A DNA stretch of 64,000 bases from Bacillus pumilus (lineage in GTDB: Bacteria; Bacillota; Bacilli; Bacillales; Bacillaceae). Positions 1-64,000 of the stretch are shown here, one piece after another. The notes below the pieces were generated by a model. It searched no databases. It was not told the DNA's origin and was given only the letters and a program-made list of their open reading frames with translations. The stretch is from the NCBI RefSeq assembly GCF_038738535.1, contig NZ_CP046128.1, positions 1,054,001-1,118,000 of the forward strand, read 5' to 3'. The translations under genes and the position numbers were made by a program. Numbering within the stretch: position 1 is the first letter of the stretch; every line of letters begins with the position of its first letter.

Positions 1-1006
1 GATTTTAATGAAATTAAAGGCGTATCGAACGGTTCAAAGTGCTCTGAAAAAGTATTTCTCAGACGAACGCCTGCGAGATGCATACGCACTGCAAACCCTC
101 TATGTCGGAGGGAACCCGTATGAAGCATCTGCTATTTATTCGCTCGTTTCATATAGTGAGCACGCACATGGAATCTACTATTTAAAAGGCGGCTATGCGA
201 GCTTAGTAGATATACTGGAGAGGCAGCTCATAAAAATGGGTGTGCATATAAGAAAAAATGAAGAAGTCACAGAGCTAGAGTTTGAGGGAAAGCGCGTGGT
301 TACAGCAAAAGTCAGTGACGACCGTATAGCAGCTGATGCATTTGTGATCAACGGAGATTATCCAGCTGCGTTAAAACAGCTTGGTTTAGATGAACAAGAT
401 CGGCGTAAATACGTGCCGTCTTCTGGCTGTGTGATGGTGTATCTAGGGTTAAACAAGATGTACCATGATGCGCCTGTTCACCAATTTTTTATGGGCGAAC
501 ACTTTGATCAGCATATGAAAGAGGTTTTTCAAACGAAGACAATCCCTCAAGATCCGTCGTTTTATACATTTAATCCATCGATCATTGATCCATCTCTTGC
601 CCCGGCAGGCTGTAGTGTTTTATATATGCTGATTCCCGTTCCCTCAGGAGATCATATCAACTGGGAAGAGGAAACAGATTTTGTAGAGAAAATGGTCGAT
701 CGTCTTGAGAAAAGAGGCTTTCCAAGATTGCGAGAGTCGATTGTCTGGGAAAAAATCAGAACACCAAATGATTCCTTGCGAGAAGGATTGTTTGAAGGCG
801 GCAGCTTTGGACTTGCGCCTAACTTGTTTCAATCAGGTGTGTTCCGCCCGCAAGTGAAGGTTGCTGAGACGGGCAATCTTTATGCGGTAGGTGCTTCCAT
901 CCATCCTGGCGGCGGGGTGCCGATCGTCATGCAAAGTGCAAAGCTGATGGCTTCTGTGCTGTTAAAAGATTTGAATGACAGGAAGGAAGTGAAACTAAGT
1001 GGTTGA
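1..1006 (+). CDS. Carotenoid (diapophytoene/phytoene-type) desaturase, C-terminal part
   Basis: The reading frame is open from the left edge, so the gene begins outside the window and only about the last 334 residues are present; the N-terminal FAD-binding GxGxxG motif is not visible. The C-terminus carries the hallmark of CrtI/CrtN flavoprotein desaturases, GASIHPGGGVPIVMQSAK, near residues 296-313 of the visible part, and YLKGGYASLVDILERQL is typical of the substrate/FAD domain of the same family. Such enzymes introduce double bonds into C30 or C40 polyenes at the membrane. The gene is followed directly by a phytoene/squalene synthase whose GTG start overlaps its end by 8 bases, so the two are co-translated in a pigment operon. 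Which desaturation step it performs cannot be told; a CrtNb-like oxidase is an alternative. Confidence 0.85.
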   Translation, partial: ILMKLKAYRTVQSALKKYFSDERLRDAYALQTLYVGGNPYEASAIYSLVSYSEHAHGIYYLKGGYASLVDILERQLIKMGVHIRKNEEVTELEFEGKRVVTAKVSDDRIAADAFVINGDYPAALKQLGLDEQDRRKYVPSSGCVMVYLGLNKMYHDAPVHQFFMGEHFDQHMKEVFQTKTIPQDPSFYTFNPSIIDPSLAPAGCSVLYMLIPVPSGDHINWEEETDFVEKMVDRLEKRGFPRLRESIVWEKIRTPNDSLREGLFEGGSFGLAPNLFQSGVFRPQVKVAETGNLYAVGASIHPGGGVPIVMQSAKLMASVLLKDLNDRKEVKLSG

Positions 1007-1838
1007 TGTACAAACAGCATTGAAATTGTGTGAGGAGACCATTCAAACCCATTCCAAAACGTTTTACCGTGCCTTTTCCATGCTGCCTAAAAAGAAAAGA
1101 CAGGCCGTCTGGGCTGTGTATTCCTTTTGCCGGAGAGCAGATGATATTGTAGATGAGTCCCCCTCACCAAAAGAGGAGCTTGCCTCCTTTCGAGAGACGT
1201 TTGATCGATTTTTACATGGTGAGGTAGATCGGAATGATCCAATGTGGGTAGCGCTAGAACATACATTTCAAGAGTTTCGTATGGATGAAGCCCCGTTCCG
1301 TGACTTGCTCCAAGGTCAGGAGATGGATTTAGAGCAGCACCGGTATGAAACGTTAGATGAACTGCTCATCTATTCCTACCATGTGGCTAGTACCGTTGGA
1401 CTCATGCTGCTTCCCATTATTGCACCGCGTAAAAAAGAGCAGCTGAAAGAAGCAGCGATTTCATTAGGGATTGGCATGCAGCTGACCAATATCCTTCGTG
1501 ACATCGGCGAGGATAAGGCTGAAAGAGACCGCATTTATTTGCCAAAGCAAGTCATGGATCAATTCGGATATACAGAGCAAGAATTGCAAGAAGGCATTGT
1601 CAATCAAGCATTTCAGCACGTATGGGAGTACATTGCCTTTGAGGCAGAGGCATACTACGAGGAGTTTTTTGACCATCTTCATGAATTCCCGCTTTATTCA
1701 CGTATATCGGTGAAAGCAGCTGCTCACTTTTATAAAGCCATTTTAGATAAAACAAGAGAAAATGAATACCGCGTGTTTACACAGCGATTATTTATTTCAA
1801 ATCAGGAAAAAGCACTTATTTTAGAAGATATTACGTAA
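999..1838 (+). CDS. crtM: Phytoene/squalene synthase family protein (CrtM-like)
   Basis: A 279-residue trans-prenyltransferase that would condense two prenyl diphosphates head to head, here probably two farnesyl diphosphates to a C30 precursor of carotenoids. Both aspartate-rich magnesium/diphosphate motifs are present: RRADDIVDE near residues 45-53 and ILRDIGEDKAERDRIYLP near 164-181. The GTG start at 999 follows a GGAAGG ribosome site and overlaps the end of the desaturase gene. In B. subtilis the same place, next to yisQ and yisR, is held by yisP, a diverged farnesyl diphosphate phosphatase of this fold; the intact motifs and the desaturase partner argue for a true synthase here. The C30 versus C40 choice is inference. 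Confidence 0.85.
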   Translation: MVDVQTALKLCEETIQTHSKTFYRAFSMLPKKKRQAVWAVYSFCRRADDIVDESPSPKEELASFRETFDRFLHGEVDRNDPMWVALEHTFQEFRMDEAPFRDLLQGQEMDLEQHRYETLDELLIYSYHVASTVGLMLLPIIAPRKKEQLKEAAISLGIGMQLTNILRDIGEDKAERDRIYLPKQVMDQFGYTEQELQEGIVNQAFQHVWEYIAFEAEAYYEEFFDHLHEFPLYSRISVKAAAHFYKAILDKTRENEYRVFTQRLFISNQEKALILEDIT

Positions 1839-1865
1839 AAAAGGACTGCACCCGCAGTCCTTTTT
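1837..1865. terminator. Bidirectional terminator between crtM and yisQ
   Basis: The inverted repeat GGACTGC / GCAGTCC with a four-base loop is flanked by A-runs on the left and T-runs on the right, so it can end both converging transcripts. It overlaps the stop codons of both neighbours. Confidence 0.85.
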
Positions 1866-3243
1866 ATGTGGAAGAAAAGCGATACTCTGTCCATACCCTT
1901 GAACGCCACCGCCTATACATAAAGATGCCTCTTACCCATTCATCCACGATAAAAGAAATCCAAACCCCAATGAGACCCATCTCAAGCTGAATGCCTAACA
2001 AGTAGGCGATCGGAAGCCCGATGCCCCACATTGAAATCATCGCCATATACACTGGAAACTTCGCGTCACCAGCAGCCCGCAAGGAATTAATAATGACCAT
2101 ATTAAAAGAACGGCCAGGTTCCAAAATAATTGTCAATAGGAGGAGTGTGGCGGCAATTTGGATAATCTCGCTGTTGCTAGTAAAGAAAGCAAGCAAATGC
2201 GTCGATGATAAAGATAAAGCAGTGGAAGAAAGAAGGGAGATGCCAATGGCCCAGTATAAGCTTTTCATGCATCTGTGATAGGCAGCATCGAATTCTTTCG
2301 CCCCAATATGGCGCCCGATTAAAATTTGTGTCCCTTGGCTAATGGCTGCACCAAACAGCATAATGAACATCATTAAATTTTGAGTATAGACCTTTGCTGC
2401 TAATGCCTGCGTCCCCATAAACGTAATAAACAGTGTAATGATCATTTGAGAGCCGTTATAAGAAAGCTGCTCTCCAGCAGAAGGAATCCCGATTTTCAGA
2501 AGCTTTTTTAAATGTGTCCGCTGGATGTGAAACATCTTCTTCAGTGAAAAGCGTAATCCAATTCGGCGGCGTACAATGAGGATCATTGCCATTAATCCGA
2601 TCAACCGAGCAAGTGAGGTAGAAAAAGCGACCCCCATCACACCTAATACGGGGAAGCCAAACGGACCGAAAATGACCAGATAGTTACCGGCAACGTTTAG
2701 CAAGTTCATTCCGATGGTGACATACATCGTATCTCTTGTATATCCGTAGCTTTTTAAAATAGCACTATACGTCATAATGAGCGCTTGAATAAAAGAAAGC
2801 AGTCCGACAATTTGTAAAAATACCGCCGCATCCGGCATGAGCTCACTTGATAGGCCCATCAGATGTAAAATGGGAACAGCTAATACAAACATGAGAAGAC
2901 TAATGACAAAGCTAATCAAGAAGTTGGTTCCTAGTGAGACATAGGCGACTTGAGTCGCTTCCTGTCTGCGGCTTGCTCCTAAAAGCTGCGCAATCACAAT
3001 CGTCGTTCCAGTTGTAATGAAACTGAACATGACAATCAATAAATTCAGGAGCTGGTTGCTTACACCAACTGCGGCAACACTATTATCGGAATATTGGCTG
3101 AGCATGAGGGTATCCGCGCTTCCCATGAGCATATATAAAGAGATTTCAATAAAAATAGGCCAAGTTAATGTAAATAATGAAGGATGGGTTTTCTTCCCCC
3201 TAGCTTGAATCTTTTGAATTGGCAGTGATTGAGGTTTCATCAA
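1864..3243 (-). CDS. yisQ: MATE family multidrug efflux transporter YisQ
   Basis: A 459-residue polytopic membrane protein of the MATE (NorM/DinF) family, which exports cationic drugs and metabolites in exchange for sodium or protons. The N-terminal part has the usual TWPIFIEISLYMLMGSADTLMLSQYSD helix-1 region and about twelve hydrophobic segments in two similar halves (roughly 30-230 and 255-445). Position between a phytoene-synthase-type gene and an AraC-type regulator, with the same orientations, matches yisP-yisQ-yisR of B. subtilis. It is divergent from yisR, so the regulator may act on the shared 110-base upstream region. Substrate unknown. The start is the first of two adjacent ATGs, preceded by a GGAGG site. 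Confidence 0.85.
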   Translation of the reverse strand: MMKPQSLPIQKIQARGKKTHPSLFTLTWPIFIEISLYMLMGSADTLMLSQYSDNSVAAVGVSNQLLNLLIVMFSFITTGTTIVIAQLLGASRRQEATQVAYVSLGTNFLISFVISLLMFVLAVPILHLMGLSSELMPDAAVFLQIVGLLSFIQALIMTYSAILKSYGYTRDTMYVTIGMNLLNVAGNYLVIFGPFGFPVLGVMGVAFSTSLARLIGLMAMILIVRRRIGLRFSLKKMFHIQRTHLKKLLKIGIPSAGEQLSYNGSQMIITLFITFMGTQALAAKVYTQNLMMFIMLFGAAISQGTQILIGRHIGAKEFDAAYHRCMKSLYWAIGISLLSSTALSLSSTHLLAFFTSNSEIIQIAATLLLLTIILEPGRSFNMVIINSLRAAGDAKFPVYMAMISMWGIGLPIAYLLGIQLEMGLIGVWISFIVDEWVRGIFMYRRWRSRVWTEYRFSST

Positions 3244-3353
3244 TCAACCTCCTTTCGTATAAATCCGATTTATAGTGTACCTTGCATCGACTATAATAAG
3301 AAGAGATGAAACCGAAACTTATTGGAGAAATCCGACTTCATAAGGGGATGAAT

Positions 3354-4220
3354 ATGAATCGATTTATTACATTTACTGTACCGCCGTTCCCGGTTTATAT
3401 TGCTTCAGGCAAAGGTGTATTTCATCAAGGAGAAAGACATATCTCTAGAACCTTCACTGTGTTTGATCTTCTTTATGTCACAAAGGGGGAACTATGGATC
3501 ACAGAAGACAGAGAGGCTCATCACGTAAAAGAAGGAGAATATATCATTCTCTCACCTGGCTTGTCTCATGGGGGACACCTGCCATGCGAAGAAGAAACTC
3601 ACTATGAGTGGCTGCATTTTTCAATTGATCCATTTGAGTTGACGAATCGGCTGAGAGAACACTGGTTTGATATGAAACAAAATCAAGCCACCTTTGAAAA
3701 TCCGGCAACATATGAATTTAGCCTGCCTCGTATAGGAAAAGTGAAAGGAAGAAATGTGTTCGAAAAACATCTTTCAGCAATGCGGGCACTAAATGATGAC
3801 GCGTCTGAACTGCCGCTGAAAAAACAGCTTCAGTTTGAGGAAATGCTCATTCATTTACAAAAAGAAGCATTTCATATTCCAAGTGCAAAGGAGAATGTCG
3901 CCTCAGAAGTGGTTCATTATCTTGAGCGTCACTTTATGAAGAAACTACAAATGGAAGAGCTTGCAGAGAAGCTGCATTATCATCCTGATTACATGACAAG
4001 GTGCATGCAGACTGTATATGGACTGACGCCAAACCAATACATCAATCGTCTCAAGGTCGAAAAAGCCAAAAGCATGCTTGCCTCAACGAATGATAAAATC
4101 GCAGCTATTGCTGATCACGTAGGCATTGACGACCCTACTTATTTTTCTAAACTGTTTCGGCAAAACGAAGGCATGACGCCTATCGAGTACCGTCATCTAG
4201 CAAAAAGAACGACAAAGTAA
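3354..4220 (+). CDS. yisR: AraC family transcriptional regulator YisR
   Basis: A 288-residue regulator: an N-terminal cupin-like sensing domain (about residues 10-140, with EGEYIILSPGLSHGG) and a C-terminal double helix-turn-helix AraC domain (about 190-285) ending in the typical YFSKLFRQNEGMTPIEYR. The longer frame opens at 3306, but the ATG at 3354 has the ribosome site AAGGGG six bases upstream, and a TATAAT -10 candidate at 3292-3297 would make the 3306 start nearly leaderless, so 3354 is preferred. B. subtilis YisR sits at the same place and has about the same length. The four-residue step to the next gene (14 bases) suggests co-transcription with the acetyltransferase. Ligand and targets are unknown. 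Confidence 0.85.
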   Translation: MNRFITFTVPPFPVYIASGKGVFHQGERHISRTFTVFDLLYVTKGELWITEDREAHHVKEGEYIILSPGLSHGGHLPCEEETHYEWLHFSIDPFELTNRLREHWFDMKQNQATFENPATYEFSLPRIGKVKGRNVFEKHLSAMRALNDDASELPLKKQLQFEEMLIHLQKEAFHIPSAKENVASEVVHYLERHFMKKLQMEELAEKLHYHPDYMTRCMQTVYGLTPNQYINRLKVEKAKSMLASTNDKIAAIADHVGIDDPTYFSKLFRQNEGMTPIEYRHLAKRTTK

Positions 4221-4234
4221 AGGAACGTGAACAG

Positions 4235-4792
4235 ATGAAAAGGGAAAAGGAAGAGCATGTGAGCATACAAGCATTAAACGAAGCCGATTTAGAGATGGTA
4301 TGGCATTTAAAATTCAAAGCACCAGATCAGTCCTATCGAAAGTGGAATGCCCCATATTTTTATGAACACGAAATCCCGCTTGCTGCATTTAAAAAACGAT
4401 ACTTACAGGATACATCCATTCCGCCAAAGCTATATGGCATTGAAATAGACGGCGAAATCAAAGGCACCGTGTCATATTATTGGGAGAATGAACGTACACG
4501 GTGGCTTGAATGCGGCATTCTCATTTATGACTCGCGCTTTTGGAGCGGTGGCGTTGGGACAAAGGCGTTAAGTCTATGGACTGATGAGTTATTTGCTCAT
4601 ATTGATATCCCTCGAATTGGTCTTACCACATGGTCGGGAAATGCACGGATGATGCGGTGCGCAGAGAAATGCGGATTTGTCCTTGAGGGGAGACTGAGAA
4701 AGGTTCGTTACTATCAAGGAGAATATTATGATTCGATGCGCTATGGGATGCTGAGAGAGGAATGGAAAAGCCTCCCGCGACAAGCTACTTAA
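4235..4792 (+). CDS. GNAT family N-acetyltransferase (RimJ/RimL type)
   Basis: A 185-residue acyl-CoA N-acetyltransferase of the GNAT fold. The acetyl-CoA-binding part is visible around residues 95-160: ESGIL-like beta strand IYDSRFWSGGVGTKALSLW and the RimL-like WSGNARMMRCAEKCGFVLEGRLRK, which matches ribosomal-protein or small-molecule acetylases. It starts 14 bases after yisR with its own AAAGGAAC site, so it probably shares the yisR transcript. There is no counterpart at this place in the B. subtilis order as I know it. The substrate cannot be told from the sequence. Confidence 0.75.
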   Translation: MKREKEEHVSIQALNEADLEMVWHLKFKAPDQSYRKWNAPYFYEHEIPLAAFKKRYLQDTSIPPKLYGIEIDGEIKGTVSYYWENERTRWLECGILIYDSRFWSGGVGTKALSLWTDELFAHIDIPRIGLTTWSGNARMMRCAEKCGFVLEGRLRKVRYYQGEYYDSMRYGMLREEWKSLPRQAT

Positions 4793-4904
4793 CAATGATG
4801 AATCATTTTAGGACAAAAGGATCGAATGTTTGAATAAACTGAAGAAGAAGGGGGGCTAAAAAGCATAATAGAGAACATGTAATTACATAAGGAGGAGTTT
4901 GAAC

Positions 4905-5165
4905 GTGAGAATTACGGGGTTATTCGTTTCACTTGCTGTTGCCATTTATTTATGGTTTGATGCGCCAAAGCATGATAAAGACAAATGGCTGTGGGCCATT
5001 TTAGGTGTCCTATTTAGTACCATCGTTCTCGGTATTTATTTGATCAAGACAGAGAGGAAGGGACTTGGCTGGACAATTCTCATTTTAACGACCTTGTTTT
5101 ATCTCATGCTGCTCATCTCTGTTTTGATCGGTATCATTCTTTTTTATCAGGTGAGTCCTTCATGA
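4905..5165 (+). CDS. Small three-helix membrane protein of unknown function
   Basis: An 86-residue hydrophobic protein with three predicted membrane helices (about residues 2-17, 28-46 and 53-78) joined by short charged loops containing DAPKHDKDKW and KTERKG. A TTG lies at 4899, but it is only three bases from the GGAGGAG ribosome site; GTG at 4905 has a nine-base spacing and is preferred. I do not recognise the family. Its last codons overlap the end of the convergent acetyltransferase gene and a terminator hairpin. Confidence 0.65.
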   Translation: MRITGLFVSLAVAIYLWFDAPKHDKDKWLWAILGVLFSTIVLGIYLIKTERKGLGWTILILTTLFYLMLLISVLIGIILFYQVSPS

Positions 5166-5179
5166 AGAAGGGCTTTTTT
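5155..5179 (+). terminator. Terminator of the small membrane protein gene
   Basis: A seven-pair stem (GTCCTTC / GAAGGGC with one G-U pair) is followed by six T residues. It spans the stop codons of both convergent genes, an unusually tight arrangement. Confidence 0.6.
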
Positions 5180-5696
5180 CTTTTACCTTTTGCGCAGGCA
5201 CACCTGCAATAACAATCTTCTCCTCGTGAAAAGAACGGTTTACAACAGCATTTGCTCCGATTGAAATATGATTTGCAATATAGATGTCCCCAAACAGCTT
5301 AGCACCAGGGCCAATCCATACATGATCCCCAATGGTTGGCACATCCTTTTCATGATGGTTCTGACCAATATTCACCCCTTGATGAATATCACAAAATGCC
5401 CCAATTTTTGCATGCTTGTTCACAATTAAGAGACCCGTATGATTGATTCTAAGGCCAGGGCCGAAGACACCAATCGGAATATCAAAGCCAAGCTGCATGC
5501 CTTTCTTTTTATGTAAATAGCGATAAAACCATTTGCGAAGTGTAGCGCCGCTATTAGAATAGTATTCATATTTTCGTAAAATCCTTTGATATTTCCATAT
5601 ATCATCCCCAAACCACTTAGGTCTTTTGCGCTTAATGGCTAATGCTTTCTTATCCTGTGCCAAGTAGTGGTGAAGATCGTGCTTCGTTAAAATCAT
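5160..5696 (-). CDS. Hexapeptide-repeat acetyltransferase (serine O-acetyltransferase-like)
   Basis: A 178-residue protein with a helical N-terminus (about 1-65) followed by left-handed beta-helix hexapeptide repeats (about 70-170), including GVFGPGLRINHTGLLIVNK, GAFCDIHQGVNIGQ and PTIGDHVWIGPGAKLFGDI. This matches the LbH serine acetyltransferase-like branch used for capsule, polysaccharide or small-molecule acetylation; it is shorter than CysE proper (about 217 residues). A start five codons further up exists at 5711, but the ATG at 5696 is preceded by GGAGAGGG at good spacing. It stands alone, convergent to the small membrane protein gene. The acceptor is unknown. Confidence 0.75.
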   Translation of the reverse strand: MILTKHDLHHYLAQDKKALAIKRKRPKWFGDDIWKYQRILRKYEYYSNSGATLRKWFYRYLHKKKGMQLGFDIPIGVFGPGLRINHTGLLIVNKHAKIGAFCDIHQGVNIGQNHHEKDVPTIGDHVWIGPGAKLFGDIYIANHISIGANAVVNRSFHEEKIVIAGVPAQKVKEKSPSS

Positions 5697-6006
5697 CAGA
5701 TCCCTCTCCATTCTCTTTTGTTTCAGAGAAATTATACCATTATAACCATTTATATCAATATAGAAAGGCGTTTATTTCTTTCTTTTTCTACATCACTTTC
5801 ATCCAGTTTCCTGTATAAAATAAGAGCTTCGTCATGAGTAGAACAAAAGAACCAGGAAGAATGATTTGTAATTTTTTTCTACATCATTCCGTCTCATCCA
5901 TTTGATCTCCTTATGGCAGTAGAGGTTTGTAAAAATTACACGAAAATACTCGCTAAAAAGAGAATATAGCATTCATATGCTTTTCGAATCATCTTTTTGA
6001 ATACAA
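5697..6006. other. AT-rich intergenic stretch with an imperfect direct repeat
   Basis: No coding frame with a ribosome site is visible. It must hold the promoter of the minus-strand acetyltransferase. Two imperfect direct copies of TTTTTCTACATCA followed by TCATCCA lie at 5783-5810 and 5873-5904. Nothing else is recognised before the siderophore promoter. Confidence 0.4.
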
Positions 6007-6036
6007 TTGACTTTCATATCTCACATCCTCTAGGCT
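6007..6036 (+). promoter_or_regulatory. Candidate sigma-A promoter of the siderophore operon
   Basis: TTGACT at 6007-6012 and TAGGCT at 6031-6036 with an 18-base spacer. The -35 is close to consensus and the -10 is weak. The Fur box lies immediately downstream, where it would cover the start of transcription. Confidence 0.5.
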
Positions 6037-6043
6037 AGTAAAT

Positions 6044-6062
6044 GAAAATGATAATCTTTATC
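6044..6062. promoter_or_regulatory. Fur box (iron-responsive operator)
   Basis: GAAAATGATAATCTTTATC matches the 19-base consensus GATAATGATAATCATTATC at 17 positions. It lies between the promoter and the ribosome site of the first siderophore gene, predicting iron repression by Fur. Confidence 0.85.
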
Positions 6063-6082
6063 AATTGGAGGAGTGTTTTATT

Positions 6083-7429
6083 ATGTCCATCAAAACCGTT
6101 TCTAAAAATCAGCAATTTTTAGAGCAGCAAAGTCAAAGAGAATCTAATGCAAGGTCTTACCCGAGACGGTTCCCATTAGCCATGCAAAAAGCCGAGGGTA
6201 TGATCGTGACAGATGCGGATGGCAGAGAGTTTTATGACTGCCTGGCAGGCGCAGGAACACTTGCACTTGGTCACAATCATCCAGTTGTTATAGAAGCTAT
6301 TGAACGTATGCTTCATGAAAAAAGACCGTTGCATACGCTGGACATAACCTCAGAAATTAAAGAAGAATTTGTGAATGAAATTTTTTCTCACTTGCCAGAA
6401 GAGTTTGCAAAAAGAGCCAAAATTCAATTTTGTGGGCCAACTGGTGGTGACGCCATAGAAGCAGCTATTAAATTAGTCAAGACAGCGACAGGTAATCGTT
6501 CCATTCTTTCATTCCACGGTGCGTATCACGGTGCGACACATGGCACGATGTCATTAAGCGGGAATTTATCTCCAAAGGAAAGAGTGCAAGGGTTAATACC
6601 TGATGTTCATTTTATGCCTTACCCATATGAATATCGCTGCCCATTTGGAATTGGAGGGAAGGATTCGCACCGCATTTCAAGTTCGTATATTGAGCGCGTA
6701 TTAAATGATCCTGAAAGTGGTATTCTTCCGCCAGCAGGTATGATCTTTGAAGCAGTGCAGGGCGAGGGAGGCTCCATTCCAGCATCTATTGAATGGATGA
6801 AGGAAATGAGAAGAATCACAAAAGAAAAAGGGATTCCGCTCATTATTGATGAGGTTCAATCAGGCATCGGCCGAACAGGTAAGATGTTTGCCTTTGAACA
6901 TGCAGGAATTGTACCTGACGTCATTGTGCTGTCAAAAGCCATTGGTGGAAGCCTGCCGCTTTCAGTTGTGATTTATGATAAAGATTTAGATCAATGGAAT
7001 CCAGGTGCACACATCGGGACATTTAGAGGGAATCAAATGGCGATGGCTGCAGGAACCGCTACGCTTAAATTTATAAAAGAAACCAACCTGCTTGATCATG
7101 TAGAACAGTTAGGAAATCGTATGCAGGCTCACCTAAAAGACATCCAAAAACAAGTACCTGCTCTCGGTGATGTTCGAGGAAGAGGTTTAATGATTGGCGT
7201 TGAAGTAGTCAATCCAAATGAGAAACAGGATGTGGACGGAAGCTATCCAGCGAATCCAGAGCTGGCCAGTCTTATTCAAAAGAATTGCTTCGATAAAGGC
7301 TTAATTGTGGAGACAGGAGGCCGTTTCGGAAGTGTGATTCGTTTCCTGCCGCCACTCATTATGACAGAAGAACAGCTTGAAAAAGTCATCGCTATTTTTA
7401 AAGAGGCCGTGTACGATGCAATCAACTAA
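6083..7429 (+). CDS. Diaminobutyrate--2-oxoglutarate aminotransferase (RhbA-like)
   Basis: A 448-residue class III PLP aminotransferase that would make L-2,4-diaminobutyrate from aspartate semialdehyde with glutamate as amino donor, the first step towards 1,3-diaminopropane. The PLP region is clear: GPTGGDAIEAAIKLVK (about 122-137), FHGAYHGATHG, IIDEVQSGIGRTGKMFAFEH, and the catalytic lysine in VLSKAIGGSLP (about residue 285). The ATG at 6083 follows GGAGGAG; the frame extends six codons upstream but that would destroy the ribosome site. It is the first gene of a six-gene operon and overlaps the next gene by 14 bases. Fur control is predicted from the operator upstream. Confidence 0.9.
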   Translation: MSIKTVSKNQQFLEQQSQRESNARSYPRRFPLAMQKAEGMIVTDADGREFYDCLAGAGTLALGHNHPVVIEAIERMLHEKRPLHTLDITSEIKEEFVNEIFSHLPEEFAKRAKIQFCGPTGGDAIEAAIKLVKTATGNRSILSFHGAYHGATHGTMSLSGNLSPKERVQGLIPDVHFMPYPYEYRCPFGIGGKDSHRISSSYIERVLNDPESGILPPAGMIFEAVQGEGGSIPASIEWMKEMRRITKEKGIPLIIDEVQSGIGRTGKMFAFEHAGIVPDVIVLSKAIGGSLPLSVVIYDKDLDQWNPGAHIGTFRGNQMAMAAGTATLKFIKETNLLDHVEQLGNRMQAHLKDIQKQVPALGDVRGRGLMIGVEVVNPNEKQDVDGSYPANPELASLIQKNCFDKGLIVETGGRFGSVIRFLPPLIMTEEQLEKVIAIFKEAVYDAIN

Positions 7430-8912
7430 AGCTTCTGTAGATTCATTATTTATGAATCAAAGCCAGCTTGGAAGAGAGTCCTTCCAAGCGGCTCTTCATA
7501 CATCTATCGACAGCTTACTGGAGCAGTGGCAAAAAGACACAGGACCATACAGCGGAATATTGCCTGGGAAATTAGCGGCTAGTGTCGAATCGTTATTCCG
7601 ATTTCAACCGTCTGGAGAATCAATTGAATCTGTCTTTCAAGATATAAAAGAACATCTTTTGCCGCATTTGATTGATGTATCGCATCCTAAATGCTTGGCA
7701 CATCTGCATTGTCCGCCGCTCATTCCTGCACTTGCCGCAGAGGTGATGGTGAGTTCCTTTAACCAATCAATGGATTCCTTTGATCAAAGCGGTATTGCTT
7801 CTTTGGTTGAGGAGGAAATCCTCAAGTGGCTATGTGCAAAGTTTTCTTATGGCGGCTTAGCAGATGGGACATTTACAAGCGGTGGAACCCAATCTAACTA
7901 TATGGGGCTGCTTCTGGCGAGAGATGCCTTTTGTGAAAACACATGGCAGTGGAATGTTCAGCAGAAAGGCTTACCAAGTGAAGCTCACCGCATGAGAATT
8001 CTTTGCTCTAAAAATGCTCATTTTACGGTGAAAAAATCTGCATCCCAGCTCGGTTTAGGGGAGCAGGCTGTTGTACTGGTCGAGACGGATGAGCATCACC
8101 GAATGGACCTCAATGATTTGAAGAAGAAGATGGTTGAATTAAAGGATCAGAACCTGCTTCCTTTTGCGGTAGTAGCGACTTGCGGGACAACTGATTTTGG
8201 AAGTATTGACCCGGTTCGAGATGTGTATGACATTGTCAAACCAGACGGTCTGTGGATTCACGCAGATGCTGCCTACGGCGGAGCACTTGTATTAAGCAAA
8301 AGCTACCGAAGTAAATTAGCCGGTATGGAGCTTGCTGATTCAATCACGATCGACTTTCATAAGCAATTTTATCAGCCGATTTCCTGCGGGGCATTTTTGC
8401 TGAAGGATAAAAGACATTTTGGTTTGATCGATTATCATGCAGATTATCTTAATCCAAAGGAAGATGAACTAGATGGTATTCTACATCTCGTCAATAAATC
8501 TATCCAAACGACGCGCCGGTTTGATGCTCTGAAGTTACTTCTCTCTCTTCGTCTAATTGGAGAAGAAGGATTTGGTGACATCATTGACCATACCATTCAT
8601 TTTGCGAAGGATGTGGCCGCGCTTATTGAGAGAAATGATCACCTTGAAGTAATTAATCCTGAGCCAGAAATCAATGCGATTGTGTTCCGATTTAAGGATG
8701 AGCACCGAACAGATGACATCAATAAAATCATTCATCGGACATTGTTCAAAACGGGAACTGCTGTCATTGCGAAAACAGTGGTTGATGGCCGAACATGCTT
8801 AAAATTCACTTTGTTAAATCCGAGAACGACAATCACACATATTGAGGAAATCCTTTCTGACATCGTTGATATCGGGATCGCTCATATTCAATCCGGGAGG
8901 GTACTACGTTGA
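7416..8912 (+). CDS. L-2,4-diaminobutyrate decarboxylase (RhbB-like)
   Basis: A 498-residue group II PLP decarboxylase that converts 2,4-diaminobutyrate to 1,3-diaminopropane, the diamine backbone of schizokinen-type siderophores. Visible motifs are FTSGGTQSNYMGLLLARD (PLP phosphate contact), WIHADAAYGGALVLSK and the PLP lysine in ITIDFHKQFYQPISCG (about residue 312). The ATG at 7416 lies inside the end of the aminotransferase gene (14-base overlap) and is preceded by AAAGAGG, so translation is probably coupled. The pairing aminotransferase-decarboxylase is the same as rhbA-rhbB and as the diaminopropane genes of Acinetobacter and Vibrio. Confidence 0.9.
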   Translation: MQSTKASVDSLFMNQSQLGRESFQAALHTSIDSLLEQWQKDTGPYSGILPGKLAASVESLFRFQPSGESIESVFQDIKEHLLPHLIDVSHPKCLAHLHCPPLIPALAAEVMVSSFNQSMDSFDQSGIASLVEEEILKWLCAKFSYGGLADGTFTSGGTQSNYMGLLLARDAFCENTWQWNVQQKGLPSEAHRMRILCSKNAHFTVKKSASQLGLGEQAVVLVETDEHHRMDLNDLKKKMVELKDQNLLPFAVVATCGTTDFGSIDPVRDVYDIVKPDGLWIHADAAYGGALVLSKSYRSKLAGMELADSITIDFHKQFYQPISCGAFLLKDKRHFGLIDYHADYLNPKEDELDGILHLVNKSIQTTRRFDALKLLLSLRLIGEEGFGDIIDHTIHFAKDVAALIERNDHLEVINPEPEINAIVFRFKDEHRTDDINKIIHRTLFKTGTAVIAKTVVDGRTCLKFTLLNPRTTITHIEEILSDIVDIGIAHIQSGRVLR

Positions 8913-10690
8913 GTCAATATAAACAAATGGCTGAAAATGCAACTATGCAAAGCTTTTTAAACTGTTTTTTACGTGAAACAGGAATCGATCGATCTGCAAA
9001 AAAAGAGACGAGAGCAGATGGCTCGCTTGTATTCATCGCAAAACTAGCAAAGCAAGATCTAGAGCTTGTGATTCCGATCCGATATGTTTCATCTGTTGGC
9101 CGCCATCTCTTTGATTTTCCGATTCGCTTCCGTCCGCAAGGCAGTGAACAAGAGGGCGCAATCGCCGATTACACGACACTGGTTGCTCTATGTTCAAAGG
9201 AGCTTCTCATTGAATATGGCCGCACAGATGCAGAGGATGAATTCATGCTTCGCATCATTTTAAGCTGCCGAAATATTGAACGATTCTTAAAGGAGCGAGA
9301 AAGTGATCGAGCAGCTCTTTCTGAAGCCGATTTTGAGTATATCGAGGCTGAGCAGTCACTTCTTCTTGGACATTTAACGCACCCCACTCCAAAAAGCAGA
9401 CAAGGGATGACGGAGGAGGAAGAAGCGGTCTATTCTCCTGAGCTGAAAGGGGCTTTCCAGCTTCATTACTTTAAAGCGCACCATTCGATTGTGCTTCAGG
9501 ATTCGTCTATTGCACAGTCTGCGGCAAGCCTCATGTTAGAAGAGCTCTTGCGCCAGGTACCAGAAGAAACAGAGAGACTGAATACGTTAACAGAAAACGG
9601 AGAATATGTGCTCATTCCGATTCACCCGCTGCAAGTCAAAGTGGTCATGGAGAAAGCGTTCGTCCAGCGTTATATAGAGGAAGGGAAACTGACTTATTTA
9701 GGACCGCTGGGGTCTGAATACACAGCGACCTCATCCTTTAGAACTGTCTATCAAAAAGATTCTGCTTACATGCTCAAATTCTCTGTTCCTGTGAAAATTA
9801 CAAACTCCTTACGTGTCAATAAACAAAAGGAACTGGATCGCGGAGTTGAGATGTCTCGCATTTTAAAAACAGAATTAGGCATTTCTTTATACGATAAATT
9901 CTCTGGATTCCGGGTCATTGAAGATCCTGCCTATTTATCCATTCAAGGAGAAGAGGCGGAATCTGGCTTTGAAGTAGTCATTCGTCAAAATCCATTTTTG
10001 CATCGTGAAAAAGGGGCAAGCTTAATTGCTGGATTATGTCAGGATCATGCGTATGGTGGAAAATCGCGATTAGCAGGGATCATTCATAACCTTGCAGACG
10101 CAGAAGGCCGATCAACAGATGCTGTGAGCCAAGATTGGTTTAAGCAATATTTAACCATTTCGTTAGAACCGATGCTCTGGCTGTTTGAAACATATGGTCT
10201 TGCACTGGAAGCCCATCAGCAAAATGCTGTTGTGCAAATGAAGGCTGGTTACCCGGACACCTTCTATTATCGTGACAACCAAGGCTACTATTATAGTGAA
10301 TCGAAAAAGGATAAACTCGCAAACCTTGTCCAAAACTTGAGCGTGAGAAGTGAAACCATTTGTGCAGATGATGTAGCCGTTGAGAGACTGCGTTATTATT
10401 TCTTCTTTAATCATTTATTTGGTCTCATTAACGGCTTTGGCACAGAAGGACTGGCAAAGGAAGAAGACTTGCTGGCACTCGTGAGAGACACATTGCTCGC
10501 TCATGAGGAAACATACGGGGCATCTGAACTGACAAACAGCCTTCTCCGCTCAAAGGAACTGCCTTCAAAAGCGAATTTGCTGACACGGTTTGAAGATATG
10601 GATGAGCTGACTGGATCTCTGGAAACACAGTCTCGTTACACAGCTGTCTTGAATCCGCTCTTTTTACATAAGGAGGCGCTGATTGGATGA
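8909..10690 (+). CDS. NIS siderophore synthetase, IucA/IucC family (RhbC-like)
   Basis: A 593-residue NRPS-independent synthetase. These enzymes adenylate a carboxyl of citrate and condense it with an amine or hydroxylamine. An N-terminal IucA/IucC domain (about 140-390) contains IPIHPLQVKVVME and LKFSVPVKITNSLRVNKQKE; the C-terminal FhuF-like part (about 410-570) contains ALEAHQQNAVVQMKAG. It starts with TTG in a TTGA overlap with the decarboxylase stop and has a GGGAGG ribosome site. It is one of two such synthetases in the operon, as needed for coupling two arms to citrate. Which of the two acts first cannot be told here; RhbC position suggests the symmetric or second-arm enzyme. Confidence 0.88.
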   Translation: MSQYKQMAENATMQSFLNCFLRETGIDRSAKKETRADGSLVFIAKLAKQDLELVIPIRYVSSVGRHLFDFPIRFRPQGSEQEGAIADYTTLVALCSKELLIEYGRTDAEDEFMLRIILSCRNIERFLKERESDRAALSEADFEYIEAEQSLLLGHLTHPTPKSRQGMTEEEEAVYSPELKGAFQLHYFKAHHSIVLQDSSIAQSAASLMLEELLRQVPEETERLNTLTENGEYVLIPIHPLQVKVVMEKAFVQRYIEEGKLTYLGPLGSEYTATSSFRTVYQKDSAYMLKFSVPVKITNSLRVNKQKELDRGVEMSRILKTELGISLYDKFSGFRVIEDPAYLSIQGEEAESGFEVVIRQNPFLHREKGASLIAGLCQDHAYGGKSRLAGIIHNLADAEGRSTDAVSQDWFKQYLTISLEPMLWLFETYGLALEAHQQNAVVQMKAGYPDTFYYRDNQGYYYSESKKDKLANLVQNLSVRSETICADDVAVERLRYYFFFNHLFGLINGFGTEGLAKEEDLLALVRDTLLAHEETYGASELTNSLLRSKELPSKANLLTRFEDMDELTGSLETQSRYTAVLNPLFLHKEALIG

Positions 10691-11241
10691 GGCATCGTAT
10701 TAGGTTTATTCGCGCTGAATATGAAAGGGATGTCCGGCTTGTCCACAAGTGGATGCAAGAAGAGTATGTTCACCCATTTTGGCATTTGAATATTCCGTTT
10801 CCTGCTTTTGAAAAGCATTTTTATCAGGCGATTCATGATCCGCATCAAACCCTTTATTTGGGAACAATTGATGGGACGCCAATGAGTTATTTTGAGGCAT
10901 ACAACGTCAAAGGTGACGTCATTGAATCCTACTATCAGCCTTCTCCGCATGATCAAGGAATCCATCTATTAATAGGGGAGCCGGATTATGTGGGAAAAGG
11001 ATTTGCGGCCCCGCTGCTTCAGGCAATGACAGCCTTTCAATTTGAGCAGAACAAACGAACAGAAAAAATCGTCGCTGAGCCGGATATTCGCAATGAAAAA
11101 ATGATCCATGTATTTGAAAAATGCGGATTTGAACGTGTAAAACCAGTCAATTTACCCGATAAAACAGGTCTTTTGATGTTTTGTGATAGAGAACGATTCG
11201 AAAGGAAGTATAACCATGACGCGGTTCAACAAGCAAAATAA
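10687..11241 (+). CDS. Siderophore N-acetyltransferase, GNAT/IucB type (RhbD-like)
   Basis: A 184-residue acetyltransferase of the IucB/RhbD type that would acetylate N-hydroxy-1,3-diaminopropane to the hydroxamate ligand. The family signature is seen as HPFWHLNIPFPAFEKHF near residues 28-44 and GEPDYVGKGFAAPLLQAM near 97-114, with the terminal GNAT strand EKIVAEPDIRNEKMIHVFEK. It starts with ATG in an ATGA overlap with the preceding gene, behind AAGGAGG, and overlaps the following monooxygenase gene by 26 bases. Context makes the siderophore role much more likely than a general GNAT function. Confidence 0.85.
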   Translation: MRHRIRFIRAEYERDVRLVHKWMQEEYVHPFWHLNIPFPAFEKHFYQAIHDPHQTLYLGTIDGTPMSYFEAYNVKGDVIESYYQPSPHDQGIHLLIGEPDYVGKGFAAPLLQAMTAFQFEQNKRTEKIVAEPDIRNEKMIHVFEKCGFERVKPVNLPDKTGLLMFCDRERFERKYNHDAVQQAK

Positions 11242-12565
11242 TGTAGTGGATGTAATTGGAATCGGCATTGGACCGTTTAACCTGGGACTTGCCGCATTAT
11301 CTGAAGAGGTAAATGAAATCGACGCTTTGTTTTTTGAAAGAAGTGAAGCCTTTCATTGGCACCCAGGTATGCTCATTGAAGGGACGACACTGCAAGTCCC
11401 CTTTTTAGCGGACCTTGTCAGCATGGCAGATGTGAAAAGCAAATATAGCTTTCTTAACTATTTGCAGGAGCAAAACCGTTTGTATTCATTTTACTTTCTA
11501 GAGGATTTTCATATCCCGCGCAAGGAATATAGTCATTATTGCCGCTGGGTCGCAGATCAGTTAGACTCTTGCCGATTTGGCATGAACGTCGAATCTGTCT
11601 CATTGATTGAGAAAGCAGGAGAAAAGCGATATGAAGTGCATGTCCGTCATGTGAATGATCAAACCGTAGAGGTATTTGAAAGTAAGCATCTCGTCTTAGG
11701 AATTGGTACACAGCCGGCGATACCAGCATCGCTCCAGCCAGCTTTAGGAGAGAAAGTTTTTCACTCTGCTGACTATTTAAAACGAAAGAAAGAAGGCTGT
11801 TTTAAAGGGAAATCTGTGACAGTTATCGGCTCTGGCCAAAGTGCGGCAGAAGTGTTTTATGATATTTTATCAGATGATGAGGCAAAGGATATTCACTGGT
11901 TCACACGCTCTAAAGGATTTTTCCCAATGGAATATTCAAACCTTGGTCTTGAATATTTCTCTCCAGATTATATTGATTTCTTTTATGAGCTTCCGCAAAC
12001 AAAAAAGGATGCTTTGTTAAAGCAGCAAGACTTGCTGTATAAAGGCATCAGCTCTGCAATGATCCGTGATATTTACCATTTGCTTTATGAACGTTCTGCC
12101 TGCGGAGAGCAGTTGAACACAGTGCTTCAAGCGATGACAGAGGTCAACTTGATTGAGGAAACAGCGGACGGCTTGTCCCTTTCATGCATGCAATGGGTCA
12201 AAGAGGACACCTTTACCCATGAGACCGATATTGTTGTGCTGGCGACTGGCTATCAATCGGTACTGCCGCCGTTTATCAACCCAATTTCTCATCACATTCA
12301 ATGGGACGATCAAGGACGGTTCCAGGTCGAACGTGAATATCGCTTGAAAACTAATACAATGGGTGAAAATGATATTTTTGTGCAAAATGCTGAGCTTCAT
12401 ACACATGGGGTCGGCGCTCCGGATTTAGGGCTTGGCGCTTACCGAAACAGTGTGATTATCAATGAACTTGCTCGTCAAACCGTGTATCCACTTTATCAAA
12501 AGCACGTCTTCCAGACATTTGGTACACACAAGAACGTCAACACATTTGAAGAAATCAAAGGTTAA
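11216..12565 (+). CDS. N-hydroxylating monooxygenase, lysine/ornithine hydroxylase family (RhbE-like)
   Basis: A 449-residue flavin N-monooxygenase expected to hydroxylate the primary amine of 1,3-diaminopropane using FAD, NADPH and oxygen. The FAD motif GIGIGPFNLG is at about residues 14-23, the NADPH motif VIGSGQSAAE at about 203-212, and the conserved ATGYQ late in the sequence near 343. The longer frame from 11183 is rejected because ATG at 11216 has GAAAGGAAG upstream. The amine substrate is inferred from the two upstream diamine genes; the family itself also includes lysine (IucD) and ornithine (SidA/PvdA) enzymes. Confidence 0.88.
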   Translation: MTRFNKQNNVVDVIGIGIGPFNLGLAALSEEVNEIDALFFERSEAFHWHPGMLIEGTTLQVPFLADLVSMADVKSKYSFLNYLQEQNRLYSFYFLEDFHIPRKEYSHYCRWVADQLDSCRFGMNVESVSLIEKAGEKRYEVHVRHVNDQTVEVFESKHLVLGIGTQPAIPASLQPALGEKVFHSADYLKRKKEGCFKGKSVTVIGSGQSAAEVFYDILSDDEAKDIHWFTRSKGFFPMEYSNLGLEYFSPDYIDFFYELPQTKKDALLKQQDLLYKGISSAMIRDIYHLLYERSACGEQLNTVLQAMTEVNLIEETADGLSLSCMQWVKEDTFTHETDIVVLATGYQSVLPPFINPISHHIQWDDQGRFQVEREYRLKTNTMGENDIFVQNAELHTHGVGAPDLGLGAYRNSVIINELARQTVYPLYQKHVFQTFGTHKNVNTFEEIKG

Positions 12566-12578
12566 GGAGGATGAAGCG

Positions 12579-14393
12579 ATGAGTGTACAAGATGAATTGA
12601 AAAAAGCGGTGAATCCTGCTGCTTGGAAAAAGGCAAACCAGCGAATGGTGGCAAAAATGCTGTCTGAATACATGTATGAGGACATGCTTCATCCCGTGCA
12701 GCTAGATCGTAAGGATGGCATCGCTCAGTATGAATTAATCATTCACGAACATAAGAAATATCGCTATCTCGCAAAAACTCGTTTGTTTGATAGTTTTGAT
12801 ACAATCGCTGAATCAATCGAGTGCTGTCAAGACGGAAAATGGTCAAAGGATGTCAGTGCGATTGTGTTTTTACTAGACATTCAGCCGCTCATTCCAATGT
12901 CTTCTGATACAACAGGCCATCTTATCAAAGAGCTTCATCATACCCTGTTAGCAGATGTACATTTGCTGTCGAAAAAAGCACTTCGTGCGGATGAACTGAC
13001 AGATACAGATTACGCTTGGATTGAAGGAGAGATGACAGGCCATCCTTGGATTGTGTATAACAAAGGACGCATTGGGTTCAGTTACGATGACTACCTAGCC
13101 TATGCACCTGAAAGGCAAGAAAGTGTGCAGCTGTCTTGGATTGCTGTTCACCGGGACCTTGCGACATTCCATGCGGTCGATCATGAAAATTATGAGCAGG
13201 TGATCGCCAAAGAATTAGATGAAGTCACGATCCGTCAATTTCACCGCGTGTTAAAGGATGAAGGATTGAATGCAGCTGATTATTATTTGATGCCTGTTCA
13301 TAAGTGGCAGTGGACGCATATGATTATTCAGCATTTCCCGGAAGATTTGGCCTTGCGCCGGATTGTGTATGTAGGAGAGGGACTGGATCAATATATCCCG
13401 CAGCAGTCCATCAGAACCTTTACAAACATCTCAAATAAAGGCAAGCATCATATTAAACTGCCAATGAGTATTTTAAATACACTCGTGTACCGGGGACTTC
13501 CGTCAGAACGGACAGTCATTGCCCCTCGTATTACAGCGCATATTAAAGGGATTGCGGATCAAGACTCATTTTTATCGGATGTCTGCCGCGTGATTTTACC
13601 GGGTGAAAACGCAAGTATCAATGTCGATCATCCTTACTACAGCAAACTGCCTGGTGCGCCGTATCAATATCTTGAGATGCTCGGTGTGATTTTTAGAGAA
13701 AGCATTTACACGTATTTAGATGAAGGAGAGAGCCCTGTTACACTTGCAGCACTCACTTATGAGGATCATGAAGGTGAGCCATATGTGAAACAGCTGATTG
13801 AAAAATCTGGTCTCTCAGCAAAGGAATGGATGGCGAAATTTTTCCATGTTGTGATGCCGCCGCTGCTGCACTTCATGTATCAATATGGCACCGTCTTTTC
13901 ACCACACGGGCAAAATACGATTCTTGTGTTAAAAGATCATCAGCCGCATCGTTTGGCGATCAAAGATTTCGTTGATGATGTGAATATTAGTGATCAGCCG
14001 CTGCCTGAATTGGCTTCACTAGGAGAAGATTTAAAAGAAGTGCTGCGGAGTGAGCCGCCGGAAGGGTTAGTGCAGTTTATCTTTACAGGACTGTTTATTT
14101 GCAACCTGCGTTACGTTTCAAACGTGTTAGACAATCATCAGCTGTTAGATGAAACGACACTTTGGCGCTTGCTTGCAGAAGAAATTCAGCATTATCAAAA
14201 GCAATTCCCGCAGCTGAAGGACCGTTTTGAACTATTTGATCTATTCCAGCCGAAGCTGACAAAGCTGTGCTTAAATCGTAATCGAATGATTGATTATGGG
14301 TACGGAGATGGAGATGACCGCCCGCATGCGTCAGAGCATGGGAAGGTCAAAAATGCACTCGCTCATGTTCTTTCGTCCGCCTGTGAGAAGTAA
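12579..14393 (+). CDS. NIS siderophore synthetase, IucA/IucC family (RhbF-like)
   Basis: A 604-residue second NRPS-independent synthetase. Motifs of the ATP/citrate-binding IucA/IucC domain include LMPVHKWQW (about 238-246) and FTNISNKGKHHIKLPMSI (about 282-299), and the C-terminal FhuF-like part has FSPHGQNTILVLKD (about 442-455). The ATG at 12579 follows AAGGAGGATGAAGCG, 13 bases after the monooxygenase stop; the track of open frame upstream to 12462 overlaps that gene and lacks a ribosome site. It is the last gene of the operon and is followed by a strong terminator. No exporter, receptor or ABC uptake gene is included. Confidence 0.88.
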   Translation: MSVQDELKKAVNPAAWKKANQRMVAKMLSEYMYEDMLHPVQLDRKDGIAQYELIIHEHKKYRYLAKTRLFDSFDTIAESIECCQDGKWSKDVSAIVFLLDIQPLIPMSSDTTGHLIKELHHTLLADVHLLSKKALRADELTDTDYAWIEGEMTGHPWIVYNKGRIGFSYDDYLAYAPERQESVQLSWIAVHRDLATFHAVDHENYEQVIAKELDEVTIRQFHRVLKDEGLNAADYYLMPVHKWQWTHMIIQHFPEDLALRRIVYVGEGLDQYIPQQSIRTFTNISNKGKHHIKLPMSILNTLVYRGLPSERTVIAPRITAHIKGIADQDSFLSDVCRVILPGENASINVDHPYYSKLPGAPYQYLEMLGVIFRESIYTYLDEGESPVTLAALTYEDHEGEPYVKQLIEKSGLSAKEWMAKFFHVVMPPLLHFMYQYGTVFSPHGQNTILVLKDHQPHRLAIKDFVDDVNISDQPLPELASLGEDLKEVLRSEPPEGLVQFIFTGLFICNLRYVSNVLDNHQLLDETTLWRLLAEEIQHYQKQFPQLKDRFELFDLFQPKLTKLCLNRNRMIDYGYGDGDDRPHASEHGKVKNALAHVLSSACEK

Positions 14394-14395
14394 TA

Positions 14396-14432
14396 GAAAA
14401 GCTGTAGACATCAACTGTCTACAGCTTTTTAT
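14396..14432. terminator. Terminator of the siderophore operon
   Basis: AAAAGCTGTAGACA pairs with TGTCTACAGCTTTT around a five-base loop and continues into a T-rich run. The convergent yitH gene ends four bases beyond, so the hairpin may serve both. Confidence 0.85.
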
Positions 14433-14436
14433 TTTT

Positions 14437-15291
14437 TTACGAAAATGCTTGAGAGGCAAGGAAATAAAGAAGTGCGGGATCATTCTGCTTTTCTTTTCCG
14501 CGAATCATCATAAAATGCGCTTTGTTTGTTTTCGTAAAACCTGCTTCAACAAGTGATTCATGGAGGCGCTCAGCTGTTTCCTTCTGCATATCTAAACGAA
14601 TCGCACCAGAATAAGACGAGATGAGCGAACGGATCATAGAGAGAGCTGTAAGTTCATCATTTGCTGTAAGCGGTCCAATCATTAAATTGGCAGGCGTTTC
14701 AACGCCAAATGCAAAGCCAGTTGTTTCGTGATGTTCATTCTTTGCAATGATACGCCGTGCTGCCCGGTTCATCCGGTTTTTTAAAAAGCTTGATCGATTT
14801 GTACCTGCGCCTTTTTCATCAAGTGCTTCAATGGACGGAAGGTGCGTTTCATCGGCAGGAGACAGGTGAATGTCATCTGACACACGAAGAGCCTCTGGGT
14901 TCGGTTTTTGCGCTTTGTAAGTATGAATGTAACCAGCCGTGTGAAACCCGATTTTTTCGTAAACAGGCCGCCCTTGGACAGTAGCGGTTAAAACGACAGG
15001 AATGCTTTGGCTTTGATCTAGCAGGGTGTCAATCATTTTCCGTGCAAGACCTAATCCGCGATGTGTCTCAGATACAATGACTGCCCCAATTGACGCCGCT
15101 TGATCATATTGGAAAAGTCCTGCACATGAGATGACTTGTCCGTCCGTTGTTGAAAAACCTGTGAAATATCCATTTGTTAAAAGAGATGTGAGTTCTTCCG
15201 CATTGTAATCAGGCCAGTCTACCTCTTGAGACAATGCGATGAGATCTGGTATGTCATCAATTGTTAATGCTCGTTGAACAACGTTTGTCAT
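14437..15291 (-). CDS. yitH: GNAT family N-acetyltransferase YitH
   Basis: A 284-residue protein with two GNAT-like halves: an N-terminal acetyltransferase domain (about 1-130, with GAVIVSETHRGLGLARKMID as the acetyl-CoA pyrophosphate loop) and a weaker C-terminal domain (about 140-275). The length and the position upstream of the yitJ region match B. subtilis YitH. The frame extends ten codons further, but AAGAAGGAG lies nine bases before the ATG at 15291. It ends opposite the siderophore operon. The substrate is unknown. Confidence 0.75.
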   Translation of the reverse strand: MTNVVQRALTIDDIPDLIALSQEVDWPDYNAEELTSLLTNGYFTGFSTTDGQVISCAGLFQYDQAASIGAVIVSETHRGLGLARKMIDTLLDQSQSIPVVLTATVQGRPVYEKIGFHTAGYIHTYKAQKPNPEALRVSDDIHLSPADETHLPSIEALDEKGAGTNRSSFLKNRMNRAARRIIAKNEHHETTGFAFGVETPANLMIGPLTANDELTALSMIRSLISSYSGAIRLDMQKETAERLHESLVEAGFTKTNKAHFMMIRGKEKQNDPALLYFLASQAFS

Positions 15292-15372
15292 GACACGCAA
15301 CTCCTTCTTAGCTGAATTCATTTATATGTATCGTACCATAAGAAGCATAGTGTAAAAATTGGTGTTTACAAT

Positions 15373-15400
15373 CAAAAAAGAACCTCCAATTCCGGAGGCC
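15373..15400 (-). terminator. Terminator of the yitJ-metH operon
   Basis: On the minus strand CCTCC and GGAGG form the core of a hairpin followed by TTCTTTTTT, a few bases past the metH stop codon. Confidence 0.8.
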
Positions 15401-15404
15401 TGCA

Positions 15405-18400
15405 TTAATGAACATTAAAATATCGAGCTTCAGGATGAGAAACGACGATCGCTGAAACAGATGCTTCAGGTTCCATCATGAACCCTTCTGTCAGATGGAT
15501 GCCAATTTTTTCAGGCTGAAGCAGCTTGAACAGCTTTTCTTGGTCTTCAAGATTTGGACAAGCGGGATAACCAAAGGAATAGCGCTGCCCTTGATATTTT
15601 GCCTGAAATCGTTTTTCCATTGTGAAATCGACTGGGTCAGGGAAGCCCCATTTGTCACGAATCACTTGGTGGGTTCTTTCGGCTAATCCTTCTGCAAGCT
15701 CAAGCGCCAGAGCTTGGACCGCATGCATTTTTAAATAATCTCCTTCTTGCTTAAATTGCTGCGCAACTTCACGTATACGCGCACCAGCTGTGACGGCAAA
15801 TAAGGCAATATAATCCTTCTCGTTTTCGCCGCTTTTCCGCACATAATCAGAAATAGAGCGGTACGGAAGCTTCTCCTGTCTTGGGAATTGGAACGTTTCA
15901 AGGATGCGGTCAGGCGCTGCGGGATCATAAATACGCAGATCATTTCCGTTTGAACTGGCAGGGAAAAATTGATAAACAAATGCAGGCGCAAACCAGTTTT
16001 TCTCTCTGCCTTCGTTTAGAAGGTCTGTGACAAGCTGCTTTAATTCCAATGCTTTTTGATGCTGGTTAGCTAACAATGTTTTGACCTTTCCTTTTAATCC
16101 AAGGTGGTGACCAATGAGCATTTGTTCATTCACATAAGGCATAATGTGATGCAAATCGATGTCCCGCACATAATGACGTGCCGTAGTCTCTGGTGTAAGA
16201 ATAGGTGCCTGCGGGAGCGCCGCACGTTTTTCTAGTAATTCAATGACAGCTTGTGGCTGCTTTGCTTCTTTCTCTTTAAAAGGAGCCGCTGGCTCTTCTC
16301 CGGACATTGTTTGAAACTGAAGAGGATTCGCTTTTAATTCATTGGCTAAAGATAAGCCGTCCATCGCATCTTTTGCATAAAGAACCGGTCCGTCATAATG
16401 AGGCGAAATCTTCATTTTCGTAAATTTCCGAGAAAGTGCAGCGCCGCCGACCAAAATGGGCACGGAAATATTCGCTTTTTGTAAATCCTGAGCGGTGAGT
16501 ACCATTTGCTGAGCTGATTTCACAAGCAATCCTGATAATCCAATCATATCTGGTTTTTCCTTTTGCACAGCTTCGATCAATGTTTGAGGTGTCACCTTGA
16601 TGCCGAGATCAACCACTTGAAAGCCATTATTGCTCAAAATGATGTCGACAAGGTTTTTCCCGATATCATGGACATCTCCTTTTACAGTTGCAAGTAGAAT
16701 CTTACCTTTCCCGCTTGCATGCTGCTTTTCCATATATTGCTCGAGATACGATACAGATGCCTTCATGACCTCTGCCGATTGAAGCACTTCCGCCACAATC
16801 ATCTCGTTTTGATTAAAAAGACGTCCAACCTCAGCCATTCCCTGCATTAACGGACCATTGATGATATGAAGTGGTGATTCAAATTGCTCTAGAGCAAGGG
16901 ATAAATCATCGATAAGTCCTTCTTTTGTTCCTTCGACGACGTAGAGTGCCAGCCTTTCATCAAGTGATAAAGAGACCTTTGGTTTTTTCTCCGTTTTCTT
17001 TTTGCCTCGGTAAAATTGGGTGAATTCAGCAAGGGTTTGATCATTTGTTTCATAGAGCAGCGTTTCAGCCAGCTTGATTTCTTCCTTTGGAATAGAAGCG
17101 AAACGTTCAAGCTTTTCCGTATTCACGATGGCGTAGTCAAGTCCTGCTTGGACGCAGTGATACAAGTAGACGGCATTCAAGATTTCTCTGCCAAGAGGCG
17201 GGAGTCCGAAAGACACGTTGCTGATGCCTAAAATCGTCAGGCACTCAGGCAGATTTTCCTTGATCATTTTGATGCCTTTGATCGTTTCTTCGGCAGCGCC
17301 AATATACTGCTCATCTCCAGTGCCTACTGGAAAGACAAGTGGATCAAAAATGATGTCACTTGCGGGAATTCCATATTTCTTCGTTAATAGATCATGAGAG
17401 CGTACGGCAATCTCGAGCTTTCGTTCTGCTGTTACGGCCATCCCTGTTTCATCGATCGTGCCGACAACAAGTGCACCGCCGTACAGCTTCACAAGAGGGA
17501 GAATTTCTTCAAACCGTTCTTCGCCATCCTCAAGGTTAATGGAATTGATGATGGCTTTCCCTTGGGAATACGTGAGCGCCTTTTCAATCACGTGTTTATC
17601 TGTTGAATCAATGACAAAAGGGGCTTTGACTTTTTTCATGGCCTCTTGTAAAAAGCCTTCCATGTCAGCTGCCTCGTCACGGTCTGGATCAGCGAGACAC
17701 ACATCAATCACGTGAGCGCCGTTTTTTACCTGTGCGCGAGCAATTTCTGACGCTTCTTCAAATTTTTGTTCCGCAATGAGTCGTTTGAACTTGCGTGAAC
17801 CAATAACATTGGTCCGTTCTCCTACAAAAAGAGGACGCATTGATTCCTCATACATAAGGGGCTCAATTCCTGATACGGTATGCTGAGACGATTCATGCGC
17901 GATGTGACGCGGCTGAATCGTGCGTACTTCATCTGACAAAGCTTGAATATGTGCAGGTGTTGTTCCGCAGCAGCCGCCAACAATATTTAACCAGCCCTCC
18001 TTCGCAAAAGCGGCGATTTTTTTAGCAAGAGAAACAGGGGATTCGTGATATTGACCTTCTTCATCTGGAAGACCAGCATTTGGATAGCAGCTAACCGCTG
18101 ACTTGGCGATGGAGGAGAGCGTGCGGATATGGTCTGTCATAAATTCAGGACCAGTTGCACAGTTAAGGCCGACACTAATTGGTTTCATATGCTCAAGAGA
18201 GATATAAAAGGCTTCAATGTCTTGACCAGCTAGGGTAGTGCCCATTGGTTCAATTGTACCTGATACCATGAGTGGTAATTGAATGCCTGCCTGCTGAAAG
18301 GCTTCCTGAATGCCTTTGAATCCAGCTTTTACATTCAGCATGTCTTGGCTTGTTTCTAAAAGAAGGGCATCACATTTGCCATCAATCAGGGCGCGGGCCT

Positions 18401-18833
18401 GCTCTTTGTAGTTGGCGACGAGTTCATCGAAGGTTGTGCCGCCTGTCACAGATAATGTTTTTGTTGTGGGTCCCATTGCGCCTACAACAAATCGAGGCTG
18501 CTCCGGCGTGGAGTAACGGTCAGCTTCGTCCTTTGCCAGCTGGGCAGCCCGTACATTGAGTTCATAGGCAAGGTGGCCAAGCCCGTATTCATCAAGGACG
18601 AGCTTTGTAGCCCCGAATGTATTTGTTTCAATGAGATCGGCACTTGCTTCAAGGTATTCCCTATGAATCGCGCGGATGATGTGAGGGGCTGTTACATTCA
18701 AATACTCGTTACAGCCCTCATACTCTTCTCCGCCAAAGTCTTCTGCTGTGAGATTGGCATTTTGAATCATGGTCCCCATTGCACCATCAAGGACGAGGAT
18801 GCGTTTCTTTAGCTGTTCAGTGATAGTTGACAT
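15405..18833 (-). CDS. metH: Cobalamin-dependent methionine synthase MetH
   Basis: An 1142-residue full-length MetH, which moves a methyl group from 5-methyltetrahydrofolate to homocysteine through methylcobalamin. Domains in order: homocysteine-binding barrel with the zinc motif GGCCGTTP (about 285-293), pterin-binding barrel (about 325-600), cobalamin cap and B12-binding domain (about 630-870) with the axial histidine in [11 protein letters not shown] near residue 720, and the SAM-binding reactivation domain (about 890-1142). The ATG follows AAAAGGAGT and overlaps the yitJ stop by 17 bases, so it is read with yitJ from the SAM riboswitch. B. subtilis has no MetH and relies on MetE, so this is a clear departure. 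No cobalamin riboswitch is visible. Confidence 0.95.
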
Positions 18834-20658
18834 GGATGTTTGACTCCTTTTCTTTCTGATGAATGTAGGTGGTCAGTTCTGCTGTTAAATCTGATCGAAG
18901 GAAAGGGGTAATTAAATAAATGCCATTAAACAATTCACAGGCTGTATCTAATAAAGAGCGGGCAATCGCTAAGCCTTCTGCTCGCTGCTTTTCCTTATCC
19001 TCGCCAGCCTTGGCCATAATGTCACGAATGGAATCAGATAATTTGATGCCTGGAATTTCATGATGAATAAACTCTGCATTTCGGCTGCTTGTTAACGGCA
19101 TAATGCCAATATAAATCGGTTTATCCAAATGACGGCTCTCCTCATGAATTTTCACAAGCTGTTCCTCAGAATAAACAGGCTGTGAAACAAAATAATCAGC
19201 GCCGTATTCGATTTTTTTCTCAAGACGTTTGACCGCTTTATCAATGTGACGAACATTCGGGTTAAACGCGCCAGCTACTGAAAAATTGGTCTTTTTACCA
19301 AGCGGCTTCCCTGAGAAAGAAAGACCTTCGTTAAACTGCTTGATCAGCCGGATCAAATCAAAGGAGGTTAAATCGTAAACCGACGTTGCACCTGGGAAAT
19401 CTCCAATCTTAGATGGATCGCCTGTAATGGCTAAAATATCAGTTAAACCAAGCGTGTCGAGACCCATCAAATGGGATTGAAGCCCAATCAAATTACGATC
19501 ACGGCACGTAATATGGACAAGTGAACGCATATCAAGCTGCTGTTTCAATAATGCGCCGCAAGCCACATTGCTAATGCGCGGGGTCGCAAGAGAATTATCA
19601 GCTAATGTCAAGGCATCAATGCCTGCATTCTTTAATTCATTTGCAGCGACGAGAAATTTTTCGAAGTTCAGCTTCTTCGGCGGATCAAGTTCTACAATAA
19701 TCGTCCGTTTTTCCGCAGCGAGCTCATCAAGACCTGGTTCAGTCCGCTGATCTTGAATCGAAATGATTTCTTCTTTTAATACTTTCACTTCTTTTTCAGT
19801 GATCGGCGCTAAATCCTTGACCGCTTCAGCCATTGCGTGAATATGCTGAGGTGTTGTTCCGCAGCAGCCGCCGATAATACGTGCGCCTTGATTTCTAAAC
19901 TCAAGTGCACTTTTTCGAAAATAATCGTTATCTGTATCATAGACGAGTCTGCCTTCTTCAAGAGAGGGAAGACTGCTGTTAGGATAGACTGACAAATGGG
20001 AATTTTCTAAAATCGGTACGCCTTCGAGTGCCTGAATCATATGATAAGGGCCCAGTCTGCAGTTGATGCCGACGACATCTGCGCCAAGAGAGGACAATTC
20101 AGATAAACCATCCTTGAGCGGGGTTCCATCCTGCAAAACACCTTGTTCATGCATGGAGACGTTCATGACAATCGGGAGAGGCGTTTCTTTGCGTGCAATT
20201 TGGAGAACGGCCTTCGCTTCTTCCATGTCATAGTACGTTTCTAGCAATAATCCGTCAGGCTGTTCATTTAATAGAATGTACAGCTGCTCTCTAAAGCTTC
20301 GTTTAATTTCTTCAATAGAGTAGGCATTTTTGTTAAATGTTCGAATGCCGCCGATCGTTCCGAGTACATAAGCGGAGCCTGCGGCTGCTTTTGCGATTTG
20401 TACGGCCTTTGTATTGATGCGCTTTGTTTCTTCCTCTAAGCCGTAGCGGGATAGTTTAATATAATTCGCACCGTACGTATTTGTTTGGATGATGTCAGCA
20501 CCAGCCTGCACATATGCCTCATGCACGCGCTTTACTTCCTCTTCTTTCGATAAATTTAATTCTTCAAAGCAGCGGTCAATGCCGTAAGAGTATAAAAGTG
20601 TTCCCATTGCACCGTCAGCAATCAGTACGCGGTTTTGTAAGTCTTGTAATAGGCCCAT
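18817..20658 (-). CDS. yitJ: Bifunctional homocysteine S-methyltransferase / methylenetetrahydrofolate reductase YitJ
   Basis: A 613-residue fusion. The N-terminal half (about 1-290) is a homocysteine S-methyltransferase barrel with [11 protein letters not shown] near residue 262 for zinc. The C-terminal half (about 315-600) is a MetF-like, FAD-dependent 5,10-methylenetetrahydrofolate reductase with ITCRDRN and [17 protein letters not shown]. It supplies methyl-tetrahydrofolate, here directly to the co-encoded MetH. Length and architecture match B. subtilis YitJ, and the upstream SAM-I riboswitch is the same one that controls yitJ there. The ATG at 20658 follows AAGGAGGAAACC. Confidence 0.95.
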
Positions 20659-20683
20659 TGGTTTCCTCCTTATTTCTATGTAA

Positions 20684-20853
20684 CAAAAAAAGCCTTCTGA
20701 TAAGAAGAAGACTTTTTGGCTGTATCGTAATTCTTCTCCTTATCTTCCAAGCAGTTGCTTGCTGGATTTAGCACCTTGGTCATAGAAAATATATTTCTAC
20801 TACACCGGTTGCTGAGGCTTCACAGGGCCAGTCCCTCTGCCTCTCTTGATAAG
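20684..20853 (-). promoter_or_regulatory. SAM-I riboswitch (S-box) controlling yitJ-metH
   Basis: Read on the minus strand, the leader starts CTTATCAAGAGAGGCAGAGG, continues with GACTGGCCC and CAGCAACCGG, then AAGGTGCTAAATCCAGC, and closes P1 with GGAAGATAAG; these are the conserved S-box blocks (aptamer 20739-20853). It is followed by an intrinsic terminator, AGTCTTCT paired with AGAAGGCT and a run of T (20684-20713). By analogy with the B. subtilis yitJ leader, SAM binding should favour termination and switch the operon off. Confidence 0.95.
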
Positions 20854-20936
20854 AAAGTGATATGAACATGTCAATGAATTGAACTTCCATCAACTGTATC
20901 GAAAAAATCGAAAATAATCAATGGAAAATTTGAAAT

Positions 20937-21428
20937 TTATCGAAAATTTATAAATTGAACATCAATTGGCAAATCTGCCTTGCGCATAAGAGAAATAACC
21001 TCTTGTAAATCATCTTTATTTTTCCCTGTTACACGCACTTGGTCATCTTGAAACTGTGACTTCACTTTGATGCCGGATTGCTTAATGAGTGCATTGATCT
21101 TTTTGGCGTTGTCTTGATCAATCCCGCTGATCAGCTTCGCGCGCTGGCGTACTGTTCCGCCAAGGGCATGCTCGGTTTTTCCGTAGTCGATGTTTTTAGT
21201 TGGAACATCTCGTTTGATCAGCTTTGTCACAAGCACATCTTTTAGCTGCTCCAGCTTAAAGTCATCATCAGAGATGAGAACGAGCTCTTCTTTTTCAAGA
21301 GAAATATCACTTTTACTTCCTTTAAAATCATAACGGTTTTTAATTTCTTTCAGCGCTGCTTGAACAGCGTTTTGCACCTCTGGCAGTTCTACCTTCGATA
21401 CAATGTCAAATGAGCTTTCTTTTGCCAT
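20937..21428 (-). CDS. yitK: YajQ family nucleotide-binding protein YitK
   Basis: A 163-residue member of the YajQ (UPF0234) family: two RNP-like alpha/beta domains, beginning [22 protein letters not shown] and with the conserved [11 protein letters not shown] near residues 32-42 and [20 protein letters not shown] near 76-95. Family members bind nucleotides, and some bind cyclic di-GMP; the role in Bacillus is not established. The length is typical. It lies upstream of, and in the same direction as, the yitJ operon but is separated from it by the S-box leader, so it is a separate unit with its own ATG behind a GGAGGTCATG site. Confidence 0.9.
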
Positions 21429-21665
21429 AACACATGACCTCCATGTATAGATATTGCGTCTATTTTATCATGCAAATAGGAGAAGAAGAAACTTTATCGA
21501 AGAGACGAGTCAAAGAGTTCAGCCGGCAGCGGTATAAATCGTATCCGGTTTGTCCACTTTAGCTAACAGAACTAGAGATGTTCATGTGGGGAGAAGTATA
21601 GTAGAATAAAGTGAATCAAAAGATGAACGAACGCTCTTTTATGGGCAGATAGGAAGGAAGAGAAC

Positions 21666-22514
21666 ATGAGACCAGGTGAGCAACTGACCTTGCAAATAGA
21701 GAACGAGATGGAATACGGCTACTTTTTGACAGATGGTGAAGATTCGGTCCTCTTGCACCGCAGTGAGATGACAGAGGATATTGGTGACCGAGATGAAGTA
21801 GAGGTCTACTTATATGTAGATCATGAAGAAAGACTGGCTGCCACGATGAAAATACCTACAATCAATGCGCATACATATGGCTGGGTAGAAGTCGTAGACG
21901 TGGTAGAAGACATGGGCGCATTTGTCGATGTCGGGCTGTCAAAGGATGCACTTGTTGCAATAGAACACCTCCCGCCTTTTGAGGAAGCATGGCCAAAAAA
22001 AGGAGACAAACTCTACTGTATGCTGAAAGTCACAAGCTACGGCAGAATGTTCGCAAAGCCAGCCACTGAAGATGTGATCAGTGAATTGTTTACTGAGGCA
22101 CCTGAAACCTTAATGAACAAAGAAATCACTGGAACCATTTATCGCTTAATTGCGACAGGCTCTTTTATGCTGACAGATACAGGCGTGCGAGGGTTTATCC
22201 ACCGCACGGAACGAAAGGAAGAACCAAGATTAGGATCGACCGTGACAGGACGCGTCATTGCCGTGAAAGAGGATGGAACCGTGAACGTTTCTCTGCTTCC
22301 TAGAAAACAGGAAGCGTTATCTGTCGATGCAGAAGAAATCTTAACCTATATGAGAACGAGAAATGGTGCCATGCCTTATGGGGACAAAAGTGATCCAGAA
22401 GACATCCGCGAACGATTCCAAATGAGCAAGGCAGCCTTTAAACGAGCATTAGGCCATTTGATGAAAAATGACTTAGTTTACCAAAAAGAGGGCTGGACAT
22501 ACGAGAAAAAATGA
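21666..22514 (+). CDS. yitL: S1-domain RNA-binding protein YitL (CvfB family)
   Basis: A 282-residue protein of the CvfB family: three S1-like OB domains (about 1-65, 68-140 and 145-215) and a winged-helix C-terminus (about 225-280, GDKSDPEDIRERFQMSKAAFKRAL). CvfB in Staphylococcus binds RNA and affects virulence gene expression; the B. subtilis role is little known. Position next to yitK, divergent, matches yitK-yitL. The ATG follows AGGAAGGAAGAGAAC. Its stop lies directly before a structured element with a terminator hairpin. Confidence 0.88.
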   Translation: MRPGEQLTLQIENEMEYGYFLTDGEDSVLLHRSEMTEDIGDRDEVEVYLYVDHEERLAATMKIPTINAHTYGWVEVVDVVEDMGAFVDVGLSKDALVAIEHLPPFEEAWPKKGDKLYCMLKVTSYGRMFAKPATEDVISELFTEAPETLMNKEITGTIYRLIATGSFMLTDTGVRGFIHRTERKEEPRLGSTVTGRVIAVKEDGTVNVSLLPRKQEALSVDAEEILTYMRTRNGAMPYGDKSDPEDIRERFQMSKAAFKRALGHLMKNDLVYQKEGWTYEKK

Positions 22515-22515
22515 G

Positions 22516-22607
22516 CAGCGTGAAATCCAAACCCTGACTTCAAGGGTTTTCATATCACACTGAAATGAAGACAAAGGGATAAAATCATCATGATTTTATC
22601 CCTTTTT
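22516..22607 (+). repeat. Structured RNA-like element, short copy, ending in a terminator
   Basis: Three nested parts are visible. The outer stem CAGCGTGA (22516-22523) faces TCACACTG (22555-22562) with one C-A mismatch. The inner stem AAACCCT (22529-22535) pairs with AGGGTTT (22543-22549). Then comes a terminator AGGGATAAAAT / ATTTTATCCCT with a T run (22575-22607). The block from AAGGGTTT to the terminator is about 80 percent identical to 54313-54376. It follows yitL by two bases and would at least end yitL transcription. Confidence 0.7.
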
Positions 22608-22628
22608 TTATATTTGTTATAAATAATG

Positions 22629-22670
22629 GGTTTTTTCAGTGAAAAAAGTCATGAAAAAAGCTGAAAAACC
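22629..22670. repeat. Inverted repeat upstream of the BMP lipoprotein gene
   Basis: GGTTTTTTCAG (22629-22639) is the near-perfect reverse complement of CTGAAAAACC (22661-22670), enclosing an A-rich segment. It may be an operator or a leader hairpin for the lipoprotein-chemoreceptor operon; its role is unknown. Confidence 0.4.
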
Positions 22671-22747
22671 TTCACTTAATCATTGAAACAACGCCTCTCA
22701 AATCCGATAAGAAAGGAGTAAGGATGATAAAAGGAGTGTGTGTGTGG

Positions 22748-23725
22748 ATGAAAGTGAAAATTTCATTGCTTCTGGTGGCAGCCCTGCTTATGGTGCTCGC
22801 CGCATGCAGCAATCAGCAAGGGAAACCACCGGCATCAAATGCGAAGCATATTGGCGTTATGCTCACAGATGATGGTCTTGGTGATCAATCATTTAATGAT
22901 TCATCATTTAAAGGATTAGAAAAAGCACGTGATGACCTTGGGATTGAATTTGATTATAGAGAAATTGCAGAAACCGATACATATGAAAAAGGACTGACCG
23001 AGCTTGTAAAAGATGGCAATGACCTCGTCATCGGAGTAGGCTTCAGTATGCAAGAAGATTTAGAAAAAGTCGCAAAGAAATATCCGAAGAAGCAGTTCCT
23101 TCTCATCGATGCCGTATCTGAGCTGAAAAATGTGACCTCCGTGACGTTTAAAGAAGAGCAAGGCAGCTATTTAGCGGGCGCACTTGCTGCCATGACAACG
23201 AAAAGTGATGTCATTGGATTTGTTGGCGGTGTCGATGCGGATTTGATCCATCGTTTTGAAAAAGGGTTCCAAAAAGGCGCCAAATCAGTAAATCCGAACA
23301 TCAAGATCTTATCCACCTATGCTAATACGTTTAGTGATGCGGGCAAAGGCAGTAAAATAGCCAAAGGCATGATCAAAAAGAAAGCAGACGTTTTATATGC
23401 CGCAGCTGGCTATACAGGTGTCGGTGTATTAAAAGAAGCGCAAGCGCAGGGCAAATATGCCATTGGTGTAGATAGTGATCAGTACTACACCGCTGAAAAA
23501 GCGGTAATTTCGTCCATGGTAAAAAAAGTCGATGAAGTGGTCTATCAATTCAGCGAACAGCTCGTCAAGAACAATCAAAACAAAAATGGGCATGTTATCT
23601 ACGACTTAAGCAATGACGGAATCGATATGGCAAGAATTCGGGTGATGAAGAATGCTGAGACATTGACCAAAAAAGTAAATGAACTGAAGCAGAAACTTCT
23701 AAAAGAAGAGGGGGACGCATCATGA
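22748..23725 (+). CDS. BMP family (PnrA-like) substrate-binding lipoprotein
   Basis: A 325-residue lipoprotein. The signal peptide ends in the lipobox LAAC (cysteine about residue 20 from this start), so the mature protein is anchored outside the membrane. The rest is a periplasmic-binding-protein fold of the basic membrane protein class, with [21 protein letters not shown] near 37-57 and [17 protein letters not shown] in the middle. Known relatives (PnrA, NupN) bind purine nucleosides. An ATG eight codons upstream (22724) is also possible, but the preferred one gives a normal lysine-led signal peptide and has AAAAGGAG ahead. No ABC transporter genes follow; instead a chemoreceptor is coupled by an ATGA overlap. 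Confidence 0.88.
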
Positions 23726-25371
23726 GCTTGCGCATCAAAATTTTACTCAACTCACTCGTCTCACTTCTTTTAGCAGTTGGCGTCATCGCCTTTATCATTG
23801 TCAGTATGACAAAGATCCAATCATCAAATGAAACAGAAGTTCAAACCTTATTAAACGTTCAAAAAACAAAAGCAAGCTTTGAAAGCGTCGAACAAGCCAT
23901 GACCAATTATTCAATGACACTTTCTGATGAACAGCTAGAGGTTGTTCAAACCGATATTTCTACAGCAAAAAAACAGCTGCAAACGTTAAACAAACATGCA
24001 GGAAATATCAACAAAGATGCATTAACAAGGTTAAATGCAAAATATGACACGTGGACCAAGGAAGCAAATAATGCCATTGGTGAAAAAAACGCATCGGATG
24101 CAAGACGGGTCGCTGCAAGAATTGATGGTGTTTTAAACGACGTCCATACAATGAATAAAAGAGCAGAAGAAGCGTATAAACAAAATCAAGAGAATACATC
24201 TGATAATGTGCAATGGATCATCACCAGTGCACTCGTTGCAGCCCTCACGCTGATTGTCATTGCTGTCTTTTTAAATATTGGGTTAACAAGATCCATCGTG
24301 ACCCCTATCAAATCACTATCCTACCGAGCGAAGCAGATCGCAGAAGGCAACCTTGCTGTCGAGCGGATGCACATTCAGCGCAAGGATGAAATCGGCGGCT
24401 TGAATGAATCCTTTAATCAAATGACAGATCAGCTGATTAGTCTGATTAAAGAAATCAGCAATGTCTCAAGTCAAGTAGAGACATTCTCGATCCAGTTAGA
24501 TGATGAAAACAAAAAGCTGATGGAATCTGCAAATCAAGTATCTGTCTCGACAGACGAAATGGCAAATGGGTCACAAGCCATTTCAGAGGATCTCCAGCAT
24601 GGCGTCAGTTTGATTGAAAAGATGGATCAGCATGGACGTAAAAATTCCGAACGTTCACAAACAGTCATCCAAAGTACTGAGGATGCCATAGAAGCAGTGG
24701 AAAGTGGAAAGCACACGTTAACAGAAACAAAAACGGCGATTGAAAAAAATACACATGCCACAAGGCAAATCGAGCAGTCAGCAGGAGAATTCACGCAATA
24801 CGCCAGCGGCATCTCGGCCATGGCCAAAACTGTTTCTGACATTGCGGATCAGACAAACTTACTTTCGCTAAATGCGGCGATTGAAGCGGCAAGAGCAGGT
24901 GAAGCTGGAAAAGGCTTTGCTGTTGTTGCAGATGAAATTCGTAAGCTTGCCGATGAATCATCTAACGCTACAAGACAAATCTTTGATATGGTCAGTCATA
25001 TTGAAAGAGGCATTCAATCCATTAGTCAAACTGTCAAAGAAGGAGTCAAGCTTTCACTTCAACAGCAGGATGCGATGGACAAAACCTCACACTCCTTTGA
25101 AGATATAGAAACAAAAGCGCAGCACATTAAACAAGAAATGGCTGTCTTAAATGACCAAATTGTTCAATCAACAGAGCTTGGCGGACAAGTGCTGAACTCG
25201 ATTGAAAATATTAGTGCGGTTGTAGAAGAAACAGCAGCTGGCAGCGAAGAAATTTCTGCCTCTGCCAATGAACAGCTGCAATCATTCCATCAAATGAACA
25301 AACAGGTAGAAGAACTGATGAGTATGACGGCAAGGTTAAATGAAACCGTCCATCGGTTTAAACTTTCATAA
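23722..25371 (+). CDS. Methyl-accepting chemotaxis protein
   Basis: A 549-residue transmembrane chemoreceptor. TM1 at about 7-29, an extracytoplasmic mostly helical sensor of about 140 residues (30-170, four-helix-bundle type), TM2 at about 170-192, HAMP domain (about 193-248), and the cytoplasmic signalling coiled coil whose hairpin tip [17 protein letters not shown] lies near residues 382-398. It signals to CheA/CheW. The ATG overlaps the stop of the BMP lipoprotein gene (ATGA), implying stoichiometric synthesis; the binding protein may present its ligand to this receptor. I recognise no counterpart at this place in B. subtilis. A strong terminator follows. Confidence 0.92.
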
Positions 25372-25383
25372 GTCATAAGAAAA

Positions 25384-25424
25384 GCACCCTTCCCGTGATG
25401 TGTCAGGGAAGGGTGCTTTTTATG
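25384..25424. terminator. Bidirectional terminator between the chemoreceptor gene and yitS
   Basis: AAAAGCACCCTTCCC pairs with GGGAAGGGTGCTTTT around an eleven-base loop. A-run and T-run on the two sides allow use by both converging genes. Confidence 0.9.
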
Positions 25425-26277
25425 ATGGTTTGCCTGTAAAGAAGATTGCAAGCGTGCCTGGGCCTGAATGGGACCCAACAGCCGCGCCGACAATCTGAAT
25501 ATCAATTTCTTTTGGATGAAATTCGGCTTCAATCAATTGTCTCATGTCTTCTGCAAGTGCAGGATCATCACCATGACTAATGCCCACCGTTTGATTTGGC
25601 CAATCCGTTCCACGTTCTTTCATCAGTTCAATAATGCGTTTCAACAGCTTTTTACGTCCGCGGATTTTCTCAAGTGGTATGAGCTTTCCATCCTCGACGT
25701 GTAAAATGGGCTTAATGCTTAATAAACCGCCAACAAATGCGGACGCTTTACTGATTCTTCCGCCTCTTGCTAAATACGATAAATCGTCTACAGTAAAAAT
25801 ATGTTGTAAAGATTCGCAAAAATGCTTTACAGACGTTTCAATTTCTTGTATTGTATTTCCGTCAATGGCAAGTGATTGAGCGTGTTTGACAGCAAGCCCA
25901 TAGCCGAGTGAAGCACATTTAGAATCAATGATTCGCAAATCAAAATCAGGGTATTCTTCCTTCACTTCGTTTGCCATCATCACAGCTGTTTGGTATGTAC
26001 CGGAAAGCTCTGATGAAAAGGCAACATAGATTGCAGATGTATGGGTTTGTGCGACAGAAACAAAGGCTTCTTTGATTCGGTTTGGTGAAGCTTGTGACGT
26101 TTTTGGGCTGGCACCTTGTCTCATCGCATCAAATACTTGTTTTGGTTCAATGGTGATCAAATCTTCAAATTCCTGCTCGCCAAGTAACACACGCAGCGGA
26201 ATGAGCGTCATGTTATGTTCATCATAATAAGAAAGAGGCAGATCAGCAGCACTGTCTGCTATGATATGAACAGTCAT
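25420..26277 (-). CDS. yitS: DegV family fatty-acid-binding protein YitS
   Basis: A 285-residue DegV protein: N-terminal [20 protein letters not shown], the middle [12 protein letters not shown] segment and [12 protein letters not shown], and a C-terminal half with [19 protein letters not shown], all typical. DegV proteins (FakB type) hold a fatty acid for phosphorylation by the FakA kinase; whether YitS does so is inferred from the family. The ATG at 26277 is preferred over the TTG one codon up, with AGAAGGG upstream. Neighbour yitT is divergent, as in B. subtilis. Confidence 0.9.
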
Positions 26278-26417
26278 CAAAATCCCTTCTTTCTAAAAAT
26301 ATCAGCCATATTTTACATCTTTTTAGCCTAACTATATCACAGAAATCATCTTTTCGTGTTCAAATTCTAAATTTTAGGGAAAACCATAGAGAGAATGGTA
26401 AGTGGAGGAATGACAAT

Positions 26418-27260
26418 ATGTTCATTGGAGAAGCAAAAAAACTCATTGTCGTCGTCATTGGTGCACTGCTCAATGCGATTGGACTGAACTTATTCTTAAT
26501 CCCAGCTGATGTATACGCGAGCGGGTTTACAGGGGTGGCCCAGCTGTTATCCAGCTTAATGGATCAATATGCGCCATTTTATATATCAACAGGGATCCTA
26601 TTATTTATTTTAAATATTCCAGTCGGCATTTTAGGCTGGATGAAAGTTGGCCGTTCCTTTACGTTATACAGCATCATCAGTGTTGCACTGACGACCATTT
26701 TCCTCGGCATCTTACCGGAAACGAGTGTTTCACAGGATATATTACTAAATGCTGTGTTTGGCGGCGTCATATCTGCACTCGGGATTGGGATCACCCTCAA
26801 ATATGGGGCATCAACAGGCGGGCTCGACATCCTTGCCATGATCTTAGCGAAGTGGAAGGATAAACCAGTCGGCACATATTTCTTCATTTTAAATGGAATC
26901 ATCATCTTTACAGCAGGATTATTACAAGGTTGGGAGAAAGCATTATATACCCTTGTCACATTATATGTGACCACAAGGGTCATTGATGCCATCCATACAA
27001 GACATGAGAAGCTGACCGCGATGATTGTGACGAAGAAAGCTGATGAAATCAAAGAAGCCATTTATGGAAAAATGGTTAGGGGCATTACGACTGTACCTGC
27101 AAAAGGAGCTTTTACCAACGAGCAAAAAGAAATGATGGTGATCGTCATTACAAGGTATGAGCTGTATGAACTTGAACAAATTATTAAAGAAGTCGATCCA
27201 AAAGCCTTTACAAATATTGTGCAAACAACCAATATTCTTGGATTTTTCAGACGAGATTAA
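26418..27260 (+). CDS. yitT: YitT family membrane protein
   Basis: A 280-residue protein with an N-terminal membrane domain of five to six helices (about 8-195, the DUF161/YitT_membrane repeat, including NAIGLNLFLIPADVYASGFTG and the glycine-rich GASTGGLDILA) and a C-terminal cytoplasmic DUF2179 domain (about 215-275, RGITTVPAKGAFTNEQKEMM). Such proteins are widespread in Firmicutes; the transported molecule, if any, is unknown. It starts 140 bases from the divergent yitS and ends 14 bases before the lipoprotein gene, with which it is probably co-transcribed. Confidence 0.9.
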   Translation: MFIGEAKKLIVVVIGALLNAIGLNLFLIPADVYASGFTGVAQLLSSLMDQYAPFYISTGILLFILNIPVGILGWMKVGRSFTLYSIISVALTTIFLGILPETSVSQDILLNAVFGGVISALGIGITLKYGASTGGLDILAMILAKWKDKPVGTYFFILNGIIIFTAGLLQGWEKALYTLVTLYVTTRVIDAIHTRHEKLTAMIVTKKADEIKEAIYGKMVRGITTVPAKGAFTNEQKEMMVIVITRYELYELEQIIKEVDPKAFTNIVQTTNILGFFRRD

Positions 27261-27274
27261 AAGGTGGGTAGTAA

Positions 27275-27730
27275 ATGAAAAAAGGGTTGGTGCTTCTTCT
27301 CGTTTTATTGATTTTAGCCGCTTGTGGACAACAAAAAAAGGATGAACCAGACAAGGAGGTATCCGGTCAAATGGGAGAAAAAACGGTTGTACTCACAGTA
27401 GACCCCGTCCAGAAAGGTTCTTCGGTTCAATTTAACATGTCGCTGAAAAATGAATCAGATCGAGATATTGAATTTACTTTTAACACAAGCCAGAAATTCG
27501 AGCTCAGTGTGTATGACGAAAACGGAAATGAACAATACCGCTATTCGAAAGACCGTATGTTCACACAGGCCATCCAATCATTTGTGCTGAAGAAAGGCGA
27601 AGCCTATGATTTTCAAGATACGTGGTCAAACGGTGTCAAGCCGGGAACGTATGAAGCGGTCGTCACATTTAAAGGAAAAGCAGAAGGGCTGAAGCAAATC
27701 ACGGAAAAGAAAACGTTCCAAGTGAAATAA
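27275..27730 (+). CDS. Lipoprotein with a BsuPI (intracellular proteinase inhibitor) domain
   Basis: A 151-residue protein with a lipoprotein signal peptide (MKKGLVLLLVLLILAAC, lipobox cysteine at residue 17), a short charged linker and a beta-sandwich domain (about 35-150) with FNMSLKNESDRDIEFTF and SYDEN/NGNEQYRYS-type strands, resembling the BsuPI inhibitor. I recall B. subtilis ipi lying near yitT, so this may be its positional counterpart, but BsuPI is cytoplasmic while this version would be anchored outside the membrane. Whether it inhibits a protease is unknown. A terminator follows. Confidence 0.7.
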   Translation: MKKGLVLLLVLLILAACGQQKKDEPDKEVSGQMGEKTVVLTVDPVQKGSSVQFNMSLKNESDRDIEFTFNTSQKFELSVYDENGNEQYRYSKDRMFTQAIQSFVLKKGEAYDFQDTWSNGVKPGTYEAVVTFKGKAEGLKQITEKKTFQVK

Positions 27731-27754
27731 GTGCTTCCTGCTTCATGAGAATCA

Positions 27755-27788
27755 GAAAAAGCTGTCCAATGGTGGACAGCTTTTTTTA
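27755..27788. terminator. Bidirectional terminator between the BsuPI lipoprotein gene and yizC
   Basis: AAAAAGCTGTCC pairs with GGACAGCTTTTT around a six-base loop, followed by more T residues; the convergent small gene ends a few bases further. Confidence 0.88.
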
Positions 27789-27790
27789 TG

Positions 27791-27982
27791 TTAGAGATCA
27801 TCGAGCAAGTCTTGGAAGGTATGCAGTTGGTTTCTTTCTGCATCTGTCGAATTGGCAAATGCAGAAGATACGGCATTTTTGGCTCGTTTGACCGCCTGTT
27901 GACGCTCTAACCCAGATGAAAATGAAGAAGTAAGGGCTTCTTCAGTAAATGATTTGGCTTGATCAAAAAGTTCGTTTCTCAC
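27791..27982 (-). CDS. Small DUF3813-like protein (YizC-like)
   Basis: A 63-residue, mostly helical, acidic and glutamine-rich protein, MRNELFDQAKSFTEEAL and QTFQDLLDDL-type ends, resembling the DUF3813 family to which I assign B. subtilis YizC from memory. It starts with GTG behind GGAGGTTCATT. Its start overlaps the stop of a further small upstream gene, so both are probably translated from one message. The function is unknown. Confidence 0.6.
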   Translation of the reverse strand: MRNELFDQAKSFTEEALTSSFSSGLERQQAVKRAKNAVSSAFANSTDAERNQLHTFQDLLDDL

Positions 27983-28131
27983 AATGAACCTCCAGAAGCA
28001 TCAGTCTTCATATTTCCCCTGTCCGCCGCCGCTTCTTCAAGTGTCGAACGATAAGGAAAACGTGCGTCATGCAGACTGACTGAATCTTTACCTTGTTGTA
28101 TAAAGCGTTTCGATTTGCTTCTTTTACCCAT
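27979..28131 (-). CDS. Very small hypothetical protein, coupled to the YizC-like gene
   Basis: A 50-residue reading frame beginning MGKRSKSKRFIQQGKDSVSL, basic in its first third and acidic later (TLEEAAADRGN). Evidence that it is real: an ATG with AAAGGGGC upstream, and a TGA stop that overlaps the GTG start of the following gene, while its own 3' end carries that gene's GGAGG site. I do not recognise the family. Together with the YizC-like gene it lies downstream of yitU on the same strand, so all three may be one operon. Confidence 0.5.
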   Translation of the reverse strand: MGKRSKSKRFIQQGKDSVSLHDARFPYRSTLEEAAADRGNMKTDASGGSL

Positions 28132-28219
28132 TCGGAATCCGCCCCTTTACACAAGCTGACAGGACAACCTGTCTAACGGTAGTATGCCCGCTTCCTTCGG
28201 TTATGTATGAATGGAAAAA

Positions 28220-29032
28220 TTAAAGCGAGAAGTAATTCGTTAGAAACTTTGCAATCCCATCTTGTTCGTTCGTATCAGTGACTTCATTTGAAACACGTTT
28301 CACCGCATCGATTCCATTGCCCATTGCCACGCCGCATCCAGCAAATTCAAGCATTTCTAAATCATTGTCTTCATCTCCGAATGCCAGAATCCGCTCCTGT
28401 GGAACGCCGTAATAATCACTGATCTTTTGCAGTCCAACGGCCTTGTTCATGCCTGTTTTAATGATTTCAATCACGTGCCACGGTGCAGCCCATCGCCGGT
28501 GATCAATCACTTCTGCATGAACATCTGATAAATAGCTTCGAATGGCTCCAACGTCCTCTTCTTTTGCATGGATTAACACGCTCGTCACATTTTCTCCAAG
28601 GTTGTCCCGAAGGTCTCCCACGGTGACTTTATTTGCATTCATATTAAATATATCAATGAGCTTCTCATCATGGTAATGGAAATACAAATCGTCTAACACT
28701 TCAGCTAGCACATTGTGCACTTTGTACTCCTCACTAATGTCTACAAGCTGTTTAACGACTTGGAGATCAAGTGACGTATGAAATCTGCCCCATTTTTCAT
28801 CAAGAGGATGATGGACAAACGCGCCATTAAAATTCACAATGGGTGAATCAAGCTGTAATTGCTGATAATAAGGAGAGCTGGAACGAAATGGCCGGCCGGT
28901 TGAAATACAGACATGATGCCCGCTGTCTTTCACTTTTTGAATGACGTCAAGCGTGTGTGTAGAGATGGTTTTATCATCTTTTAATAACGTGCCATCCAGG
29001 TCAAGTGCGATTAGGTAAGGTTTAGTCTCCAT
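28220..29032 (-). CDS. yitU: HAD superfamily Cof-type phosphatase YitU
   Basis: A 270-residue HAD hydrolase of the Cof/IIB subfamily. Motif I is ALDLDGTLLKDD near residues 9-20 with the nucleophile and acid aspartates, motif II CISTGRPF near 38, and motif IV FGDEDNDLEML near 215-225 for magnesium; the cap domain lies between. Relatives dephosphorylate sugar phosphates or flavin/pyridoxal precursors, and I recall YitU among the B. subtilis phosphatases acting in riboflavin synthesis. The length is typical. The small genes downstream may be co-transcribed. Confidence 0.9.
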   Translation of the reverse strand: METKPYLIALDLDGTLLKDDKTISTHTLDVIQKVKDSGHHVCISTGRPFRSSSPYYQQLQLDSPIVNFNGAFVHHPLDEKWGRFHTSLDLQVVKQLVDISEEYKVHNVLAEVLDDLYFHYHDEKLIDIFNMNANKVTVGDLRDNLGENVTSVLIHAKEEDVGAIRSYLSDVHAEVIDHRRWAAPWHVIEIIKTGMNKAVGLQKISDYYGVPQERILAFGDEDNDLEMLEFAGCGVAMGNGIDAVKRVSNEVTDTNEQDGIAKFLTNYFSL

Positions 29033-29168
29033 AAAATCTCCTTTGATCTGTAAGTGATAGGAGGCAGTTCGTGCGGCGCCTCTATCTATAGTGTATCTTT
29101 ATCACATCTTTGTTGTCTACATGTTAAAATAAACAAAGACGGGAATGATAAAGGAGGATTCATAGGCT

Positions 29169-29954
29169 GTGATCACCATTGATGAGCAAACTGAACACGA
29201 TATTCCATTTTTACATATCGTAAAAGCTGAAAATAAAGACAAACCGCTGCCGCTTGTATTTTTCATACACGGATTTACAAGTGCACGTGAGCACAACTTA
29301 CACTTCGCCTTTCATTTGGCGGAAAAAGGCATGAGAGTGATTTTGCCTGACTGTGCTTATCATGGTGTAAGATCAGAAAACCTCAGCTTAGAGGAACTGG
29401 CATCAAAGTTCTGGGAAATTGTCCTGAACGAAATACGTGAAATCGATATACTCAAAACATACTTTCAAGAAAAACAATTGATTGAAGCCGATCTGATTGG
29501 TGTTGCAGGTACTTCCATGGGCGGCATCACGACCTTTGGTGCACTCGCCAAGCATGATTGGGTTAAAGCAGCAGTCAGCTTGATGGGCAGTCCGAAATAT
29601 ACGACATTCCTACAAGCACAAATCATGGACATGCGGCACAAAGGATTGATGAAAGAAATTACAGACGAAGAGGTTCATCAGCAATTAGACGCCCTGCGCC
29701 CTTATGATTTAACGCTGCAAACAGATCGATTAAACAAAAGACCGCTGTTATTCTGGCATGCAGAAAACGATTCAGTTGTCCCTTACAGACATGCAAAGGC
29801 TCTTTATGACGAGTTAGCAGCAACCCAATATAAAGAAGATCCGCACCTGATACGTTTTATTACAGATGGACAGGCTGGTCATAAGGTCTCAAGACAAGCA
29901 ATGTTTGAAACGATTGACTGGTTTGTGACACATCTGAAAAGCACAAACGTTTAG
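29169..29954 (+). CDS. yitV: Alpha/beta hydrolase YitV (putative esterase)
   Basis: A 261-residue serine hydrolase. The oxyanion strand FFIHGFTSAREHN is near 34-46, the nucleophile elbow GTSMGG near 115-120, the acid in WHAENDSVVPY near 197-207, and the histidine in GQAGHKVS near 238-245. It starts with GTG behind AAAGGAGG. Neighbours yitU (divergent) and yitW (downstream) match B. subtilis. Its natural substrate is unknown; peptidase-like relatives exist (prolyl oligopeptidase family). Confidence 0.88.
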   Translation: MITIDEQTEHDIPFLHIVKAENKDKPLPLVFFIHGFTSAREHNLHFAFHLAEKGMRVILPDCAYHGVRSENLSLEELASKFWEIVLNEIREIDILKTYFQEKQLIEADLIGVAGTSMGGITTFGALAKHDWVKAAVSLMGSPKYTTFLQAQIMDMRHKGLMKEITDEEVHQQLDALRPYDLTLQTDRLNKRPLLFWHAENDSVVPYRHAKALYDELAATQYKEDPHLIRFITDGQAGHKVSRQAMFETIDWFVTHLKSTNV

Positions 29955-29999
29955 TCAAAGGAAAAAGTACGTTATACTAATGGAAAAGGAGTGGATATC

Positions 30000-30308
30000 A
30001 TGGATGAAGCATTGAAAGAAAATATTTTAGGCGCCCTAGAACAGGTGATTGACCCTGAGCTAAATGTCGACATCGTCAACCTTGGACTTGTCTATGATGT
30101 CGATCTTGATGAGAATGGAAAAGCGGATATCACGATGACCTTAACATCAATGGGGTGTCCCCTTGCACCAGTTATCGTGGATGAAGTGAAAAAAGCATTA
30201 AGTGATCTTCCAGAAGTGAAAGAAACAGAAGTTCACATCGTATGGAATCCGCCTTGGACACGAGACAAAATGTCAAGATACGCAAAAATTGCGCTCGGTA
30301 TTCAATAA
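30000..30308 (+). CDS. yitW: DUF59 / MIP18 family protein YitW (Fe-S cluster assembly related)
   Basis: A 102-residue protein of the DUF59 (SufT-like) family with the conserved EQVIDPELNVDIVNLGLVYD near 12-31 and TSMGCPLAPVI near 48-58, containing the conserved cysteine. Family members help mature iron-sulfur proteins. The ATG at 30000 has AAAAGGAG eight bases upstream; the GTG three codons earlier lies inside that site. The length equals what I recall of B. subtilis YitW. A strong terminator follows. Confidence 0.9.
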   Translation: MDEALKENILGALEQVIDPELNVDIVNLGLVYDVDLDENGKADITMTLTSMGCPLAPVIVDEVKKALSDLPEVKETEVHIVWNPPWTRDKMSRYAKIALGIQ

Positions 30309-30322
30309 GCAAAAATGAAAAT

Positions 30323-30358
30323 GCCTGGTATGAGTTGAACTCATGCCAGGTTTTTTTT
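30323..30358 (+). terminator. Terminator after yitW
   Basis: A twelve-pair stem CCTGGTATGAGT / ACTCATGCCAGG with a three-base loop and an eight-T run. Confidence 0.9.
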
Positions 30359-30429
30359 ATGAAAAAATAAGGTGGAGGAAGAGAACGTATTGATATAATG
30401 GGTGTAATATAACAGATCGGAGCCTCATA

Positions 30430-31874
30430 ATGAAACGAAAATGGTTATGGATTGTTCTTTTAGTGGGATACGCTGCTGCATTTTTTGCATCAATCACCAT
30501 TCGTGAGGAGCAAGCACACAAAAGCCAAGATCTTGAAGCCTTTACAGATGTCAGTCATCTTATGCCTGTCAAAATAAAAAAAGTCGTTCAAGGAAAAGAA
30601 ATAGACACTTTAAAAGAAGTATTAAAAGAAGCGAAAGCAAAAAACCTGCCGATATCCATTGCAGGGAAACAGCATAGCATGGGCGGCCACACGTATTATG
30701 AAAATGGCATCGTGTTTGATATGACCAAATTCCGTCAGATTTTAGCATTTGATGAAAAAAGAAAACGATTCGGGTCCAAAGCGGCGTTACATGGGATGAT
30801 ATACAAACATATGTGAACCCATATGGTCTTGCCGTGAAGGTCATGCAATCACAGAATATCTTCACGATTGGCGGTTCTCTCAGTGCAAACGCACATGGAC
30901 GTGACATTCGCTACGGATCACTCATTGACACGGTTCGTTCCTTTAGGCTGCTAAAGGCAGATGGGGAGATCGTTACAGTGAAGCCAGGCGATGATTTGTT
31001 TACAGCCGTGATTGGCGGATATGGTTTGTTCGGCGTGATTTTAGATGTTGAGCTTTCGCTAACGAGAGATGAATTATACAAAATGGAGACAACCTCTCTT
31101 GATTATCGTGAATACACCGATTATTTTCAAAAGCATGTCAAACACAATAAAGAAGTACGCATGCATCTCGCAAGAATCTCAACAGCGAAAACAAACTTTT
31201 TGAAGGAGATGTATGTAACGAACTATTCCCTCTCAACTCATCAAGAGCTCGAACCATACCGAGAGCTAAAGGAAGATCAGCTCGTCATGCCATTGAAATT
31301 TATGCTCGGCCTTTCAAGAAGATTTGATATGGGGAAAGATCTGCTCTGGAATTTGCAAAAAAAGTATTTCCAAAGTCAAAATGATCAGCTGATCACAAGA
31401 AACAATGTGATGCGTTCAGATTCTGCTTTTTTAGAATATGAAAATGAGTCAGACACAGATGTGCTTCAGGAATATTTCGTCCCAGTTGACCGCTTTCGTG
31501 CGTATATCGATGAAATGAGAGACTTTTTACAACAGGAAGAATTGAATTTAATGAACATCACGATACGCTACGTACAAAAAAATGAAAAAGCGGATCTCTC
31601 ATATGCGAAAGAAGATATGTTTGCCCTTGTTCTTTTAGTGAATTATGGTTTTGAGAAAGAAGAGAAGGCAGAAGCAGAGCGGATCATCCGGCAAATGACA
31701 GATATCACGCTGCGGCACCATGGAAGCTATTACTTACCGTACATGCCTTATCAAACGAAGGCACAAATGAAGCGGGCGTATCCTAAAACCGATGTATTCT
31801 TCCAAAAGAAAAAGAAAGCAGATCCAGATGGCAGGTTTATCAATTACTTTTATGAAAGGTACAATACACAATGA
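30430..31874 (+). pseudogene. yitY: FAD-linked oxidoreductase YitY, interrupted by a one-base frameshift
   Basis: Two frames together encode one FAD_binding_4 oxidase of about 480 residues. The first (30430-30816) has the N-terminal membrane/signal segment and the FAD-binding PISIAGKQHSMGGHTYYENG. The second (reading through 31874) has [32 protein letters not shown] and the C-terminal substrate domain. The break sits in an A-rich run near 30757-30765: one more A in the run at 30762-30765 would restore a continuous frame ending in TIRVQSG. So this is either a recent mutation or a sequencing error. The encoded enzyme belongs to the L-gulonolactone/alditol oxidase type; substrate unknown. It overlaps yitZ by four bases. 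Confidence 0.82.
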
Positions 31875-32419
31875 ATGCAAAAGCAATGAAATGGTTCGTC
31901 TACTCACAAAGCCTGCTGTTTTTCGCCAGCAGTTTGATTTTCCCTTTTTACATTCTTTTTATTAAAAATGTTGGTTCAAGCTATTCACAGTTTGGTCTTG
32001 CCTATGGCCTATTTGGTTTAAGCGGAGCGTTTATTCATTTACTCTTAGGGAAACTACCCGAAACTACTGACAGGCGTCTCTTTTTAATCATTCATTCGTT
32101 CGGTATGGCGTTTCTTTTACTGCTATTTCCGCATATAACAGAAGTGGAGCAAGTGTATATGATTCAGCTTGCACTTGGTGCGTTAGGCGGCTTTCAAAAA
32201 CACGGGGAGAAACTGCTTGTCACGGAACTGACAACAGGTAATAAAAGAATGAAGGAGGTTGGACACTATCATTTTTGGACAGCTCTTTTTTCATCCATCG
32301 CGATTATGCTTGGCGGCCTGTTTGCTGATTTCTTTACCGTTCATTTCATTTTTTATGCAAGCTCCATATTATATTTATGCAGTGCGCTCATGGTCATCTA
32401 TATCAAAAACGAAAGATAA
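31871..32419 (+). CDS. yitZ: Half-length MFS-type membrane protein YitZ
   Basis: A 182-residue membrane protein with six predicted helices (about 8-30, 41-60, 69-86, 93-112, 134-151 and 155-176) and the MFS-like loop [10 protein letters not shown] between helices 2 and 3. That is half of a normal major facilitator, so it may act as a dimer or be a degenerate remnant; no second half follows. It starts in an ATGA overlap with yitY and precedes the arginine operon, as yitZ does in B. subtilis. Confidence 0.65.
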
Positions 32420-32454
32420 ATCCGCATGTCTCATGAAGATATGCGGATTTTTTG
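32417..32454 (+). terminator. Terminator after yitZ
   Basis: AAATCCGCAT pairs with ATGCGGATTT, with a T run after it, overlapping the yitZ stop codon. Confidence 0.85.
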
Positions 32455-32489
32455 TTGAAAAAAAATGAAAACAAATATTAAATATACAA

Positions 32490-32517
32490 TTGAATTAATT
32501 TTTATACATGTTATAAT
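32490..32517 (+). promoter_or_regulatory. Promoter of the arg-car operon, with possible ARG-box half sites
   Basis: TTGAAT (32490-32495), a 16-base spacer and TATAAT (32512-32517) form a good sigma-A promoter. The AT-rich TGAATTAATTTTTATACA inside it resembles AhrC/ArgR half sites (TGAAT, ATTCA) but with a wider spacing than consensus; arginine repression is expected from the B. subtilis operon. Confidence 0.65.
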
Positions 32518-32556
32518 GTTAAATAATTTCACAAAGATCAAGAGGGTGTATTGACG

Positions 32557-33594
32557 TTGAAAATAGGTATTATAGGTGCTACAGGGTACGGTGGTGCGGA
32601 ATTGGTTCGTATCTTCAAGCATCATCCACATGTGGAGGAATGTATATTGTATTCATCAAGTGGTGATGGGCAATTATACAGTCAATCTTATCCGCATCTG
32701 ACAACTATTACTGATCAAACATTAAAAGCCATTGATCCCGCTGCCATTGTGCGAGAAACAGATGCTGTGTTTATAGCGACACCGGCAGGCGTATCAAGTG
32801 AACTTTCGCCGAAGCTCATGAATCAAGGAGTGCCCATTATTGATTTATCAGGTGATTTGCGCATTCAAGATGGCGCAACCTATGAAGCTTGGTATAAACG
32901 AAGGGCAGCTGATCAAGCATCTGTTCAACAAGCTGTGTACGGATTATCTGAATTAAATCGTGAAACAATTGAGCAGGCTGAAGTTATTGCAAACCCAGGG
33001 TGCTTTCCTACCGCAGTTCTTCTCGGTTTAGCACCGCTGATGAAACAGAATCTAATCGATGAATCTATGATCATAATAGATGCAAAAACAGGCGTGTCCG
33101 GTGCAGGACGATCTGCCTCACTTGGAACACATTTTTCAGAGCTAAACGACAATTTCAAAATTTATAAGGTAAATGAACATCAACATACACCTGAAATAGA
33201 GCAAATATTAAGAGAATGGAATCCGCAAACGGCGAACATCACATTTTCAACGCATCTTGTCCCGATGACAAGGGGGATTATGGCGACGATGTATACACAG
33301 CTGAAATCAGATATCACAAAAGAGGAATTGATGAAGCATATGAAAGGCTTTTATGAAGATTCCTATTTTGTCAGAGTGAGAGATCACGGGGTGTATCCGC
33401 AAACAAGGGAAGTACACGGCAGTAATTTCTGTGACATTGGCTTTCATTTAGATGAACGTACAGGCAGACTCACGATTGTGTCTGTGATCGACAATCTCAT
33501 GAAAGGCGCAGCCGGCCAAGCGGTTCAAAACTTCAACATCATCAAAGGTTTAGATGAAGAGGCGGGCCTCACAATGACACCTCTCTATCCATAA
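32557..33594 (+). CDS. argC: N-acetyl-gamma-glutamyl-phosphate reductase ArgC
   Basis: A 345-residue NADPH-dependent reductase for the third step of arginine synthesis. The nucleotide-binding [15 protein letters not shown] is at the N-terminus, and the catalytic cysteine lies in ANPGCFPTA near residue 149. The TTG at 32557 gives [10 protein letters not shown], which matches the usual start; another TTG two codons earlier is less well placed relative to AGAGGGTG. It heads the argCJBD-carAB-argF operon. Confidence 0.95.
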
Positions 33595-33614
33595 GAACAG
33601 GGGAGACAACAAAC

Positions 33615-34835
33615 ATGATCGAATTGAATGAAAAAAGCATTGTAAAAATAGACGGTGACGTATCATCACCAAAAGGCTTTGAAGCAAAGGGGATTCATAT
33701 TGGATTACGCTATTCAAAAAAAGACCTTGGACTGATTGTCAGTGAGGTGCTGGCAGCGAGTGCAGCGGTATACACACAAAGTCACTTTCAAGCTGCACCT
33801 CTACAAGTCACTCAGAAAAGCTTAAAAAAGACAGGGCAATTAAAAGGTGTCATTGTCAATAGTGCCATCGCCAATGCATGTACCGGTGAGCAAGGTTTGA
33901 AGGACGCATACGAAATGCAGGCAGCCTGCGCAGATATGTTAGGGGTAGAACCTGATTACATTGCTGTTTCTTCTACTGGTGTCATTGGAGAGTGTCTCGA
34001 TATGGATAAAGTCAAAAAAGGCATCTCACAGCTGAAAGAAGCAAAAGCAGGAAATGGTCATTTTGAAGAGGCAATCTTAACGACAGATACAGTCATTAAA
34101 AATACAACATACACCCTGACGATAAACGGCAAAGAGATTCTAATTGCAGGTGCAGCAAAGGGCTCTGGCATGATTCATCCGAACATGGCAACGATGCTTG
34201 GCTTCGTGACAACGGATGCAAATGTCGAACAGGAAGCCCTGCAAAACGCACTTCGTGACATTACCGATGTGACCTTTAATCAAATTACCGTCGATGGGGA
34301 AACATCGACAAACGATATGGTACTCGTAATGGCAAATGGCATGGCAGAAAATGAAGCACTCAATGAAAAGCATCCAGAATGGCCATTGTTCAAAGAAGGA
34401 TTAAAGCTAGCTTGTGAGGATCTTGCCAAAGAGATTGCAAGAGACGGAGAAGGTGCAACGAAATTAATTGAAGCGCAAGTTGCTGGCGCCAAAAATAATT
34501 TAGAAGCCGGCATCATAGCGAAGAAAATCGTTGGTTCAAGTCTTGTGAAAACAGCCGTCTACGGCACCGACGCCAACTGGGGGCGAATCGTCGGAGCCAT
34601 TGGTCATAGTGCAGCTTCCGTCACACCACAAGAGGTAGAAGTTTATTTAGGCGCACAATGTCTGTTTAAACATAATGAACCGCAGCCATTCTCAGAAGAG
34701 GAAGCAAAAGCGTATCTAGAGCAGGATGAGATCACGATTTTGATTCAAATGAATGAGGGAAATGGTAAAGCAGCAGCATGGGGCTGTGACCTTACCTATG
34801 ATTATGTGAAAATTAACGCGAGCTATCGCACATAA
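33615..34835 (+). CDS. argJ: Bifunctional ornithine acetyltransferase / N-acetylglutamate synthase ArgJ
   Basis: A 406-residue ArgJ that transfers acetyl from N-acetylornithine to glutamate, giving the cyclic arginine pathway. The self-cleavage site is in MIHPNMATMLGFVTTD near residues 188-203, with threonine as the new N-terminal nucleophile of the beta chain. The C-terminal TDANWGRIVGAIGHS is typical. It starts 20 bases after argC, behind AGGGGAGACAAC. Confidence 0.95.
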   Translation: MIELNEKSIVKIDGDVSSPKGFEAKGIHIGLRYSKKDLGLIVSEVLAASAAVYTQSHFQAAPLQVTQKSLKKTGQLKGVIVNSAIANACTGEQGLKDAYEMQAACADMLGVEPDYIAVSSTGVIGECLDMDKVKKGISQLKEAKAGNGHFEEAILTTDTVIKNTTYTLTINGKEILIAGAAKGSGMIHPNMATMLGFVTTDANVEQEALQNALRDITDVTFNQITVDGETSTNDMVLVMANGMAENEALNEKHPEWPLFKEGLKLACEDLAKEIARDGEGATKLIEAQVAGAKNNLEAGIIAKKIVGSSLVKTAVYGTDANWGRIVGAIGHSAASVTPQEVEVYLGAQCLFKHNEPQPFSEEEAKAYLEQDEITILIQMNEGNGKAAAWGCDLTYDYVKINASYRT

Positions 34836-34849
34836 TGAAGGAGATAGAC

Positions 34850-35626
34850 ATGGATAAAACGATCGTATTTAAGTGTGGAGGCAGTGTCATTCGAGAACTT
34901 TCAGATACCTTTTATGAAAATGTCCGCTCACTTCAAGCTGCTGGATTTAAGCTGGCTATCGTCCATGGTGGAGGTCCTGAAATCACTAGCATGCTGCAAA
35001 AATTAGAAGTGAAAACAGAATTTGTTGACGGGCAGCGTAAAACAACGAAGCCTGTATTAGAAGTAGCTGAAATGGTCCTCTCGGGAACGGTGAATAAATA
35101 CTTTGTGTCAGAGCTCGCAAAGCATGATATTTCATCTGTCGGCGTATCTGGAAAAGATGGGCAGATGCTTGTCGCCGATTTCCTCGATCAAGACGTGTAC
35201 GGATACGTTGGCGAAATCAAAGAAGTCCATCCAGAGATGGCAGAAGCATTAATGGAAAAACAATTTATTCCTGTTATTGCACCGCTGTCTATGACAGAAG
35301 AATGCCAAACGTTAAACGTAAATGCTGATTTAGCAGCATCAGCTGTCGCAGGAGCGATGAAAGCTGATAAGCTCATGTTTGTTACAGATGTGGAAGGCAT
35401 TTTAAAAAATGGTGAATTATTAGATGTCGTCACCGAACAAGAAGCTCTTTCACTCATTGATGAAGGCATTATTTCCGGGGGAATGATTCCAAAAGTGCAA
35501 TCCGCTTTAAGTGCTTTATCAGGAGATGTGGATGAAGTCATGATCGTGAATGGCAAAGGCAGTATCTTTACAGGGGAAACCTTTAAAGGAACAAGAATTG
35601 TGAAACAAAAGGAGGCGGTCCTGTGA
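34850..35626 (+). CDS. argB: Acetylglutamate kinase ArgB
   Basis: A 258-residue amino acid kinase that phosphorylates N-acetylglutamate. The N-terminal FKCGGSVI and HGGGPEITSML loops and NVNADLAASAVAGAMKADK are diagnostic. The ATG at 34850 has AAGGAGA five bases upstream; a five-codon extension to 34835 would consume that site. No N-terminal arginine-sensing helix is present, as expected when ArgJ recycles acetyl groups. Confidence 0.95.
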   Translation: MDKTIVFKCGGSVIRELSDTFYENVRSLQAAGFKLAIVHGGGPEITSMLQKLEVKTEFVDGQRKTTKPVLEVAEMVLSGTVNKYFVSELAKHDISSVGVSGKDGQMLVADFLDQDVYGYVGEIKEVHPEMAEALMEKQFIPVIAPLSMTEECQTLNVNADLAASAVAGAMKADKLMFVTDVEGILKNGELLDVVTEQEALSLIDEGIISGGMIPKVQSALSALSGDVDEVMIVNGKGSIFTGETFKGTRIVKQKEAVL

Positions 35627-36774
35627 GTCATCTCTTTCAAACGTATGGACGGTGGAATGTTGAAATTAAAGAGGCAGCAGGTTCTTGGGCAGTCGATACA
35701 AATGGAAAAAAATACTTAGACTTTATACAAGGCATTGCGGTTACAAATCTAGGCCACAATCACCCAAAGGTCAATCAAGCCATCAAGAAGCAGCTTGATC
35801 ACGTCTGGCATGTATCGAATCTATTTGAAAATGGACTGCAGGAAAAAGCAGCAGAAAAGCTTGCGGCAAACAGTTCAGGAGACCTCGTGTTTTTCTGCAA
35901 TAGCGGAGCTGAGGCAAATGAAGGCGCGATCAAATTAGCACGTAAAGCAACAGGGAAAACAAATATCGTGACATTTTTGCACTCTTTTCATGGGCGCACG
36001 TATGCTGGTATGGCTGCTACAGGTCAAGATAAAATCAAAACTGGCTTTGGCCCTATGCTGGAAGGCTTTCATTATGTACCGTTTAATGACCCAGACGCTA
36101 TTGCGGCGTGTGAAGTCGATGATGTGGCAGCGGTAATGCTCGAGGTTGTGCAAGGAGAAGGTGGAGTAAATCCAGCAACAGCAGAATTTCTAGAAGCCGT
36201 TCAAGCGTTTTGCAAAAAGCATGAAGCACTGCTGATCGTAGACGAAATTCAAACGGGTATTGGACGTACAGGAACAGCGTTTGCATACGAACAAACGGGA
36301 CTTGATCCTGATATTATCTCTTCTGCTAAAGGCTTAGGAAACGGCTTCCCAGTCGGTGCGGTCATCGGGAAAAAGGCTTTAGGAGATGCATTCTCACCAG
36401 GTTCACACGGAACAACCTTTGGTGGCAACATGCTTGCCATGGCCGCAGTGAATGCAACACTAGATGTCATTTTCAAAGAAGAGTTTCTTTCAGAAGTCAA
36501 AGAAAAAGGTGCTTATCTGTTAGAAAAGCTGCAAGATCTGAAACAACTGAATATCGTAAAAGAAGTACGCGGAAAAGGATTGATGGCAGGGATTGAATGT
36601 CATCAGCCAGTCGGTGATTATATCACAGCTCTTAGAGAACAAGGGTTGCTGGTACTTCCAGCTGGTCCAAATGTGATTCGGTTATTACCTCCGCTGAATG
36701 TAGAAAAAGCAGAAATAGATCATGCAATAGAAGCGATTACTCAGGTTTTAGCAAATGAAGCAGTGACGGTTTAA
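35623..36774 (+). CDS. argD: Acetylornithine aminotransferase ArgD
   Basis: A 383-residue class III PLP aminotransferase that forms N-acetylornithine. FCNSGAEANEGAIKLARK (about 86-103), TFLHSFHGRTYAG, LIVDEIQTGIGRTG and the PLP lysine in ISSAKGLGNGFPVGA (about residue 232) are visible. It begins with GTG in a GTGA overlap with the argB stop, behind GGAGGCGGTCC. It is a relative of the siderophore aminotransferase at 6083 but belongs to the arginine branch. Confidence 0.95.
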   Translation: MSHLFQTYGRWNVEIKEAAGSWAVDTNGKKYLDFIQGIAVTNLGHNHPKVNQAIKKQLDHVWHVSNLFENGLQEKAAEKLAANSSGDLVFFCNSGAEANEGAIKLARKATGKTNIVTFLHSFHGRTYAGMAATGQDKIKTGFGPMLEGFHYVPFNDPDAIAACEVDDVAAVMLEVVQGEGGVNPATAEFLEAVQAFCKKHEALLIVDEIQTGIGRTGTAFAYEQTGLDPDIISSAKGLGNGFPVGAVIGKKALGDAFSPGSHGTTFGGNMLAMAAVNATLDVIFKEEFLSEVKEKGAYLLEKLQDLKQLNIVKEVRGKGLMAGIECHQPVGDYITALREQGLLVLPAGPNVIRLLPPLNVEKAEIDHAIEAITQVLANEAVTV

Positions 36775-36843
36775 ATTTTTTTACACCAAAACGCATAAAA
36801 ATGCATTTATATTACTAATTATTCAATTTGGGGTGACACAAGC

Positions 36844-37905
36844 ATGAAAGGTTATTTAAATTTAGAAGATGGAGCCTCTTTTGAAGGAGATCTGACAGGA
36901 GAAGCTGGCATGACAGGTGAAGTGGTTTTCTTTACAGGGATGACAGGTTACCAAGAGGTGCTCACAGATCCTTCCTATAAGGGACAAATCATTGTTTTCA
37001 CATATCCACTCATCGGAAATTACGGCATTAATCATGAAGACTTTGAGAGCAAAAAACCACAAGTGAAAGCTGTTGTTGTGTATGAAGCAGCTGATCATTT
37101 CTCTCATCATCTTGCAGCGGTTAGCTTAAAAGATTATTTACAGAAGTGGAACATTCCGCTTCTGACGCATACAGATACACGTGCAGTCGTGCAAAACATC
37201 CGGGCAAATGGGACGATGAACGCTGTGATCAGTGTAGACGAAAACGAAACACCGCCGGCCATGAAACAAGACAATGTGGTCGCACAGGTGACAGAGGACG
37301 AGATCTACACACAAGGCAGCGGCGAGGAACATGTAGCGCTCATTGATTTTGGCTTTAAAAAATCAATTGCAGATTCGCTTGAAGCGCGCGGCTGTAAAGT
37401 AACCGTCATTCCGTACAAACAGCTGGAAAAGGTGTTTGAGATCAAGCCAGATGCGATTCTGCTGTCAAATGGACCTGGTGATCCCAAAACAATGAAGCCA
37501 TATTTAAAAACCATTCATGACATCATGATGACCTTCCCGACACTTGGAATCTGCTTAGGTCATCAATTAATCGCTCTCGCACTTGGCGGGGATACGTATA
37601 AGCTTCCATTTGGCCACCGCGGGGCGAATCACCCTGTACAAGATACAGAATCCAAACGTGTTTTCATGACAAGTCAGAACCACAGCTATGTGGTGAATGA
37701 AAAAAGCATGAATGACAAAGAAGTGGACGTGAAATTCCTTCATGTCAATGATGGATCTGTAGAAGGTTTCATTCATAAAGAGAAGCTAATTATGTCAGTT
37801 CAATTTCATCCAGAAGCACACCCAGGTCCTGCTGAAAGTGAATGGGTATTCGATGATTTTATTGAGAAAGTGAAACAAGCAAGGAGAGAAGTTGCACATG
37901 CCTAA
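36844..37905 (+). CDS. carA: Carbamoyl-phosphate synthase small subunit, arginine-specific (CarA)
   Basis: A 353-residue glutaminase subunit. The class I amidotransferase cysteine is in LGICLGHQLIALA (about residue 238) and the histidine/glutamate pair in QFHPEAHPGP (about 321-326); the N-terminal CPSase small domain covers about 1-150. A 69-base AT-rich gap separates it from argD and carries no clear terminator, so it should be read from the argC promoter. Its place in the arginine operon marks it as the arginine-linked rather than the pyrimidine-linked enzyme. Confidence 0.95.
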   Translation: MKGYLNLEDGASFEGDLTGEAGMTGEVVFFTGMTGYQEVLTDPSYKGQIIVFTYPLIGNYGINHEDFESKKPQVKAVVVYEAADHFSHHLAAVSLKDYLQKWNIPLLTHTDTRAVVQNIRANGTMNAVISVDENETPPAMKQDNVVAQVTEDEIYTQGSGEEHVALIDFGFKKSIADSLEARGCKVTVIPYKQLEKVFEIKPDAILLSNGPGDPKTMKPYLKTIHDIMMTFPTLGICLGHQLIALALGGDTYKLPFGHRGANHPVQDTESKRVFMTSQNHSYVVNEKSMNDKEVDVKFLHVNDGSVEGFIHKEKLIMSVQFHPEAHPGPAESEWVFDDFIEKVKQARREVAHA

Positions 37906-40900
37906 AGATCAAAGCATACAAACCATTCTAGTCATCGGGTCTGGTCCAATCATCATTGGTCAGGCAGCAGAATTTGATTACTCAGGAACACAAGGATGTA
38001 TGGCCTTAAAAGAAGAGGGCTACAAAGTCATTTTAGTGAATAACAACCCAGCAACCATTATGACAGACGAATCATTTGCTGATGAAATCTATTTTGAACC
38101 GCTTTCAGTTGATTCAGTGACAAGAATCATCGAAAAGGAAAAACCAGATGGTCTTTTAGCCAACCTTGGCGGACAGACCGCTTTAAACCTTGCTGTCGAG
38201 CTAGAAAAAGCCGGTGTGCTGAAGAAGCATGGGGTAACCCTGCTCGGAACGTCAGTTGAAACAATTGAAAACGGTGAAGATCGAGAGAAATTCCGTGCTC
38301 TCATGAAGCAGTTGAACGAACCTGTGCCAGATAGTGAGATTGTGGATAATGCGAAAGATGCCCTTCAATTTGCAAAAGAAGTAGGCTTCCCAGTCATCCT
38401 AAGACCAGCATACACACTTGGCGGAAAGGGCGGCGGAATTGCCTTAACAGAAGAAGCGTTTAAACCGCTCATTGAAGGAGCCCTTTTAGCGAGCCCGATT
38501 CATCAGTGTTTAGTTGAAAAAAGCATCGCTGGCTTTAAAGAAGTCGAATATGAGGTCATGAGAGACCGTCAAAATACGTGTATTACGGTTTGTAATATGG
38601 AAAATATCGATCCAGTTGGTGTGCATACAGGAGACTCGATTGTCGTTGCACCTTCCCAAACATTAACAGACCAGGATTATCAAATGCTTCGTTCAGCGAG
38701 CCTGAAAATCATTTCAGCACTGGATGTAGTCGGCGGATGCAACATCCAATTCGCCCTTGATCCACTCAGTAAAGAATACTTTGTCATTGAGGTGAATCCA
38801 CGGGTCAGCCGTTCATCTGCTCTTGCCTCAAAAGCAACAGGCTATCCAATTGCTAAAATGGCGGCAAAGCTTGCGGTAGGCTATACACTAGACGAACTCA
38901 AAAACCCGCTCACAGGCACAACTTATGCTAGTTTCGAGCCGGCACTCGATTATGTCGTCGTGAAATTCCCACGCTGGCCGTTTGATAAATTTAAACAGGC
39001 AGATCGTCAATTAGGAACAAAAATGAAGGCGACTGGCGAAGTCATGGCGATTGACCGTAATTTAGAGTCAGCCATTCAAAAAGCCGTCGCCTCCCTTGAA
39101 ATCAAAACAAAGGGCTTCCACCTGCCAGAATTGAAAGACCAATCGACTGAACAACTATTTGAACTGATCAAAACACCAGACGATCGACGTTTCTTCGCTG
39201 TCATGGAGCTTCTTTCAAGACAAGAAACGGTCGAAACGATTCATCAAGCGACGAAAATTGATCTATTCTTCTTACATGTGTTCAAGAATATGATCATTCT
39301 CGAACAGGAATTGAAGAACCATGAGGGAACGCTCTCAAAAGACACCTTGAAAAAGGTAAAGGAAAAGGGCTTCCTTGATGAAACGATTGCTCTTCTTACA
39401 GGCCACAGTGAAGAGGCCATTAGACAGCTTCGTCAAGAATATGACATTACGGCTTCATTTAAAATTGTCGACACATGTGCGGCAGAATTTGATGCAAAAA
39501 CGAACTACTTCTATTCCACATACTTTGGCAAAAGTGATGGAGAGCATCAGGAGAAAACAAAGCAGCGTGCACTCATCATTGGCTCTGGTCCGATTCGAAT
39601 TGGGCAGGGAGTCGAGTTTGACTATAGTGCAGTTCATGGCGTTCTTACCCTGCAAAAGCTTGGCTTTGAAACCATCATGATGAACAACAATCCAGAGACG
39701 GTCAGTACGGATTATGAGATCGCAGATCGTTTATATTTTGAACCCATTACATTAGAGCACATCTTAAACGTTGTCGAAGCAGAAAAAATTGATTTCGTCA
39801 TCGTCCAATTTGGCGGACAGACTGCCATCAATGTAGCAGAAGGCTTAGAAAAAGCCGGCGTCACGTTGTTAGGTACATCCTTTGACACGCTAGATGCGCT
39901 CGAAGATCGTGATTTGTTCTATCAGCTTCTTGATGAACTGAATCTTCCTCATGCAGAAGGAAATACGGCTGACTCAAAAGAAGAAGCACTCGCACATGCC
40001 AGAATCATTGGTTACCCTGTGTTAATTCGCCCATCGTATGTCATTGGCGGAATGGGGATGATCGTTGTCCAGTCAGAAGCACATTTGACATCATTGCTTG
40101 ATCAGCCAGATCATTTGCCGTACCCGATCTTAATTGATGAGTATGTCACTGGAAAAGAAGTTGAAGTGGATCTGATTTCTGACGGAAAAACGACCTTCAT
40201 TCCAACGATCGTGGAGCATATAGAGAAAGCGGGCGTCCACTCAGGTGACAGCTTTGCCATTTTACCAAGTGTCTCCATCAGCGAAGACATCAAACAGCAG
40301 GTGCATACTGCGTCCGAACAAATAGCGAAGAAATTAGCGTTTAAGGGCATTATGAATATCCAATTTGTGATCAAAGGGGATCAGGCGCTTGTACTAGAGG
40401 TAAATCCGCGGGCAAGCCGGACGGTTCCAGTCGTCAGCAAAGTAATGGGCATTGACATGATTCCGCTTGCGACTCAATTATTAGCGGGTGCGACGCTTGA
40501 AGAACTGAACCCTGCAACGAAAAACAAAGGGGGAACAGCGGTCAAATTCCCAGTCTTCTCATCACATGCCATTCAAGATATTGACTTAAAGCTGACACCT
40601 GAAATGAAAGCGACAGGAGAAGGAATGTGTGTAGGCAAGAACGCCGAAAGCGCCTTGAAAAAAGTGTTTGCGTCAATCTGGCATCAGAAAGGCAGCCTCT
40701 TTATAAAAGGCAGTGAACAATTGGTAGATAAAGCGAAACATGCAGGCTTTGACGTCTGGACGGACAGCTTTGAAACTTGGCTGCAAAACGAAGATAAGTC
40801 GCTTCATATCCATTTAGGGGAAGATGAAGAGGCAAAAGAGCAGCGTGTAAAAGCACTCACACATGGCGTCCAAGTTCTAACCGAAGATGAAACAGCTCAA

Positions 40901-40978
40901 GCATTCCTGCAAGGAAAAAATGGAGATGTATCACCAGTATCGCTCAAAGAATTATATAAAAAGGAAGTGACGGCATGA
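37898..40978 (+). CDS. carB: Carbamoyl-phosphate synthase large subunit, arginine-specific (CarB)
   Basis: A 1026-residue synthase with two homologous ATP-grasp halves (about 1-400 and 550-930), separated by an oligomerisation segment, and a short C-terminal allosteric-type domain. SGPIIIGQAAEFDYSG and SGPIRIGQGVEFDYSA mark the starts of the halves. It makes carbamoyl phosphate with ammonia from CarA. The ATG at 37898 follows AAGGAGAGAAG and overlaps the carA end by 8 bases. It is a little shorter than typical pyrimidine-route CarB (about 1070), as is normal for the arginine-specific form. Confidence 0.95.
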   Translation: MPKDQSIQTILVIGSGPIIIGQAAEFDYSGTQGCMALKEEGYKVILVNNNPATIMTDESFADEIYFEPLSVDSVTRIIEKEKPDGLLANLGGQTALNLAVELEKAGVLKKHGVTLLGTSVETIENGEDREKFRALMKQLNEPVPDSEIVDNAKDALQFAKEVGFPVILRPAYTLGGKGGGIALTEEAFKPLIEGALLASPIHQCLVEKSIAGFKEVEYEVMRDRQNTCITVCNMENIDPVGVHTGDSIVVAPSQTLTDQDYQMLRSASLKIISALDVVGGCNIQFALDPLSKEYFVIEVNPRVSRSSALASKATGYPIAKMAAKLAVGYTLDELKNPLTGTTYASFEPALDYVVVKFPRWPFDKFKQADRQLGTKMKATGEVMAIDRNLESAIQKAVASLEIKTKGFHLPELKDQSTEQLFELIKTPDDRRFFAVMELLSRQETVETIHQATKIDLFFLHVFKNMIILEQELKNHEGTLSKDTLKKVKEKGFLDETIALLTGHSEEAIRQLRQEYDITASFKIVDTCAAEFDAKTNYFYSTYFGKSDGEHQEKTKQRALIIGSGPIRIGQGVEFDYSAVHGVLTLQKLGFETIMMNNNPETVSTDYEIADRLYFEPITLEHILNVVEAEKIDFVIVQFGGQTAINVAEGLEKAGVTLLGTSFDTLDALEDRDLFYQLLDELNLPHAEGNTADSKEEALAHARIIGYPVLIRPSYVIGGMGMIVVQSEAHLTSLLDQPDHLPYPILIDEYVTGKEVEVDLISDGKTTFIPTIVEHIEKAGVHSGDSFAILPSVSISEDIKQQVHTASEQIAKKLAFKGIMNIQFVIKGDQALVLEVNPRASRTVPVVSKVMGIDMIPLATQLLAGATLEELNPATKNKGGTAVKFPVFSSHAIQDIDLKLTPEMKATGEGMCVGKNAESALKKVFASIWHQKGSLFIKGSEQLVDKAKHAGFDVWTDSFETWLQNEDKSLHIHLGEDEEAKEQRVKALTHGVQVLTEDETAQAFLQGKNGDVSPVSLKELYKKEVTA

Positions 40979-41925
40979 GTCAAGTCGACGTGCAACCGGC
41001 ATTATACGGAAAAGACTTTTTATCGTTAAAAGATTTCTCAATCAATGACATTGCTTATTTAATTGAAAAAGCGGAAGAAATGAAACAAAATCCCTATCAG
41101 GATTTATTCAAAGGGAAAACGTTAGCGATGATCTTTGAAAAATCGTCAACTAGAACTCGTGTATCGTTTGAAGCGGGAATGACGCAGCTAGGAGGACATG
41201 CGCTCTTCCTCAGCTCAAATGATTTGCAAATTGGCAGAGGAGAAACGATCAGTGATACTGCACAAGTGCTGTCTGGCTATGTGGATGGCATTATGATTCG
41301 GACCTTTGAACATGAGAAGGTCGAGGAGCTAGCACAATACGCGTCTATTCCTGTCATCAATGGACTGACTGACTACTCCCATCCATGTCAGGCACTTGCT
41401 GATTTATTGACAATCAAAGAAGTAAAAGGAACATTAAAAGGAATCAAAGTAGCCTATATTGGTGACGGAAATAACGTGGCTCACTCCTTGATGGTTGGCT
41501 GTGCGCAGCTAGGCTGTGACATTGCTGTTGCATCACCAGAAGGCTATGAACCGCTCCAAGAAGTAACAGACACGGCACGTGAGTTTGCAAAACAATCAGG
41601 CGCAGAAGTCATCGTTACGACAGACCCTGTCGCTGCTGTCCAAGATGCAGATGTCATTTATTCCGATGTGTTTACAAGCATGGGGCAGGAAGCAGAAACA
41701 GAGAAACGCCTTGCTGAATTTAAAGAATATCAAGTCAATGACGAACTAATGAGTTATGCAGCAAAGGATTATATTTTCCTTCATTGTCTCCCGGCACACC
41801 GCGGAGAAGAAGTGACAGCGGACATTATTGACGGGCCGCACTCAAAAGTTTTTCAGCAGGCAGAAAACCGTTTGCATGTACAAAAAGCGTTAATCAAAGA
41901 GCTCATGTATCAACAAACCAATTAA
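40975..41925 (+). CDS. argF: Ornithine carbamoyltransferase ArgF
   Basis: A 316-residue transcarbamylase that makes citrulline from ornithine and carbamoyl phosphate. The carbamoyl-phosphate loop FEKSSTRTRVSFE is near residues 55-67, and HPCQALADLLT and FLHCLPAHRGEE are the other signature motifs. It starts with ATG in an ATGA overlap with carB and ends the operon. argG and argH are not in the window. Confidence 0.95.
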   Translation: MSQVDVQPALYGKDFLSLKDFSINDIAYLIEKAEEMKQNPYQDLFKGKTLAMIFEKSSTRTRVSFEAGMTQLGGHALFLSSNDLQIGRGETISDTAQVLSGYVDGIMIRTFEHEKVEELAQYASIPVINGLTDYSHPCQALADLLTIKEVKGTLKGIKVAYIGDGNNVAHSLMVGCAQLGCDIAVASPEGYEPLQEVTDTAREFAKQSGAEVIVTTDPVAAVQDADVIYSDVFTSMGQEAETEKRLAEFKEYQVNDELMSYAAKDYIFLHCLPAHRGEEVTADIIDGPHSKVFQQAENRLHVQKALIKELMYQQTN

Positions 41926-41928
41926 ATG

Positions 41929-41965
41929 AAAAGTGTCCCTGACTCGTAGGAGCAGGGACTTTTTG
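41929..41965 (+). terminator. Terminator of the arg-car operon
   Basis: AAAGTGTCCCTG faces CAGGGACTTTTT around an eleven-base loop, directly after the argF stop. Confidence 0.88.
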
Positions 41966-42027
41966 CATAAAGGATTGGAGAGGCAAGTGACGGGACATAA
42001 TAACATCATCGAGAAAGGAGGATGGGA

Positions 42028-42207
42028 ATGGGTCAGAAGCATCAATTTAAATCAGGGAATAAAGCACCGAATAATGGTGTGTATATCGAGATCGGTGAAA
42101 CCGGCAGTATGGTGAAAGATCCTTTAAAGATTAAGCTTCAAGCAGGCGACGTCTTTCCGGATAACTCGAACCATAATCGTGTTTGGACCTATCAAAGAAA
42201 GCCATAA
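42028..42207 (+). CDS. yjzC: Small YjzC family protein
   Basis: A 59-residue protein, MGQKHQFKSGNKAPNNGVYI, with the conserved C-terminal PDNSNHNRVWTYQRKP. It matches the short glycine/asparagine-rich YjzC family found after argF in B. subtilis. ATG at 42028 follows AAAGGAGGATGGGA at six bases; the frame also opens two codons up, within the ribosome site. The function is unknown. A terminator hairpin follows. Confidence 0.85.
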   Translation: MGQKHQFKSGNKAPNNGVYIEIGETGSMVKDPLKIKLQAGDVFPDNSNHNRVWTYQRKP

Positions 42208-42241
42208 GCAATTGACTAAGAGTCAGAAGGAATAAGTCTTT

Positions 42242-42268
42242 AGAGGCATGTGTCATGCCTCTTTTTTC
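42242..42268 (+). terminator. Terminator after yjzC
   Basis: AGAGGCATG pairs with CATGCCTCT around a three-base loop and is followed by a T run. Confidence 0.85.
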
Positions 42269-42375
42269 TTTATAATAAAAATCAATTAAGTTCCAATTTT
42301 CAAAAAATAGTATGAAAAATAGAGAATTCAAGGTAAAATATGTAATTGGAATATATTGTTGAAAGGATTTGTGTG

Positions 42376-43641
42376 ATGGAAAAGACGAATCTCAGTGAAA
42401 GTGTTTGGAATAAACGCTTCACCTCATTATTCATATCAAGACTGATTAAAAACACAGGAGAAAGTTTTGCTTTTACATCCGTCCTTTGGCTATTGATTTT
42501 GAGAGGGGATGGAGCACTCGGTACAGGACTTCTCCTAGCAGTAACCGTTCTTCCTTCATCTTTGTTAGCCCCAATACTAGGACCTCTTATGAAAAAGCAC
42601 CATTTGTCTAAATGGATGTTCGCTTCAGACGTCGTTCGAGCAACAATTGTACTCATTATTCCGCTTCTGCATTTTTCACATCTATTGCCTTTATGGTTAT
42701 TGATCTCATTAATGGTTATTCAATCGGCAACAGGTGCAGCATATAATCCAGCCTCTGTGGCCATTTTACCGCAGATTGTTCCGAAGCATCTGATTCAAAA
42801 AGCAAATGCCATCCTGCAATCTTCTTTTGAGATTGTCGCACTTGCAGCAGTCATGGTGGCTGGTCTCTTGGTCAAATTAATCGGACCTGCAGATACCCTG
42901 CTCATCACCACTGCCTTATTCATCATATCCGGCCTGTTTATTATCGGCGTCAAACTAAAGAAAACCGATGAAGAAAAAGCAGCAGGCATTAAACAAGCAA
43001 AGAATACATATTTGTATAACTTAAAAAGAGGTTTTCTCGTCGTCAAAAATCATCACATTTTATTTGCACTGACGCTGTATTGTATTTTAATGAATGTCGC
43101 CGCAGCACCGTGGCAGGCACTATCTGCTGTATACGTAGCAGAAGCACTGCAAAGCGATTCCATGGTGTATTCCATTTTAAGAGGTGTTGCCGCAGTCGGC
43201 GCGTTTATGATGGGCTTTGCTCTAGCGAAAGTGAAAATTAAGAGATTTGGTTTGTTCTTTATTGTCGCTGGTATGATTGAAGGAGCTGCGTTCTTTATCA
43301 CAGGGATGAGTACATGGCTGCCGGTCGTTCTACTTGCATCCTTTATATTCGGTGCCGCCGTTAGTGCGATCAATGTACCGGAAATGGTCATTATTCAAAC
43401 GTCTGTCGACCAAGACGATCAGCCGCAAGTATACGCCGTGATCAATGCTTCATCAAATGTTTTTCTCCCGCTTGCAGCTGTCGTATCAGGTGTTCTGGCA
43501 GAAAGGTTTGGAGCAGGACCTGTCATTGCTGGCGGTGGGGTCCTTGAAATTTTATCTGGTATCGCGATCTTCCTGTTTACAGGGCTTGCGAAAAGCCATT
43601 TGACAGCAGACAAACAGAAGTCCGAAACCGTCGAGGTGTAA
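42376..43641 (+). CDS. MFS transporter (MefE/EntS-like 12-helix permease)
   Basis: A 421-residue major facilitator of the MFS_3 type, with about twelve hydrophobic helices; the first, RFTSLFISRLIKNTGESFAF, and the GPLMKKHHLSKWMF loop after helix 2 are typical of macrolide-efflux and siderophore-export relatives. ATG at 42376 has GAAAGGA eight bases upstream; the frame opens ten codons earlier without a site. It lies between yjzC and yjzD, where I recall no transporter in B. subtilis, so it is likely a lineage-specific insertion. The substrate is unknown; siderophore export is a possibility but it is 28 kb from that operon. Confidence 0.8.
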   Translation: MEKTNLSESVWNKRFTSLFISRLIKNTGESFAFTSVLWLLILRGDGALGTGLLLAVTVLPSSLLAPILGPLMKKHHLSKWMFASDVVRATIVLIIPLLHFSHLLPLWLLISLMVIQSATGAAYNPASVAILPQIVPKHLIQKANAILQSSFEIVALAAVMVAGLLVKLIGPADTLLITTALFIISGLFIIGVKLKKTDEEKAAGIKQAKNTYLYNLKRGFLVVKNHHILFALTLYCILMNVAAAPWQALSAVYVAEALQSDSMVYSILRGVAAVGAFMMGFALAKVKIKRFGLFFIVAGMIEGAAFFITGMSTWLPVVLLASFIFGAAVSAINVPEMVIIQTSVDQDDQPQVYAVINASSNVFLPLAAVVSGVLAERFGAGPVIAGGGVLEILSGIAIFLFTGLAKSHLTADKQKSETVEV

Positions 43642-43645
43642 TCGA

Positions 43646-43678
43646 TAAAAAAACCCCCTGTGGCTGCAGGGGGTTTTA
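43646..43678 (+). terminator. Terminator after the MFS transporter gene
   Basis: AAAACCCCCTG pairs with CAGGGGGTTTT around a six-base loop. Confidence 0.88.
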
Positions 43679-43695
43679 GCGTACCGCTTTTCAAT

Positions 43696-43738
43696 CAAAA
43701 AGAAAAAGAGCTAAAATCAACATCATTTTAGCTCTTCC
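43696..43738 (-). terminator. Terminator of yjzD
   Basis: On the minus strand AGAGCTAAAAT pairs with ATTTTAGCTCT around a seven-base loop, followed by TTTTCTTTTT. The stem resembles the terminator stems of the structured elements at 22516 and 54225, but no other part of those elements is present. Confidence 0.8.
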
Positions 43739-43759
43739 TCAGCAATCAAGTCTTACGTA

Positions 43760-43954
43760 TTAAGAGTGTTTTGTTGAACTTTCCGTTTCTTTCATTGGAC
43801 TTACTTCAGCAAAGATGAATAAAATAACCGTAAACACCACTGCAAGAATAGAAGTCAAAGTAAAGTCATAAGCAGCGCCATTCATCGAGGCAACGATGTA
43901 GCCAGCCATATGTGTCAGCAGAAAAGTCCAAATGAGGGTGATAATATAATGCAT
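43760..43954 (-). CDS. yjzD: Small membrane protein YjzD (DUF2929)
   Basis: A 64-residue protein with two membrane helices (about 3-25 and 32-50) and a charged, serine-rich tail. It matches the DUF2929 family and the place of yjzD between yjzC and yjaU. The ATG follows AAGGACGGTGGG on the minus strand. The function is unknown. Confidence 0.8.
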   Translation of the reverse strand: MHYIITLIWTFLLTHMAGYIVASMNGAAYDFTLTSILAVVFTVILFIFAEVSPMKETESSTKHS

Positions 43955-44165
43955 AATCCCACCGTCCTTTATGTAACAATCTATTGATTATCATACCATA
44001 GATACGAGTGAGGGGAAAAGACTGTTTTAGCCTTTATGTGACCATTTTGAGACCTTCTGCTATAAAAATAAAAAGAATTCTTCTCTCTTTAGGGGATTTC
44101 CTTATTCCTACAAGAGTTGTTGTTCATATCATAGAAAGCAGAATCACTGAAAGGAGGCTGGCCAT

Positions 44166-44906
44166 ATGGGTGTAAGCGAACGGTTTTTCCAGCTTGGTTC
44201 CCAGTGGAACGTCATTCACCTTCCTCAAAAACCAAATGGCTTTGGCATTCTTATCCTCGGTGACCGAAATCACTTTGTGCAGGAAAATACATCATTCTGG
44301 CTTCAGCACTATGGAAGAAACCAGCTTTTAACTGCCTTAAAGGATGAAGGATATACATTGTTTAATAGTCATCTTCATGGGAATCACTGGGGATGCGAAG
44401 ATGCTGTTTTTAGTGCAAAGCAGCTCGTTCATCACACATTAAAACAAGAAATATTAAACCGGGAAATTCATGTGCTGGCAGAGGGGATGGGCGCACTCGT
44501 TGCCATGAGCCTTGCTGAAGAGATGCCAGAAGTGCTAAGGTCCATTGCGCTCGTGAATCCATGTCTGCATCTCTATGCACAACGAGAAAGAGAAAAGGAA
44601 CACAAATTCTTTTATAAACAGATGATCAAAGAATTAGCGAAGAGCTACGGCTGCTCTGAAAAGGAAGCGGAAACGTACCCGCTCCCTGCTTGCCCTGTTC
44701 ATTCTGCTCATGTACCGATTCACATATGGCAAAGACTAAACGGCGCACCGTATGCATATGAACTGCATGCAAAGCCTTTTATAGATCAGCATATGAAGAA
44801 TCCAGAGCATTGTCAGATCGATCTCACCTTGCATATGTTTGATCATCCGAGAAGAATCTTTCAATCCATTCACAAGTTTTATAAATCGCATGAAAGAGAA
44901 TTGTGA
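44166..44906 (+). CDS. yjaU: YjaU, alpha/beta-hydrolase-like protein without a nucleophile serine
   Basis: A 246-residue protein with an alpha/beta hydrolase layout: [11 protein letters not shown] strand, [12 protein letters not shown] loop, and the elbow region [16 protein letters not shown] near residues 98-113. In that elbow the usual G-x-S-x-G appears as A-E-G-M-G, so the catalytic serine is replaced by glycine and the protein is probably not a normal hydrolase. It matches yjaU by position before yjaV and med. ATG at 44166 follows AAAGGAGGCTGGCCAT. The role is unknown. Confidence 0.75.
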
Positions 44907-44929
44907 TGAATAGGATGATAACAGCCCTT

Positions 44930-44955
44930 CATGGAAAGGGCTCTTCTTTTTATTC
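44930..44955 (+). terminator. Terminator between yjaU and yjaV
   Basis: AGCCCTTC / GAAAGGGCT-type hairpin (AGCCCTT with AAGGGCT) followed by CTTCTTTTT. Confidence 0.75.
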
Positions 44956-44981
44956 GATAAGCTAAAAAAGGGGACATGAAC

Positions 44982-45557
44982 ATGGAAACAGGACTGATCA
45001 TAGGAGCAGATGAATTTTTTGGTCTAGCGCTGTGTGAATATATGATGAAAGAGGGCATTCAAGTGGATATCACATGTCCTCATGATCATACAGAAGAGCA
45101 AAAGATGTTATTAGAAGAGCGAATGATGTGGCTCGGCAGAAATGATCTCTTCCGTGTCATTGACCTTCAGGATGGAAAAGACACGTATGACCTCATCTTT
45201 ATTCAATCAGAGGAATCAGATAAACGACACAAAGACATGAAAGCGAAACATGGCATGTACCGGGTTCTTTACGAAAAACCCGAAGACGAATCGTCCAATC
45301 AGAATGTGCCGGCTGTTATTCTCCCTCGCATGTTCGGACCATGGGCACTTAATAAAGAAAGAACTAAGCGTGATGAAGCATTTTTTGTAGAAGATGTGGT
45401 AAGGGATTTGTTCAAGTGGGCATCGGGCACTGAACAAAGACAGGAAATGATATATGAATTGAAGGTAGAAAGACAAACGGATGACAAACAAGCAGAAGAA
45501 ATGATGGTAGAATGGAAAAGACAAAACTCAACATTTTTCGACAAAAAGCAAGAATGA
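44982..45557 (+). CDS. yjaV: YjaV, uncharacterised NAD(P)-fold-like protein
   Basis: A 191-residue acidic and basic-rich protein. Its N-terminus, METGLIIGADEFFGLALCEYMM, looks like a Rossmann start (G-A-x-x-F-x-G) seen in NAD-dependent epimerases, but the rest is short and no catalytic motif is seen; LPRMFGPWALNKERTKRDE near 110-128 is reminiscent of the epimerase family. Two ATGs lie six bases apart; 44982 is better spaced from AAGGGG. Position before med matches yjaV. The function is unknown. Confidence 0.7.
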   Translation: METGLIIGADEFFGLALCEYMMKEGIQVDITCPHDHTEEQKMLLEERMMWLGRNDLFRVIDLQDGKDTYDLIFIQSEESDKRHKDMKAKHGMYRVLYEKPEDESSNQNVPAVILPRMFGPWALNKERTKRDEAFFVEDVVRDLFKWASGTEQRQEMIYELKVERQTDDKQAEEMMVEWKRQNSTFFDKKQE

Positions 45558-45647
45558 TCTTCCATCTTATCTTTTTTCAGTATAAAATAAACCTATATTT
45601 AACATACAGGTTCATGCCTGCATGTGGCAAAGGGAGTTGAACATGGC

Positions 45648-46610
45648 ATGAAGTATCAGCGGCTTGTCATGATCTTTTCGTTCCTTCTCCTATTATCTGC
45701 CTGCTCACAGGCACCTTTAAAAGGACAGATTGAGAAGGTGGGTTTACTCGTCCCCGATACAATTAATGATCAAGTTTGGGGAACGAAAGGTTATAAAGGC
45801 TTATTAAATATTCAATCAACATTTGGTGTAGATGTTTATTATAAGGAAGGAATGGTCGACAAAGAGAAAATCGTTGATGCCATTGAAGAATTTCACAAAA
45901 AAGGAGTCAATTTGATTATTGGCCATGGCAATGAATACAGCGAAATTTTCAACTTAATTAGTGAAGATTATCCGAAAACACAATTTATCACGGTAAATGG
46001 AAACAAGCCTCAGGCGGATAATGTCGCGAATGTGACGTTTAAAGGTGAAGCGATGGGCTTTTTCGGAGGCATGACAGCAGCACATATGTCAAAATCAAAA
46101 AAGATTGGTATTCTTGCTACATATGATTGGCAAAGCGAAGTAGATGGCTTTATCAAAGGTGCAAAATATCAAGATGAACATGTACAAGTGCTTGCCGAGT
46201 TTGTCGAAAACTGGGATGATGCTGACAAAGCCGTGGAGCTCTATCAAAAATTGAAAAAGCAGGGCGTAGATGTTGTATATCCAGCAGGCGATGGTTATAA
46301 TATCCCTGTCATTGAACAAATCAAAGCCGATAATTTATCAGCGATCGGATATGTCACTGATCAATCCAACCTCGGCAGTCATACCGTCTTAACAAGCACA
46401 GTCCAGCATGTGGATAAAGCGTACACTATTATTGCGAAGAAATTTAATGAAGGCAAGCTAAACGAACAAGGTGACTACTCCTTTGATTTTAAAGAAGGAG
46501 TGATCGAAATGGGGAAATTTAGTTCCACCATTGACCGTGCTTTTGTGAAAGATATTGAAAGTGATATTGCGACTTACAAAAAAACTGGCAAACTGCCAAA
46601 TGAAAAGTGA
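45648..46610 (+). CDS. med: Med, BMP-family lipoprotein, positive regulator of competence
   Basis: A 320-residue lipoprotein: signal peptide with lipobox LLSAC (cysteine about residue 19) followed by a BMP binding-protein fold, KVGLLVPDTINDQVWGTKGY near 30-49 and GDGYNIPVIEQIKADNLSAIGY later. In B. subtilis Med raises comK expression. The ATG at 45648 is eleven bases from AAAGGGAG; the frame opens eight codons earlier inside the site. It is a distant paralogue of the lipoprotein at 22748, but here it is followed by comZ rather than a chemoreceptor. Confidence 0.88.
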   Translation: MKYQRLVMIFSFLLLLSACSQAPLKGQIEKVGLLVPDTINDQVWGTKGYKGLLNIQSTFGVDVYYKEGMVDKEKIVDAIEEFHKKGVNLIIGHGNEYSEIFNLISEDYPKTQFITVNGNKPQADNVANVTFKGEAMGFFGGMTAAHMSKSKKIGILATYDWQSEVDGFIKGAKYQDEHVQVLAEFVENWDDADKAVELYQKLKKQGVDVVYPAGDGYNIPVIEQIKADNLSAIGYVTDQSNLGSHTVLTSTVQHVDKAYTIIAKKFNEGKLNEQGDYSFDFKEGVIEMGKFSSTIDRAFVKDIESDIATYKKTGKLPNEK

Positions 46611-46620
46611 GGATACGACG

Positions 46621-46818
46621 ATGCAGCACGAAAAATCGATGGAGTTTTTACAAATTGCCATGAAGTATTTTCCGCAGGCAAAAGAAGAATTAGATAAAGC
46701 GGGTATTCAGCTTGAGCCCGAAGCTCTTCAGCCGCTTTTATCATTGTTTACATCTGTCATGCAAGAGGCATATGAGCTGGGGAAAGCAGATGCAGAATCA
46801 GAAAAAGCCACAGAATAG
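46621..46818 (+). CDS. comZ: ComZ, small repressor of the comG operon
   Basis: A 65-residue helical protein with leucine heptads, MQHEKSMEFLQIAMKYFPQA and LQPLLSLFTSVMQEAYELGK, matching ComZ, which lowers comG (DNA-uptake pilus) expression in B. subtilis. ATG at 46621 follows GTGAGGATACGACG, ten bases after the med stop; the longer frame from 46555 lies within med. Its stop codon lies inside the loop of a terminator hairpin. Confidence 0.88.
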   Translation: MQHEKSMEFLQIAMKYFPQAKEELDKAGIQLEPEALQPLLSLFTSVMQEAYELGKADAESEKATE

Positions 46819-46829
46819 TGGCTTTTTTT
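46801..46829. terminator. Terminator overlapping the comZ stop codon
   Basis: AAAAAGCCAC pairs with GTGGCTTTTT; the TAG stop of comZ is in the loop and stem. The convergent yjzB ends at 46828, so the hairpin serves both. Confidence 0.85.
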
Positions 46830-47061
46830 ATGATAATTTTTTCTTGAAGGCACTAATCATAGGGCCAACATCTTTAAACACAGGCTTCAGTTCATCGATG
46901 GAGTTCATAATGTTCCCAATTTGATTCATGACATGCATGTAATCAATTGAGTCTTCACTTGGAGATGTCTCCTCACGTTCCTCCTTTGCTTCTGTCTTGC
47001 TTTTCTCCTTTTCAAGCGGCTGGCCAAACATCATAGCCGAAAAAATATCTTTTTGCGCCAT
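46828..47061 (-). CDS. yjzB: Small acidic protein, YjzB-like
   Basis: A 77-residue protein: a basic/acidic low-complexity middle (KEKSKTEAKEEREETSPSE) and a helical C-terminus (YMHVMNQIGNIMNSIDELKP to SAFKKKLS). By position between comZ and fabHA it corresponds to yjzB; sequence identity to YjzB is from memory only. ATG follows AGGAGCATGTG. The function is unknown. Confidence 0.65.
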   Translation of the reverse strand: MAQKDIFSAMMFGQPLEKEKSKTEAKEEREETSPSEDSIDYMHVMNQIGNIMNSIDELKPVFKDVGPMISAFKKKLS

Positions 47062-47135
47062 ATCACATGCTCCTTTCTACTATCGGTATATCAATAATCT
47101 ATGAAAAAAGTGAGAGGAAAGGTTAGACGTTTGTA

Positions 47136-47164
47136 TTGCCAAGGAGAAAAAAATAAGGTAAAAT
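47136..47164 (+). promoter_or_regulatory. Sigma-A promoter of fabHA-fabF
   Basis: TTGCCA (47136-47141), a 17-base spacer and TAAAAT (47159-47164). The FapR operator begins on the last base of the -10 box. Confidence 0.75.
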
Positions 47165-47180
47165 TAGTACCAGATACTAA
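47164..47180. promoter_or_regulatory. FapR operator
   Basis: TTAGTACCAGATACTAA is an exact fit to the 17-base FapR consensus TTAGTACCTRRTACTAA apart from one central base. It covers the likely transcription start, predicting repression lifted by malonyl-CoA. Confidence 0.92.
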
Positions 47181-47230
47181 TATAAGATCACAATATTACA
47201 TGCTCGTATGAGTAAAAGGAGTCTTATTCA

Positions 47231-48169
47231 ATGAATGCTGGAATTATTGGCCTTGGCCGCTATATACCTGAAAAAGTGTTAACAAATCTTGATTTAGAAA
47301 AAATGGTTGAAACTTCTGACGAATGGATTCGTACTAGAACAGGTATAGAAGAAAGAAGAATTGCTTCTGATGATGTCAATACATCTCATATGGCGCTTGC
47401 TGCTGCAAAAAAAGCATTAGCTGACGCAGATGTGGCTGCAGAAGATATCGATATGATTCTTGTGGCGACAGTCACGCCAGATCAAGCATTTCCGACAGTC
47501 GCTTGTATGATTCAAGAGCAGCTCGGTGCACATAAAGCATGTGCAATGGATATTAGCGCTGCGTGTGCTGGCTTTATGTATGGGCTTGTTACTGGAAAAC
47601 AATTTATTGAATCAGGTACGTTCAAGCACGTGCTCGTCGTTGGCGTTGAAAAGCTTTCTCGCATTACCGACTGGGATGACCGCAATACAGCTGTTCTGTT
47701 TGGAGATGGAGCAGGCGCTGCTGTGTTAGGAGAAGTCAGCGAAGGTAAAGGAATTCTCTCATTTGAGCTTGGAGCCGATGGAAGAGGCGGGAAGCACTTG
47801 TACTTAGATGAAAAAGATCATACAATCATGAATGGACGAGAAGTATTTAAATTTGCTGTAAGACAAATGGGCGAGTCAAGCGTAAACGTCATCGAAAAAG
47901 CTGGACTATCAAAAGAAGACGTTGACTTCTTGATTCCGCATCAAGCAAATATTCGCATTATGGAAGCAGCCCGCGAACGCCTAGAGCTGCCAGTTGAAAA
48001 AATGTCGAAGACAGTCCATAAATATGGAAACACATCAGCAGCATCTATTCCAATTTCACTATGTGAAGAAATCGAAGCCGGAAAAATTCATGACGGCGAT
48101 GTGATTGTAATGGTTGGTTTTGGTGGCGGATTAACGTGGGGCGCAATCGCTATGCGATGGGGCCGATAA
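47231..48169 (+). CDS. fabHA: 3-oxoacyl-ACP synthase III FabHA
   Basis: A 312-residue KAS III that condenses a (branched) acyl-CoA primer with malonyl-ACP to start fatty acid synthesis. The catalytic cysteine is in [12 protein letters not shown] (about residue 112), the histidine in [11 protein letters not shown] (about 238) and the asparagine in YGNTSAASI (about 268). It starts behind AAAAGGAGTCTTATTC. It forms an operon with fabF under FapR control. Confidence 0.95.
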
Positions 48170-48190
48170 AAGAGTGAGGTGCACAAATTA

Positions 48191-49432
48191 ATGGATAAAA
48201 AACGAGTAGTTGTTACAGGATTAGGTGCTTTGACACCTCTTGGCAACGATGTAGAGTCAACATGGAAAAATGCTGTAGCAGGTGTATCAGGAGTTGGACC
48301 AATCACACGTGTCGATTCAAGTGAATATACCGCAAAAGTAGCAGCAGAACTAAAAGATTTTAACATTGAAGATTACATGGAGAAAAAAGAAGCGCGAAAA
48401 ATGGCACGCTTCACGCAATATGCAGTCGTTGCTGCTCAAAAGGCGCTAGAAGATTCACGTCTTGAAATCACAGATGAAATCGCACCGCGTGTTGGTGTAT
48501 GGGTTGGGTCTGGTATTGGCGGACTTGAAACATTTGAAGAGCAGTTTGAAGTGTATTCAAATAAAGGGGCAAGACGCGTAAGCCCATTCTTCGTTCCAAT
48601 GATGATTCCAGATATGGCAACAGGCCAAATTTCAATTGCACTTGGCGCAAAAGGGGTTAACTCTTGTACAGTGACAGCATGTGCAACAGGGACAAACTCA
48701 ATTGGTGATGCATTTAAAGTCATTCAGCGCGGAGATGCAGATGCGATGATCACAGGCGGAACAGAAGCGCCGTTAACAAAAATGTCGTTTGCAGGTTTCT
48801 GTGCGAACAAAGCCCTTTCGACAAATCCTGATCCAGAGACAGCAAGCCGTCCATTTGACAAAAACCGTGACGGATTTGTTATGGGTGAGGGTGCAGGGAT
48901 TATTGTTCTTGAAGAACTCGAGCATGCGTTAAAACGCGGGGCGACGATTTATGCAGAAATTGTTGGATATGGTTCAACTGGAGATGCGTATCATATTACA
49001 GCACCGGCTCCAAACGGAGAAGGCGGCGTCCGCGCAATGAAAGAAGCGATTCGAGATGCTGGTTTGTCTGTGGAAGAAATTGATTATATCAATGCCCACG
49101 GAACAAGCACACCTTACAATGATAAATTTGAAACAATGGCCATTAAAGAAGTGTTCGGAGAGCATGCGAATCAGCTTGCAATCAGTTCGACAAAATCAAT
49201 GACAGGTCACTTACTTGGCGCAGCAGGCGGAGTAGAAGCTATTTTCTCTGTTCTTGCGATTAAAGACAGCGTCATTCCTCCAACCATTAACCTTGAAACA
49301 CCGGATGAAGAATGTGATCTTGATTATGTGGCAAATGAAGCACGTTCAAAAGAAGTACAAGTGGCTCTAAGTAACTCACTTGGCTTTGGCGGACATAATG
49401 CGACAATTATCTTTAAAAAATACGAAGCGTAA
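48191..49432 (+). CDS. fabF: 3-oxoacyl-ACP synthase II FabF
   Basis: A 413-residue KAS II, the elongating condensing enzyme. The active-site cysteine is in [14 protein letters not shown] (about residue 163), and histidines are in [11 protein letters not shown] (about 303) and [12 protein letters not shown] (about 340). The ATG at 48191 gives [12 protein letters not shown] and has GAGGTG nine bases upstream; the frame opens four codons earlier. It ends in a strong terminator. Confidence 0.95.
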
Positions 49433-49446
49433 TATTTCCTAAGAAG

Positions 49447-49477
49447 GCGGCGATCTATAAACAGATCGCCGCTTTTT
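49447..49477 (+). terminator. Terminator of fabHA-fabF
   Basis: GGCGGCGATCT pairs with AGATCGCCGCT and is followed by a T run. Confidence 0.9.
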
Positions 49478-49509
49478 TGCATATGATGAAAATGGAGGTG
49501 TTTAGCGGT

Positions 49510-50304
49510 ATGGGTCTAGTCAATACACAATATCTCATTCATCAATCATCATCATTTCAGGAGCTGGCATCGCGCTTTATTCCTTATTTTAAAGGGGCAG
49601 AGGAAAAAGAATGGTCCTCTATTCTCTCCCACCTGCAGCATCACGGAATGATTCGGTCTTTTAGATCATGCAAAGACATGATCGACAAGCTCAAAGAAAA
49701 AGGGTACTTCCAGCTCGTCATGAAAGAATACCAAACGCTGCAAAAGCAGTGGAAAGGCCCTGACATTCCTGTCTTTATTTTGCCAGTTAATGAGAGCAGC
49801 AAAGAAATTAGAGAACAATTTTATTATCAATCCGGCATGGCATTTGACGACAAGGTCTTTCTCTTTTTGTCGCCAAATACTCCGAAAGAACGTATCGGTA
49901 CATTGCTGACTCATGAATATCACCATGTATGCAGGTTGCATTTTCTCACGAAAGAAGAAAAAGATTTTACATTCCTTGATACAATCATGATGGAGGGGCT
50001 CGCTGAATATGCTGTGTATCATAGATACGGAGAAAGCTATACAGCCAAATGGACCACTCTCTATGACGAAACGCAGCTTCAGCACTTGTATAAGAAATGG
50101 GTATCCAGTCATCTTGATCAAAAAGTGCAGGACGACGAAAGACTGATACAGAACCTCCTTTATGGAAAAGGGAACTACCCCAAAATGCTTGGTTACGCCA
50201 CCGGGTTTTATATCGTGAAAAAGTATTTCAGTGAGCACCGAATCAGCGAGGAGTCTATGATTGCAGAGCCGTCCGAAACTTTTTTAAAGGCGGTAGACTC
50301 ATAA
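49510..50304 (+). CDS. yjaZ: YjaZ, DUF2268 putative zinc metalloprotease
   Basis: A 264-residue protein with a zincin motif: HEYHH in LLTHEYHHVCRLH near residues 133-145, and a downstream glutamate in MEGLAEYAVYHRYG near 162-175, as in the DUF2268 family. The first part is helical. ATG at 49510 has GGAGGTG nine bases upstream; the open frame extends eleven codons earlier. The family also includes a heat-shock-type chaperone claim for YjaZ, which I cannot judge. Position between fabF and appD matches B. subtilis. Confidence 0.82.
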   Translation: MGLVNTQYLIHQSSSFQELASRFIPYFKGAEEKEWSSILSHLQHHGMIRSFRSCKDMIDKLKEKGYFQLVMKEYQTLQKQWKGPDIPVFILPVNESSKEIREQFYYQSGMAFDDKVFLFLSPNTPKERIGTLLTHEYHHVCRLHFLTKEEKDFTFLDTIMMEGLAEYAVYHRYGESYTAKWTTLYDETQLQHLYKKWVSSHLDQKVQDDERLIQNLLYGKGNYPKMLGYATGFYIVKKYFSEHRISEESMIAEPSETFLKAVDS

Positions 50305-50355
50305 AGTGAATGATTAACATAAAAAGAGACATATTACAAATTTACTAAATTCTTC

Positions 50356-50384
50356 TTGATTTCGTCATAACAATGTAATAATAT
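50356..50384 (+). promoter_or_regulatory. Candidate promoter of the app operon
   Basis: TTGATT (50356-50361), a 17-base spacer and TAATAT (50379-50384) in the very AT-rich 168-base gap before appD. Confidence 0.5.
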
Positions 50385-50472
50385 ACAAATATAAATTTTG
50401 ATAATTCTTTTTATTCAAAAAAGACAGAATTTTTTATTCATTTCTATTGTCTATGGAGAAAGGGGCGAATGA

Positions 50473-51453
50473 ATGACCAAGCTGCTTGAAGTGCAAAACT
50501 TAAAAACATATTTTTTTCGAAAAAAAGAACCGATACCTGCTGTTGATGGCGTTGATTTCAGCATCAACAGAGGAGAAACTGTCGCATTAGTCGGTGAGTC
50601 TGGATCTGGTAAAAGCATTACGTCCTTATCCATTATGGGGTTGATAAACGGCACTGGTGGAAAAATTATGGACGGTTCCATCAAGCTTGATGGAAAGGAC
50701 CTAGTTACATATGGAGAAAAGGAATTATGCAGCATTCGTGGTAATGACGTATCTATGATCTTTCAGGAACCCATGACCTCACTTAATCCCGTCCTAACCA
50801 TCGGGGAACAAATAACAGAAATCCTCATCTATCACAAAAAACTTTCAAAAAAAGAAGCGACGAAAAAAGCGATTGATCTGCTGAAGATTGTTGGTTTTTC
50901 CAGACCGGAACAAATCATCAAAGATTACCCGCACCGTTTATCAGGCGGCATGCGGCAAAGAGTGATGATTGCCATTGCGCTAAGCTGCGATCCGAAGCTT
51001 CTCATTGCAGATGAACCGACAACTGCCCTAGATGTAACGATTCAAGCCCAGGTGCTCACATTGATGAAAGATTTATGCACGACATTTGGTACATCTATTC
51101 TTCTCATTACTCATGATCTAGGTGTCGTGTCTGAAGTGGCAGATCGAGTCATTGTCATGTACTGCGGACAGGTTGTTGAAAATGGGACCGTCGAAGAATT
51201 ATTTGATCAGCCGCTTCATCCTTACACAGAAGGGCTGCTTGAATCGATTCCTGTCATTGACGGAGACATACAGCCGTTAACGGCGATCAAAGGGAATGTC
51301 CCTGCGCCAGATCAGCTTCCGGCTGGCTGCCGCTTTGCTCCTAGATGCCCGCAAGTGAAGGAGCGCTGCCTAGGAGAGCTGCCTAAGCTGAGGACATTTG
51401 AGAATGGCAGAAGCGTCAGATGCTTCTTATATGAGGAGGCAGACCATACATGA
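50473..51453 (+). CDS. appD: Oligopeptide ABC transporter ATPase AppD
   Basis: A 326-residue ABC ATPase. Walker A GESGSGKS is near residues 41-48, the signature [12 protein letters not shown] near 156-167 and Walker [13 protein letters not shown] near 176-187. The C-terminal oligopeptide/dipeptide extension with a cysteine-rich [14 protein letters not shown] (about 286-299), which binds a 4Fe-4S cluster in some relatives, is present. It starts the appDFABC operon and overlaps appF by an ATGA. Confidence 0.93.
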
Positions 51454-52472
51454 CCCTTGCTCAAAATCAACCACAGCCAACAGATCTAACAGAGAAAGAA
51501 ACCATCCTTGAACTGAAACAGATCCGAAAACATTTTCCGATTAAAGCGGGCGTCTTTCAGAAGAAAGTCGGTGCAGTTAAAGCTGTTGACGGCATAGACT
51601 TGAAGATTTATAAAGGTGAAACGTTAGGCATTGTTGGGGAGTCAGGGTGCGGTAAATCTACACTAGGCCGGACAATGATTCGCTTATATCAGCCAACTGA
51701 CGGTCAAATCTTTTTTAAAGGGCAAGATATCTCCCGCGTATCAGAATCAAAGCTAAGACAATCAACACGAAAAAACATCCAAATGGTTTTTCAAGATCCC
51801 TTTGCATCACTCAACCCTAGAAAAACACTTCGAAGCATCATCAAAGAACCCTACAAAACACATCACTTATATTCCTTAAAAGAAAGAAATGAAAAAGTAG
51901 AACAGCTTTTATCAAAGGTGGGCCTTCATCCAAGCTTTGCAAATCGCTACCCTCACGAATTTTCTGGCGGGCAGAGGCAGCGAATCGGCATCGCTCGTGC
52001 GCTTGCCATGAATCCCGAAATGATCATCGCAGATGAGCCGGTATCAGCACTTGATGTATCCATTCAGGCGCAGGTGATTAATCTGATGGAGGAGCTTCAG
52101 GAGGAATTTGACCTGACATATCTATTTATCTCTCACGATTTAAGTGTGGTCAGGCACATTAGTGATAGAGTCGGCGTGATGTATCTGGGCAAAATGATGG
52201 AGCTTGCCGATAAGCACAGCCTGTATGATGAACCGCTCCATCCATATACACAGGCACTGCTTTCTTCTGTTCCTGTTACCCGTAAAAAGGGTCAGATCAA
52301 AAGAGAACGTATCATGCTTCAAGGCGATCTGCCAAGTCCTGCGAATCCGCCAAAAGGCTGCGTATTTCACACAAGATGCCCGCATGCAAAGGGAATCTGT
52401 AAAGAAAAAATACCAGCATTTCAGGAATTAAAAACAAACCACTTCGTTGCCTGCCACCTCTACGACGCTTAA
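51450..52472 (+). CDS. appF: Oligopeptide ABC transporter ATPase AppF
   Basis: A 340-residue second ATPase. Walker A GESGCGKS (about 67-74), signature FSGGQRQRIGIA (about 171-182), Walker B MIIADEPVSALD (about 191-202) and the C-terminal CVFHTRCPHAKGIC motif are present. It pairs with AppD to energise uptake. ATG start in ATGA overlap with appD. Confidence 0.93.
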   Translation: MTLAQNQPQPTDLTEKETILELKQIRKHFPIKAGVFQKKVGAVKAVDGIDLKIYKGETLGIVGESGCGKSTLGRTMIRLYQPTDGQIFFKGQDISRVSESKLRQSTRKNIQMVFQDPFASLNPRKTLRSIIKEPYKTHHLYSLKERNEKVEQLLSKVGLHPSFANRYPHEFSGGQRQRIGIARALAMNPEMIIADEPVSALDVSIQAQVINLMEELQEEFDLTYLFISHDLSVVRHISDRVGVMYLGKMMELADKHSLYDEPLHPYTQALLSSVPVTRKKGQIKRERIMLQGDLPSPANPPKGCVFHTRCPHAKGICKEKIPAFQELKTNHFVACHLYDA

Positions 52473-52555
52473 TCAGCTTGGAAGATCTCATCTTTGAGAG
52501 GAGGGATGAAGCGGCATCTGTCGTCATTTCTAAAAAAAGATAGGGGGAATTGTAT

Positions 52556-54190
52556 ATGAAAGGTAGAAATAGAAAACCCATTTTGGTCAGTTTACTGCTG
52601 ATCTTTACACTCATGCTTGCGGCTTGCTCTAGTGGAAATAAAACATCTGGAGATAGTGAAAAGAAATCAACTGGAAAACCTGTACAAGGCGGAGACCTTG
52701 TCATCGGTTCAATTGCAGAGCCTACGTTATTTAACTCGCTGTATTCAACAGACGTGGCAAGCTCTGATATTGAGGAAAGAATCTACAGCTTCTTACTTCA
52801 AACTGACGGAAAGCTGAACCCTCAGCTATCGCTGGCAGAGGATATTAAAGAATCTGATGACGGCAAGCAGTTTGATGTGACCATTAAAAAAGGCGTAAAG
52901 TTTCATGATGGTGAAGAACTGACGGCTGATGATGTTGTGTTTACATACAGCATTCCGATCAATAAGGACTACAATGGAGAGCGCGGATCAGGCTTTGAAG
53001 TATTAGATTCCGTTAAAAAGACAGGGGATTACTCAATCGAATTCAAGCTCAATAAAAAAGATCCCTATTTCTATAATGTCACACTAGGAAGCTATGGCAT
53101 TTTGCCTAAGCATATTTTAGGTGATGTGCCTGTAAAGGATCTCGGTGAAAATGAATTTAACCGAAAAAATCCAATTGGTTCAGGTCCATTTAAATTTGCC
53201 GAGTGGAAAGAAGGAGACTACGTTAAACTAGAAGCCTTTGACGATTATTGGGATGGACGTCCATACCTTGATACCGTCACGATTAAAACCATTCCTGATC
53301 AGAATGCAGCGATTGCCCAGCTGTCAGCAGGCGATATTGATTTCTTTGCTGTACCGGGAGCAGAGCTGCAAACAGCTGAAAAAGTCAGCAACATTAAAAT
53401 TGAATCTGATCTAGGGCTCAATTATTCATACATTGGCTGGAACCAAAAAAATGATCTCTTTAAAAGTAAAAAGATCCGCCAAGCGCTGACACATGCCATT
53501 GATCGCCAAACGATTGTCGATCAAGTGTTAGATGGAGACGGCAAAGTAGCCAACATTCCAGAAAGTCCGCTGTCATGGAACTATCCGAAGAATGATCGTG
53601 TTCCAGTATTTGAGTTTGATCAAGAAAAAGCGAAAAAGATGCTGAAAGAAGAGGGCTGGGAGGATACAGATGGAGATGGCTATCTTGATAAGAACGGCAA
53701 AAAATTCTCCTTTGTCTTAAAGACCAACCAAGGAAACAAAGTCCGTGAAGACATCGCTGTCGTTGTCCAGCAGCAGCTCAAAGAAATTGGTGTTGAAGCG
53801 AAGCCGCAAATTGTGGAATTCAGTGCACTCATTGAGCAGACGACACCGCCTAAATGGGATTACGATGCGCTGCTGCTCGGCTGGAGCCTTGCCACATTCC
53901 CTGATCAATTCAGCATCTTCCACTCAAGCCAGTCAGAAAAAGGCTTGAATAACATCTGGTATAAAAATGAAGAGGTCGATAAGCTGTTAGTGGATGCTAA
54001 GAACTTAAGCGATCGAAAAGAATATTCAAAGGCATATGAAAAAATTTATGAACTGATCGCAGAAGATCAGCCATATACGTTCCTTTATTATGCCAACTCA
54101 CATCGCGCGATGCCATCTAATCTCCAAGGCTACTCTTACCACCCGAAAGATGAGTATTACAAAATCGAGAAATGGTGGATTGAACAGTAG
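52556..54190 (+). CDS. appA: Oligopeptide-binding lipoprotein AppA (intact)
   Basis: A 544-residue SBP_bac_5 binding protein. The signal peptide ends in LMLAACSSG with the lipobox cysteine near residue 24, so the mature protein is membrane-anchored outside. FDVTIKKGVKFHDGEELTADDVVFTY is the family signature near 100-125. As I recall, appA of B. subtilis 168 carries a frameshift that inactivates App; here it is uninterrupted. ATG at 52556 follows AGGGGGAATTGTAT. It is followed by a hairpin and a structured element before appB. Confidence 0.93.
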   Translation: MKGRNRKPILVSLLLIFTLMLAACSSGNKTSGDSEKKSTGKPVQGGDLVIGSIAEPTLFNSLYSTDVASSDIEERIYSFLLQTDGKLNPQLSLAEDIKESDDGKQFDVTIKKGVKFHDGEELTADDVVFTYSIPINKDYNGERGSGFEVLDSVKKTGDYSIEFKLNKKDPYFYNVTLGSYGILPKHILGDVPVKDLGENEFNRKNPIGSGPFKFAEWKEGDYVKLEAFDDYWDGRPYLDTVTIKTIPDQNAAIAQLSAGDIDFFAVPGAELQTAEKVSNIKIESDLGLNYSYIGWNQKNDLFKSKKIRQALTHAIDRQTIVDQVLDGDGKVANIPESPLSWNYPKNDRVPVFEFDQEKAKKMLKEEGWEDTDGDGYLDKNGKKFSFVLKTNQGNKVREDIAVVVQQQLKEIGVEAKPQIVEFSALIEQTTPPKWDYDALLLGWSLATFPDQFSIFHSSQSEKGLNNIWYKNEEVDKLLVDAKNLSDRKEYSKAYEKIYELIAEDQPYTFLYYANSHRAMPSNLQGYSYHPKDEYYKIEKWWIEQ

Positions 54191-54202
54191 GCTGCTATTG
54201 AA

Positions 54203-54225
54203 GAAGGGGAGGGTTCTCCCCTTTC
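54203..54225 (+). terminator. Hairpin right after appA (attenuation or mRNA protection)
   Basis: GAAGGGGA faces TCTCCCCTTTC, giving a stable stem 13 bases after the appA stop, with only a short T run. It may let more AppA than AppBC be made. Confidence 0.55.
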
Positions 54226-54376
54226 AGTGTGAAGACAAACCTTTCTATTCGGTGTCAGTCCGGCGCGCTGGTGCTCACGGTGATTTCATTCACCAAGCAC
54301 CAGTTAGATTTAAAGGGTTCTCATATCACGCTGCAAAGAAGACAGAGGGCTAAAATAAAGACTATTTTAGCCCTTT
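54225..54376 (+). repeat. Structured RNA-like element, long copy, between appA and appB
   Basis: Outer stem CAGTGTGA (54225-54232) with TCACGCTG (54326-54333, one G-U pair). Inner stem AAACCTTT (54237-54244) with AAAGGGTT (54312-54319). An insert hairpin CTGGTGCT...GGTGA / TCACC...AGCACCAG lies inside (54268-54303). A terminator AGGGCTAAAAT / ATTTTAGCCCT with a T run follows (54346-54376). The last part is about 80 percent identical to 22542-22607, and the terminator stem differs by a compensatory C-G for A-T change. It lies within the operon, so it would attenuate appBC. Confidence 0.7.
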
Positions 54377-54418
54377 TTCATCACAGTATGGCGATCCGAT
54401 GAAAAAGGAGTTGTGCAT

Positions 54419-55369
54419 ATGGTTACATATATCATTAGAAGGACACTGCTTTCCATTCCCATCTTATTTGGGATTACCATTTTGTCCTTCGCCATTATGA
54501 AAGCAGCACCAGGCGATCCGATGTCACTCATGATGGACCCGACCATTAGTGCCACAGACCGGGAAGCCTTTATTGATAAGTACGGCTTGAACGATCCTGA
54601 ATATGTGCAATATATGAAATGGCTTGGCAATATGCTTCAAGGTGACTTTGGCACCTCCATTGTTAAAAAGGGAACGCCCGTGGCTGATTTGATTTTTGCC
54701 CGGCTGCCAAATACCCTCATCCTCATGATCTTTTCTACATTAGTCGCACTGATTATCGCCATCCCATTTGGTGTTCTTTCAGCAAAACGTCCATATACAA
54801 AGCTTGACTATGGCATTACGGTTACATCTTTTATCGGACTGGCTATTCCGAACTTTTGGTTTGGACTCATTCTGATTATGGTTTTATCTGTGAATCTAGG
54901 ATGGTTCCCGACAGGCGGTGTTTCTACCTTAAATGCCGATTTTAATGTGTTTGACCGGCTCCATCACATCATTTTACCAGCCTTTGTTTTAGCAACTGCT
55001 GATATGGCAGGGCTCACCCGGTACACAAGGTCGAGTATGCTTGATGTCATGAGGCAGGATTATATTCGCACCGCAAGAGCGAAAGGCTTTCGAGAAAACA
55101 AAGTCATTTTCAAGCACGGGTTAAGAAACGGTCTTATGCCTGTCATTACGATTTTCGGATTGATGGTTCCATCCTTTATTGGCGGCGCAGTCGTGGTGGA
55201 ACAAATTTTCACTTGGCCAGGGCTTGGAAAGCTGTTCATCGATTCTGCCTTTTCGAGAGATTATCCGGTCATTATGGCGATGACTGTTATTTCCGCAGTG
55301 CTCGTGGTGGTTGGAAATTTAATAGCGGATATTCTATATGCGATCGTTGATCCGCGTATTGAATATTAG
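54419..55369 (+). CDS. appB: Oligopeptide ABC transporter permease AppB
   Basis: A 316-residue permease with about six membrane helices. The N-terminal YIIRRTLLSIPILFGITIL helix is typical of OppB-type proteins, and the EAA loop [20 protein letters not shown] (about 217-236) contacts the ATPases. ATG at 54419 has AAGGAG eight bases upstream; GTG two codons earlier is too close to it. Confidence 0.92.
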   Translation: MVTYIIRRTLLSIPILFGITILSFAIMKAAPGDPMSLMMDPTISATDREAFIDKYGLNDPEYVQYMKWLGNMLQGDFGTSIVKKGTPVADLIFARLPNTLILMIFSTLVALIIAIPFGVLSAKRPYTKLDYGITVTSFIGLAIPNFWFGLILIMVLSVNLGWFPTGGVSTLNADFNVFDRLHHIILPAFVLATADMAGLTRYTRSSMLDVMRQDYIRTARAKGFRENKVIFKHGLRNGLMPVITIFGLMVPSFIGGAVVVEQIFTWPGLGKLFIDSAFSRDYPVIMAMTVISAVLVVVGNLIADILYAIVDPRIEY

Positions 55370-55387
55370 AAGGGAGCTGAAGCACAA

Positions 55388-56302
55388 TTGGCACAGCCTA
55401 ATATGGGAACACGTCCTGTTGATCTCAAATTAAAAGAGGGTCTTCCGCCAAAGCCAGAGACGATGCTGCGTTTATTTTGTGAGAAATTTTTCAAAAATAA
55501 ACTGGCGGTTGCCGGCTACGTGATCTTATTGGTCATTATCTTTTCAGCCATTTTCGCTCCAGTGATTGCCCCTTATGCACCAGAGCAGCAAGATTTATTG
55601 AAGCGGCTCCAGCCGCCAAGTGCTGAGCATTTGATGGGAACTGACAAGTTTGGCCGAGATATTTTCTCAAGGGTGCTTTATGGAGCGAGGGTCTCTCTGC
55701 TAGTTGGCTTCGTCTCAGTGGTCGGGGCGATCACCATTGGCACCGTCGTTGGAGCGGTAGCAGGGTATTTCAAAGGATTTGTTGATTCTATCTTAATGAG
55801 ATTTGTTGATGTGGTATTGTCGATTCCTGACATTTTTCTATTGATCACGCTTGTTACCATTTTCAAACCGGGCATTGATAAATTGATATTAATCTTTGCT
55901 TTGACCGGCTGGACCACAACCGCGAGACTGATCCGCAGTGAATTCTTATCACTACGAACAAGAGAATTCGTACTTGCGGCAAGAACCATTGGAACGAAAA
56001 ACCATGTCATCATCTTTTCGCATATTTTACCGAACTGTATCGGTCCTATTATCGTGTCAGCTACACTTAAAGTAGGTTCCGTCATTTTAGCCGAATCAAC
56101 GCTGAGCTATCTAGGGTTTGGTATACAGCCGCCAACAGCAAGCTGGGGCAACATGCTGCAAGATGCACAAAACTTCTCGATTATGGTGCAAGCGTGGTGG
56201 TATCCGCTCTTCCCAGGTTTACTGATATTGCTGACCGTTTTATGCTTTAATTTCTTAGGAGATGGGCTGAGAGATGCGCTTGATCCTAAAAAGCTAAAGT
56301 AA
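55388..56302 (+). CDS. appC: Oligopeptide ABC transporter permease AppC
   Basis: A 304-residue OppC-type permease: N-terminal cytoplasmic segment, first helix near 42-62 ([20 protein letters not shown]), the [20 protein letters not shown] signature near 80-99, and the EAA loop [19 protein letters not shown] near 195-213. It starts with TTG behind AAGGGAGCTG. It is the last gene of the app operon. Confidence 0.92.
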
Positions 56303-56480
56303 TGCCTCATTTTTTATGACAAGATGAAAGGGACTCTGCACACGCACTTTGTTTTCTTTATAAAAATAAAAAAATGCACGCCATCATTCGCTCCGCTTGA
56401 AGTTTTGATAAAGTTGGAATAATTTCTCTATCCCTTGCCCATACTGTGGACAACAGTTTTTAAAAAGTGAGGGATTGGTT

Positions 56481-57233
56481 ATGTTATTTCTTCATGACGT
56501 ATGGGTGAATTGGTTTGAAGGGGAAGAAAATGGCTACAATGTGTGTCATTTTCATGAGTGGCGCAAGGAGGACAGCGTTGAGCTGTTAGATCAAGTGCCT
56601 TTACTCAAGGTGCAGAGTCCTTTGTTTGATTACATAGAGAATGATCTTTCAGAGCTGCCGAAGACGCTGCTAGAATCTGTATTTGAGAAATCATATATTC
56701 GAAAAAATCATGAACGGCGTAAATTAGAGTATTGCTTTGTGGTCACGGACGGCATTCGAATCATTGCTGTGGATACGATTGGGTATTCCATTCCTGTGAG
56801 GAAAAGCCGCTTAATCCCAAGGCAGGAGCAATTGGTGTATGAGATGGTGAAAGATGTAAAGGCTGAGGAATATGAATTTTCTCTGGACAGTCTTGAGTCG
56901 GCGAAGGAGTATCATATTTTGTCTTTGCCGCCGCAGCACATCAGTGGATTAACGAGAAAAGAAAGACAGCTGAAGCAGCTAATGTTTATGGCGCTCGATC
57001 AATTAAAAGGTCTTCAAAACAGGGCGGAGATTGCGTATTGGTATACGGAATGGAACCCGCACATGTACAACCAAATCAAACGAATGTCATTCGAAGAGAT
57101 TTGGAACATGCTTTACAATGAAACCATTGATGGATGGTCAGAGAATCATTTAGCTTTCTGTGAAAAAATGATTAAAGGACAGCCGTTTTTTGAAAAGCTT
57201 TGGGAAATGGAAAACGAATCAAAGGTGAATTAG
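56481..57233 (+). CDS. yjbA: YjbA, UPF0736 family protein
   Basis: A 250-residue soluble protein of a Bacillus-restricted family, beginning [20 protein letters not shown] and with [16 protein letters not shown] in the middle. It matches yjbA by place between appC and trpS. No catalytic motif is seen; the function is unknown. ATG at 56481 follows GTGAGGG at seven bases. Confidence 0.82.
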
Positions 57234-57235
57234 AA

Positions 57236-57268
57236 AAAGCTTGCAGCGTGATGTGCTGCAAGCTTTTT

Positions 57269-57270
<2 letters not shown>
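57236..57270. terminator. Bidirectional terminator between yjbA and trpS
   Basis: AAAAAGCTTGCAGC pairs with GCTGCAAGCTTTTT around a seven-base loop. Confidence 0.9.
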
Positions 57271-58540
<1,270 letters not shown>

Positions 58541-58546
58541 CTATCT

Positions 58547-58575
58547 ATTATAAAGGATGACCATAAAAAAGTCAC
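58547..58575 (-). promoter_or_regulatory. Promoter of the trpS leader
   Basis: On the minus strand GTGACT (58570-58575), a 17-base spacer and TATAAT (58547-58552), just upstream of the T-box leader. Confidence 0.7.
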
Positions 58576-58820
58576 GAAGCCCTCATGTGACCTTCTCATC
58601 ATGCCGTTTGACACTTAAAATTTTAGATAAAAAACCAACTATCTGTCAGAATTTTTTAAAAAAGGATGATTAATTATATGTATAAAACATTATTCCTGCT
58701 GAATTTGTTAAATTATTTTAATCAATTTACGCTTTAATTTGTTGAAGTGATTGAGACTTTAGTTTATAAAAATCCCTCTTTATCCCCATTTACGTTTTTT
58801 AAAAATATATGAAATTGATA

Positions 58821-58849
58821 TTGCAATAAATTATTCTATTCATTATAAT
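58821..58849 (+). promoter_or_regulatory. Sigma-A promoter of the opp operon
   Basis: TTGCAA (58821-58826), a 17-base spacer and TATAAT (58844-58849). The leader to the oppA start would be about 160 bases. Confidence 0.7.
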
Positions 58850-58889
58850 TAATTTGTTCACACGTTTGTGCTAGGCTCTATACATAGTG

Positions 58890-58904
58890 AAAATTCAGAA
58901 AAAA
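58890..58904. promoter_or_regulatory. Possible CodY box before oppA
   Basis: AAAATTCAGAAAAAA matches the CodY consensus AATTTTCWGAAAATT at 11 of 15 positions and lies in the predicted leader. Oligopeptide transport genes are typical CodY targets, but the site is weak. Confidence 0.35.
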
Positions 58905-59017
58905 CAAAAGAAATAGAAAGTAAGCTATTTAGGGACTTTTTTACGCTATTTCTTAAATCTGAATCTCATCTTCTATCGAGACCTTTGAACTAAAACATAT
59001 TATAAGGGGGAATACAG

Positions 59018-60655
59018 TTGAAAAAGCGTTGGTCTGTTGTTACTTTAATGCTTATTTTCACACTTGTATTAAGCGCTTGTGGTTTCAGCGGAAACAAATC
59101 AGGCGACAGCACGAGCAGTTCTGGAGAGGCTAAAACAACATTAAATGTGAATATCTCCACTGAGCCTTTTTCTCTACATCCGGGATTGGCAAATGATTCA
59201 ACTTCAGGAAGTGTCATCCGTCAGACTTTTGAGGGATTAACAAGAATTAACGCTGAAGGTAAGCCAGAAAATGCAATGGCTTCTGATATCAAAACAAGTG
59301 CTGATGGTAAAACATACACATTCACACTTCGTGATGCAAAATGGTCTAATGGTGACCCTGTCACAGCTAAAGATTTCGAATATGCTTGGAAATGGGCATT
59401 AGATCCTAAAAATGAATCTCAATATGCTTACCAGCTTTACTATATTAAAGGTGCTGAAGCAGCGAACAAAGGGAAAGCGAAAGTTGCTGATGTTGGCATT
59501 AAAGCTAAAGACGACAAAACGCTTGTAGTTGAGCTAGAGAACCCAACACCGTTCTTTACTGAACTAACTGCATTCTATACGTATATGCCAGTCAACAAAA
59601 AAGTGGCTGAAAAGAATAAAAACTGGTTCACAAATGCTGGTGAAAACTACGTATCTAACGGTCCATTCGTTCTTTCTAAATGGAAACATGGCGGTTCTAT
59701 CACGCTTGAAAAGAACAATGAATACTGGGATAAAGATACTGTGAAATTGAAAAAGATCAACATGTCTATGATCAAAGATACAAACACTGAGCTTAGCATG
59801 TTCAAAAAAGGCGAGCTTGACTGGGCTGGTTCACCAACTGGAAGCCTTCCAACTGAGTCTTTAAAAACATTGAAAAAAGAAGGCGGTCTTAAAATCCAAA
59901 CGATCGCAGGTATCTATAACTACAAATTCAACACAGAAGTAAAACCTTTAAACAATGCAAACATCCGTAAGGCCCTTGCATACTCAATCAACCGTCAAGC
60001 GATCGTTGACAAAATTACGCAAGGTGAGCAAGTGCCAGCTATGGCAATCGTTCCTCCAACAATGGAAGGATTCACTGATAACAAAACGGGCTACTTCAAA
60101 GATCACGATGTAGCAACTGCGAAAGAATTTCTTGAAAAAGGTGTGAAAGAATTAGGTTATAAGTCAGTTTCTGATCTTCCAGCATTGAAACTTTCTTACA
60201 ACACAGATGAAGGCCACCAAAAGATTGCTCAAGCAATTCAAGAAATGTGGAAAAAGGATTTAGGCGTGAAAGTTGAACTTGATAACTCTGAGTGGAACGT
60301 ATACATCGACAAAATCCACAGCGGAGATTACCAAATCGGACGTATGGGCTGGTTAGGTGACTTCAACGATCCAGTGAACTTCCTTGAGCTTTACAAAGAT
60401 AAAGACGGTGGAAACAACGACACTGGATGGGAAAGCAAAGAGTACAAACAATTGTTGAATGATTCTGCTAAAGAAACAGATAAAACGAAACGTGAAGAAA
60501 TGCTGAAAAAAGCAGAAGAAATCATCATCAACGATATGCCTATAGCACCAATTTACTTCTACACTCAGCTTTGGGTACAAGATCCAAAACTAAAAGGTGT
60601 GGTTGTATCTGGACTAGGTGATGTTCAATACAAATGGGCACATTTCGAAAAGTAA
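59018..60655 (+). CDS. oppA: Oligopeptide-binding lipoprotein OppA
   Basis: A 545-residue SBP_bac_5 lipoprotein. Signal peptide MKKRWSVVTLMLIFTLVLSAC with the lipobox cysteine at residue 21. The family signature YTFTLRDAKWSNGDPVTAKDFEYAWKWAL is near 98-126. It starts with TTG behind AAGGGGGAATACAG. In B. subtilis Opp imports oligopeptides and the Phr and competence signalling peptides. A hairpin follows before oppB. Confidence 0.95.
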   Translation: MKKRWSVVTLMLIFTLVLSACGFSGNKSGDSTSSSGEAKTTLNVNISTEPFSLHPGLANDSTSGSVIRQTFEGLTRINAEGKPENAMASDIKTSADGKTYTFTLRDAKWSNGDPVTAKDFEYAWKWALDPKNESQYAYQLYYIKGAEAANKGKAKVADVGIKAKDDKTLVVELENPTPFFTELTAFYTYMPVNKKVAEKNKNWFTNAGENYVSNGPFVLSKWKHGGSITLEKNNEYWDKDTVKLKKINMSMIKDTNTELSMFKKGELDWAGSPTGSLPTESLKTLKKEGGLKIQTIAGIYNYKFNTEVKPLNNANIRKALAYSINRQAIVDKITQGEQVPAMAIVPPTMEGFTDNKTGYFKDHDVATAKEFLEKGVKELGYKSVSDLPALKLSYNTDEGHQKIAQAIQEMWKKDLGVKVELDNSEWNVYIDKIHSGDYQIGRMGWLGDFNDPVNFLELYKDKDGGNNDTGWESKEYKQLLNDSAKETDKTKREEMLKKAEEIIINDMPIAPIYFYTQLWVQDPKLKGVVVSGLGDVQYKWAHFEK

Positions 60656-60689
60656 GAATTATAGTGTAAGAGATCTACGGCAAGGATCT

Positions 60690-60724
60690 TAAGGTATATG
60701 GAGGATGTCTCTCCATATACCTTT
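60690..60724 (+). terminator. Hairpin between oppA and oppB
   Basis: AAGGTATATGGAG faces CTCCATATACCTT around a seven-base loop, with only TTCTT after it. It is likely a partial attenuator or an mRNA-protecting stem that keeps oppA in excess. Confidence 0.7.
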
Positions 60725-60771
60725 CTTGCTGATTAGAGAAAATGTTGTAAAATCATGGAGGTGCAATTCCG

Positions 60772-61716
60772 TTGCTTAAATATATCGGTAAGCGATTAAT
60801 ATATATTTTAATCACACTGTTTGTTATTGTAACTGCAACTTTCTTTCTCATGCAGGCAGCACCGGGTGGTCCATTCTCTGGTGAGAAGAAACTTCCTGCT
60901 GAAATTGAAGCAAACCTAAACGAGCACTACGGGTTGGACAAGCCCTTATTTGTTCAATATGTAAACTACTTAGGTTCAGTTGCAAAATTAGATTTTGGTC
61001 CCTCATTTAAATATAAAGGACAAACTGTAAATGACTTAATCAGTTCTGGATTCCCCGTTTCCTTTACCCTCGGAATTGAGGCAATTCTCCTCGCATTAGC
61101 ATTTGGTGTATTGTTTGGGGTCCTTGCAGCGCTCTATCATAACAAGTGGCAGGACTATACGATTGCCATTTTAACGATCTTTGGAATTTCAGTTCCAAGT
61201 TTCATTTTAGCTGCGCTGCTACAATATGTATTTGCATCTGAGGCAAGCGTTATAGCGATTTTCCCAGTTGCAGGATGGGAGTCTTGGGCCAGCACCGTAC
61301 TACCTTCTATTGCACTTTCCTTCATGCCTATGGCATTTATCGCTAGACTTGCACGGTCAAGTATGCTTGAAGTTCTAAACAGTGATTACATTAGAACGGC
61401 TAGAGCGAAAGGATTAACGAAATCAGCTGTGACGATTAAACACGCAATTCGAAACGCATTGTTACCTGTCATTACATATATGGGACCAATGGCTGCTTCA
61501 GTGTTAACAGGTAGTTTTGTCGTGGAGAAGATTTTCGGTATTCCTGGATTAGGCTCTCACTTTGTCACAAGTATTACAAACCGTGATTACACCGTCATCA
61601 TGGGTGTCACAGTCTTCTACAGTATTATTCTATTAATCAGTATTCTAGTCGTTGACGTCCTCTACGGTATTATCGATCCTAGAATTAAACTGACGAAGGC
61701 GAAGAAAGGGGTCTAA
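60772..61716 (+). CDS. oppB: Oligopeptide ABC transporter permease OppB
   Basis: A 314-residue six-helix permease with N-terminal [19 protein letters not shown] and the EAA loop [20 protein letters not shown] (about 205-224). It starts with TTG behind GGAGGTGCAATTCCG. It is the partner of OppC. Confidence 0.94.
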
Positions 61717-61719
61717 CAC

Positions 61720-62637
61720 ATGGAAGAGATGAGAAAAGATTTATTTGTTCCTGCGACAGCTGACGCAGCAGAATCTGAAAAAATTTCTAAACCTAGTCTA
61801 TCTTTATGGAAGGATGCTATGCTTCGCTTCCGTGCAAATAAACTTGCAATGGTTGGTCTTTCAATCATTTTTATTATTGTGATGCTGGCCATCTTTGTTC
61901 CGATTTTTTCTAAATATGATTACTCGACGACCGATTTACTGAATGCAGACCAGCCACCTTCAAAAGAGCACTGGTTCGGTACAGATGATTTAGGACGTGA
62001 CATGTTTGTCCGTACATGGGTCGGGGCAAGAATTTCGATCTTCATCGGTCTTGCTGCAGCGGTCCTTGACGTGATCATCGGTATTATCTGGGGAAGTATT
62101 GCTGCGTTCAAAGGCGGCCGTACAGATGAAGTCATGATGCGTATCGCAGACGTTTTATGGGCAATTCCAACACTATTAATGGTTATCTTAATGATGGTTG
62201 TTCTGCCAAAAGGATTATTAACAATTATCCTCGCCATGACAGTCGTAGGCTGGATAAACATGGCACGTATCGTTCGGGGACAGGTTCTACAATTAAAGAG
62301 TCAAGAGTACGTTCTTGCTGCACAAACATTAGGTGCGAAAACATCTAGACTTTTATTTAAACACTTAATTCCAAACTCAATGGGACCAATTCTTGTCACA
62401 ATGACACTCACCATTCCTTCAGCTATTTTCACGGAGGCATTCTTAAGCTATCTAGGACTTGGTGTACCGGCTCCATTAGCGAGCTGGGGAACAATGGCGT
62501 CTGACGGAATTCCGGCCATGACGTACTATCCTTGGAGATTATGGTTCCCAGCCGCATTTATCTGTATAACAATGTTTGGTTTTAACGTGGTTGGAGACGG
62601 ACTAAGAGACGCTTTAGATCCGAAGTTGCGTAAATAA
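61720..62637 (+). CDS. oppC: Oligopeptide ABC transporter permease OppC
   Basis: A 305-residue permease: soluble N-terminus, first helix about 43-66, the family signature WFGTDDLGRDMFVRTWVGAR near 86-105 and the EAA loop YVLAAQTLGAKTSRLLFKHL near 197-216. It starts three bases after oppB and ends twelve bases before oppD. Confidence 0.94.
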   Translation: MEEMRKDLFVPATADAAESEKISKPSLSLWKDAMLRFRANKLAMVGLSIIFIIVMLAIFVPIFSKYDYSTTDLLNADQPPSKEHWFGTDDLGRDMFVRTWVGARISIFIGLAAAVLDVIIGIIWGSIAAFKGGRTDEVMMRIADVLWAIPTLLMVILMMVVLPKGLLTIILAMTVVGWINMARIVRGQVLQLKSQEYVLAAQTLGAKTSRLLFKHLIPNSMGPILVTMTLTIPSAIFTEAFLSYLGLGVPAPLASWGTMASDGIPAMTYYPWRLWFPAAFICITMFGFNVVGDGLRDALDPKLRK

Positions 62638-62649
62638 GGAGTGATTAGG

Positions 62650-63729
62650 ATGGAACGTGAACGTATTCTAGAGGTGAAAGACCTTGCAATCTCATTTAAA
62701 ACATATGGTGGAGAGGTTCAAGCCATTCGTGGTGTGAACTTCCACTTAAATAAAGGCGAGACACTTGCTATTGTAGGTGAATCTGGCTCTGGTAAAAGTG
62801 TGACATCACAGGCCATCATGAGATTAATACCGATGCCGCCGGGTTATTTCAAGCGCGGACAGATCCTGTTTGATGGGCAAGATATCGTCAAGAAAACAGA
62901 AAAACAAATGCAAACCATTCGAGGAAAAGACATCTCAATGATCTTCCAGGATCCGATGACTTCTTTGAATCCAACGATGAAAGTCGGGAAGCAAATTACA
63001 GAAGTACTGTTCAAGCACGAACAAATTTCAAAAGAAGCGGCTGAAAAAAGAGCCATTGAATTACTGGAGCTTGTTGGAATTGCAATGCCTGAAAAAAGAA
63101 TCAAGCAATACCCGCACGAATTTAGTGGCGGGATGAGACAAAGGGTTGTCATCGCGATGGCGCTCGCAGCAGATCCAAAGCTATTGATTGCCGATGAGCC
63201 GACGACAGCACTAGATGTAACGATTCAGGCGCAAATTTTAGAATTAATGAAAGAAATTCAGCAAAAGGTGGAAACATCTATTATCTTTATTACGCATGAT
63301 CTAGGTGTTGTCGCCAACGTCGCTGATCGTGTAGCCGTTATGTATGCAGGACAGATTGTGGAGACAGGGACTGTTGATGAAATTTTCTACAATCCAAAAC
63401 ATCCATATACGTGGGGGCTTTTAGCATCAATGCCGAGCCTTGACACAGATGGCGGAGATGAAGGAAAGCTGACTGCAATCCCAGGAACACCGCCAGATCT
63501 GACAAACCCGCCGAAAGGAGATGCATTTGCACTCCGAAGCGATTATGCAATGAAAATTGACTTTGAACAAGAACCGCCAATGTTCAAAGTATCAGATACG
63601 CATTATGTGAAATCATGGCTACTTCATCCAAATGCACCTAAAGTTGAACCGCCTGCTTCTGTAAAGGCGAGAATGCGTGAACTAGAAGGTAGCTACGAAA
63701 AACCTGTATTAGTAAAAGAGGGTGAATAG
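62650..63729 (+). CDS. oppD: Oligopeptide ABC transporter ATPase OppD
   Basis: A 359-residue ATPase. Walker A GESGSGKS (about 39-46), signature [12 protein letters not shown] (about 158-169), Walker [13 protein letters not shown] (about 178-189). The C-terminal extension has [17 protein letters not shown] without the cysteine cluster seen in AppD. ATG at 62650 follows AAGGAGTGATTAGG; a GTG three codons up overlaps that site. Confidence 0.94.
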
Positions 63730-63730
63730 C

Positions 63731-64000
63731 ATGGCAGAAAAACTGTTAGAAATCAAAAATTTGAAGCAGCATTTCCATACAGCAAGAGGGACTGTGAAAG
63801 CAGTTGACGGAGTTTCATTTGATATTTATAAAGGTGAAACACTTGGCCTTGTAGGGGAGTCTGGTTGTGGTAAATCCACTACGGGCCGCTCCATCATTAG
63901 ACTTTATGATGCGACAGATGGTGAGGTTCTTTATAAAGGGGAAAGTGTACACGGGAAGAAATCAAGACAAAAAATGCTTGAGTTCAACCGTCAAATGCAG
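63731..64000 (+). CDS. oppF: Oligopeptide ABC transporter ATPase OppF, N-terminal part
   Basis: The frame opens with ATG at 63731, one base after the oppD stop, behind GAGGGTGAATAGC, and runs off the right edge after 90 residues. [20 protein letters not shown] is the OppF-type start and Walker A GESGCGKS lies near residues 43-50. The rest lies outside the window. Confidence 0.93.

Follow-up and report, generated by a model that had tools for sequence, protein, structure and literature searches.

Bacillus subtilis carries a dispersed repeat of roughly 190 bases, similar in length to the repeat of about 175 bp analyzed here and found in the same genus. With respect to target choice, the closest described systems are the staphylococcal elements IS1272 and TnSha1, which belong to the IS1182 family and insert at hairpins, often those of transcription terminators (PMC4923244, PMC5678879). 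Their targets share no primary sequence, and one hairpin can take repeated insertions. Both elements carry a transposase gene, and both have been reported to remove their target hairpin or take its place, with no duplication of it (PMC4923244). In the model proposed for IS1272, a transposase of the IS1182 family acts on the feet of cruciform hairpins; the hairpin is replaced when the 3' feet are attacked and duplicated when the 5' feet are, and stem-loop duplication is drawn as one alternative outcome (path 6b) (PMC5678879). Comparable small elements are MITEs, such as a set described in archaea, which are short, multicopy and non-coding, and for which similarity to the autonomous partner is usually confined to terminal repeats, in segments under 20 nt (PMC3852290).

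The window, the whole stretch of 64,000 nucleotides of Bacillus pumilus DNA that was analyzed, contains copies of a repeat that combines features of both. Like MITEs, it is short, multicopy, non-coding and similar to its putative autonomous partner only in the terminal repeats, but it differs from MITEs in general in targeting terminators and in having a built-in, covarying terminator. Unlike IS1272 and TnSha1, it spans about 175 bp, too short to encode a transposase, comes with a terminator of its own and is associated with duplication of the whole hairpin. Comparative analysis of the copy downstream of yitL indicates that this block is very probably a decayed copy of an IS1182-type MITE, inserted at terminator hairpins and putatively mobilized in trans.

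The block downstream of yitL and its repeat family

The sequence-only reading had described an RNA-like element with two nested stems, conserved words and a terminator, all of which were found in their places within 22516-22612. The outer arms, CAGCGTGA (22516-22523) and TCACACTG (22555-22562), pair with one C-A mismatch, the inner arms are AAACCCT (22529-22535) and AGGGTTT (22543-22549), and the terminator hairpin (22573-22605) comprises 15 pairs with a T run next to it. The yitL stop codon falls in the 5' arm of what was the native terminator of the gene. The claim of structure beyond chance was borne out by a minimum free energy of -36.9 kcal/mol for 22512-22612 (z -7.2, with none of 200 shuffles equally low); when the terminator was left out, the folding z-score of the block was -3.6. 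The similarity to a second block at 54 kb, put at about 80 percent, was recovered by blastn as a gap-free match of 80.6% over 72 nt, and the double change reported between the two terminator stems (A-T in one, C-G in the other) is real.

Table 1. Features of the three repeat copies in the window and of their host sites.
Feature	Position	Strand	Evidence
yitL, 282 aa, S1-domain-like protein	21666..22514	+	ORF; weak rpsA/S1 match; orthologues found
Leftover 5' half of native yitL terminator, GAAAAAATGAG (empty-site form GAAAAAGTGAGCATTTGCTCACTTTTTTT)	22505..22515	+	Comparison with empty sites of relatives
Eroded, internally deleted repeat core, from left end CAGCGTGA to TCACACTG	22516..22562	+	Alignment to intact copies
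Conserved GAAGACA word ahead of internal terminator	22567..22573	+	Alignment
Predicted intrinsic terminator of the repeat, sole complete one now after yitL	22573..22609	+	Fold; covariance model; orthologues
Third, heavily eroded copy	43650..43750	+	Covariance-model match; sequence
Host terminator hairpin (left target copy), between appA and appB	54206..54224	+	Empty-site comparison
Core of longer copy, subtype with TCATATCAC	54225..54344	+	Sequence; alignment
Internal terminator of longer copy; right end and right host hairpin missing	54345..54379	+	Orthologue comparison

These blocks belong to a dispersed non-coding family of about 45 members in this genome. A covariance model trained on 19 copies identified 45 places at E <= 1.2e-9, the yitL copy (84.7 bits, E 7e-18) and the 54 kb copy among them. 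A DNA search using the longer 54 kb copy returned 40 similar places after exclusion of palindromic echoes, and a pattern of conserved words matched 29 places, against none for a control pattern. The third copy in the window was matched by the model at G000:C1:1097677-1097737 (35.8 bits, E 2e-5), and encompasses a host hairpin (43650-43677), a relic core, an internal terminator (43706-43736) and a relic right end.

The sequence-only reading had named further copies in related genomes as a check, and copies were present in 38 of the 44 Bacillus genomes searched. A sample of 250 genomes from the order gave strong matches (E below 1e-8) in this genus alone. G033, a close relative of B. subtilis, presented eight matches; it was considered as a stand-in for B. 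subtilis and set aside, because its YitF closely resembles the solved B. subtilis protein but differs from it. The phage collection yielded no match to the repeat. In the plasmid collection four records contained it, including B. subtilis plasmid CP035408. The copies in the other records, assigned outside the phylum of Bacillus to Stutzerimonas stutzeri (CP078511, CP078512) and Klebsiella variicola (CP063894), are 82-95% identical to the Bacillus repeat, and these records are probably misassigned Bacillus DNA. No description of the family was found in the open-access literature searched, and it may have been described elsewhere.

Intact copies present a conserved arrangement, reading host hairpin, CAGCGTGTAGACAAACCC ... 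GGTTTTCTATCACGCTG AAAAGAAGACAAA GGGCTAAAAT-loop-ATTTTAGCCC TTTGTCAACAATCTG, and again host hairpin with its T run, and hence contain three hairpins in series (host, own, host). The ends of the repeat are of the form CAG-nnTGTnGACAAA. The flanking hairpins are identical within a locus and different between loci. Such a duplication of the host hairpin was detected around 31 of 40 copies in this genome by raw script count (median 25 bp), or 29 of 40 under a strict count that drops L027, where the left hairpin is a match to the internal terminator, and L040, where half a hairpin is left. For copies from other Bacillus species the raw script count was 40 of 45, with a median of 26 bp. The duplicated stretch is palindromic and mostly has A-rich sequence on its upstream side and T-rich sequence on its downstream side, which identifies it as a rho-independent terminator. 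Several copies retain the host hairpin only (L016, L037, L229 and L244), and those at yitL and app retain only the internal terminator at their 3' side.

The left flanking hairpin of L027 is the internal terminator of the repeat itself, which suggests recombination between copies or insertion beside another copy. Orientation of the elements by the A/T tails of the host hairpins was tried and dropped, because the A-hairpin-T unit is identical on both strands.

Ends, targets and IS1182-family transposons

Transposons of the IS1182 family, with DUF772 and DDE domains, were identified in 27 of the 44 genomes of the genus and in the one analyzed here. They are about 1.5 kb long, encode a DUF772/DDE transposase of 450-477 aa and have ends of the form CAG-nnTGTnGAnAAA. 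They are putatively placed in IS1182 by these domains and by their palindromic target. Of the copies in the genus, 17 could be dissected, among them L119 and L144 from this genome. These copies lie between palindromic duplicates of a terminator (18-31 bp), with A-rich sequence before and T-rich sequence after it.

Comparison of the ends revealed that CAGACCGTAGACAAACCC of the transposon and CAGCGTGTAGACAAACCC of the repeat are identical at 15 of 18 positions, and CAGCTTGTAGACAAAG and CAGATTGTTGACAAAG at 14 of 16. The CAGACCGTAGACAAACCC/CAGCTTGTAGACAAAG ends belong to a second IS1182 subfamily (L202-L207), whose transposase is 46% identical to that of the other subfamily. A search of this genome for an intact IS1182 with these best-matching, GACAAA-type ends was negative; by DUF772 score its three full copies fall in the other subfamily, and both copies that were dissected have GAGAAA ends. 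Intact elements of the GACAAA type turned up only elsewhere in the genus, in G021 and G022.

The Bacillus IS1182 elements (L119, L144, L203 and others) resemble the repeat in their ends, in the duplication of terminators, in their genus and in the use of yitL as a target, but have only the ends in common with it at the sequence level. Since ends, target and kind of duplication are all shared with IS1182, the repeat can be classed as an IS1182-type MITE. The sequence-only reading had offered a mobile intergenic repeat with its own terminator as one of two possibilities, and this is the one supported by the genus-wide copies, the target duplications, the empty sites and the IS1182-like ends. On this view, what had appeared to be a puzzling 'RNA-like' repeat would be a mobile element that follows a clear rule in choosing its targets.

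These observations are compatible with a mechanism in which an IS1182-family transposase, acting in trans, would recognize the CAG-nnTGTnGACAAA ends and direct the element to rho-independent terminators, with insertion at the hairpin foot. The hairpin duplication observed in the sequences implies that one strand would be cut before the palindrome and the other after it, by which the whole hairpin (about 25 bp) would be duplicated and come to flank the element. Three terminators in series would result, any of which could be removed by later short deletions. The copies identified here would then represent dozens of natural whole-hairpin duplications by IS1182-type insertion, an outcome that the model for IS1272 presents as no more than an alternative.

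The yitL and appA-appB sites in related genomes

The yitL site is empty in nine named relatives and many more genomes, where the native hairpin is GTGAGCATTTGCTCAC. GTGAGCATTTGCTCACTTTTTTT, or a closely similar sequence, is the native terminator in B. safensis, B. altitudinis, B. xiamenensis, B. pumilus, B. stratosphericus, B. australimaris and others. The short element is common to the window genome, G018, G021 and G022. Directly behind the same hairpin, an IS1182 end was identified in G043 and in G042, which matches a B. zhangzhouensis record, and the yitL terminator of G013 harbors an IS1182 remnant. The presence of the short element, of IS1182 ends and of a remnant at a single yitL hairpin indicates that this terminator has been hit several times. 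On the 3' side of yitL in G013 (L186), only the perfect palindrome of the IS1182 end, CAGGCTGTCGAGATTTTCTCGACAGCCTG, is visible.

Between appA and appB, the native terminator stands alone in seven relatives, and the element is present in the window genome and eight others. One orthologue of the 54 kb copy (L257) is complete, with both hairpins and an intact duplication. In the other copies at this site the right end and right hairpin are gone and the internal terminator is retained, and in L249 the core has also been lost, with only terminators left. The copy at 54206-54379, lying inside the app operon, supplies a second terminator between appA and appB, and this could alter the ratio of binding protein to permease.

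The yitL junctions, GTGAG/CAG (ATGAG/CAG in the window) and TATCCC/TTTTTTT, with the slash marking the boundary, present no target duplication; half of the native hairpin and the entire right side of the insertion are missing. Given this lack of a duplication, the half hairpin could have been deleted in a single step, as reported for IS1272 (PMC4923244, PMC5678879). Under such a scenario the element would have replaced part of the hairpin directly, with no duplication at any stage, in the same manner as the IS1272 and TnSha1 members of the family delete or replace their target hairpins (PMC4923244, PMC5678879). Duplication, however, is the rule both for the repeat family and for the Bacillus IS1182 elements, and the IS1182 copies at the yitL hairpin itself leave the left hairpin whole. 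Furthermore, the right side of the app copy must have been lost secondarily, because the L257 orthologue keeps it. Direct replacement at yitL is therefore unlikely, and insertion with hairpin duplication, followed by deletion, is the preferred account of this site.

The hairpin of the element is predicted to be more stable than the native one at yitL (-17.3 versus -13.4 kcal/mol). As read from the sequence, this hairpin and the host T run constitute the sole complete predicted terminator after yitL, and its fold, position and conservation suggest that it now terminates yitL transcription. The locus provides a case in which a transposon-borne terminator has taken the place of the one native to the gene. 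More tentatively, and with somewhat less in favor than against, elements of this kind might turn over bacterial terminators, the transposase reading the hairpin in its extruded form and duplicating all of it, the element adding a third terminator and later deletions leaving a survivor; at genes such as yitL, the native terminator would have been exchanged in this way and its substitute then selected.

Selection on the terminator stem

A different explanation for the block is that of a functional structured RNA, either a small RNA or a 3'-UTR element, with selected stems and copied to several loci. The strong fold is in line with this possibility, and so is the covariation of the terminator stem, where 7 of 13 pairs present double changes (26 cells) and the covariation score is 0.336, against 0.118 for shuffled controls, with none of 500 shuffles as high and with slid controls dropping off. 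Beyond the terminator stem, RNAalifold analysis of 66 full copies identified few convincing pairs, and two of the four orthologues of the yitL copy have a disrupted outer stem. The covariation of the terminator, the lack of convincing covariation in the remainder and the broken outer stem point to constraint on the terminator, and not on a larger RNA. Conservation is likewise limited to the terminator: identity among the four yitL orthologues, from four species, is 98% in the terminator, 80% in the rest of the element and 93% in the 3' flank, the corresponding values for terminator, core and flank at app are 85%, 53% and 94%, and one app orthologue lacks the core entirely. In addition, no promoter-like site was detected on the + strand between 22400 and 22760, and the Rfam search proposed in the sequence-only reading, at gathering and relaxed thresholds, matched neither the yitL nor the 54 kb block to any family. 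A selected, larger RNA is hence very improbable. The earlier suggestions of RNA selection and stem compensation apply to the terminator stem, and do not extend to the outer stem or to the remainder of the block, which decays faster than its flank.

Spread by homologous recombination or gene conversion between terminators, with no transposon involved, is scarcely credible, for although palindromes readily recombine and L027 has the internal terminator as its left hairpin, the target hairpins differ by locus and are yet duplicated at the element ends each time, and those ends match the ends of IS1182.

Comparative screens of Bacillus could mistake repeats of this kind for conserved 3'-UTR RNAs. 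Elsewhere in the window, Rfam matches were obtained for a SAM riboswitch before a yitJ-type gene (20855-20737, - strand) and for a T-box leader (58536-58318, - strand).
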